Source: an uncultured Nitrospira sp.
Lineage (GTDB): Bacteria > Nitrospirota > Nitrospiria > Nitrospirales > Nitrospiraceae
DNA: 42,652 nt
Direction of reading: 5' to 3'
Assembly (NCBI GenBank): GCA_902500785.1
Contig: CABVRW010000015.1
Span: 18,606-61,257 of the forward strand
The notes below the pieces were generated by a model. It made no database searches. It worked only from the letters and a program-made list of their open reading frames with translations, and was not told the DNA's origin. The position numbers and the translations under genes were made by a program. Positions 1 to 42,652 of this stretch are shown piece after piece. Numbering within the stretch: position 1 is the first letter of the stretch; each line of letters opens with the position of its first letter.

Positions 1-1
1 G

Positions 2-811
2 GCAGCAGACAAGACTGCGGAGCAAGCGACCGCATCCGCCGACAAGAAACCATTCGCCGGTTCTCCAACTCCGGCCGCGTCAGCGCCGGCGGCCGTGCAA
101 TCCTTCAGGCAGACGCAGGCCGACTCTTCAGCTGCACGCCTCACCACACCGAAGCTGAGCGCCCGAGCGCTCTTCTATGGCGAAGCCCACCCCCGCGTAG
201 AGGGAATGGCGCAGGAGAATGAAGGCGCCATGCAGCAGCCAGCCGAGCCAGCGCCGCAGACCAACCGGATGGAAAGGAAAGTGGATCAGTTTGCGTTGGC
301 GGGGAAAGCAGCGGGATCTGCCGACCGACCGAAACCGTTAGGATTGCGCTACAGCTTCGTGACGCGGGGACCCGATGGACAGAGCCAGGAAGTGACTGCG
401 GCCACCGCTGCCGGAAGCACGGAACCGGTCCGCATCACGGTAGAAACCACTCAGGATGCCTATCTGCAAATCCTCCAGAACCTCGGTTCCGCCGGCACCA
501 GACTCTGGTGGCCTTCGCAGGAAACGGGAAAAATCTCCCTCAAGGTCCTCGCTGGAAAACGAACCGAGATTCCCATGCCACCACCGGCGGAAGGCGGTTT
601 GCTCAGTCTCACCGTCCGGCTCTCCCTCAAACCATTTGCGCCGCTGACGATGCAGGAAGTCGGCATGCTCGATCGGTTCTCGGCGAATCTCCTCGTCGAA
701 TCGATCTCTCCCGGTGGACCGGCCGACCTGGATGAAACGGCGACGTACGTGATGAACAACCGCTCGTCTCCGATCGCTCAAATGGCGGTCGAAATTCCCC
801 TCGCTCGTTAA
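2..811 (+). CDS. DUF4384-like protein, 5' end outside window
   Basis: The reading frame is open from base 2, so the gene begins before the window; the GTG at 95 is only an internal possibility. The visible part starts with a low-complexity Ala/Pro/Ser/Thr-rich stretch. It is followed by a compact beta-rich domain (about the last 130 residues) containing RITVETTQDAYLQIL, a LWWPSQETGKISL segment and AGKRTEIPMP. This pattern resembles DUF4384-type domains, which are found at the end of periplasmic or anti-sigma-like proteins. The assignment to that family is by eye and tentative. It ends 14 bases before the convergent stop of the next gene. Confidence 0.6.
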   Translation, partial: AADKTAEQATASADKKPFAGSPTPAASAPAAVQSFRQTQADSSAARLTTPKLSARALFYGEAHPRVEGMAQENEGAMQQPAEPAPQTNRMERKVDQFALAGKAAGSADRPKPLGLRYSFVTRGPDGQSQEVTAATAAGSTEPVRITVETTQDAYLQILQNLGSAGTRLWWPSQETGKISLKVLAGKRTEIPMPPPAEGGLLSLTVRLSLKPFAPLTMQEVGMLDRFSANLLVESISPGGPADLDETATYVMNNRSSPIAQMAVEIPLAR

Positions 812-825
812 CCCTGATCCGCGGT

Positions 826-1299
826 CTATGCCAATCGCATCTGCGCCAAGGACGCGACCGCGTTCCCCCGGCTGGTGTCAGGGGTAATCGCCAATTCCAG
901 CACCGTCACGGCCGGGAGGTCGACATGGTGGTCTTCCGCCTCTGAGGTGGCGCCTTGCGGGTTGAAATTCCACTGCTGCCGCACGATTTCTCGAAACGAC
1001 TCCCCGCCATCCGACGACCAACGGACCACATACTCCTGCGTGCGTTCCATGTCCGGCTCCACAAAATTGAGCCAGATGCGCTTGAGCGACTGGGGCTGCG
1101 AGAAGAGGAGCCGGATCGTCTGTTTTCCCGGTCCTGCGGCACGCCATCCCGAGGTACGACCAAGCACCAACGCGGACTCGATCGGATGGGCCACGTCCTC
1201 CGAGGAGATCTCCACTTCAGCCAGCGCCTCCACATTCAACCACTGCTGGTCCCCGGGCGTTCGGCCTGGCTGCACGGGATCGATAATTCGCTTGCGCAT
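826..1299 (-). CDS. Conserved discoidin-like (F5/8 type C-like) protein
   Basis: The protein has 157 residues, no signal peptide and no membrane segment. The middle and end look like a galactose-binding-like beta sandwich: SGWRAAGPGKQTIRLLF, LKRIWLNFVEPDMERTQEYVV, then RWSSDGGESFREIVRQQWNF and TVLELAITPD near the end. This order (polymer deviation, F-S-S-DGG, then a C-terminal strand) is that of F5/8 type C domains, which bind sugars or other ligands. The ATG at 1299 has a strong ribosome site (GAGGAGG) about 7 bases upstream. The N-terminal 30 residues are polar. The function is unknown. Confidence 0.75.
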   Translation of the reverse strand: MRKRIIDPVQPGRTPGDQQWLNVEALAEVEISSEDVAHPIESALVLGRTSGWRAAGPGKQTIRLLFSQPQSLKRIWLNFVEPDMERTQEYVVRWSSDGGESFREIVRQQWNFNPQGATSEAEDHHVDLPAVTVLELAITPDTSRGNAVASLAQMRLA

Positions 1300-1686
1300 A
1301 GTGATGCCTCCTCAGTTCAACAAATCAACCAGAAGCCTGGCTTCTATCCAAACGGTAGTATGCGCCATACAAGAGATGGTAGCTATGGTGGCGACTCCCA
1401 GGCATTATCCTGATCCAGGGTGAGCGAACGGCATGACTCCGCTCCGCACCTGAGGAGAGTCTATCAAGAACTACGACCCTGGACCACCCACGGGCGAGAC
1501 GATGTGATCCTACTGTCGTGGCCGCTACCGAACATGCGTATCAACCCATACAGAACCACCCGTCAGGCCGAGGTCTCAAGGCCAGTCGCGAACCGGCACC
1601 GAAGGGTGTTCCGCTCCGCCGATGTTCGGACCCCATTTACCTCACATCCGATCTCACGAGGCACACAGATCTCGGTCTGCCTCGAC
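1300..1686. other. 387-base gap without a convincing gene; contains a palindrome
   Basis: Open frames here do not look like proteins. The gap holds the 5' region of the minus-strand gene that starts at 1299. It also contains a perfect interrupted palindrome, AGAAGCC-T-GGCTTCT, at 1331-1345, about 32 bases before that start codon. The palindrome could be an operator or a leader hairpin. I see no clear sigma-70 promoter. Confidence 0.4.
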
Positions 1687-2448
1687 TCATCGTCGACGCT
1701 TCCGCGTTCCTTCGGTAGCGCCTTCAGTCACGGTCGATTCGGCTCTGATTCCAAACGTCGCGTAATAGTCTACGCCATCGAACGGCGCCCTGATATCGAG
1801 GATCCACCGCACTGCATCCGGTCGTCGATTATATGCAGAGATCTGTTCGGTGCCCGGCAGGCCATACTCCACCAACATCCGCTTCTGTATGATCGATGCT
1901 GAGTCCATGGCGCGCTCCAGCGATTCCGCTACGGGCAGCGAGAACTCGAACGGAATCCCGTCACCTGACTGTGCGGTCTCTGCTGCAATCGCCTGAGTCG
2001 CTTCCCACCGGACGTGATCGATATTCCGGTATATGGGCTCGCCCCGATCGCGGTCTCGCACACGAAAAGTCTCAACCAAGCAGATCCGCACGCGGTATTC
2101 GGCCGTAGGTCTCAAGTTCGGAGGGCATCGGATTGTTCCGGCAAACGGTTTTCCCATCTTCGGACCGGGAGGCGGGAACTCCAGCACCGAGATGCCGAAT
2201 CGCCGTCCACGGATCGTTTCGTACAGGCCTCGGCCCAGATACACCGTTCCGGTGACCGCAAGCAGCGCCACCAAGAAAACGGCCGGATTGAAGTCAGGCG
2301 AATCGATGTCGTAGGTCAGCGGTTCTCCAAACAACCATGGCAGAGCCGCCGCTCCCACCAGCGCCACAACCCCCATCGACCAATTCACAAAGGTGTCCGA
2401 CCTGGCTCCGTCCTCGATCCGAATCAGCGCGGGTGAAGCATGTTTCAT
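1687..2448 (-). CDS. Membrane protein with two N-terminal helices and an arrestin-like domain
   Basis: From the ATG at 2448 the protein has 253 residues. Two hydrophobic segments (about residues 22-40 and 57-72) are followed by a soluble region of about 170 residues. That region has strands such as GRRFGISVLEFPPP, RPTAEYRVRICLVETF and DAVRWILDIRAPFDGVDYYATFGI. The ending recalls the substrate-like half of DUF3592-neighbourhood membrane proteins (VRW-L-V and G-DY-F). The start is uncertain: the frame stays open to 2526 and no Shine-Dalgarno motif is seen at either ATG; 2448 is chosen because it precedes the first helix closely. The C-terminus is basic (TRKRRR). No function can be named. Confidence 0.65.
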   Translation of the reverse strand: MKHASPALIRIEDGARSDTFVNWSMGVVALVGAAALPWLFGEPLTYDIDSPDFNPAVFLVALLAVTGTVYLGRGLYETIRGRRFGISVLEFPPPGPKMGKPFAGTIRCPPNLRPTAEYRVRICLVETFRVRDRDRGEPIYRNIDHVRWEATQAIAAETAQSGDGIPFEFSLPVAESLERAMDSASIIQKRMLVEYGLPGTEQISAYNRRPDAVRWILDIRAPFDGVDYYATFGIRAESTVTEGATEGTRKRRR

Positions 2449-2668
2449 TGTCGCCGGCACTAGTGAGGAGAACAGCGCTCGCTCGCCGCGCCGGTGGATC
2501 GGCATGGTCGAACAGCACATGCGCATCGTGTCGAAAAATCACCTTCCCGCTTCCTCGTGTCGACGGATGTCCAGCACCGACTGCCGGCGTCTCGCGAAAC
2601 CAAGAGCACCACGCCATGCCGTTCGACCCCGTTCCGCGCCCTCCCCGTCTTCCGACCCGACGCCCCCA

Positions 2669-3085
2669 TCAGCGGCCGGGCCTCTCGGCAGGGATCAGCG
2701 TCATCTCCGCCGGCTGACCGGGGTTGTGACTTCTGATGTTGAACTCGTCCCGACTCAGACTCAGGACATCCACCTGGTACGGAAGACCCTGTTCAACCAT
2801 CGTCAAGACTCCTGCGTCATCCCTCCAGGTTCCGAGCGTCGGCTTATTATCGGGAGCAGTGACCACCAGGGTGCCATCGGACAAGAAGACATAGAGCGTC
2901 CCGGGCATGACACTGGACGACTGACTCACCGCCCAGACGATGTTGACGAATCCGACAGCGGCTTCCGGTGCTTCCTGATGGCTGGTTGCGGACGGAGCCG
3001 GTGGCTCGGAACAAGCGGAGAGAAGGACCCCTGCCGTGACGAACAGGGCAACGAGTCGAAGCTGTTGGGCAGGCCCTGTATTCAT
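2669..3085 (-). CDS. Small lipoprotein
   Basis: The protein has 138 residues from the ATG at 3085, chosen because it places a lipoprotein signal (LFVTAGVLLSAC) at the N-terminus; longer starts would bury it. The mature part (about 112 residues) begins with a Pro/Ser-rich linker and ends in a small beta domain with GTLYVFLSDGTLVVTAPDN, LGTWRDDAGVLTMVEQG and DEFNIRSHNPGQPAEMTLIPA. The pattern resembles lipocalin-like or META-like small envelope proteins, where a written-out constant and a DGT turn recur, but I do not recognise a named family. It lies 220 bases upstream of the two-helix membrane protein on the same strand. Confidence 0.72.
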   Translation of the reverse strand: MNTGPAQQLRLVALFVTAGVLLSACSEPPAPSATSHQEAPEAAVGFVNIVWAVSQSSSVMPGTLYVFLSDGTLVVTAPDNKPTLGTWRDDAGVLTMVEQGLPYQVDVLSLSRDEFNIRSHNPGQPAEMTLIPAERPGR

Positions 3086-3191
3086 GATTGAAGCACGACC
3101 ATTCCCGGTCGTGAGTTGGAGCCCATCGGTCTCGAAGCCAAATGGGTCACCAAGCCGACCCATGGGCACACACAGATTACATCATTCGGCA

Positions 3192-3554
3192 TCACGGATA
3201 GAACCGGATCACCAACATTCCGGCGATTGCCGACACTCCGCCGGTCAGACATAAGAAGAATCCTAGCGCACCCGCCACAAACCAGGGACGCACACGCTGA
3301 TACTCCTCCGGCGTGAGACACGGATGCAACTCGACGGGCTTGCGCCACCAACGAGGCGGAAGCGCCATGCGTGCGGCAAGCGCCCGATAGAGCACCACGT
3401 GATACCACCAGCCTGTCGGGATCCCGATGAGCAGCCCGACGGCCAGCCCCCACAACCCCACCTCAACCATGAGGGGTGGGGTGACGACGACCGCCAGCAA
3501 GCCGATCAGGCCGATCACTACCAGGCCCCCGAGCACGAGAAGCAACTCAAGCAT
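3192..3554 (-). CDS. Small two- to three-helix membrane protein
   Basis: The protein has 120 residues from the ATG at 3554. Hydrophobic segments lie at about residues 2-24, 28-50 and 93-117, with a basic loop in between (RALAARMALPPRWWRKP) and an acidic-to-aromatic segment PCLTPEEYQRVRPWF. A TATAAT hexamer stands 7 bases before this ATG, which supports it as the start and as a possible leaderless transcript. The frame remains open upstream to 3827. That extension is polar and Arg-rich, does not lead into the first helix naturally, and is not included. The family is not recognised. Confidence 0.7.
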   Translation of the reverse strand: MLELLLVLGGLVVIGLIGLLAVVVTPPLMVEVGLWGLAVGLLIGIPTGWWYHVVLYRALAARMALPPRWWRKPVELHPCLTPEEYQRVRPWFVAGALGFFLCLTGGVSAIAGMLVIRFYP

Positions 3555-3947
3555 GGGGCGGATTATACCGGAGGAACGGCAGGGATGGCAGGCAATGAGC
3601 ACGTCGTCTAAGGAAGGACTTACACTCCATTGCGATCCTTCAGTCTCAACATTTCGCCTGATTCTTCGCAGAAGAGGATCGACCCCAGAGACGAGCTGGT
3701 CCCGCCGGCGAATGTAAGAAGGGAGAACCTTGATGGGTCGGTCAAGTAGCCTAGCTAAGGATCGGAGACTGTCCGCAGGCACATTCGAGCGGTACTCTTG
3801 CGCAACGCGAGGAATAACGAGCGTCACGGTTGGACACGCCGGCGAGATGGTGAGCCGTCAGGACCTGTGTAGACCGGCCGACTCGCCTCCCTCTCCTTGC
3901 ACGTACGCGCCATTCGTAATACTCAGGAACCAGAGAAGACATCGACT
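3555..3947. other. 393-base gap upstream of the nucleotidyltransferase
   Basis: It holds the promoter region of the minus-strand membrane gene. On the plus strand, about 100 bases before the nucleotidyltransferase start, there is no clear promoter. Frames through this part exist on both strands but show no recognisable protein. Confidence 0.3.
3562..3567 (-). promoter_or_regulatory. -10 hexamer TATAAT directly before the ATG at 3554
   Basis: On the minus strand TATAAT is followed by 7 bases and then the ATG. Transcription would begin at or next to the start codon, so the message would be leaderless. No good -35 hexamer is visible at 16-18 bases. Confidence 0.5.
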
Positions 3948-4352
3948 ATGGAACGCCCACTATCACAATTCTCGACCAAGCTAGAACGACAGCTGATAGA
4001 TGTCCTCACTCACTATCCCTCTGTAACTATGGCATTCCTCTTTGGTTCGCTCGCAGCCGGCCATGACCGAATGGAGAGCGATCTTGATCTCGCAGTCGCA
4101 GCTACCACACCCCTCACCTCTCAAGCCCGGATCGATCTGATCGAAAATCTCGCGGTCGCAATCGGTCGCCCTGTTGATCTCATCGACCTCGCTCAGGCGC
4201 ATGGTCCGTTGTTGCAACTCCTCCGCCCTCCACTTGGTGCGCGGGCAGCAAACAAGAAGGGAGGTTTGGTCGCGGCCCTCCTAACCTCCTACAATCCCGC
4301 ATGTTTCCTACCCCCTCTGATGCCTGAAAGGATTCTCCGCCTCGCGCCATAA
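3948..4352 (+). CDS. MNT-type nucleotidyltransferase, C-terminus probably truncated
   Basis: The protein has 134 residues. Residues 22-85 carry the minimal nucleotidyltransferase signature: FLFGSLAAGHDRMESDLDLAVA (GS, then D-x-D) and RPVDLIDLAQAHGPLL. This is the MntA/HEPN-MNT antitoxin family, whose members transfer AMP to a Tyr of a HEPN toxin. In the family the domain continues after the LL segment with a G-R-R-L and a helix ending near residue 130-140. Here that part is replaced by Pro/Ala/Leu-rich sequence without resemblance. No HEPN partner gene is present on either side. It is therefore probably a decaying orphan. The start at ATG 3948 is preferred over 3897 because it directly precedes the helix before the GS motif. 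Confidence 0.55.
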   Translation: MERPLSQFSTKLERQLIDVLTHYPSVTMAFLFGSLAAGHDRMESDLDLAVAATTPLTSQARIDLIENLAVAIGRPVDLIDLAQAHGPLLQLLRPPLGARAANKKGGLVAALLTSYNPACFLPPLMPERILRLAP

Positions 4353-4369
4353 CCTCCTATGAACGGAGG
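4353..4369 (+). promoter_or_regulatory. Hairpin covering the ribosome site of the following gene
   Basis: CCTCC (4353-4357), a 7-base loop, and GGAGG (4365-4369) form a small stem that includes the Shine-Dalgarno sequence of the gene at 4375. It begins directly after the stop codon of the nucleotidyltransferase. Ribosomes ending there would melt it, so the two genes may be translationally coupled. Confidence 0.35.
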
Positions 4370-4374
4370 ACACT

Positions 4375-6651
4375 ATGGCGCAAGGGAGCAAACCCACTCA
4401 ACCAACGACGCCCGCGACCTCATTCGATCCCCGCCTCTACCAAATCGCTAGTCTGGGGACCTTGCTGACGTACGGTCTCTTCTGGCTCCACTTCGACGTG
4501 AGCATCTGGCAGATCGCCGTTACGATTGGAACGGCCCTGCTCACTCAATATGCGGGAACGCGCCTCGCCAAGCTTCCAAGCTTCGATCCCAAGAGCGCCC
4601 TTATCTCCTCTTTGTCCCTCTGCATCCTGCTCCGCACCAATGATCCGGCCATCTCGGCTGTGGCGGCTTGTGTGGCAATCGCCGGCAAGTTCCTCTTTCG
4701 CTGGAGAGGCAAACACCTCTTCAATCCCACCAACTTCGCCCTCGCGGTCATGCTCGCTTGCGGACTGGGCTGGATCTCGCCGGGACAATGGGGGCAAGTC
4801 GCCTGGTTCGGCTTTCTCATCGCCTGCCTCGGCAGTCTTGTGGTCACCCGCGCGGCGCGAGCCGATGTCACGCTGTCCTTCCTCGCCATCTATGGAGGGC
4901 TCCTGTTCGCACGGGCGCTGTGGCTCGGTGATCCGCCGACGATTCCGCTCCATCAAATCGAAAACGGCGCGCTTCTCATCTTCGCGTTCTTCATGATCTC
5001 CGACCCGAAGACGACGCCGGACTCTCGCACCGGACGGATCGTCTACGCGCTCTGCGTCGCCCTGGCCGCGCTCTACGTCCAATTCGGATTGTTTTACCCC
5101 AATGGACCGCTCTGGGGGCTTATCGCCTGCGCCCCGCTCGTGGCTGTGCTGGATTGGCTGTTCCCCGGGATTCGTTACCACTGGACCGACACGAGGCTGA
5201 GCAATCCCACCGGCTGCGTTCGCGCATCGCTCAACGTCGTGTCATCCGCCGCTCATCGGCCGTCCGTTCTCGTCCCTGTTATGTCATCAACCAAGGAGGT
5301 GCTTATGAGACGTGTCATCGTTCCCTCATTGTTACTCACCCTCGGCTTACTCGCATGGAGCGGCGACGCCTCGGCCTTTTGCGGCTTCTACGTCGGCAAA
5401 GCCGACACGAAACTCTTCAACAAGGCCTCCGAAGTGGCGATCGTGCGCCACAAGGATAAGACCGTCATCACGATGGCGAACGACTTCACCGGCGACGTGA
5501 AGGAATTCGCGCTGGTGGTGCCGGTTCCGACTCTGTTGGAGAAGGATCAGATTCACGTCGGCGATCCGGCCGTGCTCAAACACCTGGCCGACTACTCGGC
5601 GCCGAGGCTCGTGGAGTACTTCGACGAGAATCCCTGTCTGCACGACGAATTGATGGAACGCCGGAGCATGGACGCGATGAAGAGCATGGCGCCTACGGCA
5701 GGTTCACCTCGCGAGCGCGAGAAGGCCTTGGGCGTCACCGTCGAAGCGCAGTATACCGTCGGCGAGTATGACATCCTGATCCTCTCGGCCAAGGAAAGTA
5801 ATGGACTTGAAACCTGGCTGACCGAGAACGGCTATCGCCTTCCGAACGGCGCATCCTCAGTCCTCCACAGTTATCTCAAACAAGGCATGAAATTCTTCGT
5901 AGCGAAAGTGAATCTTGGCGAGCAGGCCAAACTCGGCCTGACCCACCTGCGGCCGCTTCAGATTGCGTTCGAATCACCGAAGTTCATGTTACCCATCCGA
6001 CTAGGCACGGTGAATGCCGACGGAGCGCAGGAACTGTTTGTGTACTTCTTGACGAAACAGGGCCGGGTGGAAACCACCAACTACCGGACCGTGCGGCTGC
6101 CCGACGCGCAGGAACTCCCGCTCTATGTCAAGGATAGGTTCGGCGACTTCTACCGCGACCTGTTCACGCAGCAGGTGAAGCGCGAGAGCGAACGCGGCGT
6201 GTTCATGGAATATGCCTGGGACATGAATTGGTGTGACCCCTGCGCGGCCAATCCGCTCTCGGCTGAGGAACTGCGAGGGCTCGGTGTCTTCTGGCAGGAT
6301 GGGAACGGACGGATGGGGAAAGGGATACCGATGGCGCAGAACGTGTTCCTCACCCGACTGCATGTCCGCTACGACGCCGCCCATTTTCCTGAAGACCTGA
6401 TGTTCCAGGAAACTTCGGACCGCGGCAACTTCCAGGCTCGCTACATCCTGCGCCACCCCTGGACCGGGACCGATGCATGCCCCGCCGCCACGGCGTACCG
6501 GCGGCAATTGCAGGAGCGGTATGAGCGGGAAGCGCACACGCTGGCTTCGCTGACGGGCTGGAACATCGCCGACATTCGCCGGTCGATGAACCTCGCGTCA
6601 TTGCCGGCCGGCGAAGAAAAGAAATGGTATCAACGCCTGTGGGTGAACTAG
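4375..6651 (+). CDS. NqrB/RnfD-like membrane protein fused in frame to a DUF2330 protein
   Basis: One open frame of 758 residues holds two unrelated proteins. Residues 1-275 are a polytopic membrane protein with about nine hydrophobic segments. The segment GKHLFNPTNFALAVMLACG and the later ISDPKTTPDSRTGRIVYAL are typical of the NqrB/RnfD family of sodium- or proton-coupled electron-transfer subunits. The Thr-flavin attachment motif is not seen. Residues 276-310 look like translated intergenic sequence. Residue 311 is the Met of a DUF2330 protein with its own signal peptide and ribosome site. A signal peptide in the middle of a polytopic protein is unusual, so the fusion is probably a lost stop codon and two products are likely. 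The ATG at 4375 follows GGAGG by 5 bases. Confidence 0.7.
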   Translation: MAQGSKPTQPTTPATSFDPRLYQIASLGTLLTYGLFWLHFDVSIWQIAVTIGTALLTQYAGTRLAKLPSFDPKSALISSLSLCILLRTNDPAISAVAACVAIAGKFLFRWRGKHLFNPTNFALAVMLACGLGWISPGQWGQVAWFGFLIACLGSLVVTRAARADVTLSFLAIYGGLLFARALWLGDPPTIPLHQIENGALLIFAFFMISDPKTTPDSRTGRIVYALCVALAALYVQFGLFYPNGPLWGLIACAPLVAVLDWLFPGIRYHWTDTRLSNPTGCVRASLNVVSSAAHRPSVLVPVMSSTKEVLMRRVIVPSLLLTLGLLAWSGDASAFCGFYVGKADTKLFNKASEVAIVRHKDKTVITMANDFTGDVKEFALVVPVPTLLEKDQIHVGDPAVLKHLADYSAPRLVEYFDENPCLHDELMERRSMDAMKSMAPTAGSPREREKALGVTVEAQYTVGEYDILILSAKESNGLETWLTENGYRLPNGASSVLHSYLKQGMKFFVAKVNLGEQAKLGLTHLRPLQIAFESPKFMLPIRLGTVNADGAQELFVYFLTKQGRVETTNYRTVRLPDAQELPLYVKDRFGDFYRDLFTQQVKRESERGVFMEYAWDMNWCDPCAANPLSAEELRGLGVFWQDGNGRMGKGIPMAQNVFLTRLHVRYDAAHFPEDLMFQETSDRGNFQARYILRHPWTGTDACPAATAYRRQLQERYEREAHTLASLTGWNIADIRRSMNLASLPAGEEKKWYQRLWVN
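5293..5299 (+). promoter_or_regulatory. Internal Shine-Dalgarno sequence for the DUF2330 part
   Basis: AAGGAGG, a full match to the anti-Shine-Dalgarno core, lies 5 bases before the ATG at 5305, inside the longer open frame. It decides that the DUF2330 protein can start on its own. Confidence 0.75.
5305..6651 (+). CDS. DUF2330 periplasmic protein (internal start)
   Basis: The product from this ATG has 448 residues. It opens with a clear signal peptide (VPSLLLTLGLLAWSGDASA, cleavage likely before FCGFYVG). The following DUF2330 domain shows FCGFYVGKADTKLFNKASEV, MANDFTGDVKEFALVVPVP and, near the end, a Cys pair in NWCDPCAANP. Members are secreted and of unknown function, often next to membrane electron-transfer or Gram-negative envelope genes. 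Here it follows a NqrB/RnfD-like gene without an intervening stop. A hairpin terminator follows the stop at once. The domain assignment is firm; a redox role is only suggested by the neighbour and the CxxC. Confidence 0.85.
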   Translation: MRRVIVPSLLLTLGLLAWSGDASAFCGFYVGKADTKLFNKASEVAIVRHKDKTVITMANDFTGDVKEFALVVPVPTLLEKDQIHVGDPAVLKHLADYSAPRLVEYFDENPCLHDELMERRSMDAMKSMAPTAGSPREREKALGVTVEAQYTVGEYDILILSAKESNGLETWLTENGYRLPNGASSVLHSYLKQGMKFFVAKVNLGEQAKLGLTHLRPLQIAFESPKFMLPIRLGTVNADGAQELFVYFLTKQGRVETTNYRTVRLPDAQELPLYVKDRFGDFYRDLFTQQVKRESERGVFMEYAWDMNWCDPCAANPLSAEELRGLGVFWQDGNGRMGKGIPMAQNVFLTRLHVRYDAAHFPEDLMFQETSDRGNFQARYILRHPWTGTDACPAATAYRRQLQERYEREAHTLASLTGWNIADIRRSMNLASLPAGEEKKWYQRLWVN

Positions 6652-6668
6652 CAGGAGAAGGCCGTCAT

Positions 6669-6696
6669 GCGGGGGCCGGGCCCACTTGGCCCCCGC
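6669..6696. terminator. Bidirectional hairpin between convergent genes
   Basis: A perfect 9-base-pair stem, GCGGGGGCC with GGCCCCCGC, and a 10-base loop lies between the DUF2330 gene and the convergent DUF3617 gene. There is no U-run. Confidence 0.6.
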
Positions 6697-6740
6697 CTGC
6701 ATGGGTGGATGGTAGGTTCCAGACGGACACCCGAGGAACA

Positions 6741-7187
6741 TTACTTGCCGGAGCATTCCCCGGTTCGTTTTCCGTCAACTTTCATCGTCACCGACAGCGC
6801 TTGATCACCCTTGGGGGTCGCTTTACGCACAACGGAAAAGCCAGTGGGGGACACCATCCCCTCCACGCGAGTGATCGCATAGACGCCTTCAACGTCGTAA
6901 CTGATATTCCCGCTTTGTATCGACACATTCATCACCCTGCTCGAGGGATTCGGCTGAAACCCGTTCACCGTGTAGTAGTTGAAGACGGCATCCGGATTGG
7001 CGAGATGCTCTTCTCTCACGCAACGGGTGCGAGTGTCGGGCTTGCCCGCCTCTCCGTTGCTGGATTCCGTGACAGCCGTCACTTGATACTCGCCTGGCTT
7101 CAGAGGAACCGATTCCGCCCGTACCGGCGCAGCCCACAGGGTGACGCCGACGACCACATATAGTAGCCTGCATACTTTCATCTTCAA
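6741..7187 (-). CDS. DUF3617 family periplasmic protein
   Basis: The protein has 148 residues with an N-terminal signal peptide (VCRLLYVVVGVTLWAAPVRA). The mature part begins with LKPGEYQVTAVTE, followed by TRCVREEHLANPDAVF, a Cys-containing strand, and a beta-rich body ending in KVDGKRTGECSGK. This order (G-x-W/Y-x-V-T, then a conserved Cys, then a terminal G-x-C) is the DUF3617 pattern. Family function is unknown. The ATG at 7187 follows AGGAGG at 8 bases. It is convergent with the DUF2330 gene and divergent from the DUF3015-like gene. Confidence 0.8.
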   Translation of the reverse strand: MKMKVCRLLYVVVGVTLWAAPVRAESVPLKPGEYQVTAVTESSNGEAGKPDTRTRCVREEHLANPDAVFNYYTVNGFQPNPSSRVMNVSIQSGNISYDVEGVYAITRVEGMVSPTGFSVVRKATPKGDQALSVTMKVDGKRTGECSGK

Positions 7188-7385
7188 GCCTCCTCATCAT
7201 ACCGGGGTGCGCCCGCTCCTGGGTCTCTGATTGTGCCCAGACCGCCTCGCCCGAAGTTCCGCCCCATACAAGGCCTCGGCGATTGTGCTCATGCCTGTGA
7301 TTATTGTCAACGGGTTTGGCGGCGAAACGAACCGGCGTTTTCCCACCATACCTGGGCATCTCTCCAGGCTCAATCCGGCCGCCAC

Positions 7386-7396
7386 TATGATATAGT
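7386..7396 (+). promoter_or_regulatory. Probable -10 region for the DUF3015-like lipoprotein gene
   Basis: Overlapping hexamers TATGAT (7386-7391) and TATAGT (7391-7396) lie about 50 bases before the ATG at 7444. No strong -35 element is seen. Confidence 0.35.
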
Positions 7397-7443
7397 CTGG
7401 CATCATCGCATCGATGATTGTCGCCTCGCAAAGGAGCGTACCT

Positions 7444-7839
7444 ATGATCGCCGATTATCGCCCGATCGTCGCCGCATTCGGCGGGCTCGCCCTCATGTTG
7501 CTGCTCTCGGCCTGCTCGTTCAAAGCAACCTTCAAAGAAACCACGGACACAACCTCCAATATTACCGGGACGACATCCGGACGTATCTGGTGGAACGAAG
7601 ACGGCCTGCTGAAACCAGAACATAAAGTCGCCGCCTTCACCGCCTACAATGCGCAGAATCTGGAAACGGACGCGGCGCGTGGACAGGGCGAGTACCTGGC
7701 CTCGCTCGACAGCCTCATGGGAACCTTTGACACGGCGCCGTTTCACCCACTCGCACAAGATTCCTTCAGCCGGTGGAGCCGGTCCGGACACGCCTCGACC
7801 AGCAACTTGGTGAACGACCTGCAATCCACGCCGCACTGA
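7444..7839 (+). CDS. DUF3015-like lipoprotein
   Basis: The protein has 131 residues. The lipoprotein signal ends in LMLLLSAC (Cys at residue 24). The mature part has the features of DUF3015 proteins: an SGRIWWNEDGLL segment, a mid-region ARGQGEYLASLDSLMG (family G-x-G-E-x-L-x-x-L) and FHPLAQDSFSRW near the end. The usual Cys pair of the family is not seen, so the family call is tentative. The ATG at 7444 is preferred to an upstream Met because AAGGAG lies 7 bases before it. The next gene starts 68 bases downstream on the same strand. Confidence 0.7.
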   Translation: MIADYRPIVAAFGGLALMLLLSACSFKATFKETTDTTSNITGTTSGRIWWNEDGLLKPEHKVAAFTAYNAQNLETDAARGQGEYLASLDSLMGTFDTAPFHPLAQDSFSRWSRSGHASTSNLVNDLQSTPH

Positions 7840-7907
7840 CCGTTCCGGTCGATCGGCAGACCACCAGCAGACAGCATCATGGCACCTCACAGGAGTTCGA
7901 GATCGAC

Positions 7908-8762
7908 ATGAACGAGCCGCGCCCTCCGCTCACCATCCATCGCATCTTTCACCCCACAGATTTTTCGGAAGACAGTCAGGTGGCATTCGCTCACGCCCTC
8001 AAGCTGGCATTGCTCTATCGCGCTGAACTGACGATCATGCACGTGGATCCGGCCGTCTCGCCTGAAGGATTCGAGGATTTTCCCCGTATCCGTCCGACAC
8101 TGGCGAAGTGGGGACTGCTCCCGGAATCCAGCGCCAAAAGCGATGTGACGAAACTCGGCCTTCGCATCCGGAAGGTTCGCGCCCTCGCCGCTGATGCCAA
8201 ACAGGCCATCATCCATCATCTGACGGCGTCGCCGACCGACCTGATGGTCCTGGCCACGCACCAACACGAAGGCTTCGCCCGGTGGGTGCACCACTCGCTC
8301 GCGGAACCAATCTCACGTGAAATGCATGTCAAAACGTTGTTTGTGCCGTCACACGTAGAAGGGTTTATCTCGCGCGAGACCGGCCGGCCCTCGCTCCATC
8401 GCCTGCTGCTGCCGATCTCCATCCAGCCGCCGTCGCAACCCGCCATCGATGCCGCGAGCGCACTGATCTCGCAACTCAGTGCGCCCCCCGTCACACTGAC
8501 ACTCGTCCATGCAGGGACAGAGCCCGACGTCAACACGCTGGCGCTTCCACAGAAAGCAGGCTGGTCCTGGAATCAACTGTTCGGGAAAGGCGATCCGGTG
8601 GAATGGATTCTTGCGGCCGGCGCCGAGTTCGACGTAGATTTGATTGTGATGGCGACGAAGGGACAGGACAGCTTGCTGGACATGTTGCGCGGCAGCACTG
8701 CGGAACGCGTACTCCGAGGCGCGCGGTGCCCGCTGCTGGCGATTCCGGCCCAACTCATCTGA
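7908..8762 (+). CDS. Tandem UspA-domain universal stress protein
   Basis: The protein has 284 residues and two Usp folds. The first (about 1-145) opens with IHRIFHPTDFSEDSQVAFAHALKLA and ends with DLMVLATHQHEGF; its G-x2-G-x9-G(S/T) ATP loop is degenerate. The second (about 150-284) ends with DLIVMATKGQDSLLDMLRG and STAERVLRGARCPLLAIP, which is close to a canonical ATP-binding loop. Universal stress proteins are cytoplasmic and respond to stress or energy state. The start at 7908 has AGGAG upstream; longer frames to 7773 have no such site. It is convergent with lhr, 29 bases apart. Confidence 0.88.
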   Translation: MNEPRPPLTIHRIFHPTDFSEDSQVAFAHALKLALLYRAELTIMHVDPAVSPEGFEDFPRIRPTLAKWGLLPESSAKSDVTKLGLRIRKVRALAADAKQAIIHHLTASPTDLMVLATHQHEGFARWVHHSLAEPISREMHVKTLFVPSHVEGFISRETGRPSLHRLLLPISIQPPSQPAIDAASALISQLSAPPVTLTLVHAGTEPDVNTLALPQKAGWSWNQLFGKGDPVEWILAAGAEFDVDLIVMATKGQDSLLDMLRGSTAERVLRGARCPLLAIPAQLI

Positions 8763-8791
8763 TCCGAACCGGAGATTCGGCAGGCTGTGCG

Positions 8792-11700
8792 CTACCCGCT
8801 GATGCGACCCGCCTCAACGACCGGCGGCGCTTGCCGATCGTTCGTCTGACGTCCCGTCACCGTGCGGACTACCATGCCGTCGCGAAAGACCACGAAGTTC
8901 GACGGCACAGCCGCAATGCGCGGCCCCGGCAGAATCAGTCCCGCAAGATTCAACGGATCGGCGGCCGAGAGCGTGATCTCCTGTTGAGTCGCGAGACCCG
9001 GCCGCTTCTTGAGCGCACGCAGAGATTCCAGCGCTCCAGGCAAGGCAAACTGCTCGCCTGTAAATCCGCTCACAAACCGGCCGCCGCGAATGTCCCCGGT
9101 CAATTCCAGCCGTCGATAACAGACCAGCAGATCGCGCCAGGATGAGACCATCGACTCGCGCCCCAACAGGTCCCGAAACACCACGCCATAGCGCTGCAAG
9201 AGTTGGCGTGCCACACGCTCGACCGAGCCGGCATCCGACGGCTGATGGCTCTCGGCTGGACGCAGCAGCGACCAGCGCCCCCCCACATGGCGTGGCCGAC
9301 GGCTTCGATCCGACGCCTCCGCGCGGCGCCGCTTCGGGTCGATCAGCGCGCGCAAGTTATCGAACCCGTCGGCAGTCACCAAGCCGGCCGCCACCAGTTC
9401 CCACAATCCGTCTTCCACTTCGGAGGCCAACAGCCGGGTCCCTTGCAGCAGCTCGCTGAAAAAACTCGCGCCACGCTCCTGCAGGCAACGACGAATGGCC
9501 TGTGCCGAACCGCTCACGCGCAACGACAAATCCAGACCTGCCAACGCCTCACCGGCGGCAGCCAGCAGAACCGGCGCATCCTCCCGCGCAAAGATCCCGA
9601 CCGGCGCGACCCGGGTCGGGACCACTCGACGCCCCGACGAGAGACTCAGCTCCTGCATCAACCGGGGATGCGGCGTCAGGCGCCCCCACATCAGCGCTCC
9701 GCTCAAACAGAGTCGATCGAGCCACTCAGGCTGATACTTGCCCATCCGAGCGCGCAGAATCTGGGATTCCCAAGCCGACGCGGCAGCCTCAAATCCTCCG
9801 AGTTGTTTGACGACTTCTAACAATCCGGCCTCGCCGTGCAGACGCGCGCCCGGCGCGGCATGTTGCCACTGCAACAGAAATCGCATGAACTCGGCCGCCG
9901 TGACCGGTTCGATTTCCTTGCGCAATCGCCCGATCGTCAGGCGATGAATTCTGGCCAGCAATCGTCGATGACAAAATTCCACCGCTGCCGCGGCGCCGGA
10001 CTGTTCGAGGTTCGATGCTGAAGGATCCATAGTTCCGGCCGGTCTGAATTGACCACGGAGCAGATGGCCCTGGGATTCAAGCCGCAGAAACGTACCGTGG
10101 ATCTCCGGCTCGGACAGGTGCAATTGCCGGGAAAGTTCCCCGGCCGTCGTCGGCCCGATACTCTCCATCCATCCCAACACCACACGGTTCAGCACCTCTT
10201 CCTGGTCCACCTGGTCAGCCGGTTCAATCGGGCTGTCCGCCGGATCGATCCGGGTATCGGGAAAGAGCAGCCTCCCGTAGTGGTGATATTCCGCAGCCAG
10301 CCAGCCCAACTTCGTCTCTCCCTGCCAGAGCGTGGCCACGCGGCCAACGGTTGCGAGCGCCGGTACGAGCAGGGCCCCGCCCGGCATGCGCTCGCAGGGC
10401 AGCCAACCGAGAGACAACAGCGCATCGTGGAATTCCTCCGCATCGCGCACCACCGGCCAGGATTCCTCCATGACCTGATCGATGGCCGATTGATCCAGCG
10501 CGCCCATTTCTCCGGCCAATTCGGGCGGCAAACTGCGGCGCATATCCACCGCCCGCGCCCGACGCTCCTCCAACGGAGCATCATCGAGGAAGGCATAGGG
10601 ATTGGCATTCAAGATTTCGTGGCAGAACGCGGAGGGCATCGGCGTATCGACGGCTAGGCACGTGATCTCGCCGCGATCGATCTTCTCCAGCACGGCACTC
10701 AATCCGTCGAGATCCATCGCCTCCGTCAGACAATCACGGATCGTTTCCTGCGCCAGGGGATGGTCCGGAATCTGCCGTACGGTTCGTTCCCCCTGAAAAT
10801 TGTCCTGACAGGCCATCGCATCGGGAAACACAGCGGCCAAGAGATCTTCGGCGCGCATCCGTTGGATCTGCGGCGGCACTCGCTTGCCGCCGACAAACCT
10901 CAGCAGCGCCAGGGCCCGCGAGGCATTCCACCGCCACCGGGTCATGAACATCGGCGCTTGCAACACCGCCTGCGTCAGCACCTCGCGCAGCGTCTTGGCG
11001 TTGAGGAACGCAAACACCGTGTCGAGCGGGAAGCTGTGCTTTTCTCCCAATGAGAGGACAATACCCTCATCCGTGGCCGCGGCCTGCAACTCAAAATCAA
11101 AGGTCACACACAAACGCTTCCGCAACGCCAGTCCCCAGGCTCGATTCAGCCGCCCGCCGAACGGCGCATGGATGACCAGCTGCATGCCTCCGCTCTCGTC
11201 GAAAAAGCGTTCCGCCACAATAGTGTGCTGAGTCGGAACGGTCCCCAAGACCGCCTTGCCGGCCAGGATGTACTCGACCACTTCTTGGGCTCCCCGTTGA
11301 TCGAGGGCACATTCCTGCATGAGCCACTGCACCGGCGGCATGGCGGACGGCGACTGGTCGGCGCCAAGACGATGGTCGATGTCGGCCTTGAGTCGCGCAA
11401 CTTCCGCGGACAACTCCGCCGTGCGCGCCGGCGCCTCCCCGCGCCAAAATGGAATCGTCGGCGGAGCCCCCTGCGCATCTTCGACCCGCATTTTGCCGGT
11501 CTCCACGCCTTTGATCCGCCACGACGTGTTGCCCAGCAAAATAATGTCTCCCGCCAGACTCTCGACGGCGAAATCCTCGTCGACCGACCCCACGACCGTG
11601 CCGTCCGGCTCCGCGATCACGACGTAGTTCGCCGTATCGGGAATCGCACCACCGGAGGTGATGGCCGCCAGGCGAGCGCCGCGACGGCCTCGAATATGAT

Positions 11701-13183
11701 GATTGATACGATCATGATGGAGATAGGCTCGTCCTCGGCCTCGGCTGGTCACAAATCCGTCGGCAAGCATCGTCACCACAGCGTCGAAGGTCGGACGAGC
11801 CAAATCGCGATAGGGCATGGCCCGGCGACACAGCTCGTACAATTCCGTCTCATCCCACGATTGAGTCGCAGCGGCGGCGACGATCTGCTGCGCCAACACA
11901 TCCAACGGCGCGGATGGCACGTCGATGCGATCCAGCACTCCGGCTCTGATCGACCGGACCAACGCAGCGCATTCGATCAATTCGTCACGCGTCGTGGCAA
12001 AGAGACGCCCCTTGGGGATGGCATGGATCCAATGTCCGGCCCGACCGATCCGCTGCAGGCCGGTCGCGATCGACCGAGGAGACCCGATCTGGCAGACAAG
12101 ATCCACGGTCCCGACATCGATACCGAGTTCCAGCGAGGCCGTGGCCACCACCACGCGCACCACCCCCGTTTTCAACCGGTCCTCGGCCGACAGACGAATC
12201 TTCCGTGACAGGCTGCCATGGTGCGCCGCCACCACTCCTTCCCCGAGATGGCGCAACCGTTCTTCCAAATAATGCGACACCCGCTCGGCCAGACGCCGCG
12301 TATTCACAAACACCAGGGTGGAACGATGCGCCTCTACCAGAGCCGCGACACGGTCATAGACATCGCTCCAGATCGCATTGGTCGCGACGGCCCCAAGTTC
12401 ATCTTTCGGCACTTCGACGGCCAGATCCATGTCACGGCGATGGCCGACGTCGATGACGGTGCATGACAAGGAACTGATAGCGGATGGCGGATGGCGGATG
12501 GCTTGACCATTGACGATTGACGGACTTCTGTTTCCCACCAAGAACTCCGCGATCGTCTCGATGGGCCGCTGCGTGGCCGACAGGCCGATGCGCTGAACAT
12601 GACCACCAGCGAGCGCCGCCGCCCGCTCCAGGGACAAGGCCAAATGCGCTCCTCGCTTATTGGGAGCCACGGCATGAATTTCATCCACGATGATCGTGCG
12701 CACGGTCTGCAACATCGCCCGGCTTTTTTCCGCCGTCAGTAGGATAAAGAGGGATTCGGGGGTGGTGATCAGGATATGCGGCGGACGCCGGAGCATCTGC
12801 TGCCGCTCGGTCATGGGCGTGTCGCCGGTCCGTACGACCACCCGCAGTTCAGGCAGCAGTAATCCGGCCGCCAGGGCGGCCTGGCCGATCTCGGTCAGCG
12901 GCTGTTGAAGGTTTTTCTGCACGTCATTGCTGAGTGCTTTCAGAGGCGAGACATACAGCACCTGCGTCTCATCCCGCAATTCGCAGTGCACTGCCTGCAG
13001 GAAGAGTCTGTCGATACAGGAGAGGAACGCCGCCAGGGTCTTGCCCGACCCCGTCGGGGCTGAGATCAGCAGGTCACGACCCGATTGAATCGCAGGCCAG
13101 GCCTGCATCTGGACATCAGTCGCGCAGGCGAAACGGGTATTGAACCAATCGACGACGATGGGATGAAACGGCAGGGCAGACAT
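8792..13183 (-). CDS. lhr: Lhr family ATP-dependent DNA helicase
   Basis: The protein has 1463 residues, close to E. coli Lhr (about 1540). Domain order: DEAD-like RecA domain 1 with APTGSGKT (about 42-49), DEIH (about 167-170) and SAT (about 202-204); RecA domain 2 with STLVFVNTRRLAERV, TASLELGIDVG and QRIGRAGH; winged helix and Lhr-core; then a long C-terminal region with a second module of DNA-glycosylase/AlkZ-like type (EEVLNRVVLGWMES, RLRKEIEPVTAAEF). Family members translocate 3' to 5' on ssDNA and act in DNA repair. Residues about 220-241 are an insertion derived from a heptanucleotide repeat (see finding). Start at ATG 13183; ATG 13204 is also open. A TACGAT hexamer is 9 bases before 13183. 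Confidence 0.93.
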   Translation of the reverse strand: MSALPFHPIVVDWFNTRFACATDVQMQAWPAIQSGRDLLISAPTGSGKTLAAFLSCIDRLFLQAVHCELRDETQVLYVSPLKALSNDVQKNLQQPLTEIGQAALAAGLLLPELRVVVRTGDTPMTERQQMLRRPPHILITTPESLFILLTAEKSRAMLQTVRTIIVDEIHAVAPNKRGAHLALSLERAAALAGGHVQRIGLSATQRPIETIAEFLVGNRSPSIVNGQAIRHPPSAISSLSCTVIDVGHRRDMDLAVEVPKDELGAVATNAIWSDVYDRVAALVEAHRSTLVFVNTRRLAERVSHYLEERLRHLGEGVVAAHHGSLSRKIRLSAEDRLKTGVVRVVVATASLELGIDVGTVDLVCQIGSPRSIATGLQRIGRAGHWIHAIPKGRLFATTRDELIECAALVRSIRAGVLDRIDVPSAPLDVLAQQIVAAAATQSWDETELYELCRRAMPYRDLARPTFDAVVTMLADGFVTSRGRGRAYLHHDRINHHIRGRRGARLAAITSGGAIPDTANYVVIAEPDGTVVGSVDEDFAVESLAGDIILLGNTSWRIKGVETGKMRVEDAQGAPPTIPFWRGEAPARTAELSAEVARLKADIDHRLGADQSPSAMPPVQWLMQECALDQRGAQEVVEYILAGKAVLGTVPTQHTIVAERFFDESGGMQLVIHAPFGGRLNRAWGLALRKRLCVTFDFELQAAATDEGIVLSLGEKHSFPLDTVFAFLNAKTLREVLTQAVLQAPMFMTRWRWNASRALALLRFVGGKRVPPQIQRMRAEDLLAAVFPDAMACQDNFQGERTVRQIPDHPLAQETIRDCLTEAMDLDGLSAVLEKIDRGEITCLAVDTPMPSAFCHEILNANPYAFLDDAPLEERRARAVDMRRSLPPELAGEMGALDQSAIDQVMEESWPVVRDAEEFHDALLSLGWLPCERMPGGALLVPALATVGRVATLWQGETKLGWLAAEYHHYGRLLFPDTRIDPADSPIEPADQVDQEEVLNRVVLGWMESIGPTTAGELSRQLHLSEPEIHGTFLRLESQGHLLRGQFRPAGTMDPSASNLEQSGAAAAVEFCHRRLLARIHRLTIGRLRKEIEPVTAAEFMRFLLQWQHAAPGARLHGEAGLLEVVKQLGGFEAAASAWESQILRARMGKYQPEWLDRLCLSGALMWGRLTPHPRLMQELSLSSGRRVVPTRVAPVGIFAREDAPVLLAAAGEALAGLDLSLRVSGSAQAIRRCLQERGASFFSELLQGTRLLASEVEDGLWELVAAGLVTADGFDNLRALIDPKRRRAEASDRSRRPRHVGGRWSLLRPAESHQPSDAGSVERVARQLLQRYGVVFRDLLGRESMVSSWRDLLVCYRRLELTGDIRGGRFVSGFTGEQFALPGALESLRALKKRPGLATQQEITLSAADPLNLAGLILPGPRIAAVPSNFVVFRDGMVVRTVTGRQTNDRQAPPVVEAGRISG
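12461..12526. repeat. Heptanucleotide repeat insertion inside lhr
   Basis: On the plus strand the segment 12474-12522 is built of seven 7-base units: CTGATAG, three copies of CGGATGG, CTTGACC and two copies of ATTGACG. The surrounding 66 bases interrupt a conserved part of the helicase between GNR and TVIDVG and add 22 residues without a frame change. Confidence 0.75.
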
Positions 13184-13334
13184 CAGAGAGTCATCGTAGC
13201 ACAACCGGAAAAGACAAAGAATCGCACCGATCTTCCCGAACGACGCTGGAGCACAGTACAGGCGTGGGACGACGTCGGTCCCGAAGAGAGGGCCACGCAG
13301 CTGGACGACGCCACCATGATCAGAACTCGAGCGG

Positions 13335-13359
13335 GATCGTCCCCTGGAGGGGCCCGATC
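13335..13359 (-). terminator. Hairpin after the two-component operon
   Basis: GATCG/CGATC outer and CCCCT/AGGGG inner stems (one or two unpaired bases between) lie about 40 bases after the stop codon of the small CxxC protein gene. No U-run. Confidence 0.45.
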
Positions 13360-13400
13360 ATGCGCTCACGAGCGGAATGCGGTGTGGAATGGAGCTCGCT

Positions 13401-13604
13401 TCACTGTCCCCCGTAGGTTTTAAGGATGTCGTAGGACAGCCGGCACTCACTGCAATAGTCCGTGGAAAACCGGACCTGAGACGGCGCGACCACATGCCGC
13501 GCAAGGTAACTGGGAAAATCGACCCAGCTGTTCGTCCCCCGGGTCGAAAACCCGACGTCGCGAACTCGGCGACACAACTGACACATCGGAACGACTCGAA
13601 CCAT
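13401..13604 (-). CDS. Small CxxC zinc-ribbon-like protein, signalling-associated
   Basis: The protein has 67 residues. It has two Cys pairs, VPMCQLCRRVRD at residues 4-15 and TDYCSECRLSYDI near residue 50, with a W-V-D-F-x-x-Y segment between. Small proteins of this type (C-x2-C-K-x-I-R-D, W, then C-P-x-C) are found as free proteins or as tails of histidine kinases and response regulators. They are presumed to bind zinc. The ATG at 13604 has a GGGGGAGA purine tract before it. The gene starts 50 bases after the receiver gene on the same strand. The exact role is unknown. Confidence 0.78.
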   Translation of the reverse strand: MVRVVPMCQLCRRVRDVGFSTRGTNSWVDFPSYLARHVVAPSQVRFSTDYCSECRLSYDILKTYGGQ

Positions 13605-13653
13605 TGTCGGTCTCCCCCTGCGCGAATCCGCCTTCTCGCCGGACAGCTTGCGG

Positions 13654-14085
13654 TCACGGGTCTTTCGATCGAACCACCCGTTTCTGAAGATCATCCGGAC
13701 AACAGACCCGTTCCCCTTCCAGCACCCGATCAAGATAGTAGGCCAGATCGACCGTGAGTTGCTTGACCAGATACCCCATGGCTCCTGCCTCAAACGCGGC
13801 TGTGACATAGATGGGGTCTTCATGCGAGGAGAAAAACACGACCTTGCTGTTCGGCATCGTCTCATAGAGTTGCCGAGCCACTCCAAGCCCTTCGAGAAAT
13901 GAGAGGGAAAAGTCCAGCACAACCAAGTCCGGGCCGAGTCTTTTGGCAGTCAGAACCAGTGCCTCGCCCTCGGTTTCTGAGGCAACGACCTCGAACTGAG
14001 ATTCCAGGAGGATCTCCAGAAAGGCCAGCATGGCCCGCGACGAATCGCCGATGAGAACACGTGGTCTTGGCATCTTCTTTCTCAT
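13654..14085 (-). CDS. Receiver-only response regulator
   Basis: The protein has 143 residues and is a single REC domain: the acidic pocket at the start (VLIGDSS), phospho-acceptor Asp about residue 58 in DLVVLDFSL, a Ser in FFSSHEDP at the switch position, and conserved Lys in MGYLVKQ. There is no output domain. The ATG at 14085 is followed by a second in-frame ATG at 14073; an AAAGAAG purine tract lies before the latter, so either may be used. A TACTAT hexamer at 14121-14126 could start transcription between this gene and the LuxR-type regulator upstream. Confidence 0.85.
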   Translation of the reverse strand: MRKKMPRPRVLIGDSSRAMLAFLEILLESQFEVVASETEGEALVLTAKRLGPDLVVLDFSLSFLEGLGVARQLYETMPNSKVVFFSSHEDPIYVTAAFEAGAMGYLVKQLTVDLAYYLDRVLEGERVCCPDDLQKRVVRSKDP

Positions 14086-14120
14086 AGTCCTACGAAGCAC
14101 TGCGTAGAAAAAGGAGGCGT

Positions 14121-14126
14121 ATAGTA
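14121..14126 (-). promoter_or_regulatory. Possible -10 hexamer for the receiver gene
   Basis: TACTAT on the minus strand lies about 35 bases before the ATG at 14085. It would allow the receiver/CxxC pair to be transcribed separately from the kinase gene. Confidence 0.3.
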
Positions 14127-14148
14127 GGCAAGTGAAGGGAAAACCACA

Positions 14149-14162
14149 CGCGTAAAAACGCG
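14149..14162. terminator. Small hairpin between the two regulator genes
   Basis: CGCGT, an AAAA loop and ACGCG form a 5-base-pair stem about 78 bases after the LuxR-type regulator stop on the minus strand. It may end or attenuate the kinase-regulator transcript. It is weak. Confidence 0.25.
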
Positions 14163-14239
14163 AGCCTGTCACGCGAAAACATACCTGAAATGCGACTAGT
14201 AACTCAAGAAATGAAGAAGAAACCGATGGAATCGAGCGG

Positions 14240-14884
14240 TCAGGACTGGCTGGTCAATCCCTGGGCCAAGGCATATTTAACGAGTTCGACAGTGGTGTGG
14301 AGATTGAGCTGTTCCATGATTTGCCCTTTATGGAACTCGACGGTGCGAGGGGAGATTTTGAGCGTGCCGGCGATATCTTTGACCGTATGTCCTTCTGCCA
14401 GCAATTGTAGCACCTCGCGCTGGCGTGTCGTCAGTTCGGGACCGGCGGGTGCCCCGCCATCGATTCCGCGCAGCATACTTTCCACCACGTCCTTCGTCAC
14501 CAGGGGGGTCACGTAAAAATTCCCGCTTCGCACGGCACGGATCGCCTGCGCCAATTCTTCGCCCACGCACCGCTTGAGCAGATAGGCGGAGGCACCGGCC
14601 TCAAACGCCGCCCGCACATAGGCCGGATCGGCATGCATCGTGATGAACAGCACTTTGACGTGTGGAAACTTGACCTTCAAGACGCGGGCGGCATCGATCC
14701 CGTTCAGCACCGGCATCGAGATATCAAGAATCACAATATCCGGTTTCAATTCCGGAATGGCCTCCAGCAGGGCACGCCCGTCCCCCACGGTCCCGACCAG
14801 CTCACACTGGTCATCCAGTAATCGCCGAAATCCCTCCAAGACGAGGGTATGATCATCTGCTAGTAACACACGCGGCAGGGTCAT
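14240..14884 (-). CDS. NarL/FixJ-type response regulator
   Basis: The protein has 214 residues. Residues 1-120 are a REC domain (LLADDH at 8-12, Asp54 in IVILDISMP, Thr in FITMHADP, Lys in AYLLKRCV). Residues about 148-208 are a LuxR-type helix-turn-helix (LTTRQREVLQLLAEGHTVKDIA and ISPRTVEFHKGQIMEQL). Such proteins bind DNA when phosphorylated. The ATG overlaps the stop of the kinase gene by four bases (ATGA), so the two are translationally coupled and are the likely cognate pair. Confidence 0.93.
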   Translation of the reverse strand: MTLPRVLLADDHTLVLEGFRRLLDDQCELVGTVGDGRALLEAIPELKPDIVILDISMPVLNGIDAARVLKVKFPHVKVLFITMHADPAYVRAAFEAGASAYLLKRCVGEELAQAIRAVRSGNFYVTPLVTKDVVESMLRGIDGGAPAGPELTTRQREVLQLLAEGHTVKDIAGTLKISPRTVEFHKGQIMEQLNLHTTVELVKYALAQGLTSQS

Positions 14885-16023
14885 GTTGTCACCCGTACCA
14901 ACGGTACATACATCGACACCGTGGTCCCTCTTCCCGGAATGGATTCCACCTCACAGGATCCGTGCACCGACAGCAGGCGTTCTCGCATGTTCAACAAACC
15001 CAGCCCGCATTCAGCCCCTTCGATCGCCACCTGATCGAACCCTCTGCCGTCATCGCGCACCACCACGACCAGCCCCTCCTCTTCCATGGTGACTTCCACC
15101 TCCACCCGGGAAGCCTTGGCATGCCGGGTGATATTGGACAGACTTTCCTGAACGACTCGGTATAAAGCGGTCGAGATGGTTTTGTCCAGTTGATGGTCGA
15201 GTGGCTGATGCACAAACAGCGCTTTGACTCCGGTGCGACTCGAAAAGTCATCCAGCAACCGCTGCAATGCCGCCTTCAACCCCAAATCATCGAGGATGGA
15301 GGGATGGAAACGATACGCCATAAATCGCACGTCGTCGGACAGTTCTTCCAGTCCGTTCAGGGCGTTGCGGATGCCCTCCTGTGCCATCGCGGGCTCACAA
15401 CCAATCTGCCGGTCGACTTCCTGAAGATCCAGCATGAGTAAGGCCAGCCGTTGGTTGACATCATCATGCAAATCCTGCGCGATCCTGCGGCGCTCCTCTT
15501 CTTGCGCCGTGAGAATCCGTCCGGTGAGCGTGTGCAGCTGTTCTTCACTTCGCTCCAGCGCCAGACGGCTGGCGGCCAGGTCTGCCGTACGCTCGTCCAC
15601 TCCCTGCTCAAGCCGTTCGTTGACCTCCTTGAGCAACAATTCCGTGCGACGCCGCTCATGGATAAATGCAACCGGCGCCCAGATACCGAACAGGCTGAAC
15701 AAATGATTCCCCCATTCAAACCACACGGGAAGGCCCGGCACCTGCGGACTAAACGGGGCGGCCACGATGGTTAACAGGGAGCAGGCCGTCGCGGTCGCAA
15801 TCGGCAACCATCGGTACCGACTGGCAGCGGACAGAAATACGACGGCACTGTAGAGCACCGCATTCGCGACTCCGAGCGGCAAGAGGAGATCCAAGGCGAA
15901 AAAGATGCAGGCCAACAGGCCCGCTGCTCCGACCATGATACGCTGCCGCCGAAGCGCCATGGCCGCAGCCGACCTGCCCGCACACTCCTCCGTCTGTTCC
16001 TGTCTGGGGTCGAACGGCGCCAT
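14881..16023 (-). CDS. Membrane histidine kinase of the NarX/HisKA_3 type
   Basis: The protein has 380 residues. Four or five hydrophobic segments lie between residues 28 and 122, a coiled coil follows (125-170), then the HisKA_3 dimer helix with phospho-acceptor His186 in AQDLHDDVNQRLALL. The HATPase part has an N box (VVQESLSNITRHAKAS), G1 (VVVRDDGRGFD) and G2 (CGLGLLNMRERL). It has no large periplasmic sensor domain, so it probably senses within the membrane. A TAATAT hexamer ends 9 bases before the ATG; no Shine-Dalgarno is visible. Confidence 0.93.
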   Translation of the reverse strand: MAPFDPRQEQTEECAGRSAAAMALRRQRIMVGAAGLLACIFFALDLLLPLGVANAVLYSAVVFLSAASRYRWLPIATATACSLLTIVAAPFSPQVPGLPVWFEWGNHLFSLFGIWAPVAFIHERRRTELLLKEVNERLEQGVDERTADLAASRLALERSEEQLHTLTGRILTAQEEERRRIAQDLHDDVNQRLALLMLDLQEVDRQIGCEPAMAQEGIRNALNGLEELSDDVRFMAYRFHPSILDDLGLKAALQRLLDDFSSRTGVKALFVHQPLDHQLDKTISTALYRVVQESLSNITRHAKASRVEVEVTMEEEGLVVVVRDDGRGFDQVAIEGAECGLGLLNMRERLLSVHGSCEVESIPGRGTTVSMYVPLVRVTT

Positions 16024-16123
16024 AGCGGGAGGATATTAGCATGCGTCTCTCCCCCGAGACCACAACCAGCCTAGCCGGAATCGATTGCGGCAAACCGAAC
16101 GACAGGTCGGGTATGATGCGCCG

Positions 16124-16942
16124 ATGACGTCCCCTCGCACCATCGTGATTCTCGGATCCGGCTATACCGGCCACTGGATCTATCGGCTGGCCGCCCAACG
16201 ATCCTTGCCGATCCAAGCCAGCAGTCGCCGGCCGGATCACCATCTGATCGATATCGAGCCACCGGCGCGGATTCGATTCGACTTGGAAGAGCCAACCACG
16301 TGGGCTGCCCTGCCTCCCGACGCCGACCTGATCTGGACCTTTCCCGCGATCCCGCTCGAGCAGGTACAGGCTTTCGCCCGACACTGTTGCCGCCCGCAGA
16401 GAAGATTGGTGGTTCTGGGGAGCACCTCCGCATATGACACGGGTGGCACGGCCGTGGTGGATCCCCCCCACTGGATCGATGAGACACATCCCATCAATAC
16501 CGACCTGTCCCGCGTCCAAGGAGAAGAATATTTACGAACGCATCACGGAGCGACCATTTTGCGAGTCGCCGGGATCTACGGTCCGAATCGGAATCCCGTG
16601 GAGTGGATCCGGCAAGGGCGCGTCGGTCCGTCGAACAAATATGTGAACCTCATCCATGTCGAAGACCTGGCGCACCTCTGTCTTCTCGCGCTGCAACACG
16701 GGCGTACCGGAGAAACTTACAATGTGAGTGATGGTCACCCGCGGCGCTGGGCCGATGTGTGCGCCGAAGTCTCCGGCAGATGGGGAATTGTGAGTCCTCG
16801 GGAGGCGGGCTGCAGCGAATCAGGAAAACGTATCCACAATCACAAAATCCTCTCGCAATTCGGCTATACGCTTCGACACCCGGATTTCTACCGCGCGCTC
16901 CAATCGATTCAACCGGACACTGACCGTACGCTCAGCCTGTGA
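16124..16942 (+). CDS. YeeZ-like NAD(P)-binding SDR-fold protein
   Basis: The protein has 272 residues. It opens with a Rossmann motif, IVILGSGYTGHWIYRLA (G-x-G-x2-G). The STSAYDTGG segment and the later LRVAGIYGPNRNP, NLIHVEDLAHLCLLAL and GETYNVSDGHPRRW follow the order of atypical extended SDR proteins such as YeeZ. The Tyr-x3-Lys catalytic pair is not obvious. The substrate is unknown. Start ATG 16124: a TATGAT hexamer (16112-16117) ends 6 bases before it and there is no Shine-Dalgarno, which suggests a leaderless message. Longer start at 16085 is not supported. Confidence 0.8.
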   Translation: MTSPRTIVILGSGYTGHWIYRLAAQRSLPIQASSRRPDHHLIDIEPPARIRFDLEEPTTWAALPPDADLIWTFPAIPLEQVQAFARHCCRPQRRLVVLGSTSAYDTGGTAVVDPPHWIDETHPINTDLSRVQGEEYLRTHHGATILRVAGIYGPNRNPVEWIRQGRVGPSNKYVNLIHVEDLAHLCLLALQHGRTGETYNVSDGHPRRWADVCAEVSGRWGIVSPREAGCSESGKRIHNHKILSQFGYTLRHPDFYRALQSIQPDTDRTLSL

Positions 16943-17010
16943 GGGTCACACCAGGCGACGACTCGGCCCCGCAACCGGCAGACCCAACAGAGAAGAACAT
17001 GGTGAACGGC

Positions 17011-18504
17011 TCAGGCCCTCAATAAGGCCATGATGCTCAAACACACCAACAGATTGTTGACGGCATGTCCGATCATCCCCGGCCAGAGACTGCCGGTTCG
17101 TTCATAGGCCCACGCCCAAATCAGACCGCTCCAGAATACGCTGAGAAACCCGATCAACCCATAACCATGGGCGAGCGCGAAAAGCGCCGCGCTCAGCATG
17201 GCCGCTGCTCCCCACTGAAAACGCCTGCGTAGAATACCGAACAACAGTCCACGAAACGCCAGCTCTTCAAAAATCGGCGCAAACAAGACATATTCCATCA
17301 GGCTGACCATGAGAGTCGACGACGTTCCCCACACGAGATCCGCGTCGAACCACTCGGTCCAATGACTGATCAGATTCAACGGTTCCGCAATCCTGCCCAA
17401 CACCCACTCGCCCACGAGGCCGGCCGCCACGACCGCCAGCACCGCCAGTCCCAATCGTCCTATACGGCGCGGTTCGATGCGCAATCCGAATCCTCGCCAA
17501 AACGTCTGTCGCTGCGGTCGAAGGAGATGGTAATAGGCCAACGCCAATAGGGGCAGATTCGACAAGGGGACAGCCACGGCTCGTAATGATGGGTAGTCTC
17601 CGGCGGCATAGAGAAACGCCACGGTCAGCAGCGCGCCGACCGCACCGCCGCGCAGTAACACACCCGCGCCCAAACGACCGGCCCACAAAGGCGGAAGCTC
17701 GGCGGAGCCGACGCGAAACGTCGCGGCGCCCCTCCCCCGCCGCACCCACGACACCAGCACGAGCAGGCCCACGATCATGAGCGTCAATTCGAGGAGGGCA
17801 AACGTGCGAGAACGCCATAACAACGCCTCCTCGCGCTGCTGAGATGACATCTCGATCGTCAGAAGCAACGGCCGATCTCCCGCTCGTTCGGCAATTCGAG
17901 CGGCCAGACGGCTATAGAACCATCCGTTCACGGGCAGTTCCGCGAGGTGGGCTTGCAGGTCGAAACCGGTAGCTGGAGACACATGCGCCTCCACGTATCC
18001 GGCCTGCAGGAGCCCGGCAAACACCGGGTACGGCGCACTCTGGCGGGACCATCGTGACACTTTCTGCCGGACAACCTGAACCTGTCCCACCTCTCCCTCA
18101 AGAATGGCCAGGTGCAGATCTACAAAAGGATCGGACGATTCTTCGGCTAATTCGCGATACCATTCAATAGCCTGCTCACGATCATTCGTGTCACTACCCA
18201 TCGTGGCTTCGTAGAGAAACTGTTCCCAGACCGGCAGGGTTTTCAGCCCCTCCGCCTGATCCATCAAACGGCCGACCATGTGACTGAGAGCTCGCTCGGC
18301 ATCCGGCACCCGCTCCACCCGCGGTACATCGAACGACAACCACGCCACCACGGCAATCGAGGCCGAGAGGACGATCGCCGACAGCAGGGTGATCGCTCGG
18401 GAAAACCCCGGATCGTAGGCGTGCGGCGGAGGCGGCGCCCCGACGCAGAGCAGCGGAGGTGCGGCCATCTGCGCTGTCGAGCCGGTTGAGTCGTCTGCGT
18501 CCAC
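17011..18504 (-). CDS. CPBP family intramembrane metalloprotease
   Basis: From the GTG at 18504 the protein has 497 residues. It has an N-terminal membrane helix (about 40-57), a soluble helical region of about 170 residues rich in repeats of Trp/Arg/Glu (possibly TPR-like), and then about seven membrane segments. The CPBP (Abi) motifs are complete: EELAFRG (about 413-419), FALAH (about 442-446) and HAVNN (about 480-484). CPBP proteins cleave membrane substrates (Rce1-like) or act in stress. The GTG is chosen because CGGAGG lies 5 bases before it and the TATACT hexamer at 18534-18539 would begin the message just upstream. A longer frame to 18585 would include the promoter and is rejected. Confidence 0.85.
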   Translation of the reverse strand: MDADDSTGSTAQMAAPPLLCVGAPPPPHAYDPGFSRAITLLSAIVLSASIAVVAWLSFDVPRVERVPDAERALSHMVGRLMDQAEGLKTLPVWEQFLYEATMGSDTNDREQAIEWYRELAEESSDPFVDLHLAILEGEVGQVQVVRQKVSRWSRQSAPYPVFAGLLQAGYVEAHVSPATGFDLQAHLAELPVNGWFYSRLAARIAERAGDRPLLLTIEMSSQQREEALLWRSRTFALLELTLMIVGLLVLVSWVRRGRGAATFRVGSAELPPLWAGRLGAGVLLRGGAVGALLTVAFLYAAGDYPSLRAVAVPLSNLPLLALAYYHLLRPQRQTFWRGFGLRIEPRRIGRLGLAVLAVVAAGLVGEWVLGRIAEPLNLISHWTEWFDADLVWGTSSTLMVSLMEYVLFAPIFEELAFRGLLFGILRRRFQWGAAAMLSAALFALAHGYGLIGFLSVFWSGLIWAWAYERTGSLWPGMIGHAVNNLLVCLSIMALLRA

Positions 18505-18533
18505 AGGTACCTCCGAGGCGTGATGAGCGCCGG

Positions 18534-18539
18534 AGTATA
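18534..18539 (-). promoter_or_regulatory. -10 hexamer TATACT of the CPBP gene
   Basis: TATACT on the minus strand would place the transcript start near 18527, giving a leader of about 23 bases that contains the GGAGG site before GTG 18504. A weak -35-like TTCGCC is 17 bases upstream. Confidence 0.55.
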
Positions 18540-18637
18540 CCACCGGCTTTCGAGCGGCGAAACTGGAGGCCGGCGCGAGAAACAAGCCCCTTAGGGCGAG
18601 ACCGACAATCCCATGGCTGAATCCCCTCCGGTTTCGT

Positions 18638-18643
18638 TATACT
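18638..18643 (+). promoter_or_regulatory. -10 hexamer TATACT before the aminotransferase operon
   Basis: TATACT on the plus strand, about 75 bases before the ATG at 18719. No clear -35. It probably starts the transcript of the three-gene operon. Confidence 0.4.
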
Positions 18644-18718
18644 ACGCCCCTCGTGCTGACAGGCCGTTGAGCAGATTGTGATATCTCCCCAGATCACCAA
18701 AGACGTTCACCTCCGACA

Positions 18719-19936
18719 ATGAGTACGGACGCTCCGTATCATGACTTCGTGCCGCCGCATCGGGTGCTCATGGGCCCGGGGCCAAGCATGGTCCACCCCC
18801 GGGTTCTACAGGCCCTGTCGCAGCCGCTGCTCGGACACCTCGACCCGGTGTTTCTCGGCCTGATGAATGAGATCCAAGCCTCGCTCCGCGCCACGTTCCA
18901 GACACAGAACGAGTTTACAATCGCCTTGTCCGGAACCGGATCAGCCGGAATGGAAGCCGTGATCGCCAATCTGATCGAACCGGGTGACCGGGCGATCGTG
19001 GGAGTCAACGGCGTCTTCGGCACACGCGTCGCCACCATGATCGAACGAAGCGGCGGCATTCCGCTCCCTATCGAATCGCCCTGGGGAACCCCCATCCCCG
19101 TGGAGGCGCTGCACGATGAACTCGTCCGTTCGGCACCGGTCAAAGCCGTGGTCCTTGTCCATGCGGAAACTTCCACCGGAGCTCGCCAGCCTCTCCAGGA
19201 CGTAGGGGCCTTGTGCCGCAGCCACGACGCGTTATTCATCGTCGATGCCGTCACCTCTCTCGGGGGCATGCCGGTCGATGTCGATGGCTGGGGAATCGAT
19301 GCGTGCTACAGCGGGACTCAGAAGTGCCTGAGCTGTCCGCCCGGATTGGCCCCGCTCACGGTGAGCCCGCGAGGCATGAGCGCCATCCGGAAAAGACGCG
19401 TCCCCTGCCATAGCTGGTACCTCGATCTCTCCCTGATCGCGGAGTATTGGAATGACCACAGCCGTGCCTATCACCATACAGCCCCGATCTCCATGCTCTA
19501 CGGACTTCGCGAAGCCCTGCGACTCGTGCACGAAGAAGGACTCGCGGCGCGCGCTGCTCGCCACCAGTGGAACAGCGAGGCCTTGCTCGCAGGGCTCCAA
19601 ACTCTGGGCCTTGCCCCCCTGCCTCAAGCTGGCCATCGACTCCCGATGCTCAACTGTGTCACGCTACCCCCCCAGATCGACGAGAACACAGTGAGGCAAC
19701 AACTCTTGCAAGACTACGGCATTGAGATCGGTGGCGGACTGGGCCCCCTACGCGGACGAGTTTGGCGCATCGGCCTCATGGGAGAATCCTCTCAACAGGC
19801 GCACGTGTTCACATTGCTGAACGCCCTGGAAGAAATTTTTACCAGCCACGACTGGCTCTCACAGCCGGGCCTGGCCGTGCAGGCGGCGGTCGCCACTTAT
19901 ACCCATTCGGAGGGATCGGCGAGGAGGAGTCCATGA
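18719..19936 (+). CDS. Class V aminotransferase (alanine/serine-glyoxylate type)
   Basis: The protein has 405 residues, the family's usual length. The PLP site is intact: SGTGSAGMEA (about 71-80), Asp176 in FIVDAVTSLGG and Lys202 in YSGTQKCLSCPPGLAP. The opening LMGPGPSMVHPRVLQA and the HHTAPISMLYGLREAL segment place it with the alanine-glyoxylate/serine-glyoxylate group. The reaction would move an amino group to glyoxylate or pyruvate. The stop overlaps the start of the next gene by four bases. No Shine-Dalgarno is seen before the ATG. Confidence 0.9.
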   Translation: MSTDAPYHDFVPPHRVLMGPGPSMVHPRVLQALSQPLLGHLDPVFLGLMNEIQASLRATFQTQNEFTIALSGTGSAGMEAVIANLIEPGDRAIVGVNGVFGTRVATMIERSGGIPLPIESPWGTPIPVEALHDELVRSAPVKAVVLVHAETSTGARQPLQDVGALCRSHDALFIVDAVTSLGGMPVDVDGWGIDACYSGTQKCLSCPPGLAPLTVSPRGMSAIRKRRVPCHSWYLDLSLIAEYWNDHSRAYHHTAPISMLYGLREALRLVHEEGLAARAARHQWNSEALLAGLQTLGLAPLPQAGHRLPMLNCVTLPPQIDENTVRQQLLQDYGIEIGGGLGPLRGRVWRIGLMGESSQQAHVFTLLNALEEIFTSHDWLSQPGLAVQAAVATYTHSEGSARRSP

Positions 19937-20535
19937 GTCGAAACGGGTTATGGATCATAGCGGCAGGAGTAGCCGGCTTCGTGGCAGCCATCACCTACTG
20001 GGTCATCGCCCTGGCGATCGCCGAATCGCGCAAATCGGAAATGGTGGCGCCCGAACGGGTCACCAGCTTCATTCATGCGGTCATTGACGCGAATCGCGCC
20101 AACTACACGCAAAACGTCGTGGATAAGTTGCACGACCAAGGGGTCGTGGAAGCGCTGGAGCATTGGAAAGAAGAAAAGGGCCTTCCCCTGCCGGCCCAAT
20201 TCCTCCTCGAATCCGGGCGCCTGGTCGCGAAAAAAGATATGAAACTCAGCTTCCGTCTGGCCAGCCTCACTCCGATTTATGTGTGGAACGGACCGAACAG
20301 CGATTTCGAGCGGCGCGGACTGGAGGCCGTGATGAAAACACCGGATAAACCGTATACGGGGTTCTATCAACAGGCCGGCATGCGCTACTTTCAAGGCATC
20401 TACGCCGACCGGGCGGTGTCCGAAAGCTGCGTCGCCTGCCACAACGCCCATGCGAACAGTCCACGGCGAGACTATAAACTCAACGACATCATGGGCGGGG
20501 TCATCATTACCATTCCCATCAACGAGGCGTCATGA
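19933..20535 (+). CDS. DUF3365 (Tll0287-like) c-type heme protein
   Basis: The protein has 200 residues. An N-terminal membrane helix (about 5-27) is followed by a Tll0287-like sensory fold: a helix with VTSFIHAVIDANRANYTQNV, the LASLTPIYVWNGPNSDFER segment, YFQGIYADRAVSESC, and a heme-binding CVACHNAH (C-x2-C-H) at about 172-179. The domain probably lies in the periplasm or is anchored by the helix; family members are heme sensors or cytochromes. The ATG at 19933 overlaps the aminotransferase stop, with GAGGAGGAG upstream. A c-heme protein between two soluble enzymes is odd. Confidence 0.88.
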   Translation: MSRNGLWIIAAGVAGFVAAITYWVIALAIAESRKSEMVAPERVTSFIHAVIDANRANYTQNVVDKLHDQGVVEALEHWKEEKGLPLPAQFLLESGRLVAKKDMKLSFRLASLTPIYVWNGPNSDFERRGLEAVMKTPDKPYTGFYQQAGMRYFQGIYADRAVSESCVACHNAHANSPRRDYKLNDIMGGVIITIPINEAS

Positions 20536-21740
20536 CCATCGCCATCCGCCAGATCCGAATTCTCGATGGTATCGGCGGCCGGATTGAGCGAGGGACTGTC
20601 GTCATCGAGGGCACCCGCATCCTGGCCGCCGGACCGGAACAGGCTATCCGTCTCCCCAAGGGCGCGCGTCGAATCGACGGTCGCGGATTGACGGTGCTCC
20701 CCGGCCTCATTGATTGTCACGTCCACTTTTGTTTGGGAGCGGAAGCCGATGTGGTTGCCGCCGTGGAGGGGGAATCCTCGGCCGTGACGCTGCTCAAGGC
20801 CGCCGAGCTGGCGCGCCGCACCCTGCGCGCCGGGTTCACGACCGTCCGAGACGTGGGCTTTCGCGACCATGCCGTCTTCACGTTGAAACGGGCCATCGAG
20901 TCCGGACTGACGCCCGGTCCCCGTATCCTTGCCGCAGGTCTCGCGATCTGCATGCCCGGTGGGCACGCACGCTTCATCGGACGCGAAGCCGCCGGGGTGG
21001 AGGCAGTCCGGGCGGCTGTGTTGGACCAACTTGCCGCCGGCGCCGAAGTCATCAAGGTCATTGCCTCCGGCGGCGTGCTCACCCCCGGCACCGCTCCGGA
21101 CGAAGCCCAAATGACGGTCGAAGAACTGACGGCGGCTGTTGAGGTGGCCGTCGCTCATGGACGTCATGTGGCCGCGCATGCCCATGGCGCCACCGGGATG
21201 AAGAATGCCCTCCGAGCCGGCGTGCATTCGATCGAACATGCCACGTTGATGGACGAGGCAGCAGCCGAGATGATGACCCAGCGGGGGGTCTTTATGGTGC
21301 CCACCCTTTCCGCCCTTGCTACCACGGGGGCCTGCCCGACCGGTTGCGGCATTCCTGACAGCGCCCGCTCCAAAGCCAAGAATATGGTGAAACAGCATGA
21401 GAGAAGTTTCCGCTCAGCCATGCGACGAGGTGTCCCGATTGCGCTCGGGACGGATGCCGGAACCCCGTTCAACCATCACGGAGAAAACGCACAGGAGTTC
21501 GAACGAATGGTCGCTCTGGGGATGACCGCGATGGACGCGATCATGACAAGCACTTCGGCCGCCGCACGCTTGCTGGGTCTGGCTCAGGAAATCGGCACCA
21601 TTGCGGCGGGCAAACAGGCCGACTTACTGTTCGTGGACGGCAATCCGCTGAGAAATATCGGGGTGCTGCTGAAGCAAGAACGGATCGCTGGAGTGATGCA
21701 ACGCGGGCGTTTCGTGGCCGGCCCGCTCTCAGGAACGTGA
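20532..21740 (+). CDS. Metal-dependent amidohydrolase
   Basis: The protein has 402 residues and the full amidohydrolase pattern: H63 and H65 in IDCHVHF, a Lys in AEVIKVIASGG, His in AAHAHG and SIEHATL, and Asp in IALGTDAGTPF. The ending TIAAGKQADLLFVDGNPL is the usual C-terminal beta strand. The group (imidazolonepropionase-like, Xaa-Pro dipeptidase-like) hydrolyses cyclic amides or dipeptides; the substrate is unknown. The ATG at 20532 overlaps the heme-protein stop by four bases, so all three genes are coupled. Confidence 0.9.
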   Translation: MTIAIRQIRILDGIGGRIERGTVVIEGTRILAAGPEQAIRLPKGARRIDGRGLTVLPGLIDCHVHFCLGAEADVVAAVEGESSAVTLLKAAELARRTLRAGFTTVRDVGFRDHAVFTLKRAIESGLTPGPRILAAGLAICMPGGHARFIGREAAGVEAVRAAVLDQLAAGAEVIKVIASGGVLTPGTAPDEAQMTVEELTAAVEVAVAHGRHVAAHAHGATGMKNALRAGVHSIEHATLMDEAAAEMMTQRGVFMVPTLSALATTGACPTGCGIPDSARSKAKNMVKQHERSFRSAMRRGVPIALGTDAGTPFNHHGENAQEFERMVALGMTAMDAIMTSTSAAARLLGLAQEIGTIAAGKQADLLFVDGNPLRNIGVLLKQERIAGVMQRGRFVAGPLSGT

Positions 21741-21751
21741 GACGTTGAACT

Positions 21752-21769
21752 GCACGACATGCGTCGTGC
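21752..21769. terminator. Hairpin between convergent amidohydrolase and J-domain genes
   Basis: GCACGAC and GTCGTGC form a perfect 7-base-pair stem with a 4-base loop (ATGC). No U-run follows in either direction. Confidence 0.45.
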
Positions 21770-21806
21770 GTGCCCTTCTGCCGGCTTACCTCGTATCTTT
21801 CACGTG

Positions 21807-22445
21807 TTACCGCCTTTCGTAGAGGAGTTCCAACGCCGTCGTAAAGCCGTTGATCCGGCCTTTGCGAAACATCTCATCTAGACGCCCCCGCAGCGCGCGA
21901 ATGCCGCCCTCGTCTCCCCGCGCCACCACCGACTGAGATTGCATCATCTGCAGCGCCACTTCGAGCAAACGCTGTTTCCGTTGGTCCATGTCAGGAGTGA
22001 CGAATTCCTCCAGCACTTCCGCCGCGCGGGCTTCCACGATCAACTCCTTGAACGTGTCATACCCCTGATGCGCCACCGTGCGCTCACGAATGAGAGCCAA
22101 TTCCGTTTTTATGCGTGGAACCATCTTCATCAGGACGGCAAACACTTCCTTTCGCCCTTCGTCGAAGAGCTTCTTCTCCATCTCTTCAAGAATGAGGGAC
22201 GGGTCGACGGTCTCCACCCGCACTTCCTCACCCCAATGCAAGCGATCATAGGTCCTCCGACTCTCGGGATCACCCAAGACCTCATAGGCAGAGTTGATCT
22301 CACGAATCTTCTCTTCCGCCTTGCTATTGTTCGGATTCCGGTCGGGATGGTGCTCGAAGACGAGCTTCCGGTAAGCTTTTTTGATGTCGTCATCGGAAAT
22401 GTCGCGCGACAGACCGAGGACTCGATAATAGTCAACCCGAGGCAT
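21807..22445 (-). CDS. J-domain protein
   Basis: The protein has 212 residues. Residues 4-68 are a J domain with HPD at 33-35 (YYRVLGL, IKKAYRKLVF, INSAYEVLGD). The rest (about 140 residues) is helical, without Gly/Phe or zinc-finger parts, so it is a class C co-chaperone that would stimulate DnaK for a specific task. A TATAGT hexamer at 22456-22461 lies 10 bases before the ATG with only pyrimidines between, so the start has no Shine-Dalgarno. Confidence 0.9.
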   Translation of the reverse strand: MPRVDYYRVLGLSRDISDDDIKKAYRKLVFEHHPDRNPNNSKAEEKIREINSAYEVLGDPESRRTYDRLHWGEEVRVETVDPSLILEEMEKKLFDEGRKEVFAVLMKMVPRIKTELALIRERTVAHQGYDTFKELIVEARAAEVLEEFVTPDMDQRKQRLLEVALQMMQSQSVVARGDEGGIRALRGRLDEMFRKGRINGFTTALELLYERR

Positions 22446-22566
22446 ACTGGAGGAGACTATACCATGTCCGCTTCCTCACCTTCACCTTGACAGTGCCGCT
22501 TCTCCCTCGTAGCCTGGCACGGACTCGATCCGCTCCCAGAACAGGACCTTACCAGGCTGACGAAAT

Positions 22567-22928
22567 GCGTTCCTTGGACCATCATGGCACTCAGTGAGGG
22601 CGCCTGGTTCGGATAGCTGGGATTGGTACTCTTGGCCGAACGATTCGGACGCCGGCCCTTCTTCGGATTGATGTGGGTCCGCAGCCTGATCACGCTGGGG
22701 GTCACCTACCTGGCGGCGCATATATTTGCCGAGGTATTGCTGTTGCTATCGCTGCTCGGATTTTTCACCAATAGCCCGTTCAGCGACTTCCCAATCTTTT
22801 CGCCTGACCTGCGCCCCACGCGATTCCGTGCAACCGGCGCCGGTTTCTGTTTTAACGCGAATGACAGGCTCGTTTCCGCTGTACCCCTTGCAATAGAAGC
22901 CAACGGCCTGAGCATCCTACTATCGTGA
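22567..22928 (+). pseudogene. Remnant of an MFS transporter
   Basis: The plus frame here gives WTIMALSEGAWFG, a TAG at about 22614-22616, then LLAERFGRRPFFGLMW, LITLGVTYLAAHIFAEVLLLL and the unmistakable MFS piece LRPTRFRATGAGFCFN. In intact transporters the first piece would be a helix with a G-x-W-x-G-Y and the last part lies before the final two helices. The in-frame stop, the missing N-terminal half and the missing last helices show that the gene is decayed. It ends with a TGA that overlaps the GTG of pxpB. The exact left border is uncertain. Confidence 0.65.
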
Positions 22929-23629
22929 AACCACCTGTGGATGTGCCCCCTCGCATCGTGCCGCTGAGTGAGTCCGCCCTTACCGTCGAGTTCGGGGAGA
23001 CCATTGCCCCTCACACAAACGATTTGGTCCTGGCCTTCGCTGCAGCAGTGGAACAGGCCGACATTCCAGGCTTTCGAGAAGTCGTGCCGACCTACCGGTC
23101 CGCCACTATCTATTTCAATCCGTTACTGGCCGACTCGAGCACCATGACCGAGCGACTACGTGCCCTGATGACGAACGCGCGAACGGCACCTCCTCGTCTC
23201 CCTGTGACTCACACCATTCCCGTTTGGTATGGGGGCGAAGCGGGACCCGATCTGTCCGTCGTCGCCGCGCGAGCCGGGCTGACGCCGGAACAAGTCGGCC
23301 CCCTCCATGCTTCCGTGGTCTATCGCGTCTACATGCTGGGGTTCAGTCCAGGTTTTCCTTATCTGGGCGCAGTACCGGATCGCATCGCCACGCCGCGACT
23401 CCCGACGCCACGCAACCACGTGGCCGCAGGATCGGTCGGAATCGCCGGTGCGCAAACCGGCATTTACCCTCACGCCAGCCCGGGCGGTTGGCGCATCATC
23501 GGACGAACTCCCGTGGTCTTGTTCAGTCTCACCAGATCCGCGCCGTTTTTGTTGGCTCCCGGAGACCGGGTGCAATTCGTGCCGATCGAGGAGACGGAAT
23601 TTCATCACCTTTTTAGAGACCACTTATGA
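22925..23629 (+). CDS. pxpB: 5-oxoprolinase subunit PxpB
   Basis: The protein has 234 residues and covers the KipI/PxpB (Allophanate hydrolase subunit 1-like) domain from IVPLSESALTVEFGE to GDRVQFVPIEE. Signature segments: YRVYMLGFSPGFPYLGAVPDRIATPRL and AAGSVGIAGAQTGIYP. Together with PxpA and PxpC it cleaves 5-oxoproline to glutamate with ATP, a repair reaction for spontaneously cyclised glutamine. The start is GTG at 22925 with no Shine-Dalgarno. It overlaps the four-base ending of the MFS remnant. Confidence 0.9.
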   Translation: MKPPVDVPPRIVPLSESALTVEFGETIAPHTNDLVLAFAAAVEQADIPGFREVVPTYRSATIYFNPLLADSSTMTERLRALMTNARTAPPRLPVTHTIPVWYGGEAGPDLSVVAARAGLTPEQVGPLHASVVYRVYMLGFSPGFPYLGAVPDRIATPRLPTPRNHVAAGSVGIAGAQTGIYPHASPGGWRIIGRTPVVLFSLTRSAPFLLAPGDRVQFVPIEETEFHHLFRDHL

Positions 23630-24402
23630 ACAACGAACGCAGCATCGACCTCAATTGCGACCTGGGAGAAGCCGCAACGCCGGAGCAACTGGACGTGGAG
23701 GCCCATCTCATGGCGTACGTGACCTCGGTGAATATTGCCTGCGGGGTGCATGCGGGTGATGCGGCGTTGATGCGCAGCACCGTCCAACTGGCTCGACAGC
23801 ATGATCTGGCAATCGGCGCGCACCCCGGCCTGCCGGACCGAGACTCTCGCGGCCGTCGCGAACAGCCGCTCACTCGTCCGTTCGTCCAAGACTTGATCCT
23901 GTCACAAGTAGGAGAGTTGATGGCCATCAGCCAGGCCGAAGGTCTCCACCTCGTTCACGTAAAGCCACATGGGGCGCTCTACAACATGGCGGCACGCGAC
24001 CCGGCGCTCGCCGACGCCATCGCGAACGCGATCGCGCAGATCGACCCACGATTGATCCTCGTGGGCCTGGCCGGCTCCGAACTCCTCGTGGCCGGCAAGG
24101 CCTGTGGGCTTTCGGTTGCCGCCGAAGGATTTGCCGATCGGGCGTACCAGGCCGACGGCCATCTGGTGCCGCGGAATCAGGAGGGGGCGCTCATTCACGA
24201 TGAATCGACGGCGGTCTCTCGCGCGCACGCGCTGATTCACGACGACCGGATCGCCGCCATCGACGGTTCATCACTTCACCTCCATATCGACACCCTCTGT
24301 GTACATGCCGACACCCCGGGCGCAGTCCGGCTGGCGCATGCGCTGCGCACCATGTTCGATGATGGAAGGATTTCCGTTGTACGGCTCGATCATGCCGTCT
24401 AA
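23626..24402 (+). CDS. pxpA: 5-oxoprolinase subunit PxpA
   Basis: The protein has 258 residues and is a LamB/YcsF family protein: SIDLNCDLGEA at the start, VNIACGVHAGDAALM, GAHPGLPDRDSRGRR, VKPHGALYN and IDTLCVHADTPGA near the end. These are the metal and substrate segments of the family. Its ATG overlaps the pxpB stop by four bases. The ending overlaps the start of pxpC by 11 bases. Confidence in the operon is high. Confidence 0.93.
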   Translation: MNNERSIDLNCDLGEAATPEQLDVEAHLMAYVTSVNIACGVHAGDAALMRSTVQLARQHDLAIGAHPGLPDRDSRGRREQPLTRPFVQDLILSQVGELMAISQAEGLHLVHVKPHGALYNMAARDPALADAIANAIAQIDPRLILVGLAGSELLVAGKACGLSVAAEGFADRAYQADGHLVPRNQEGALIHDESTAVSRAHALIHDDRIAAIDGSSLHLHIDTLCVHADTPGAVRLAHALRTMFDDGRISVVRLDHAV

Positions 24403-25357
24403 ACCGCCGACTATCCATGTGTTGCGTCCCGGTCTCTTTACGACCATTCAGGATCTCGGTCGTTACGGGTACCAACGGTTCGGGGTGTCGGTGAGCGGCG
24501 CGATGGATCCTTGGGCCATCACGGTCGGGAATCGCCTGCTCGGCAATCCTGACCAGGCGGCCGGATTGGAGGTGACGATGCAAGGACCGGAACTCTTGTT
24601 CGAGGAAGCGCTGTCCATCGCCGTCACCGGCGCAGACCTCTCCCCAACCATCAACGGCGTCGCGATGCCCATGTGGACTGTCGTCGTCATGCCGGCGGGA
24701 AGCCGGCTCCAGTTCGGGATGCGACGAGGAGGCGTCCGTGCCTATCTCACGGTCGCCGGCGGCATAGACGGCCCGCTGATCCTCGGAAGCCGATCGACCC
24801 ATGTGCGTAGCGGATTGGGAGGCCTTGCAGGCCGCGCGCTGAAGCAGTGGGACCGACTCGATGTAGGACCGGCACGAACGGCAGGGTCGAACTACGTAGG
24901 TCGTACGCTTCCGGAACCGCACCGTCCACGGTACCGGACCTCCGTAACGGCACGAGTGATTCGCGGGCCGCAAGCCGATCGTTTTACCGACGATGCATGG
25001 CAGAGATTGGCCAGCAGTCCCTATCGCCTGACCCTTGAATCCGACCGGATGGGCTATCGGTTACAGGGACCGGCGCTGACACCTCGGACCTCGGCCGACA
25101 TCGTATCCGATGCCGTGAGCGTGGGAAGCATTCAAGTGCCGGCGGACGGCCTCCCGATTTTACTCATGGCCGATTGCCAAACCACAGGCGGCTACGCCAA
25201 ACTCGCCACGATGATCGCTGCCGATCGATCTCTCGCGGCACAGTTGTTCCCCGGAGACAGTCTTTCATTCAGGGTCGTCACTCCAGACAAGGCATCTGAA
25301 CTCTTTCGGTCGTCCCATGCCGAGCTTGAGCGAGTGTTGCCGCCCCATACAACCTGA
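24392..25357 (+). CDS. pxpC: 5-oxoprolinase subunit PxpC
   Basis: The protein has 321 residues. It is the KipA/PxpC (biotin-dependent carboxyltransferase-like) domain: VLRPGLFTTIQDLGRYGYQ, VSGAMDPWAITVGNRLLGN, EVTMQGPELLF, then DRMGYRLQGPAL and LPILLMADCQTTGGY. Start ATG 24392 lies inside the end of pxpA; a longer frame exists but would cover more of pxpA without family resemblance. The order B-A-C in one operon is the standard arrangement. Confidence 0.93.
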   Translation: MPSKPPTIHVLRPGLFTTIQDLGRYGYQRFGVSVSGAMDPWAITVGNRLLGNPDQAAGLEVTMQGPELLFEEALSIAVTGADLSPTINGVAMPMWTVVVMPAGSRLQFGMRRGGVRAYLTVAGGIDGPLILGSRSTHVRSGLGGLAGRALKQWDRLDVGPARTAGSNYVGRTLPEPHRPRYRTSVTARVIRGPQADRFTDDAWQRLASSPYRLTLESDRMGYRLQGPALTPRTSADIVSDAVSVGSIQVPADGLPILLMADCQTTGGYAKLATMIAADRSLAAQLFPGDSLSFRVVTPDKASELFRSSHAELERVLPPHTT

Positions 25358-25368
25358 AGAGGTTTCCC

Positions 25369-25402
25369 TAGTCCGGACTATTCATGCCTGTCGTTTCGAA
25401 AC
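25369..25402. repeat. Two perfect palindromes upstream of the 66-residue gene
   Basis: TAGTCCGGACTA at 25369-25380 and GTTTCGAAAC at 25393-25402 lie 13 bases apart, about 50 and 85 bases before the -35 element of the next gene and just after the pxpC stop. They could be operator sites or a structured transcript end. Confidence 0.35.
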
Positions 25403-25453
25403 ATTCCCGAGCCATGCCCGCTGAACGAGGGGGATTGGTATTGCGCTGAGTCC

Positions 25454-25481
25454 TTGACATTGCCCTGAAGCGATCTATTAT
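25454..25481 (+). promoter_or_regulatory. Near-consensus sigma-70 promoter, transcript start on the ATG
   Basis: TTGACA (25454-25459), a 16-base spacer and TATTAT (25476-25481). The ATG at 25489 follows after 7 bases, so the transcript should begin at the start codon. This is the clearest promoter in the window. Confidence 0.75.
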
Positions 25482-25488
25482 TATTCGT

Positions 25489-25689
25489 ATGGACACCACA
25501 CTGACTCCTCGACAGATTACCCACGATGAGAAGAAAGCGGCGGAAGCCGCTTTCGCTGGTCGCCCATTCAATCCGAAATGGTCCGACGCGGCTCGCATCG
25601 TCTATGACGGCCTCCTCGCCGCAATGGGAAAAGAGGCTCGGACCGTCGATATGCACGACGAACTCGAGCCGGTTGAGCCCGTAGCTTAA
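25489..25689 (+). CDS. Small conserved-looking soluble protein
   Basis: The protein has 66 residues, is hydrophilic and helix-rich: HDEKKAAEAAFAGRPFNPKW followed by SDAARIVYDGLLAAMGK and an acidic tail (HDELEPVEPVA). No family is recognised. It is considered real because of the perfect promoter at the ATG, its codon use like its neighbours, and its compact amphipathic sequence. It stands alone between pxpC and a convergent gene. There is no Shine-Dalgarno, which fits a leaderless message. Confidence 0.65.
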   Translation: MDTTLTPRQITHDEKKAAEAAFAGRPFNPKWSDAARIVYDGLLAAMGKEARTVDMHDELEPVEPVA

Positions 25690-25706
25690 CCTCCGTTGTG
25701 TCGTGT

Positions 25707-25755
25707 CATCGGCCGGGGATAGATCCCCGAGCGCTCCGCTGTGGGGCCGCCGATG
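25707..25755. terminator. Nested hairpins between convergent genes
   Basis: CATCGGC (25707-25713) can pair with GCCGATG (25749-25755). Inside, CGGGGAT and ATCCCCG (25714-25729) form a second stem with a very short loop. The structure lies between the 66-residue gene and the convergent large gene. Confidence 0.45.
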
Positions 25756-25784
25756 TTGCCGGAAACCCCGCATCGCGGAAGACT

Positions 25785-28460
25785 CTATGCCTTCGCTTTC
25801 CCCCGACCACGATCCGTAAATCGTTTCACCAAATCGCGCTCTTCCGTCTCACTTTTCACCTCACCATCCAACCTCGCTTCGGTCAAACGCGCCAGGATCG
25901 TGCTGTAGTAGGGGCCTGGTCTGAAACCGAGCGCCTTCAGCGCCTGTCCGGTCAAGTCCGGCTTTACATACCGATAGGTCGTCAGATACAGGGATAGATT
26001 CCGCTTTGCCGATTCTGATGCGTTTTTCGCCACCAGAAACACGAGCGTTTCATCCGACAGACCGGTCAACAACTTGACCGTTTCCGAAGGCCGAAGAGGC
26101 GCGCGCCGACTCAGCGTCCGGCAAACCTGTTGCGTGAGAAACCGGGAGGCGGTGATGGCGCCTCGTTCCGGTTCCGTGAATGGAAATCGTTCGAGCATGT
26201 CACGGACGGCTTGATCCGGCATGACCTCAGCAAGCGCCATCGCATAAACCACCCAGCCGCTGATCTTCCGATCGAAACAGGAGAGCTTATACCAATCCAG
26301 CGCCGCTTCCACCGCGATCAGCCGCCGGTCCAGTCGATTCGACCACAGCAGCGTCGGATGAATGAACCGCAGGAGATCGAGGTCCGACAGCCGTCGGACG
26401 GCATGCCGCGGCGCCCGTTCAGAAAATAACAAACGCAGCTCATCCAACAAACGCCGGCCGGAGAGTCGATGGAACAGTGCCATCTTCACCGCGCCTTTTA
26501 TCAACGCCAGCGTCTCCTTGCTCAAATTAAAATCGAAACGCAGTTCAAAACGAATCGCGCGAAAGACTCTGGTCGGATCCTCCACGAAGCTGAGACTATG
26601 TAGCACGCGGATGAGGCGTTCTTTGAGATCGCGTTGCCCGCCATAAAAATCGATCAACTGGCCCAATACCTGAGGGTTGAGCCTCACCGCCAGAGTGTTG
26701 ATCGTAAAATCCCGCCGGTAGAGATCTTTTTTGATGGAGCTCTGCTCGACCGTGGGCAACGCGGTCGGATATTCGTAATACTCTGATCGGGCGGTCGCCA
26801 CATCCACCTTGAGCCCGTCCGGCAACAGCACCACGGCCGTGCCGAATCGCTCGTGAACTTTGACCCGGCCTCCCCGCTCCTTGGCCAGGGCGCGCGCAAA
26901 CGCAATCCCATCACCCTCCACCACGAAATCCACATCAAGGTTGTCGATGCCGAGCAACAGGTCACGCACAAATCCACCGACCACGTAAGCCGAATAACCG
27001 AGACGCTCTCCCAATTCGCCGGCCGCACGCAGCAGGTCATACACGTCACGAGGCAGCCGATCGCGCAACAGTCCACCGACATCGCGCCGACGCACTCCTC
27101 CAATGGATTCCAGCCCCATCAACGATTTCGCTTTTCCGCGCGCAGCCGCGATCACATCGTCATGGAGACTTCGCAGCAGATCAGTCCGCGTAATCACGCC
27201 GACTGTTCGTCCATCAGACAGCACCGGCACCAAACGTTGATTCAATTCGATCATTCGCGTTTCGATATCATGAAACGGCGTGTCCGGTCCCGCACTATAA
27301 GGATCGTTCTTGGCGAGATCCTCAACCGGTTGCTGCCCTAGCCGATGAAAGAGGGCTTTTTGCACAATCTCGCGGGAGATGATCCCGACATAGCGGCCCT
27401 TCCGGTCCACCACGGGCAGCACATTGACTCCGTACATGGTCATCGATCGCTCCGCCTCCGCCACCGTGGCATCCGCCGCGATTGATTTCACCGGCTTCGT
27501 CATGACATCCCGGGCCAGCAGGGTCGGACGATATCGTTCCGTCAGGAGACGCGCCAGTTGTTGGTGAACTTCCACGAGCGTCCGCCCTTTCACGCTGGCG
27601 GCTGCCGCCACGGCATGGCCTCCGCCGCCGAATTCGCGCGCGATCCACGCCACGTCGATTTCCGGCCGGCGGCTTCGTCCGATGACTTCGACCTTCTCCT
27701 CCAGCGCGATGGCGACGATGACGGCATCGAAGCCCTGCAACTCCGCTAACCGCTGAGCCGCCTCAGCGAGGTCGCCTTTGTAGCGATCGTAGGTGCTCGA
27801 TGCCACCAGAATCTTGCGGCCCTCCAAATAATAGATCTCTCCCGACTGGAGTAAATCATTGAGCAGCGCGATCAAATCAGGATCCAACGGATGCCGTAAC
27901 ACCTCCGCCACCACGTTCAGATCAGCCCCGGCCCGCAGCACAAACGCGGCTGCCTCCAGATCGCGCGGGGTCGTCGACGGAAAGGCCAGCGAACCGGTCT
28001 CCTCGTACAACCCGAGGGCCAACACCGTCGCCTCAGATGCGGTGAGCGTCACCTGCTGCGCGTTCAGCCGCTCGACCAACAGCGTGGTCGTCGCGCCGAC
28101 CGCTTCCACGTGCCGTTGCGTGATCTGCGGCCAGTCGGGCTGAGACTGCTCCTCGGGATCGGCATCAACCCCATGATGATCGAAAATATGCACTTCTACG
28201 TCGGAGCGCGAGCGAAGGGCCTTCAACATGCCAAGTCGATCCGGCTCCTGGACATCCACCAGAATCAACCGTCGCACCCGTTCCAAGGCCACATCCTTGA
28301 GGCGATAGAGTTCCACATGGTGAGTTGCCAGAAAATTTCGCACCGACTCCTGGGCACCGCCGGGAAACACCAGTACTGCTCCCGGATAGAGTTTCCCAGC
28401 CGCAATCATTGAGGCCAAGCCGTCAAAGTCTGCATTCAAATGTGTCGTGATCAGATCCAT
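25785..28460 (-). CDS. DHH-CBS-tRNA nucleotidyltransferase (A-adding type)
   Basis: The protein has 891 residues in four parts. Residues 1-310 are a DHH/DHHA1 phosphoesterase (NADFDGLAS at 9-17, DHHG at 94-97, FGGGGHAVAAAAS near 281). Two CBS domains follow (about 318-440: RDVMTKPVKSIA, VDRKGRYVGIIS, TVGVITRTDLL). The last part is a class II poly(A) polymerase/CCA enzyme head: YVVGGFVRDLLLG, LDVDFVVEGDG (metal Asp pair), YRRDFTINTLAVR and EDPTRVFRAIRFE. Proteins with this layout in Aquifex and Deinococcus add only the terminal A of tRNA. A TAGAAT hexamer ends 6 bases before the ATG, with no Shine-Dalgarno. Confidence 0.9.
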   Translation of the reverse strand: MDLITTHLNADFDGLASMIAAGKLYPGAVLVFPGGAQESVRNFLATHHVELYRLKDVALERVRRLILVDVQEPDRLGMLKALRSRSDVEVHIFDHHGVDADPEEQSQPDWPQITQRHVEAVGATTTLLVERLNAQQVTLTASEATVLALGLYEETGSLAFPSTTPRDLEAAAFVLRAGADLNVVAEVLRHPLDPDLIALLNDLLQSGEIYYLEGRKILVASSTYDRYKGDLAEAAQRLAELQGFDAVIVAIALEEKVEVIGRSRRPEIDVAWIAREFGGGGHAVAAAASVKGRTLVEVHQQLARLLTERYRPTLLARDVMTKPVKSIAADATVAEAERSMTMYGVNVLPVVDRKGRYVGIISREIVQKALFHRLGQQPVEDLAKNDPYSAGPDTPFHDIETRMIELNQRLVPVLSDGRTVGVITRTDLLRSLHDDVIAAARGKAKSLMGLESIGGVRRRDVGGLLRDRLPRDVYDLLRAAGELGERLGYSAYVVGGFVRDLLLGIDNLDVDFVVEGDGIAFARALAKERGGRVKVHERFGTAVVLLPDGLKVDVATARSEYYEYPTALPTVEQSSIKKDLYRRDFTINTLAVRLNPQVLGQLIDFYGGQRDLKERLIRVLHSLSFVEDPTRVFRAIRFELRFDFNLSKETLALIKGAVKMALFHRLSGRRLLDELRLLFSERAPRHAVRRLSDLDLLRFIHPTLLWSNRLDRRLIAVEAALDWYKLSCFDRKISGWVVYAMALAEVMPDQAVRDMLERFPFTEPERGAITASRFLTQQVCRTLSRRAPLRPSETVKLLTGLSDETLVFLVAKNASESAKRNLSLYLTTYRYVKPDLTGQALKALGFRPGPYYSTILARLTEARLDGEVKSETEERDLVKRFTDRGRGKAKA

Positions 28461-28549
28461 ACCGGCATTCTAGCAGGATCGAGCGAGCCGATTCAGTCCT
28501 GGCCGGATGCGGAAGAATCCGCCGGCGGCATGCTGAAACTCCGTGAATC

Positions 28550-28567
28550 GTATCTCGTTGGAGATAC
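28550..28567 (-). terminator. Hairpin after the glycosyltransferase operon
   Basis: GTATCTC, a 4-base loop and GAGATAC form a 7-base-pair stem about 40 bases after the glycosyltransferase stop (minus strand). No U-run. Confidence 0.45.
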
Positions 28568-28605
28568 AAGCGTGCGGATCCCAGACGGCATCTGAGCGAA
28601 CGAGA

Positions 28606-29310
28606 TCAACGAATATCCTGAAAAAACACCCGCGGGAGGCAGGGCAACTTGAATTCCACGTGCAGAATGATCAACAGCACGCGAATGAAACTTCGCCAGA
28701 CCCCCATCTTCAGAAACTTGCGGGCATCCGTGACCACAGGAGGAGAGAGGATCATCGGGGTCGTGACGGTCAGCAGTTTCTCACAGAACGCCACGTCTTC
28801 CAGAATGGGCTGATCGGGAAAACCACCGAGTTGTTCGAACAACCCCTTCCGCACGAACAACGCCTGATCGCCATAAATGATCCGGCTCCTGACACAGCGA
28901 AAATTGTCGAGCCACGAGATCAGTTGCAGCCGCCAGTCCGATCCTGAAAATTGGTGGCAGAAGCCGCCGGCCTGGATGGCTGGATCTGCCTCCAATGCGT
29001 TGAGCCGACTCAACGCATCGACCGGCAGCCACGTATCCGCATGGAGAAAGAGCACCCAATCACCCCGTGCGAGCCTCGCACCGGCATTCATCTGGGAAGC
29101 TCGCCCTTTCTCTGCGGTCACGAGCGTGAGTGGAATCGGAACCGGGCTCCGACGAGCCAGGACACTTTGTCGAACCATCTCGCAGGTGCTGTCGCTGCTT
29201 CCTCCATCGACGACGATCACTTCATACTCGCCGGCTTGATCGAGCAAATGCCGCAACGTGACGGGCAGCGCTCGTTCTTCGTTATAAGCCGGGATGACGA
29301 CGGAGATCAT
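28606..29310 (-). CDS. Family 2 glycosyltransferase, TIGR04283 (arsenosugar-type)
   Basis: The protein has 234 residues and is a GT-A glycosyltransferase: ISVVIPAYNEERALPVTL, EVIVVDGGSSDST, EKGRASQMNAGARLARGDW, VLFLHADTWLP (D-x-D-like) and GDQALFVRKGLFEQLGGFPDQPILEDVAF. The RGDWVLFLHADT and GGFPDQPILED pieces are typical of TIGR04283, found in arsenosugar-type clusters; no arsM is visible here. The start at 29310 is set by a four-base ATGA overlap with the upstream di-iron gene; ATG 29322 is less likely. It is the last gene of the operon. Confidence 0.85.
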   Translation of the reverse strand: MISVVIPAYNEERALPVTLRHLLDQAGEYEVIVVDGGSSDSTCEMVRQSVLARRSPVPIPLTLVTAEKGRASQMNAGARLARGDWVLFLHADTWLPVDALSRLNALEADPAIQAGGFCHQFSGSDWRLQLISWLDNFRCVRSRIIYGDQALFVRKGLFEQLGGFPDQPILEDVAFCEKLLTVTTPMILSPPVVTDARKFLKMGVWRSFIRVLLIILHVEFKLPCLPRVFFQDIR

Positions 29311-29942
29311 GCCGTCAACCAAACGGGTAAAAATGTGCGCACGTCCGCCGCCCAGACGGAGGCATCCTCCTCGATCGTCTCGAAGAGATCGCCGAGGGTC
29401 AACACCATCGAGTCGATCAATGCCAAGTAATCCTGCGTGTGCAGACGAAGAATCTCCACATCCCGATGCCCATCCTCCATTGCTCGCTCCAACACACGCC
29501 GGCCGAAGTCATGATGAGCTTCTTCCTGGTGCAGGAGTATCCGGCCTAACCGGCGAAACGGGACCTGCCGCTTTTCTAGGCCGCTCTCGATACGAGTCAG
29601 AACCGCCTCTCCCAATCCTTCCAGAATCACCTGCTCAGCCAGTATACTCTCCAGCCAATCGCCACGTTCAAGCGCCTCCGTGAGCAGTCGACGATACTCC
29701 TCAAGGGCGGGCAAGAACGGAGCGGCACCGAGGTGGCGGGGAGCGAGCCAGCCGATCGCGCCGCGAAAGATCAGGGCATGCATCGCCTCCTGCCGCGCCT
29801 GCGTCATGAGAAAACGCCGTGTCTTCGAGTCGGGAGCCAGCGCCGCCTGACTCTGGGCACAACTGTTGGCCATTCGTTCGCCATACTCGAGAAACGTCAA
29901 CAACCGTGCAATGGGCACTCGCTCACCGGGCAATACCACCAT
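29307..29942 (-). CDS. Ferritin-like di-iron protein
   Basis: The protein has 211 residues, almost entirely helical. Carboxylate/His pairs at the expected places are ARQEAMHALIF (E-x2-H), ILAEQVILEGLGEA (E at a helix centre) and LLHQEEAHHDFGRR (E-x2-H-H). These are the ligands of a non-heme di-iron four-helix bundle. Members include oxygenases, N-oxygenases and desaturase-like enzymes; I cannot name a substrate. It lies 17 bases after the DUF547 gene, and overlaps the glycosyltransferase start. The start ATG at 29942 has TAGGAG about 5 bases before it. Confidence 0.78.
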   Translation of the reverse strand: MVVLPGERVPIARLLTFLEYGERMANSCAQSQAALAPDSKTRRFLMTQARQEAMHALIFRGAIGWLAPRHLGAAPFLPALEEYRRLLTEALERGDWLESILAEQVILEGLGEAVLTRIESGLEKRQVPFRRLGRILLHQEEAHHDFGRRVLERAMEDGHRDVEILRLHTQDYLALIDSMVLTLGDLFETIEEDASVWAADVRTFLPVWLTA

Positions 29943-29959
29943 GCGTAACTCCTATCGTG

Positions 29960-30727
29960 CTAAGGGGACGGTCCGTTCAGATGCCAATCGTAGTCGAGAA
30001 ATTGCACGGCGTAGTCGCCGGCTAACAGCTCCAGCTTGAGCGATGGGTCCTGCACATAGTCCGCAATGAAGCGCAGGACTGACCCGGAACGGGCCTCAAA
30101 ATCTTTGGCGAACCACTGGAAGATCATCGACAGTGAGGCCACTTTCCTCGATCGATCGAAACGATTGCGCAAAGGGTCATTCACAAACTCACTCGTGACC
30201 CGATTCAGTTGTTGATCGAGTTCCTGTCCTTCGTAGGCCCACGGTTGGAGCTTCGGACAGGATGCCGACGCACAAACAATGGCGAAATGCATGCGCGGCT
30301 CGTGAAACTGAGCGATAAGAATCTCCCGTTCCAAATCATAGAGATTCAGGGTCCGTCCACCGACAGGATACTCTCGCGCGATGAAATACCGGTATCGACC
30401 GAACAAGGTCGCCGGGGAGTAAAGGTCTAGAATGCCTTTGACGGCAAAGGCATTGTATGCATTGATCCAGAATGCGAGACGATCTGCTCTCGACAAGCCG
30501 GACGGATCCATCCGGTCCAACAACTTCAAATAGGAGGAGAGTCGCCCTTGGAGGTGGATAGCGGGATAGTCAACCGCGCCATCATGAACATGTGCGCTTA
30601 GCACCTCTTCCCACAACCGATGGGAAAATTGCTCCGGAGGGACCGGGTTCGACGGCATGAAGGTGGTCGGCACCGACGAACACCCCGCCTGTACCATCAT
30701 TAACAGGCTGACCAACAGGTACCACAT
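29960..30727 (-). CDS. DUF547 lipoprotein
   Basis: The protein has 255 residues. The N-terminus is a lipoprotein signal (LLVSLLMMVQAGC; Cys about residue 16). The rest is the DUF547 domain: HVHDGAVDYPAI, LSRADRLAFWINAYNAFAVKGIL, GRTLNLYDLEREIL, FHEPRMHFAIVCASASCPKL and SLSMIFQWFAKDF. The FWINAYNA and CASASCP segments are diagnostic. Function is unknown, but DUF547 is known near arsenosugar-type glycosyltransferases. The ATG at 30727 has GGAGG about 9 bases upstream; longer starts would cover the radical SAM end and bury the signal peptide. Confidence 0.88.
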   Translation of the reverse strand: MWYLLVSLLMMVQAGCSSVPTTFMPSNPVPPEQFSHRLWEEVLSAHVHDGAVDYPAIHLQGRLSSYLKLLDRMDPSGLSRADRLAFWINAYNAFAVKGILDLYSPATLFGRYRYFIAREYPVGGRTLNLYDLEREILIAQFHEPRMHFAIVCASASCPKLQPWAYEGQELDQQLNRVTSEFVNDPLRNRFDRSRKVASLSMIFQWFAKDFEARSGSVLRFIADYVQDPSLKLELLAGDYAVQFLDYDWHLNGPSP

Positions 30728-30740
30728 CACGATCAGCCTC

Positions 30741-31745
30741 CTATGAAAATCGCACGGGGGTCCGCCATGCCGTGATGGGATGCCGCAGGATCGTCCCGAC
30801 CACGCGCCCATCGAGACGGTTGCAGGAAGAACAATCGGAACAGGCTTGAATCTGAGTCCGGTTGAAGCGGCTGAGGATCTCCTGATAGGACAACTCACGG
30901 AGGTTTCCCACTGGCGACATTGTCAAACAGGGTGACACCTGCCCAGACGCATCGATCGCGATACTATACCGTCCTGCATCGCAAGGCTCGAGCTGTTCGC
31001 CGCGCAGCCACAGGGCATTGTCTGTGACGAATTGCCGGAAATACCCGGGAGGGATCAGGTCCTCTTTCAGGAGAAGCTCGAACACACGAACGGCGGCAGA
31101 GCGATCATACATCAGTCCGGCATCCTCTTTGCCGTAGAGCCCCACGTTCCAGTGGTACGCTCCTACGACGGGAATAAAACCTCGCGCCTTAGCGAATCGC
31201 ACAACGTCCGGCACCTCTTCGCGATTGACCTCGCTCACGATACAGGTGAGGAATTTGGGGTGAGGATACTGCGACAAAAGATTGAGTCCCGACAGAACCT
31301 GAGGTAACTGATCGGCTCCGCGGACCTGTCGGTAGCGGGCTCGATTCAGTGTGTCCAGACTGACCGATATAGGAAGGCGTAGCGAGGCAAACCGTGCGAC
31401 AAGGTCGGTCGTGAGCCTAGTGCCGTTGGTGACCACCGTCACATGCAACCCCGACGAGGAGAGGTCCTCCAGGATGTCGATGAGATCGGGACGCAGGAGC
31501 GGTTCCCCGCCCTGCACCAGAACGAACCGGATACCGGAGGCATGGAGGGTTGTAAAGATGCGCCGGATTTCCTCTCGGGTCAGCTCGTAGCGTCCCTGGT
31601 TCAGGGGAAGGTCACAGTACCCACAGGCGGAGTTACAACGAAGCGTCACCTGAAAAGTAGCCAAGACCGGCCGTCCTCGCCAAAGATTAATCAATGGCTT
31701 TACCCGGCCGGAGATCAATGCGAGGGTGCCTGCCAGTTTCACCAT
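30741..31745 (-). CDS. Radical SAM/SPASM-like protein
   Basis: The protein has 334 residues. The radical SAM cluster motif C-x3-C-x2-C is in LRCNSACGYCDLPL (about residues 36-46). QGGEPLLRPD and VTNGTRL are the usual SAM-binding strands. The C-terminal 70 residues hold more Cys (EPCDAGRYSI, VSPCLTMSPVGNL, CSDCSSCNRLDG), a SPASM-like auxiliary cluster site. Such enzymes often modify peptides or make cofactors; no precursor peptide is visible next to it. It is the first gene of a four-gene operon; the DUF547 start lies 14 bases downstream of its stop. Confidence 0.85.
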   Translation of the reverse strand: MVKLAGTLALISGRVKPLINLWRGRPVLATFQVTLRCNSACGYCDLPLNQGRYELTREEIRRIFTTLHASGIRFVLVQGGEPLLRPDLIDILEDLSSSGLHVTVVTNGTRLTTDLVARFASLRLPISVSLDTLNRARYRQVRGADQLPQVLSGLNLLSQYPHPKFLTCIVSEVNREEVPDVVRFAKARGFIPVVGAYHWNVGLYGKEDAGLMYDRSAAVRVFELLLKEDLIPPGYFRQFVTDNALWLRGEQLEPCDAGRYSIAIDASGQVSPCLTMSPVGNLRELSYQEILSRFNRTQIQACSDCSSCNRLDGRVVGTILRHPITAWRTPVRFS

Positions 31746-31942
31746 GACTCACAGGGCCCCGGTGACCATATTTGAACAGATGTTGCCATTTTCCTCCGGC
31801 CCCGGCGTTCTCGTTTCAGCACAACACACTGCAATCGGCAGGAATCCAATCCATTCGGCACATTGAGTACCTATTTTCCAGGCACACGGCTTGCTGAATG
31901 ACTCTCCAAACTGCAGCCGGACTCATCGCAAGGAGGATCGTT

Positions 31943-32356
31943 ATGAACGCCAAGCTCACGCCCTCACTACTCACCCTCGCCGTGGCAACCCTCGCGGCCG
32001 TCGCCTTCGTCGTGGCTCCGGCATCGGCCAAGGAGAAAGAGAAGGCCGGCAAACACTCGAAGCATGCGACCACCACCTCAGCAGCGGCAGCCTCTTCCCT
32101 CTTGGGATCGGTTCCTGTACAGACGCCTGCCCCGAAACCCGGCCAGCATGACTCCAAACCCGGCGCAGCCTGGAAGACAGTCGGCGGCACCGTCAAAGAA
32201 ATCCACGGAGAGACCTACACGGTCGAAGACTTCGATGGGAGACAAGTGAAGATGCATGTCGGACAGGGCACCAAACACCTCCGAGGGAACAAGAAAGTGG
32301 GCGACACCATTCGGGCTGAAATTACGCACGGTGGCTTTGCCAACTCAATTCAATAA
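31943..32356 (+). CDS. Small periplasmic protein with an OB-like domain
   Basis: The protein has 137 residues. A signal peptide (LLTLAVATLAAVAFVVAPASA) is followed by a Lys/His/Ala-rich linker and a small beta domain of about 60 residues with GGTVKEIHGETYTVEDFDG, KMHVGQGT and GDTIRAEIT. This resembles the OB-like DUF5666/BOF proteins, but the match is weak. The ATG at 31943 follows AAGGAGG by 6 bases. It is divergent from the radical SAM gene and convergent with the DUF3047 gene. Confidence 0.75.
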   Translation: MNAKLTPSLLTLAVATLAAVAFVVAPASAKEKEKAGKHSKHATTTSAAAASSLLGSVPVQTPAPKPGQHDSKPGAAWKTVGGTVKEIHGETYTVEDFDGRQVKMHVGQGTKHLRGNKKVGDTIRAEITHGGFANSIQ

Positions 32357-32399
32357 CCCACTGACGCTGCAAACCCACTTCAGCCAGCCGGTGTCCTGG

Positions 32400-32428
32400 A
32401 GCGGCCGACCCTGTACAGGTCGGCCGCT
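32400..32428. terminator. 11-base-pair hairpin between convergent genes
   Basis: AGCGGCCGACC pairs with GGTCGGCCGCT across a 7-base loop. It reaches into the stop codon of the DUF3047 gene, so it may end transcription from both sides. Confidence 0.65.
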
Positions 32429-33203
32429 ACTCGGTTAAGCTCTTTCTCTCCCCTCGCTTCGCCGCCTTGACGAACACAATATCGCCATAATAGGCCACGG
32501 CACGCTCCTGGGTGTTATCCGTGTCGCTCATAATCGCGACACCATTGATCAACGGCGGCTCCTCGCCGAAAGCCAGCTTATAGTCCTCATAGACATTGCG
32601 CTCTTCCTCAACCCAGGAACTGATCCGCTGAGCGCCGCTCTGCACCACGATCATCTTGGCAAAGTCGGTGAAGGCATTGTCCACAATGGTGCCGACCGGA
32701 CTGTTGCCGTCCCAGATGTAATTGAGCGCCCCGATCGGAATATCGCCGAACAGCGCCCGACCAGCGTGGTACTTCAATTTCCGTCCAAAACTCACCTTGT
32801 CCGATTCATAGGCAAAGGTAATATAGAGCCGCGCCGGGTAGTCATCACCGTCCTTGCGGTTCACATCGCCCTTTTGCAACAGGTTCTCCACCTTCCACCG
32901 CCAGCGCACGATCGGGTACTCATGTGGGTCGATCGTTACAGCTTTGGTCAATCCTGAAGCAGAGGCCTCACTCACGGCCTTCACCACGGAGATCGGCCCA
33001 TCTTTCACCACTTCGTACGTCGTCTGCCGTTCGACCTTCTTGAACGTGAGCGGCTTCCACCCATCCGGCAACGTGCTCCCTTCGATCGCAGCCGAAAACT
33101 TTCCGACCTCCAGCACCAGAGGGCCTTGCGCATACCCGACCATCAGCGTCGCCAACAACCAGGTAAACAGCGCAAGCCCGATGCGCACCATCTGTCGCCT
33201 CAT
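32427..33203 (-). CDS. DUF3047 periplasmic protein
   Basis: The protein has 258 residues. A signal peptide (LALFTWLLATLMVGYAQG) is followed by the DUF3047 domain: YEVVKDGPISVVKAVSEASASGL, YPIVRWRWKVENLL, DYPARLYITFAYE and NYIWDGNSPVGTIVDNAF, ending with VAIMSDTDNTQERAVAYYGDI. Domain function is unknown; the fold may be jelly-roll like. The ATG overlaps the flavoprotein stop by four bases (ATGA), so the two are coupled. Confidence 0.88.
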   Translation of the reverse strand: MRRQMVRIGLALFTWLLATLMVGYAQGPLVLEVGKFSAAIEGSTLPDGWKPLTFKKVERQTTYEVVKDGPISVVKAVSEASASGLTKAVTIDPHEYPIVRWRWKVENLLQKGDVNRKDGDDYPARLYITFAYESDKVSFGRKLKYHAGRALFGDIPIGALNYIWDGNSPVGTIVDNAFTDFAKMIVVQSGAQRISSWVEEERNVYEDYKLAFGEEPPLINGVAIMSDTDNTQERAVAYYGDIVFVKAAKRGERKSLTE

Positions 33204-34786
33204 CGTCTCATCCAGGCAAAGAGCTTGGTCAACACCAATCTGGTCCGCGCAGTAAAATGCGCCTTGCGCCAGAGGTTGACGACCTTCTTGTTGACTTCCG
33301 CCTGGGTTGGATAGGGATGGATTGTGGCGGCGATCGTTTTCGCACCGACACCAGCCTTCATCGCCACGGAAAACTCGTTGATCATGTCGCCGGCATGCGC
33401 CGCTACGATGGTCGCGCCGAGAATCTTGTCGGTCCCTTTTTGAATATGAATGCGGGCAAACCCGTCCTCCTCCCCATCGAGGATGGCTCGATCCACCTCA
33501 TCGAGTTTATACGTATAGGTTTCGACTTCCATCCCCTTCTGCTTGGCATCCGCTTCGTAGAGGCCCACATGCGCGATCTCCGGATCGGTAAACGTGCACC
33601 AGGGCATGATCAGCGAATCCATGCCGGCATACCCTAGCCCGAAGGGATGCGGAAACAACGCATTTTGAATGACGATTTGGGCCATCGCATCAGCGGCATG
33701 GGTAAATTTGTACCGGGAGCAGATATCGCCGGCGGCATAAATACGCGGGTTCGTCGTCTGAAGGCGGTTGTTCACTTTCACGCCGGACTTGTCGTACTCG
33801 ACCCCGATAGTCTCCAACCCCAGGCCATCGACATTCGGCGTGCGCCCCACGCCGACCAGAATTTCGTCCACCGTCACATCGTAGTGCCGGTCGTGCGAGT
33901 CGAGAACAAGCCGCTTGCCGGCGGCCGATTGTTCGACTGTCACATCCTTCCCGCAACAGAGCACAGTGACACCGTCTCGTGCCATCGACTGATGCACGAG
34001 CGCCGCTGCGTCTCGATCTTCATTGGGCATGATGCCGTGCATCGTCTCGATGAGCGACACATGGCTGCCGAAGCGGGCAAAGGCCTGAGCCAGTTCGCAA
34101 CCGATCGGCCCGGCGCCGATGACACCGATGCGCGCCGGCAGCTCCGTCAGCGAGAATACTGTTTCATTGGTGAGATACCCTGCCTCCGCCAACCCTGGAA
34201 TAGCCGGCGCAGAGGCTTTCGCCCCGGTACAAACCGCTGCTTTCACGAAGGTCACCGTCCGATTTCCCGCAGGGCCTTCCACCGCGACCGTATCCTGGCC
34301 GGTAAACCGAGCCTGACCGATGTAGACATCGACACCCAACGACTTGTAGCGGTGCGCGGAATCCGTGCGGCTGATCCTCGCCCGCAATCGTCTCATCCTG
34401 GCCATGACCTCGCCGAAGTCATGTCTCACCCCCGGCGGTATGCGGACACCGAAGACCGAGGCATCACGCAACTGCGCCCAGGCGTTGGCCGCACGAATGA
34501 GCCCCTTGGAAGGCACACATCCGACATTCAGGCAATCTCCGCCCATCAGGTGGCGTTCGATCAGCGCAACCTTTGCACCCAATCCCGCCGCGATCACCGC
34601 CGTGACCAACCCTGCGGTGCCGGCGCCGATCACCACCATGTTGTAGCGACCATCGGGCTCGGGATTCATCCAATCGGACGGGTGCACGTTTTCAACCAAT
34701 GTCCGGTTGTGTTCATCGTCCGGCATGACCAAACTCTGGGTAGGGAGACTCAACGGAGCCGACTGCTCTCTCTGGATAGTGGACAT
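33200..34786 (-). CDS. Mercuric reductase/lipoamide dehydrogenase-like flavoprotein
   Basis: The protein has 528 residues. From about residue 48: FAD site MVVIGAGTAGLVTA, redox disulfide GGDCLNVGCVPSK (about 87-99), NAD site IGVIGAGPIGCELAQAFAR, GVGRTPNVDGL, FAD site NPRIYAAGDIC, and a C-terminal HPYPTQAEVN with the catalytic His. There is no N-terminal metal-binding domain and no C-terminal Cys pair for mercury, so mercury reduction is not implied. In several bacteria this flavoprotein is fused to a TVP38 membrane protein; here the two are adjacent genes. The start ATG 34786 is chosen by family length; a longer frame to 34936 overlaps the TVP38 gene. Confidence 0.85.
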   Translation of the reverse strand: MSTIQREQSAPLSLPTQSLVMPDDEHNRTLVENVHPSDWMNPEPDGRYNMVVIGAGTAGLVTAVIAAGLGAKVALIERHLMGGDCLNVGCVPSKGLIRAANAWAQLRDASVFGVRIPPGVRHDFGEVMARMRRLRARISRTDSAHRYKSLGVDVYIGQARFTGQDTVAVEGPAGNRTVTFVKAAVCTGAKASAPAIPGLAEAGYLTNETVFSLTELPARIGVIGAGPIGCELAQAFARFGSHVSLIETMHGIMPNEDRDAAALVHQSMARDGVTVLCCGKDVTVEQSAAGKRLVLDSHDRHYDVTVDEILVGVGRTPNVDGLGLETIGVEYDKSGVKVNNRLQTTNPRIYAAGDICSRYKFTHAADAMAQIVIQNALFPHPFGLGYAGMDSLIMPWCTFTDPEIAHVGLYEADAKQKGMEVETYTYKLDEVDRAILDGEEDGFARIHIQKGTDKILGATIVAAHAGDMINEFSVAMKAGVGAKTIAATIHPYPTQAEVNKKVVNLWRKAHFTARTRLVLTKLFAWMRR

Positions 34787-34841
34787 GCGCGCTGCCTTTC
34801 GCTCCGCCCGGGGTGTATCTCGGTGGAGATCCTCGTGCAGT

Positions 34842-35579
34842 TCAAGCCGACTTGCCGGCAACCTTCTTATAGAGCATGGGCACCAGCGCCAACAGGCCAA
34901 GTAACGTAAACGCCAGCAACACGTTGGGCGAAGCAATTTGTGTCAGTGAATTGATCGTGCCCAGTTGGCGCCCGGCGTAGGCGAACACGAAACTACCGGG
35001 AATGATACCCAGTGACGTCGCCACCATGTAGGTCCCGACGTTGACCCTGGTCAATCCGGATACCAGATTGACCAGAAAAAACGGAAACAGCGGAATCAGT
35101 CGCAAGGTCAAGAGATAACTGAACGCATTCTTCGCAAATCCCTGCTGAATGGACCCCAACCGGTTGCCGAATTTCTGCTCGACCCATTCCCTGAGCAGAT
35201 ATCGTGCGACCAGAAACGCCAGCGTCGCACCCACGGTGGCACCGGCATTCACGTAAAGGGTTCCCAAAACACTGCCGAACAGAAACCCTCCGCCCAAAGT
35301 CATAATCGCCCCACCGGGCAGCGAAAGCCCGACCACCACACAGTAGGCAATCACAAAGATGGCCACCGATGTCGAATAGTTGGCTTCTGTGAACGCGAGC
35401 AGATCATCCCGGTTGGACTTGAGCCCATCCAGGGAAAGGTAATGACCGAGGTTAAAATAGAAAAAGGCCGCGATGCTCAGCCCGACGAGAAGTCCCAGCA
35501 CCAGTTTGCCAAGGCCGCCGTGCTTCGCCGATGGGGACCTGTCAACAGAAGTAGTCATAGCACCCTGGGGCGATATCAT
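34842..35579 (-). CDS. TVP38/TMEM64 (VTT domain) membrane protein
   Basis: The protein has 245 residues. About six membrane segments include the VTT core: LSLPGGAIMTLGGGFLFGSV, GATVGATLAFLVARYLL and RLIPLFPFFLVNLVSGLT. VTT proteins (DedA/TMEM41B relatives) move lipids between membrane leaflets or aid small-molecule transport. The ATG at 35579 follows GAGGAG by about 7 bases. It opens a three-gene operon with the flavoprotein and DUF3047 genes. Confidence 0.9.
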   Translation of the reverse strand: MISPQGAMTTSVDRSPSAKHGGLGKLVLGLLVGLSIAAFFYFNLGHYLSLDGLKSNRDDLLAFTEANYSTSVAIFVIAYCVVVGLSLPGGAIMTLGGGFLFGSVLGTLYVNAGATVGATLAFLVARYLLREWVEQKFGNRLGSIQQGFAKNAFSYLLTLRLIPLFPFFLVNLVSGLTRVNVGTYMVATSLGIIPGSFVFAYAGRQLGTINSLTQIASPNVLLAFTLLGLLALVPMLYKKVAGKSA

Positions 35580-35913
35580 CGTGTCTCCTCACTCATGTGT
35601 CAATTGCTCGCTCACCCGAACAGAACAACGCACCTATCACATCGTCGTAGGAACGTCGCCAACCTTACAGCCAGACTTGTCGGATTGTCATCACAGTGGG
35701 TGACCGACAAGTGGCAAGAGGAATGGATCGCCGAACCAACCGCGGGCACTCCAGGGGCAATGAAACGAGGGCATCGATCGCTCAGCGTGCTCGATTGCAT
35801 GCCATTCCGGCAGGCTCTTGATGCCTTCGCTCGCTCACAGACGGGCGGTGGCCCTCAAGTATGCGCCTGGTCCCTCCGAAAGAACTCTTGAAGGTTGGGT
35901 AGCAGTGGAGGTA
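35580..35913. other. 334-base gap upstream of the TVP38 gene
   Basis: It holds the leader of the minus-strand operon and precedes a small plus-strand gene. No convincing protein or strong promoter is seen. Confidence 0.3.
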
Positions 35914-36120
35914 ATGTCTCAGGTGCGTGCGCTGATTGGACTCTTGGACGAGGCTATGCCGACAACACACTCTGTCCCACAGCAGTCTCAGAACTCACAC
36001 CCCATTTACGAGACCACTTCACATGTGTGGATGCGACCCTGCCCTCACTGCTCCTCTCGCTTGAGAAAAAAATCACCTGAAGAATCATGGCATTGTGGAT
36101 GCGGTTGGCATGCGGCATGA
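35914..36120 (+). CDS. Possible small zinc-ribbon protein
   Basis: The frame gives 68 residues from ATG 35914 with GGAGGT just before it (spacing too short to be ideal). The N-terminal part is a helix (VRALIGLLDEAM). The C-terminal part has CPHC at about residues 43-46 and HCGCGWH at about 60-66, a rubredoxin-like zinc-ribbon pattern. The middle is Ser/Thr/His rich. The frame is open further upstream to 35818. It could be a chance frame; the paired CxxC/CxC motifs are the only argument. Confidence 0.4.
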   Translation: MSQVRALIGLLDEAMPTTHSVPQQSQNSHPIYETTSHVWMRPCPHCSSRLRKKSPEESWHCGCGWHAA

Positions 36121-36131
36121 AGTGGTACAAT
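36105..36131 (+). promoter_or_regulatory. Possible promoter for the 49-residue gene
   Basis: TTGGCA (36105-36110), a 15-base spacer and TACAAT (36126-36131). The ATG at 36157 is 25 bases downstream with AGGAGGGTG between. Confidence 0.4.
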
Positions 36132-36156
36132 TAGACCATATTAGGAGGGTGACGTC

Positions 36157-36306
36157 ATGGGACTGCTCTCGGTACACGATATGAAAGGTGGATTTTTCCT
36201 TATCGCTAGCTTCCTTCTCTTGGCGACGATTTGCGCCATCGCTGCCTTGGGCACGTTGATGCGCCCGCAGCGTTGGTGTGAACGAGAGACCAGACTTCAC
36301 GTCTGA
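36157..36306 (+). CDS. 49-residue single-span membrane protein
   Basis: The protein has 49 residues: a short polar head (MGLLSVHDMKGG), one hydrophobic helix (FFLIASFLLLATICAIAALG) and a basic tail (MRPQRWCERETRLHV). It has a strong ribosome site, AGGAGG, about 7 bases before the ATG, and a promoter-like pair upstream. No family is recognised. Small membrane proteins of this kind often accompany larger complexes, but no partner is evident. It is not a shadow, because the helix and ribosome site fit together. Confidence 0.6.
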   Translation: MGLLSVHDMKGGFFLIASFLLLATICAIAALGTLMRPQRWCERETRLHV

Positions 36307-36327
36307 TCCTCGCCGAGCCGAGCAACG

Positions 36328-36347
36328 GCCATGGTTTCTGCCATGGC
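36328..36347. terminator. Hairpin after the 49-residue gene
   Basis: GCCATGG, a 6-base loop and CCATGGC form a 7-base-pair stem 21 bases after the stop. No U-run. Confidence 0.35.
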
Positions 36348-36560
36348 TTGGCTTGCCCGCGTCGTTCGACCTCTCAAAACTCCCCTCCTCGTGTCTTTCG
36401 TCTCCTCACCGCCATTCCGATAGGGCCAACACCCTAAGGATGCTTGATCTCCTCGCTCTGAGGCGTCAAAGGCCCACGATCACCGACACCAATCGGTCGA
36501 CGACACCAGTCTTGTAAGATCCTAGCCTCTTGTCCTACTCTATCTTTAGGGAGGCTGGGC

Positions 36561-37205
36561 ATGGATCACAATGACCGCTTAATCAAAACGAAGGAACATT
36601 GGGCCAAGGCTAGACGCGGCGGAGAAGAACGCGAGGTCTTCTACGAGGGAGACGAGCGACTCCCTCCAGGCCAACATCTCGTAGAAACCTGGCCGGTACT
36701 CGACCTGGGTCAAAAGCCTGATATTCCGCTCTCGGAATGGACGCTGACCATCGGAGGTGCGGTGACGACCCCCGTCACCTGGACCTGGGCAGACTTCCTT
36801 GCGCAACCGCAATTCAAAAACGTGTCTGACTTTCATTGCGTGACGTCCTGGAGTCGCTTCGACAATGAATGGGAGGGGGTCAGTTTCAAGCAACTGATGA
36901 CCGTCGTTCAACCGCTTTCGTCCGCTCGATTTGTCTTGTTTAAATCCTACGACGATTACACCACCAATTTACCGCTGGACGCCTGTCAGACGGACGACGT
37001 GCTCCTCACCTACAAATGGAATGGGCGACCGCTCACGAAGGAGCACGGCGGCCCGGTTCGCATGATTATCCCGAAACGTTACGCTTGGAAAGGCGCCAAA
37101 TGGATCAAAGAAATCACCTTCTCCGATCGCGACGAGAAGGGTTTCTGGGAAGTGCGGGGCTATTCCAACAGCGCCTTCCCCTGGCAAAACGACCGGTACG
37201 GATGA
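36561..37205 (+). CDS. YuiH-type molybdopterin-dependent oxidoreductase
   Basis: The protein has 214 residues and lacks a signal peptide. It matches the sulfite-oxidase-like YuiH group: PPGQHLVETWPVLDLG, DFHCVTSWSRFDNEWEGV with the molybdenum-ligand Cys93, YTTNLPLDACQ, HGGPVRMIIPKRYAWKGAKW and the ending GFWEVRGYSNSAFPW. The domain binds molybdopterin; the substrate is unknown. The ATG at 36561 follows GGGAGG. Its stop overlaps the start of the epimerase by four bases. Confidence 0.9.
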   Translation: MDHNDRLIKTKEHWAKARRGGEEREVFYEGDERLPPGQHLVETWPVLDLGQKPDIPLSEWTLTIGGAVTTPVTWTWADFLAQPQFKNVSDFHCVTSWSRFDNEWEGVSFKQLMTVVQPLSSARFVLFKSYDDYTTNLPLDACQTDDVLLTYKWNGRPLTKEHGGPVRMIIPKRYAWKGAKWIKEITFSDRDEKGFWEVRGYSNSAFPWQNDRYG

Positions 37206-38320
37206 GCACGTTATCCACGCTGAAGGTCGACGTTATCCAGCGCCTCGAGATCTGGCCGGTCGATATCCCGATCACTGATCCGTTCGTCGTCGCCACCGGG
37301 GCACGGCTAACGGCAGAGAACCTCTTCATGCGAGTGACCTTGAGGGATGGAACTCAGGGCGTCGGGGAGGCCGCCCCGTTCCCTGAAGTCGGAGATGAGG
37401 ATCGGACATCCTGCCTCGCGGCCGCTACGGAGCTGGCCCGAACCTTGGTGGGACAATCCGTCACGGACTATGAGGTCCTGGCAGATCGGCTCACCGAACA
37501 GGCCCCACTCCATCCTGCTGCCCGTTGCGGATTAGAAACGGCGGTGCTCGATGCCTATTGTCGATCGCACGCTATCCCATTCTGGCAACTCTGGGGATCA
37601 GCCGACGTCCGAGCGCGGGAAACCGACATCACCATCCCGATCTGCAGTCTGGAACAAACGCTGGAACTCTCACGCAGTTGATATGCCAAAGGATTTCGCC
37701 TCTTCAAGATGAAAATCGGAACGGATGTCGAACAGGACATTCTCCGGTTACACGCCGTACACGATGCACTCCCCGACATCGGCTTTATCGGCGACGGGAA
37801 TCAGGGCTTTTCCCGAGAAGACTGCATTCGCTTTGTCAGCGGGGTGAAACAATTCGGAGGGCGTCTGGTCCTACTCGAACAACCGGTCGTTCGGGAGGAT
37901 CTCGAAGGCCTGCAAGCGATTCGACACCTGACAGGCATTCCCGTGGCGGCTGATGAATCCGTTCGATCACTCGAGGACGCTCGCCGGGTCGTCCACTTGC
38001 AGGCAGCCGACTATATCAACATCAAGATCATGAAAACCGGTGTATTGGAAGCTCGCAGAATCGCCGCATTCGCTCTCTCCGCAGGACTCCGCCTGATGAT
38101 CGGCGGCATGCTGGAAACCCGTGTCGCCATGGGGTGCTCCTTCGGACTCGTGCTGGGACTTGGCGGCTTCGACGTACTGGACCTCGATACACCACTCCTC
38201 CTCTCCACTGACCCGGTCATGGGCGGTTATCGGTATGACGGCCCCTTGCTTCACCCCTGGCATCAGCCAGGCCTCGACATGCAGGTGCCTGGTCAGACGG
38301 ACTGCATGACCATCCAATAA
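37202..38320 (+). pseudogene. Dipeptide epimerase (enolase superfamily) with an in-frame UGA
   Basis: The frame is continuous except for one TGA at 37679-37681. Before it: an enolase-N domain (IEIWPVDIPITDPFVVATG-like start; GVGEAAPFPEVGDED). After it: YAKGFRLFKMKIG (K-x-K), IGDGNQGFS, VLLEQPV, PVAADESVRS, INIKIMKTG and MIGGMLETRVAMG. All catalytic residues of the L-Ala-D/L-Glu epimerase type are therefore after the stop. A restart at ATG 37709 would lose the first Lys of K-x-K. Joined, the protein would have 372 residues, the family's normal length. The TGA is probably a point nonsense mutation, but recoding or a sequence error cannot be excluded. Confidence 0.85.
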
Positions 38321-38503
38321 CCCCTCCATACCAGGTACGTGCCGGACGTCACTTCCCCCGCCGTGACACTGTGCTGCAGGTTTCCCGAAATATTTTGCCG
38401 TTTTTCTACTTTTCTGAAAAATTAACCTCAAGTAGATCGGCTCCGCAGAAGCGGATTCCCTATCGCAGTTACTGGCACTGTACGTACCTGGGAGGAGCGT
38501 CCC

Positions 38504-39328
38504 ATGCAATCCATCACCCCTCGTCCGACTCTCTCGACCGCTTCCCCTCGGAACATCCGAGACCTTGCACTCTGGTGCATGGTTGGAAGCGCTGCCTTGA
38601 CGCTGGGAGGTTGCGTCTCGCAACAGACCTACGACACAGCCCGGCACGAAGCACACACGCATGCCACTGAACTCGCTCAGACTCAGGCGGATATCCAACG
38701 CCTCGAACAACAACGGGATGCGGCCCACTTCGCCAACCAGCGTGAGGAACGCACACTCGCCAATCTCAAGAACGAGTTGACGAAGATTCAAAGCTCTTAT
38801 GACCAGCTCCACAAGACCAACCAAGCTAAACTCGTGGCGCTCGAGCACAACATCGCCGTGTTGCGCGGCCGGCATCAGGCCATGTTGAAGGAAATCAGCG
38901 AGACGAAACGGAATGAAAAGCGGTTGGAGGCCCTCACGGCGCAGCATGAACAGTCCATGGCGACGACGCAGCCGGGCTCGGAAGACCATGTGACCAAAGT
39001 GGACGGCAGCCCGCAGGAGTCGCACATGGTCGCAGTCATTACGCCTCACTCGCTCTCCGGTGAAGGCACGCCGACATCTCCGGTCCCTGCGCCGGCTGCG
39101 TCCGAGGCACCTACTCCAGCCGTCGGCATGGCTACGACATCGGCCGCGCCTCAGCCCACATCGGTCCTCACGGCGCCTACGCCTCCAAGCGCGCCGGCAA
39201 AGGTCGTCCAGGCACCCGCTCCCTCACCGACCCCGCACACCCCAACCGCATCCGCCACTCAAGACGAATCCTGGGTCTCAAGTGTGACGGGATGGTTCAC
39301 GTCTCTCTTCGATTGGCTCTGGAGCTAA
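38504..39328 (+). CDS. Coiled-coil lipoprotein with a Pro/Ala-rich linker
   Basis: The protein has 274 residues. The signal ends in AALTLGGC (Cys37). Residues about 45-150 are a long coiled coil (TELAQTQADIQRLEQQRDAA and LKNELTKIQSSYDQLHKTNQ). Residues about 165-255 are a Pro/Ala/Ser/Thr-rich, unstructured linker. The last 18 residues, WVSSVTGWFTSLFDWLWS, are a Trp/Phe-rich amphipathic tail. This layout suggests a tether between outer membrane and another partner. The ATG at 38504 follows GGGAGGAG. No family is recognised. Confidence 0.8.
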   Translation: MQSITPRPTLSTASPRNIRDLALWCMVGSAALTLGGCVSQQTYDTARHEAHTHATELAQTQADIQRLEQQRDAAHFANQREERTLANLKNELTKIQSSYDQLHKTNQAKLVALEHNIAVLRGRHQAMLKEISETKRNEKRLEALTAQHEQSMATTQPGSEDHVTKVDGSPQESHMVAVITPHSLSGEGTPTSPVPAPAASEAPTPAVGMATTSAAPQPTSVLTAPTPPSAPAKVVQAPAPSPTPHTPTASATQDESWVSSVTGWFTSLFDWLWS

Positions 39329-39388
39329 GTGCCGTCACCAGCGCTTATCGTCGTCGATTCTGATCCGGGCATCGCATCACCCGCATCC

Positions 39389-39426
39389 GCCCCACCGATG
39401 CCCTCAAGATAGGGCATCGGTGGGGC
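39389..39426. terminator. 15-base-pair hairpin between convergent genes
   Basis: GCCCCACCGATGCCC pairs perfectly with GGGCATCGGTGGGGC across an 8-base loop, 60 bases after the lipoprotein stop. It overlaps the last codons of the convergent DUF3565 gene. No U-run. Confidence 0.7.
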
Positions 39427-39625
39427 CGCTCCCATCGCCCCCCTCCTCACACTTCTTACAATTTAACTCGGTGCCGAGGAACGCGCACCGCCCCTCTTCC
39501 GTCAGCACCCACGGACGGCTCGTCAGGGGTGGCTGATGTCGCACATGTTGGCCATGGCCACAGCGAAGATCGGCCACCCAATGGCCTTCCTCGTCCAGGT
39601 GATACCCGACAATCGACTGTTGCAT
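39404..39625 (-). CDS. DUF3565 family protein
   Basis: The protein has 73 residues. It matches the short DUF3565 pattern: IVGYHLDEEGHWVADLRCGHGQ, HVRHQPPLTSRPWVLTEEGR and FLGTELNCKKCEEG. The Cys/His set (RCGHGQHVRH and CKKC) suggests zinc binding. Function is unknown. The start ATG 39625 has GGGGAG about 9 bases upstream; the frame to 39682 is open but the family begins here. The last ten residues lie within the hairpin. Confidence 0.85.
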   Translation of the reverse strand: MQQSIVGYHLDEEGHWVADLRCGHGQHVRHQPPLTSRPWVLTEEGRCAFLGTELNCKKCEEGGDGSGPTDALS

Positions 39626-39719
39626 ACCGGACTCCCCGCGTTTCTTGTTGCTCTCGTGAACTAGCCCCCGCACCTGACACAAGCAGACGTCAGGGTACCT
39701 GCATCAGAAAGGACTGTGG

Positions 39720-39725
39720 TACACT
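39720..39725 (+). promoter_or_regulatory. Possible -10 hexamer for the dehydrogenase gene
   Basis: TACACT 41 bases before the ATG at 39767. No clear -35. Confidence 0.3.
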
Positions 39726-39766
39726 TCCGCGCCCGCCAGAGTAGCATGTTTTCAGGGAGGTCGCGG

Positions 39767-40693
39767 ATGGCACGGTCAGGCTTTCGTATCGGTATCGTGG
39801 GAGTAGGACGCATGGGGGCCAACATGGCCAGGCGGCTCCACGATCTCCAGTATCCAATCGTCGCACTCTACGATATCCACGCACAACGCGCGCAGGCACT
39901 CGCCGCGGAATTGAAATGTGTTGCCGCGCGGACGCCGGCGCAATTGGCTGAGCTGGCCGATACGGTGTTGACGGTGGTATCGGACGATGAGGCCATGCGC
40001 CAGATCTATGCAGCCGGAGGGCAGGACAGTCTGTTGCGTCACGCCCCCGGTCGCCTCTTCATCAATTGCGCCACCCTGTCCCCTGACCTTCAACGAGACG
40101 TCCATGCGCTGGTGGAGCAACAGGGCGGCCGGAGCCTCGAAGCTTGCATGGCCAGCAGCATCACGCAAGCGCGCCAAGGCACGCTCTATTTGATGTGCGG
40201 CGGGCGGCCTGATGTGTTTGAGCAGGTGAAACCACTGTTGCAGGATCTGAGCGCTCATCTCCGTTATATCGGACCAGCCGGCGAAGCCGCCAAGGTGAAG
40301 GCTCTAGTGAATATGGTCATGAACGCCAACACCGCCGCGCTGGCCGAAGGGCTCGGACTGGGGTCGGCCCTGGGTCTGGACCTCACGATGCTGCGTGAAG
40401 TCTTCTCTCAGACCGGCGCAAACTCCCGCGTGCTCGAAACCGACGGAGAAGACATGCAACAACGAGCCCATGATTGTTACTTCTCGGCTGCCCACGCCGC
40501 CAAAGACTCGGGCATCGCCTGCACATTGGCGCAACAGGCGGGGCTGAATCTGCCTCTCGCGCAAGCCACCTACGACCAATATCGACGGCTTATCGACCTC
40601 GGCAAAGGGGAATTAGACAAGTCCGCAATGGCTGAACTGACCTTCAAAGACCGGCTGAACGAAACCGATCGGACTCGCCCCCGTCGCTCCTGA
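39767..40693 (+). CDS. NAD(P)-dependent 3-hydroxyisobutyrate dehydrogenase family protein
   Basis: The protein has 308 residues. It has the Rossmann motif IGIVGVGRMGANMARRLHD, D-x3-R ending (YDIHAQRAQALA), FINCATLSPDL, ACMASSITQARQGTLYLMCGG, and the substrate Lys in GEAAKVKALVNMVMNANTAAL, the family catalytic signature. Members oxidise beta-hydroxy acids or reduce semialdehydes; the substrate is unknown. GGGAGG lies about 7 bases before ATG 39767. The gene stands alone. Confidence 0.9.
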   Translation: MARSGFRIGIVGVGRMGANMARRLHDLQYPIVALYDIHAQRAQALAAELKCVAARTPAQLAELADTVLTVVSDDEAMRQIYAAGGQDSLLRHAPGRLFINCATLSPDLQRDVHALVEQQGGRSLEACMASSITQARQGTLYLMCGGRPDVFEQVKPLLQDLSAHLRYIGPAGEAAKVKALVNMVMNANTAALAEGLGLGSALGLDLTMLREVFSQTGANSRVLETDGEDMQQRAHDCYFSAAHAAKDSGIACTLAQQAGLNLPLAQATYDQYRRLIDLGKGELDKSAMAELTFKDRLNETDRTRPRRS

Positions 40694-40945
40694 TGGAGAG
40701 AGAACCGTCGGCGCCCAGGCTTGCTATCCGACACCTGGCGGAATTCTCGATAGGTTACTCCGCACATCGTGATGTCCGAGCCACGGCGCCCCCAGCACCT
40801 GCCGATCTGATCAACATTTCGCCGCTCATCGACCTTCTCGGGCTCTGTCTTGTGATTCCGAATGCAGCCACCCTTAAGAGCCAGCGGTGCCAACCAACGT
40901 CGTAACCCTTCACCAGGGGATCTTCAGCTTGGGCGTCGGCGCACC

Positions 40946-41410
40946 CTAGTGCTTGTCGAACGACCGCTCCGGCCTCATGGACGCGGGAAGAAATCGCCAC
41001 CGTTTCTGAGCATCGACGTCGAACGCGCCGAGAAATATCGACTGACCGACCAGCGACTGAAACTCTACTAGGCGGATACTGCAACTAATTCGATCGAACA
41101 CCCGCGCATCGTACTGTCCCAAGACCGTGATGGCACCGGACGGCTGTTGGTAAACATTCCGTCTCCCGGCATAACCTGTATCGGGGAATAGCTCAGCCGT
41201 GGCCGAACAACCCTGTGGCCCTTCGATCTGAAGCGTCAACCGGTAACGGGAAAGAAAGGGGTGAGTGGCGACACGAGTCACATTCAGTCGAAGCCCGGCC
41301 GAGGGAAGCTCGACCTCGGCCGGCTCAGGACGATCGTTATTACAGGCCGACAGGAGGAGGACCAGACTGATCAGGCCCCAGCCTGGTCCTCTCCCTCGTA
41401 CCAGAATCAT
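40946..41410 (-). CDS. Lipoprotein following the GlcG-like gene
   Basis: The protein has 154 residues. The signal ends in LVLLLSAC (Cys about residue 23). The mature part is beta-rich with LRLNVTRVATHPFLSRYRLTL, GPQGCSATAELFPDTG and VLGQYDARVFDRISC. Two further Cys could form a disulfide. No family is recognised. The ATG overlaps the stop of the GlcG-like gene by four bases, so the two are one operon. Confidence 0.75.
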   Translation of the reverse strand: MILVRGRGPGWGLISLVLLLSACNNDRPEPAEVELPSAGLRLNVTRVATHPFLSRYRLTLQIEGPQGCSATAELFPDTGYAGRRNVYQQPSGAITVLGQYDARVFDRISCSIRLVEFQSLVGQSIFLGAFDVDAQKRWRFLPASMRPERSFDKH

Positions 41411-41958
41411 TTGGCGGCAGGTAGTTTCGGAGCCGCGCCGATCGCATCAAGGCCCGCCTGAGCGCAGGCATCGTCCAGATGCGCGCCCGGTGCCCCACCG
41501 ACACCGATCGCTCCAACCACATCTCCGGCGATCTCAATCGGCAATCCGCCTCCGACCATCAGAATACTCTCATTCATTTCGCGTAGCGCCTGCAACGTCG
41601 GCTGCTTGGCAATCATTTCGGCCAAGTCGCTCGTCGCGCGCCGCAAGCTGGCGGCGGTATAGGCCTTCTTTCTGCTGCTGTCGACCGTGTGTGGTCCAGC
41701 CCCATCGGCCCGCATCATGGCACGCAAGATCCCGGCGCGATCCACGACGGACGCGCTGACCCGATACCCATCCTTCTTGCAGAAATCGAGCGCCGCCTGC
41801 ACAGCCTTTCCGGCCGAGACCACGGGCAAGACGCCTTCTTTGGGTAATTCGTCGGCCGCGGGCGCCACAATCGGCCACCCGCCGACCACCAAGAGAACCC
41901 CCGCAAGCATTCCGATCCAGCCCGCGCTTCGTTTCATCAATCGCAGTGTCCCCATCAT
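41407..41958 (-). CDS. GlcG/HbpS-like heme-binding family protein
   Basis: The protein has 183 residues. A signal peptide (WIGMLAGVLLVVGGWPIVAPAAA-like, about 10-36) precedes a GlcG/HbpS (DUF336) domain: ALDFCKKDGYRVSASVVDRAG, SRKKAYTAASLRRATSDLAE, GGGLPIEIAGDVVGAIGVGG and HLDDACAQAGLDAI. Family members bind heme or cobalamin-like ligands. The start ATG 41958 (or the next ATG, 41955) is decided by GGAGG 6 bases upstream; the GTG at 41979 would place the ribosome site inside the gene and is rejected. It is exported. Confidence 0.88.
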   Translation of the reverse strand: MMGTLRLMKRSAGWIGMLAGVLLVVGGWPIVAPAADELPKEGVLPVVSAGKAVQAALDFCKKDGYRVSASVVDRAGILRAMMRADGAGPHTVDSSRKKAYTAASLRRATSDLAEMIAKQPTLQALREMNESILMVGGGLPIEIAGDVVGAIGVGGAPGAHLDDACAQAGLDAIGAAPKLPAAK

Positions 41959-42112
41959 CACTATCCTCCGTATTGTCACATACCGTACGCAGTGGACCGA
42001 CCGCCCACACCCACATTCCGACGTGCGAGGGTACGGCCATCAACCAGCTCTGTCAATACTCAGATCACGAGTATCCAGCAACCTGCGCAGACACCGGTTG
42101 ACGAAGAGCGTG

Positions 42113-42652
42113 CTAAGAATAGAGCGCGAACTTCGCTGCGGGGGACAACTGATTGTGGCCAACCGATCGAGGGAGGGAATAGCGGGCGGCATCGAGCCCG
42201 GCATTGGAGGTGTAGACACCCACAAGGACGATCCGTGGACGGGTCAGCGACCGGCCCCCTCGATGCAGTCCGCTCGAGTCGCAGAGAATGACTGTGCCGG
42301 CCGGCCCGATGCAGGATACCGATGGCAACGGCGTGTCGGTGATCAGCCGGTCGACGATATCCTGTTTTGGGTAACGCCCGATAGGAGGAATCGCGGGAAA
42401 CAGGGAACCATACTCGGCGCCCACCTGCGTCCGTTTCAGATACGTGAACGGGCCCATAGTCGCATCAGTCGCATCGACATCCGACAGCAGCACAAAGACC
42501 TTGATGAGTCGCTTGTCTTCATGGTCGCGATGCCAAAACTCCGCAGAGATCGATGGCTCGTTCTCCCGAACGGGAATATTCTGCCAGACATCCGTATAGT
42601 TGAGGCGGACCTGCAACCCGAGATAGCTGCTGGCGATACTCAGCAACTGCGG
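42113..42652 (-). CDS. Phytanoyl-CoA dioxygenase family protein, 5' end outside window
   Basis: The frame is open to the window edge, so the N-terminal part is missing. The visible 180 residues hold the Fe(II)/2-oxoglutarate site: H-x-D in AEFWHRDHEDKRLIKVFV, then MGPFTYLKRTQ, the distal His in CDSSGLHRGGRSL and an Arg in the ending strand. PhyH-like enzymes hydroxylate lipids, amino acids or other small molecules. The visible layout fits the C-terminal two thirds of the family. Confidence 0.8.
   Translation of the reverse strand, partial: PQLLSIASSYLGLQVRLNYTDVWQNIPVRENEPSISAEFWHRDHEDKRLIKVFVLLSDVDATDATMGPFTYLKRTQVGAEYGSLFPAIPPIGRYPKQDIVDRLITDTPLPSVSCIGPAGTVILCDSSGLHRGGRSLTRPRIVLVGVYTSNAGLDAARYSLPRSVGHNQLSPAAKFALYS

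Follow-up and report, generated by a model that had tools for sequence, protein, structure and literature searches.

Proteins of the TIGR04283 glycosyltransferase (GT) family are placed in the arsenosugar pathway by annotation, and for DUF547 proteins we know of no fold or activity. Our literature searches on TIGR04283, DUF547 or arsenosugar GTs returned nothing bearing on function. ArsS, the best described enzyme in this context, adenosylates arsenic in oxo-arsenosugar biosynthesis (reviewed in PMC12159101). Clusters associated with ArsS bring DUF547, a TIGR04283-scoring GT, a VTT membrane protein and an FAD oxidoreductase into one neighbourhood, and an ECF sigma factor and bufferin genes may lie nearby. 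Bufferin clusters pair an MNIO gene with a Cys-rich precursor; bufferins chelate excess copper and raise growth under copper stress, and the paper that reports this makes no mention of Nitrospira or of the partner genes considered here (PMC12452194).

Several of these families meet again, in different company, in a genome of Nitrospira. Bacteria of this genus are major nitrite oxidisers, comammox bacteria included. We analysed a stretch of 42,652 nucleotides (the window) from an uncultured member, whose genome measures 3.9 Mb; the stretch lies on contig C15. Here DUF547 and TIGR04283-type genes share an operon with a radical SAM/SPASM protein and a ferritin-like di-iron protein, for which we coin the name FerL.

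A four-gene operon and its products

The operon is compact and constrained. It runs on the minus strand from 31745 to 28606 in the order radical SAM/SPASM–DUF547 lipoprotein–FerL–GT (Table 1), with intergenic gaps of about 10, 17 and −4 bp, the last being a 4 bp ATGA overlap between FerL and GT. An earlier note, made from the DNA alone, had named these four genes and described them as close or overlapping. All four lie at the positions and on the strand that it gave, their domain matches agree with its identifications, and the spacing is that of an operon. All four genes are under purifying selection (dN/dS about 0.07–0.14 by NG86 against three relatives), and the arrangement is far from chance.

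Table 1. The operon and its neighbours; positions are those of the window.
Feature	Position	Strand	Basis
Radical SAM/SPASM protein, 334 aa	30741..31745	-	PF04055 + PF13186
DUF547 lipoprotein	29960..30730	-	PF04784, lipobox VQAGC
FerL, ferritin-like di-iron protein, 211 aa	29307..29942	-	ADO/R2lox-type predicted fold, predicted ligands
GT2 glycosyltransferase, TIGR04283 type, diverged paralogue	28606..29310	-	TIGR04283, ATGA overlap with FerL
hyp152, secreted, 152 aa, divergent from operon	31898..32356	+	no Pfam match
DUF3047 protein, upstream neighbour	32427..33203	-	PF11249, 259 bits
FAD oxidoreductase, upstream neighbour	33200..34936	-	NF004991, 778.6 bits (cut-off 620)
VTT/TVP38 (DedA-superfamily) membrane protein, upstream neighbour	34842..35579	-	PF09335, 93 bits

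The first gene encodes a radical SAM enzyme of the SPASM family. Both its core domain (86.1 bits, cut-off 29.5) and its SPASM domain (30.5 bits, cut-off 21.5) exceed the Pfam thresholds. It carries a CX3CX2C cluster motif and conserved C-terminal SPASM cysteines, and C37, C41, C44, C255, C273, C302 and C308 are invariant among 15 homologues. Profile matches to PDB entries span E values from 1e-16 to 1e-9. The tetraether lipid synthase Tes (1e-16) is the top match in a set of generic SPASM relatives that also includes SkfB, MoaA and BlsE.

The second gene is the single DUF547 gene of the genome (95 bits). Its start is likely ATG 30727 or GTG 30730, not the listed GTG 30898, since an AGGAGG lies at 30742–30737 and the lipobox follows downstream. 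The lipid-anchor Cys and an HFAIVCAS.SCP motif are invariant among 20 homologues. The lipobox and its conserved Cys support the earlier description of this product as a lipoprotein, and hence as an envelope protein. A confident AF2 model (pLDDT 92) gave no structural match in the PDB, against which the sequence was also searched; the missing match does not argue for a new fold.

FerL is predicted to adopt a fold of the type seen in aldehyde-deformylating oxygenase (ADO), the alkane-forming enzyme of cyanobacteria, and in R2-like ligand-binding oxidase (R2lox). No Pfam family matched it at E 0.001, and its weak profile matches (Phenol_Hydrox, AurF, COQ7 and RNR) are to di-iron proteins. Assignment of FerL to a known Pfam family was accordingly dropped, and a PDB sequence search gave marginal matches only. 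The AF2 model (pLDDT 86) matched cyanobacterial ADO best (Z 23.9, 2.5 Å, 202 residues; VIA) and R2lox second (Z 20.9), at 16–19% sequence identity. E22, E52, H55, E103, E140 and H143 are invariant among 22 homologues and fit a 4E+2H di-iron pattern, which suggests that they are the metal ligands. Neither Pfam nor NCBIfam returned an ADO family match for FerL, and no acyl-ACP reductase gene occurs among the annotated neighbours of the operon. The likeness to ADO is structural only.

Conservation and empty sites

FerL and the GT are the constant core of the cassette. A scan of 84,980 species yielded 80 FerL loci. The GT gene lies directly 3' of FerL in 75 of the 77 that could be tested, the contig ending too early in the other three, and both exceptions are a FerL paralogue whose neighbours are a PPDK-type protein and a CarS-like CDP-archaeol synthase. 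DUF547 is found within 6 kb upstream at 74 of the 80 loci and the radical SAM gene at 62; the complete order radical SAM–DUF547–FerL–GT recurs at 51.

FerL is nearly confined to the order Nitrospirales. Within the phylum a single 37-bit match falls outside the order, and the few matches labelled as other phyla are short contigs or metagenome-assembled genomes (MAGs) that fall inside it (for example G062). FerL is present in 43 of 97 Nitrospirales genomes, many of which are MAGs with short contigs, and one of the 43 is a weak 24-bit match. The radical SAM protein was found in 27 of the 97, every one of them with FerL (Fisher p about 1e-13, kinship of the genomes ignored). No radical SAM gene is present at 18 of the 80 FerL loci, of which some are on short contigs, or at the N. 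moscoviensis locus, which has DUF547, FerL and GT; the pathway can therefore do without this enzyme. The gene set is conserved in two Nitrospirales families with its order rearranged. The expectation that the genes co-occur beyond close relatives therefore holds across families; the whole cassette stays restricted to the order.

The four genes of the cassette are retained or lost together. FerL-negative genomes of the same genus have VTT, FAD oxidoreductase, DUF3047 and hyp152 genes directly adjoining a tRNA nucleotidyltransferase gene, with only the cassette missing. Compared with G024, homology to the window ends at about 28499 and restarts at about 31761, the break in between containing precisely the four genes. 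Across these empty sites the tRNA nucleotidyltransferase gene lies 0.6–1.4 kb from DUF3047, and no significant remnants of the cassette were found. The VTT–FAD oxidoreductase–DUF3047 block is kept at empty sites, which makes it the core of the locus, DUF3047 being present with or without the cassette, and makes the four genes the variable unit. Because hyp152 is kept at most empty sites, it is a neighbour and not a member. The interval proposed as an operon from the sequence alone thus marks a real presence/absence cassette, and the claim of an undescribed system stands, in that the literature searched does not describe this conserved unit.

Relation to arsenosugar, bufferin and stress genes

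The cassette GT is, by phylogeny, a deeply branching paralogue of the arsenosugar-type enzyme. Its TIGR04283 score of 216.8 bits exceeds the cut-off (182). In a maximum-likelihood tree the cassette GTs group in a single clade with 100/100 support; the canonical Nitrospirales TIGR04283 copies branch separately and have the three proteobacterial ArsS-linked GTs among them. This genome carries its canonical copy (246.9 bits) with a TIGR04282 partner on contig C5 (L001), and no such partner stands beside the cassette GT. Among 39 sampled genomes, a second TIGR04283 copy occurs only where FerL does. As its GT clade is apart from both the canonical copies and the ArsS-linked relatives, the cassette looks like a paralogous offshoot of the ArsS-associated gene set.

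Arsenosugar genes proper lie elsewhere in the same genome. ArsS (TIGR04167) is on contig C19 next to two ArsM-type genes, arsM itself (371 bits, cut-off 263) and an ArsM-like one, and Acr3/ArsC-type genes are also present. The observation in the earlier note that no arsM or ArsS is visible holds for the window only, and the contrast it drew with arsenosugar clusters was too strong. In Nitrospirales, ArsS and the cassette are on separate contigs or lie over 1.3 Mb apart, and a link between ArsS and FerL is seen in none of the genomes of the order that were examined. Adjacency to arsenosugar genes, raised earlier as a possibility in relatives, is therefore absent inside the order and found in part outside it. 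ArsS has relatives of DUF547 and TIGR04283 as neighbours on four plasmids, from Burkholderia glumae, Cupriavidus KK10, Acinetobacter portensis and Hymenobacter volaticus. Three of these four clusters also carry an MTA phosphorylase and a VTT protein, the annotated VTT proteins being FAD oxidoreductase fusions.

The neighbours of the cassette resemble these plasmid genes. The window VTT protein is 37–40% identical to the VTT half of the ArsS-linked fusions. The FAD oxidoreductase belongs to the mercuric-reductase/lipoamide-dehydrogenase superfamily, the partner type of the ArsS-linked TVP38-FAD fusions, and has a fusion homologue on a B. glumae plasmid (L174). Two genomes of the same genus (G059 and G063) hold a second VTT–FAD oxidoreductase–DUF3047 set, and an MNIO gene, on their ArsS contig. 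The plasmids of B. glumae and Cupriavidus also carry radical SAM genes next to DUF547. We considered these genes as counterparts of the window enzyme; a tblastn search of B. glumae gave no match even at 1e-3, so they are not orthologous, and searches with the window protein returned only generic relatives on plasmids.

Could the cassette perform late arsenosugar or arsenolipid steps on 5'-deoxyadenosyl-dimethylarsine supplied by the unlinked ArsM and ArsS? We think this unlikely, though by no means far-fetched. The arsenic genes and the canonical TIGR04283–TIGR04282 pair of this genome, the four plasmid neighbourhoods and the G059/G063 contigs all fit it, but ArsS exceeds its cut-off in 88 of the 97 genomes against 43 with FerL, and so can do without the cassette. 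The genome also already has an arsenosugar-type GT from which the cassette GT is separate, and the missing ArsS linkage across the order speaks against such a role as well.

In the second Nitrospirales family the cassette is interspersed with bufferin genes. There, MNIO lies within 6 kb of FerL in nine of the ten genomes with a relevant MNIO, in at least three gene orders, and the precursor adjacent to MNIO passes the BufA2 model (68.7 bits, cut-off 60). Relatives such as L056 thus have MNIO and a Cys-rich precursor in the locus; the window has neither. A genuine MNIO is missing from its genome, where the one match is partial (43 bits, within a frame of 546 aa), and seven small intergenic ORFs compared with 12 loci gave trivial matches only. 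A small precursor peptide near the operon, as suggested earlier, finds no support in the window.

These results bear on maturation of a RiPP, in which the radical SAM enzyme, FerL and GT would modify BufA2 in the second family or an unrecognised peptide in the family of the window. SPASM enzymes often act on peptides, and the proximity of MNIO and the BufA2-type precursor would suit such a role. Without a genuine MNIO or a conserved small ORF, peptide modification is not the shared function unless the precursor has gone unrecognised. FerL, GT and DUF547 are also kept in many genomes that have no bufferin genes nearby, and we regard RiPP maturation as very doubtful.

A periplasmic stress module is a further candidate, and one we judge unlikely. 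It would respond to copper, hypochlorite or sulfur oxidants, with FerL using O2 or peroxide, the cassette repairing or shielding the envelope, and nearby SUOX/MsrP-like molybdoenzymes, thioredoxins, bufferins and ECF sigma factors as partners. SorA/MsrP-like SUOX, a TlpA-like thioredoxin, an ECF sigma factor and a lactonase do recur by the cassette in relatives, the plasmid ArsS clusters contain ECF factors as well, and the effect of bufferins on growth under copper stress points the same way. Yet these neighbours vary while FerL–GT is constant. A GT and a radical SAM enzyme would be unexpected in a scavenging module, and FerL has no ferritin or rubrerythrin family matches.

Proposed function and comparison with known systems

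We tentatively favour, at a little under even confidence, a Nitrospirales-specific biosynthetic cassette that branched off the ArsS-associated gene set, became separated from ArsS and makes a modified, glycosylated envelope product, which is probably lipid-like. From family knowledge and fold we infer its catalysis, substrate, step order and product location. The first step would take place in the cytoplasm: FerL, as an O2-using di-iron oxygenase or oxidase of ADO/R2lox type, and the SPASM radical SAM enzyme at loci that have it would act oxidatively on a hydrophobic substrate, acyl or lipid-like. The co-translated TIGR04283-type GT would then add a sugar. The resulting glycoconjugate would pass to the envelope, where the DUF547 lipoprotein may bind or process it; the VTT membrane protein and FAD oxidoreductase would be likely but separable helpers. 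The setting of the FerL paralogue beside PPDK-type and CarS-like proteins and the rank of Tes among radical SAM relatives hint weakly at lipid chemistry; together with fold resemblance, these two hints are the basis for the lipid-like substrate. A bolder version strikes us as quite unlikely: FerL would be a new ADO/R2lox-type branch that, with the radical SAM enzyme and a dedicated GT, makes an undescribed Nitrospira envelope glycolipid, possibly arsenic-containing and built on the ArsS product.

The cassette matters for both annotation and physiology. Conserved but optional, and encoding a predicted, uncharacterised di-iron oxygenase, it offers a target for comparing envelope chemistry from strain to strain. 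The usual annotation of DUF547 and TIGR04283-type proteins is "arsenosugar biosynthesis"; in Nitrospirales they constitute a separate system, so that label should not be read literally there. The bufferin link in the sister family joins ArsS-type, copper-RiPP and molybdoenzyme gene sets, as happens on B. glumae plasmids too.

Each of the described systems matches the window locus in part. The window radical SAM protein has its CX3CX2C motif and SPASM cysteines in common with the group comprising Tes, SkfB, PqqE, BlsE and MoaA, but it reaches no NCBIfam equivalog cut-off. ADO and R2lox share with the FerL model a whole-length fold match (Z 21–24) and the 4E+2H ligand pattern, whereas FerL differs from them in its low identity, its lack of a Pfam match to that family and its genomic partners. 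BufA2 clusters interleave with the cassette in the sister family, unlike the window operon, which has neither bufferin genes nearby nor a precursor peptide in the window. ArsS-associated clusters share DUF547, GT, VTT and FAD oxidoreductase with the window locus, where ArsS, TIGR04282 and MTA phosphorylase are missing and the GT falls in a separate clade; to this common set the window locus adds FerL and an unrelated SPASM radical SAM protein.

Window genes outside the cassette

An enolase-superfamily gene in the window (37016–38320, forward strand) has its reading frame broken in two, by either a frameshift or an assembly error. A fusion gene elsewhere in the window resembles A-adding tRNA nucleotidyltransferase, scoring 872 bits against that model, below the cut-off of 1440.

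Coordinates of window genes outside the cassette
Feature	Position	Strand	Resemblance
MR_MLE N-terminal part	37016–37681	+	enolase superfamily
MR_MLE C-terminal part	37709–38320	+	enolase superfamily
DHH-CBS-poly(A) polymerase fusion	25785–28460	-	A-adding tRNA nucleotidyltransferase

FerL copies at other loci

The Nitrospira cassette also occupies a 3-kb contig (L100, 1–3037) of a 'Verrucomicrobiota' MAG, with 86% identity in the ferritin-like di-iron protein FerL; this contig is probably misbinned. A FerL paralogue without the glycosyltransferase (L049, L050, L145 and L146) adjoins a protein of the PPDK/PEP-utiliser type, together with a CarS-like CDP-archaeol synthase. In a few genomes FerL is found in two pieces (L078, 8196–8716; also L166, L172 and L173), which suggests decay or sequencing errors.

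Bufferin and ArsS gene sets

In the Nitrospirales genome G015, a BufA-MNIO-BufC bufferin set directly follows VTT, FADox and DUF3047 (L087, 5409–10558), and FerL lies on a separate contig. On a Burkholderia glumae plasmid, approximately 28 kb (L174, 1762–28645) encode the arsenosugar-biosynthesis protein ArsS, a TVP38-FAD fusion, DUF547, TIGR04283/TIGR04282, MTA phosphorylase and ECF sigma factors; two DUF2282-DUF692 bufferin sets lie in the same stretch.
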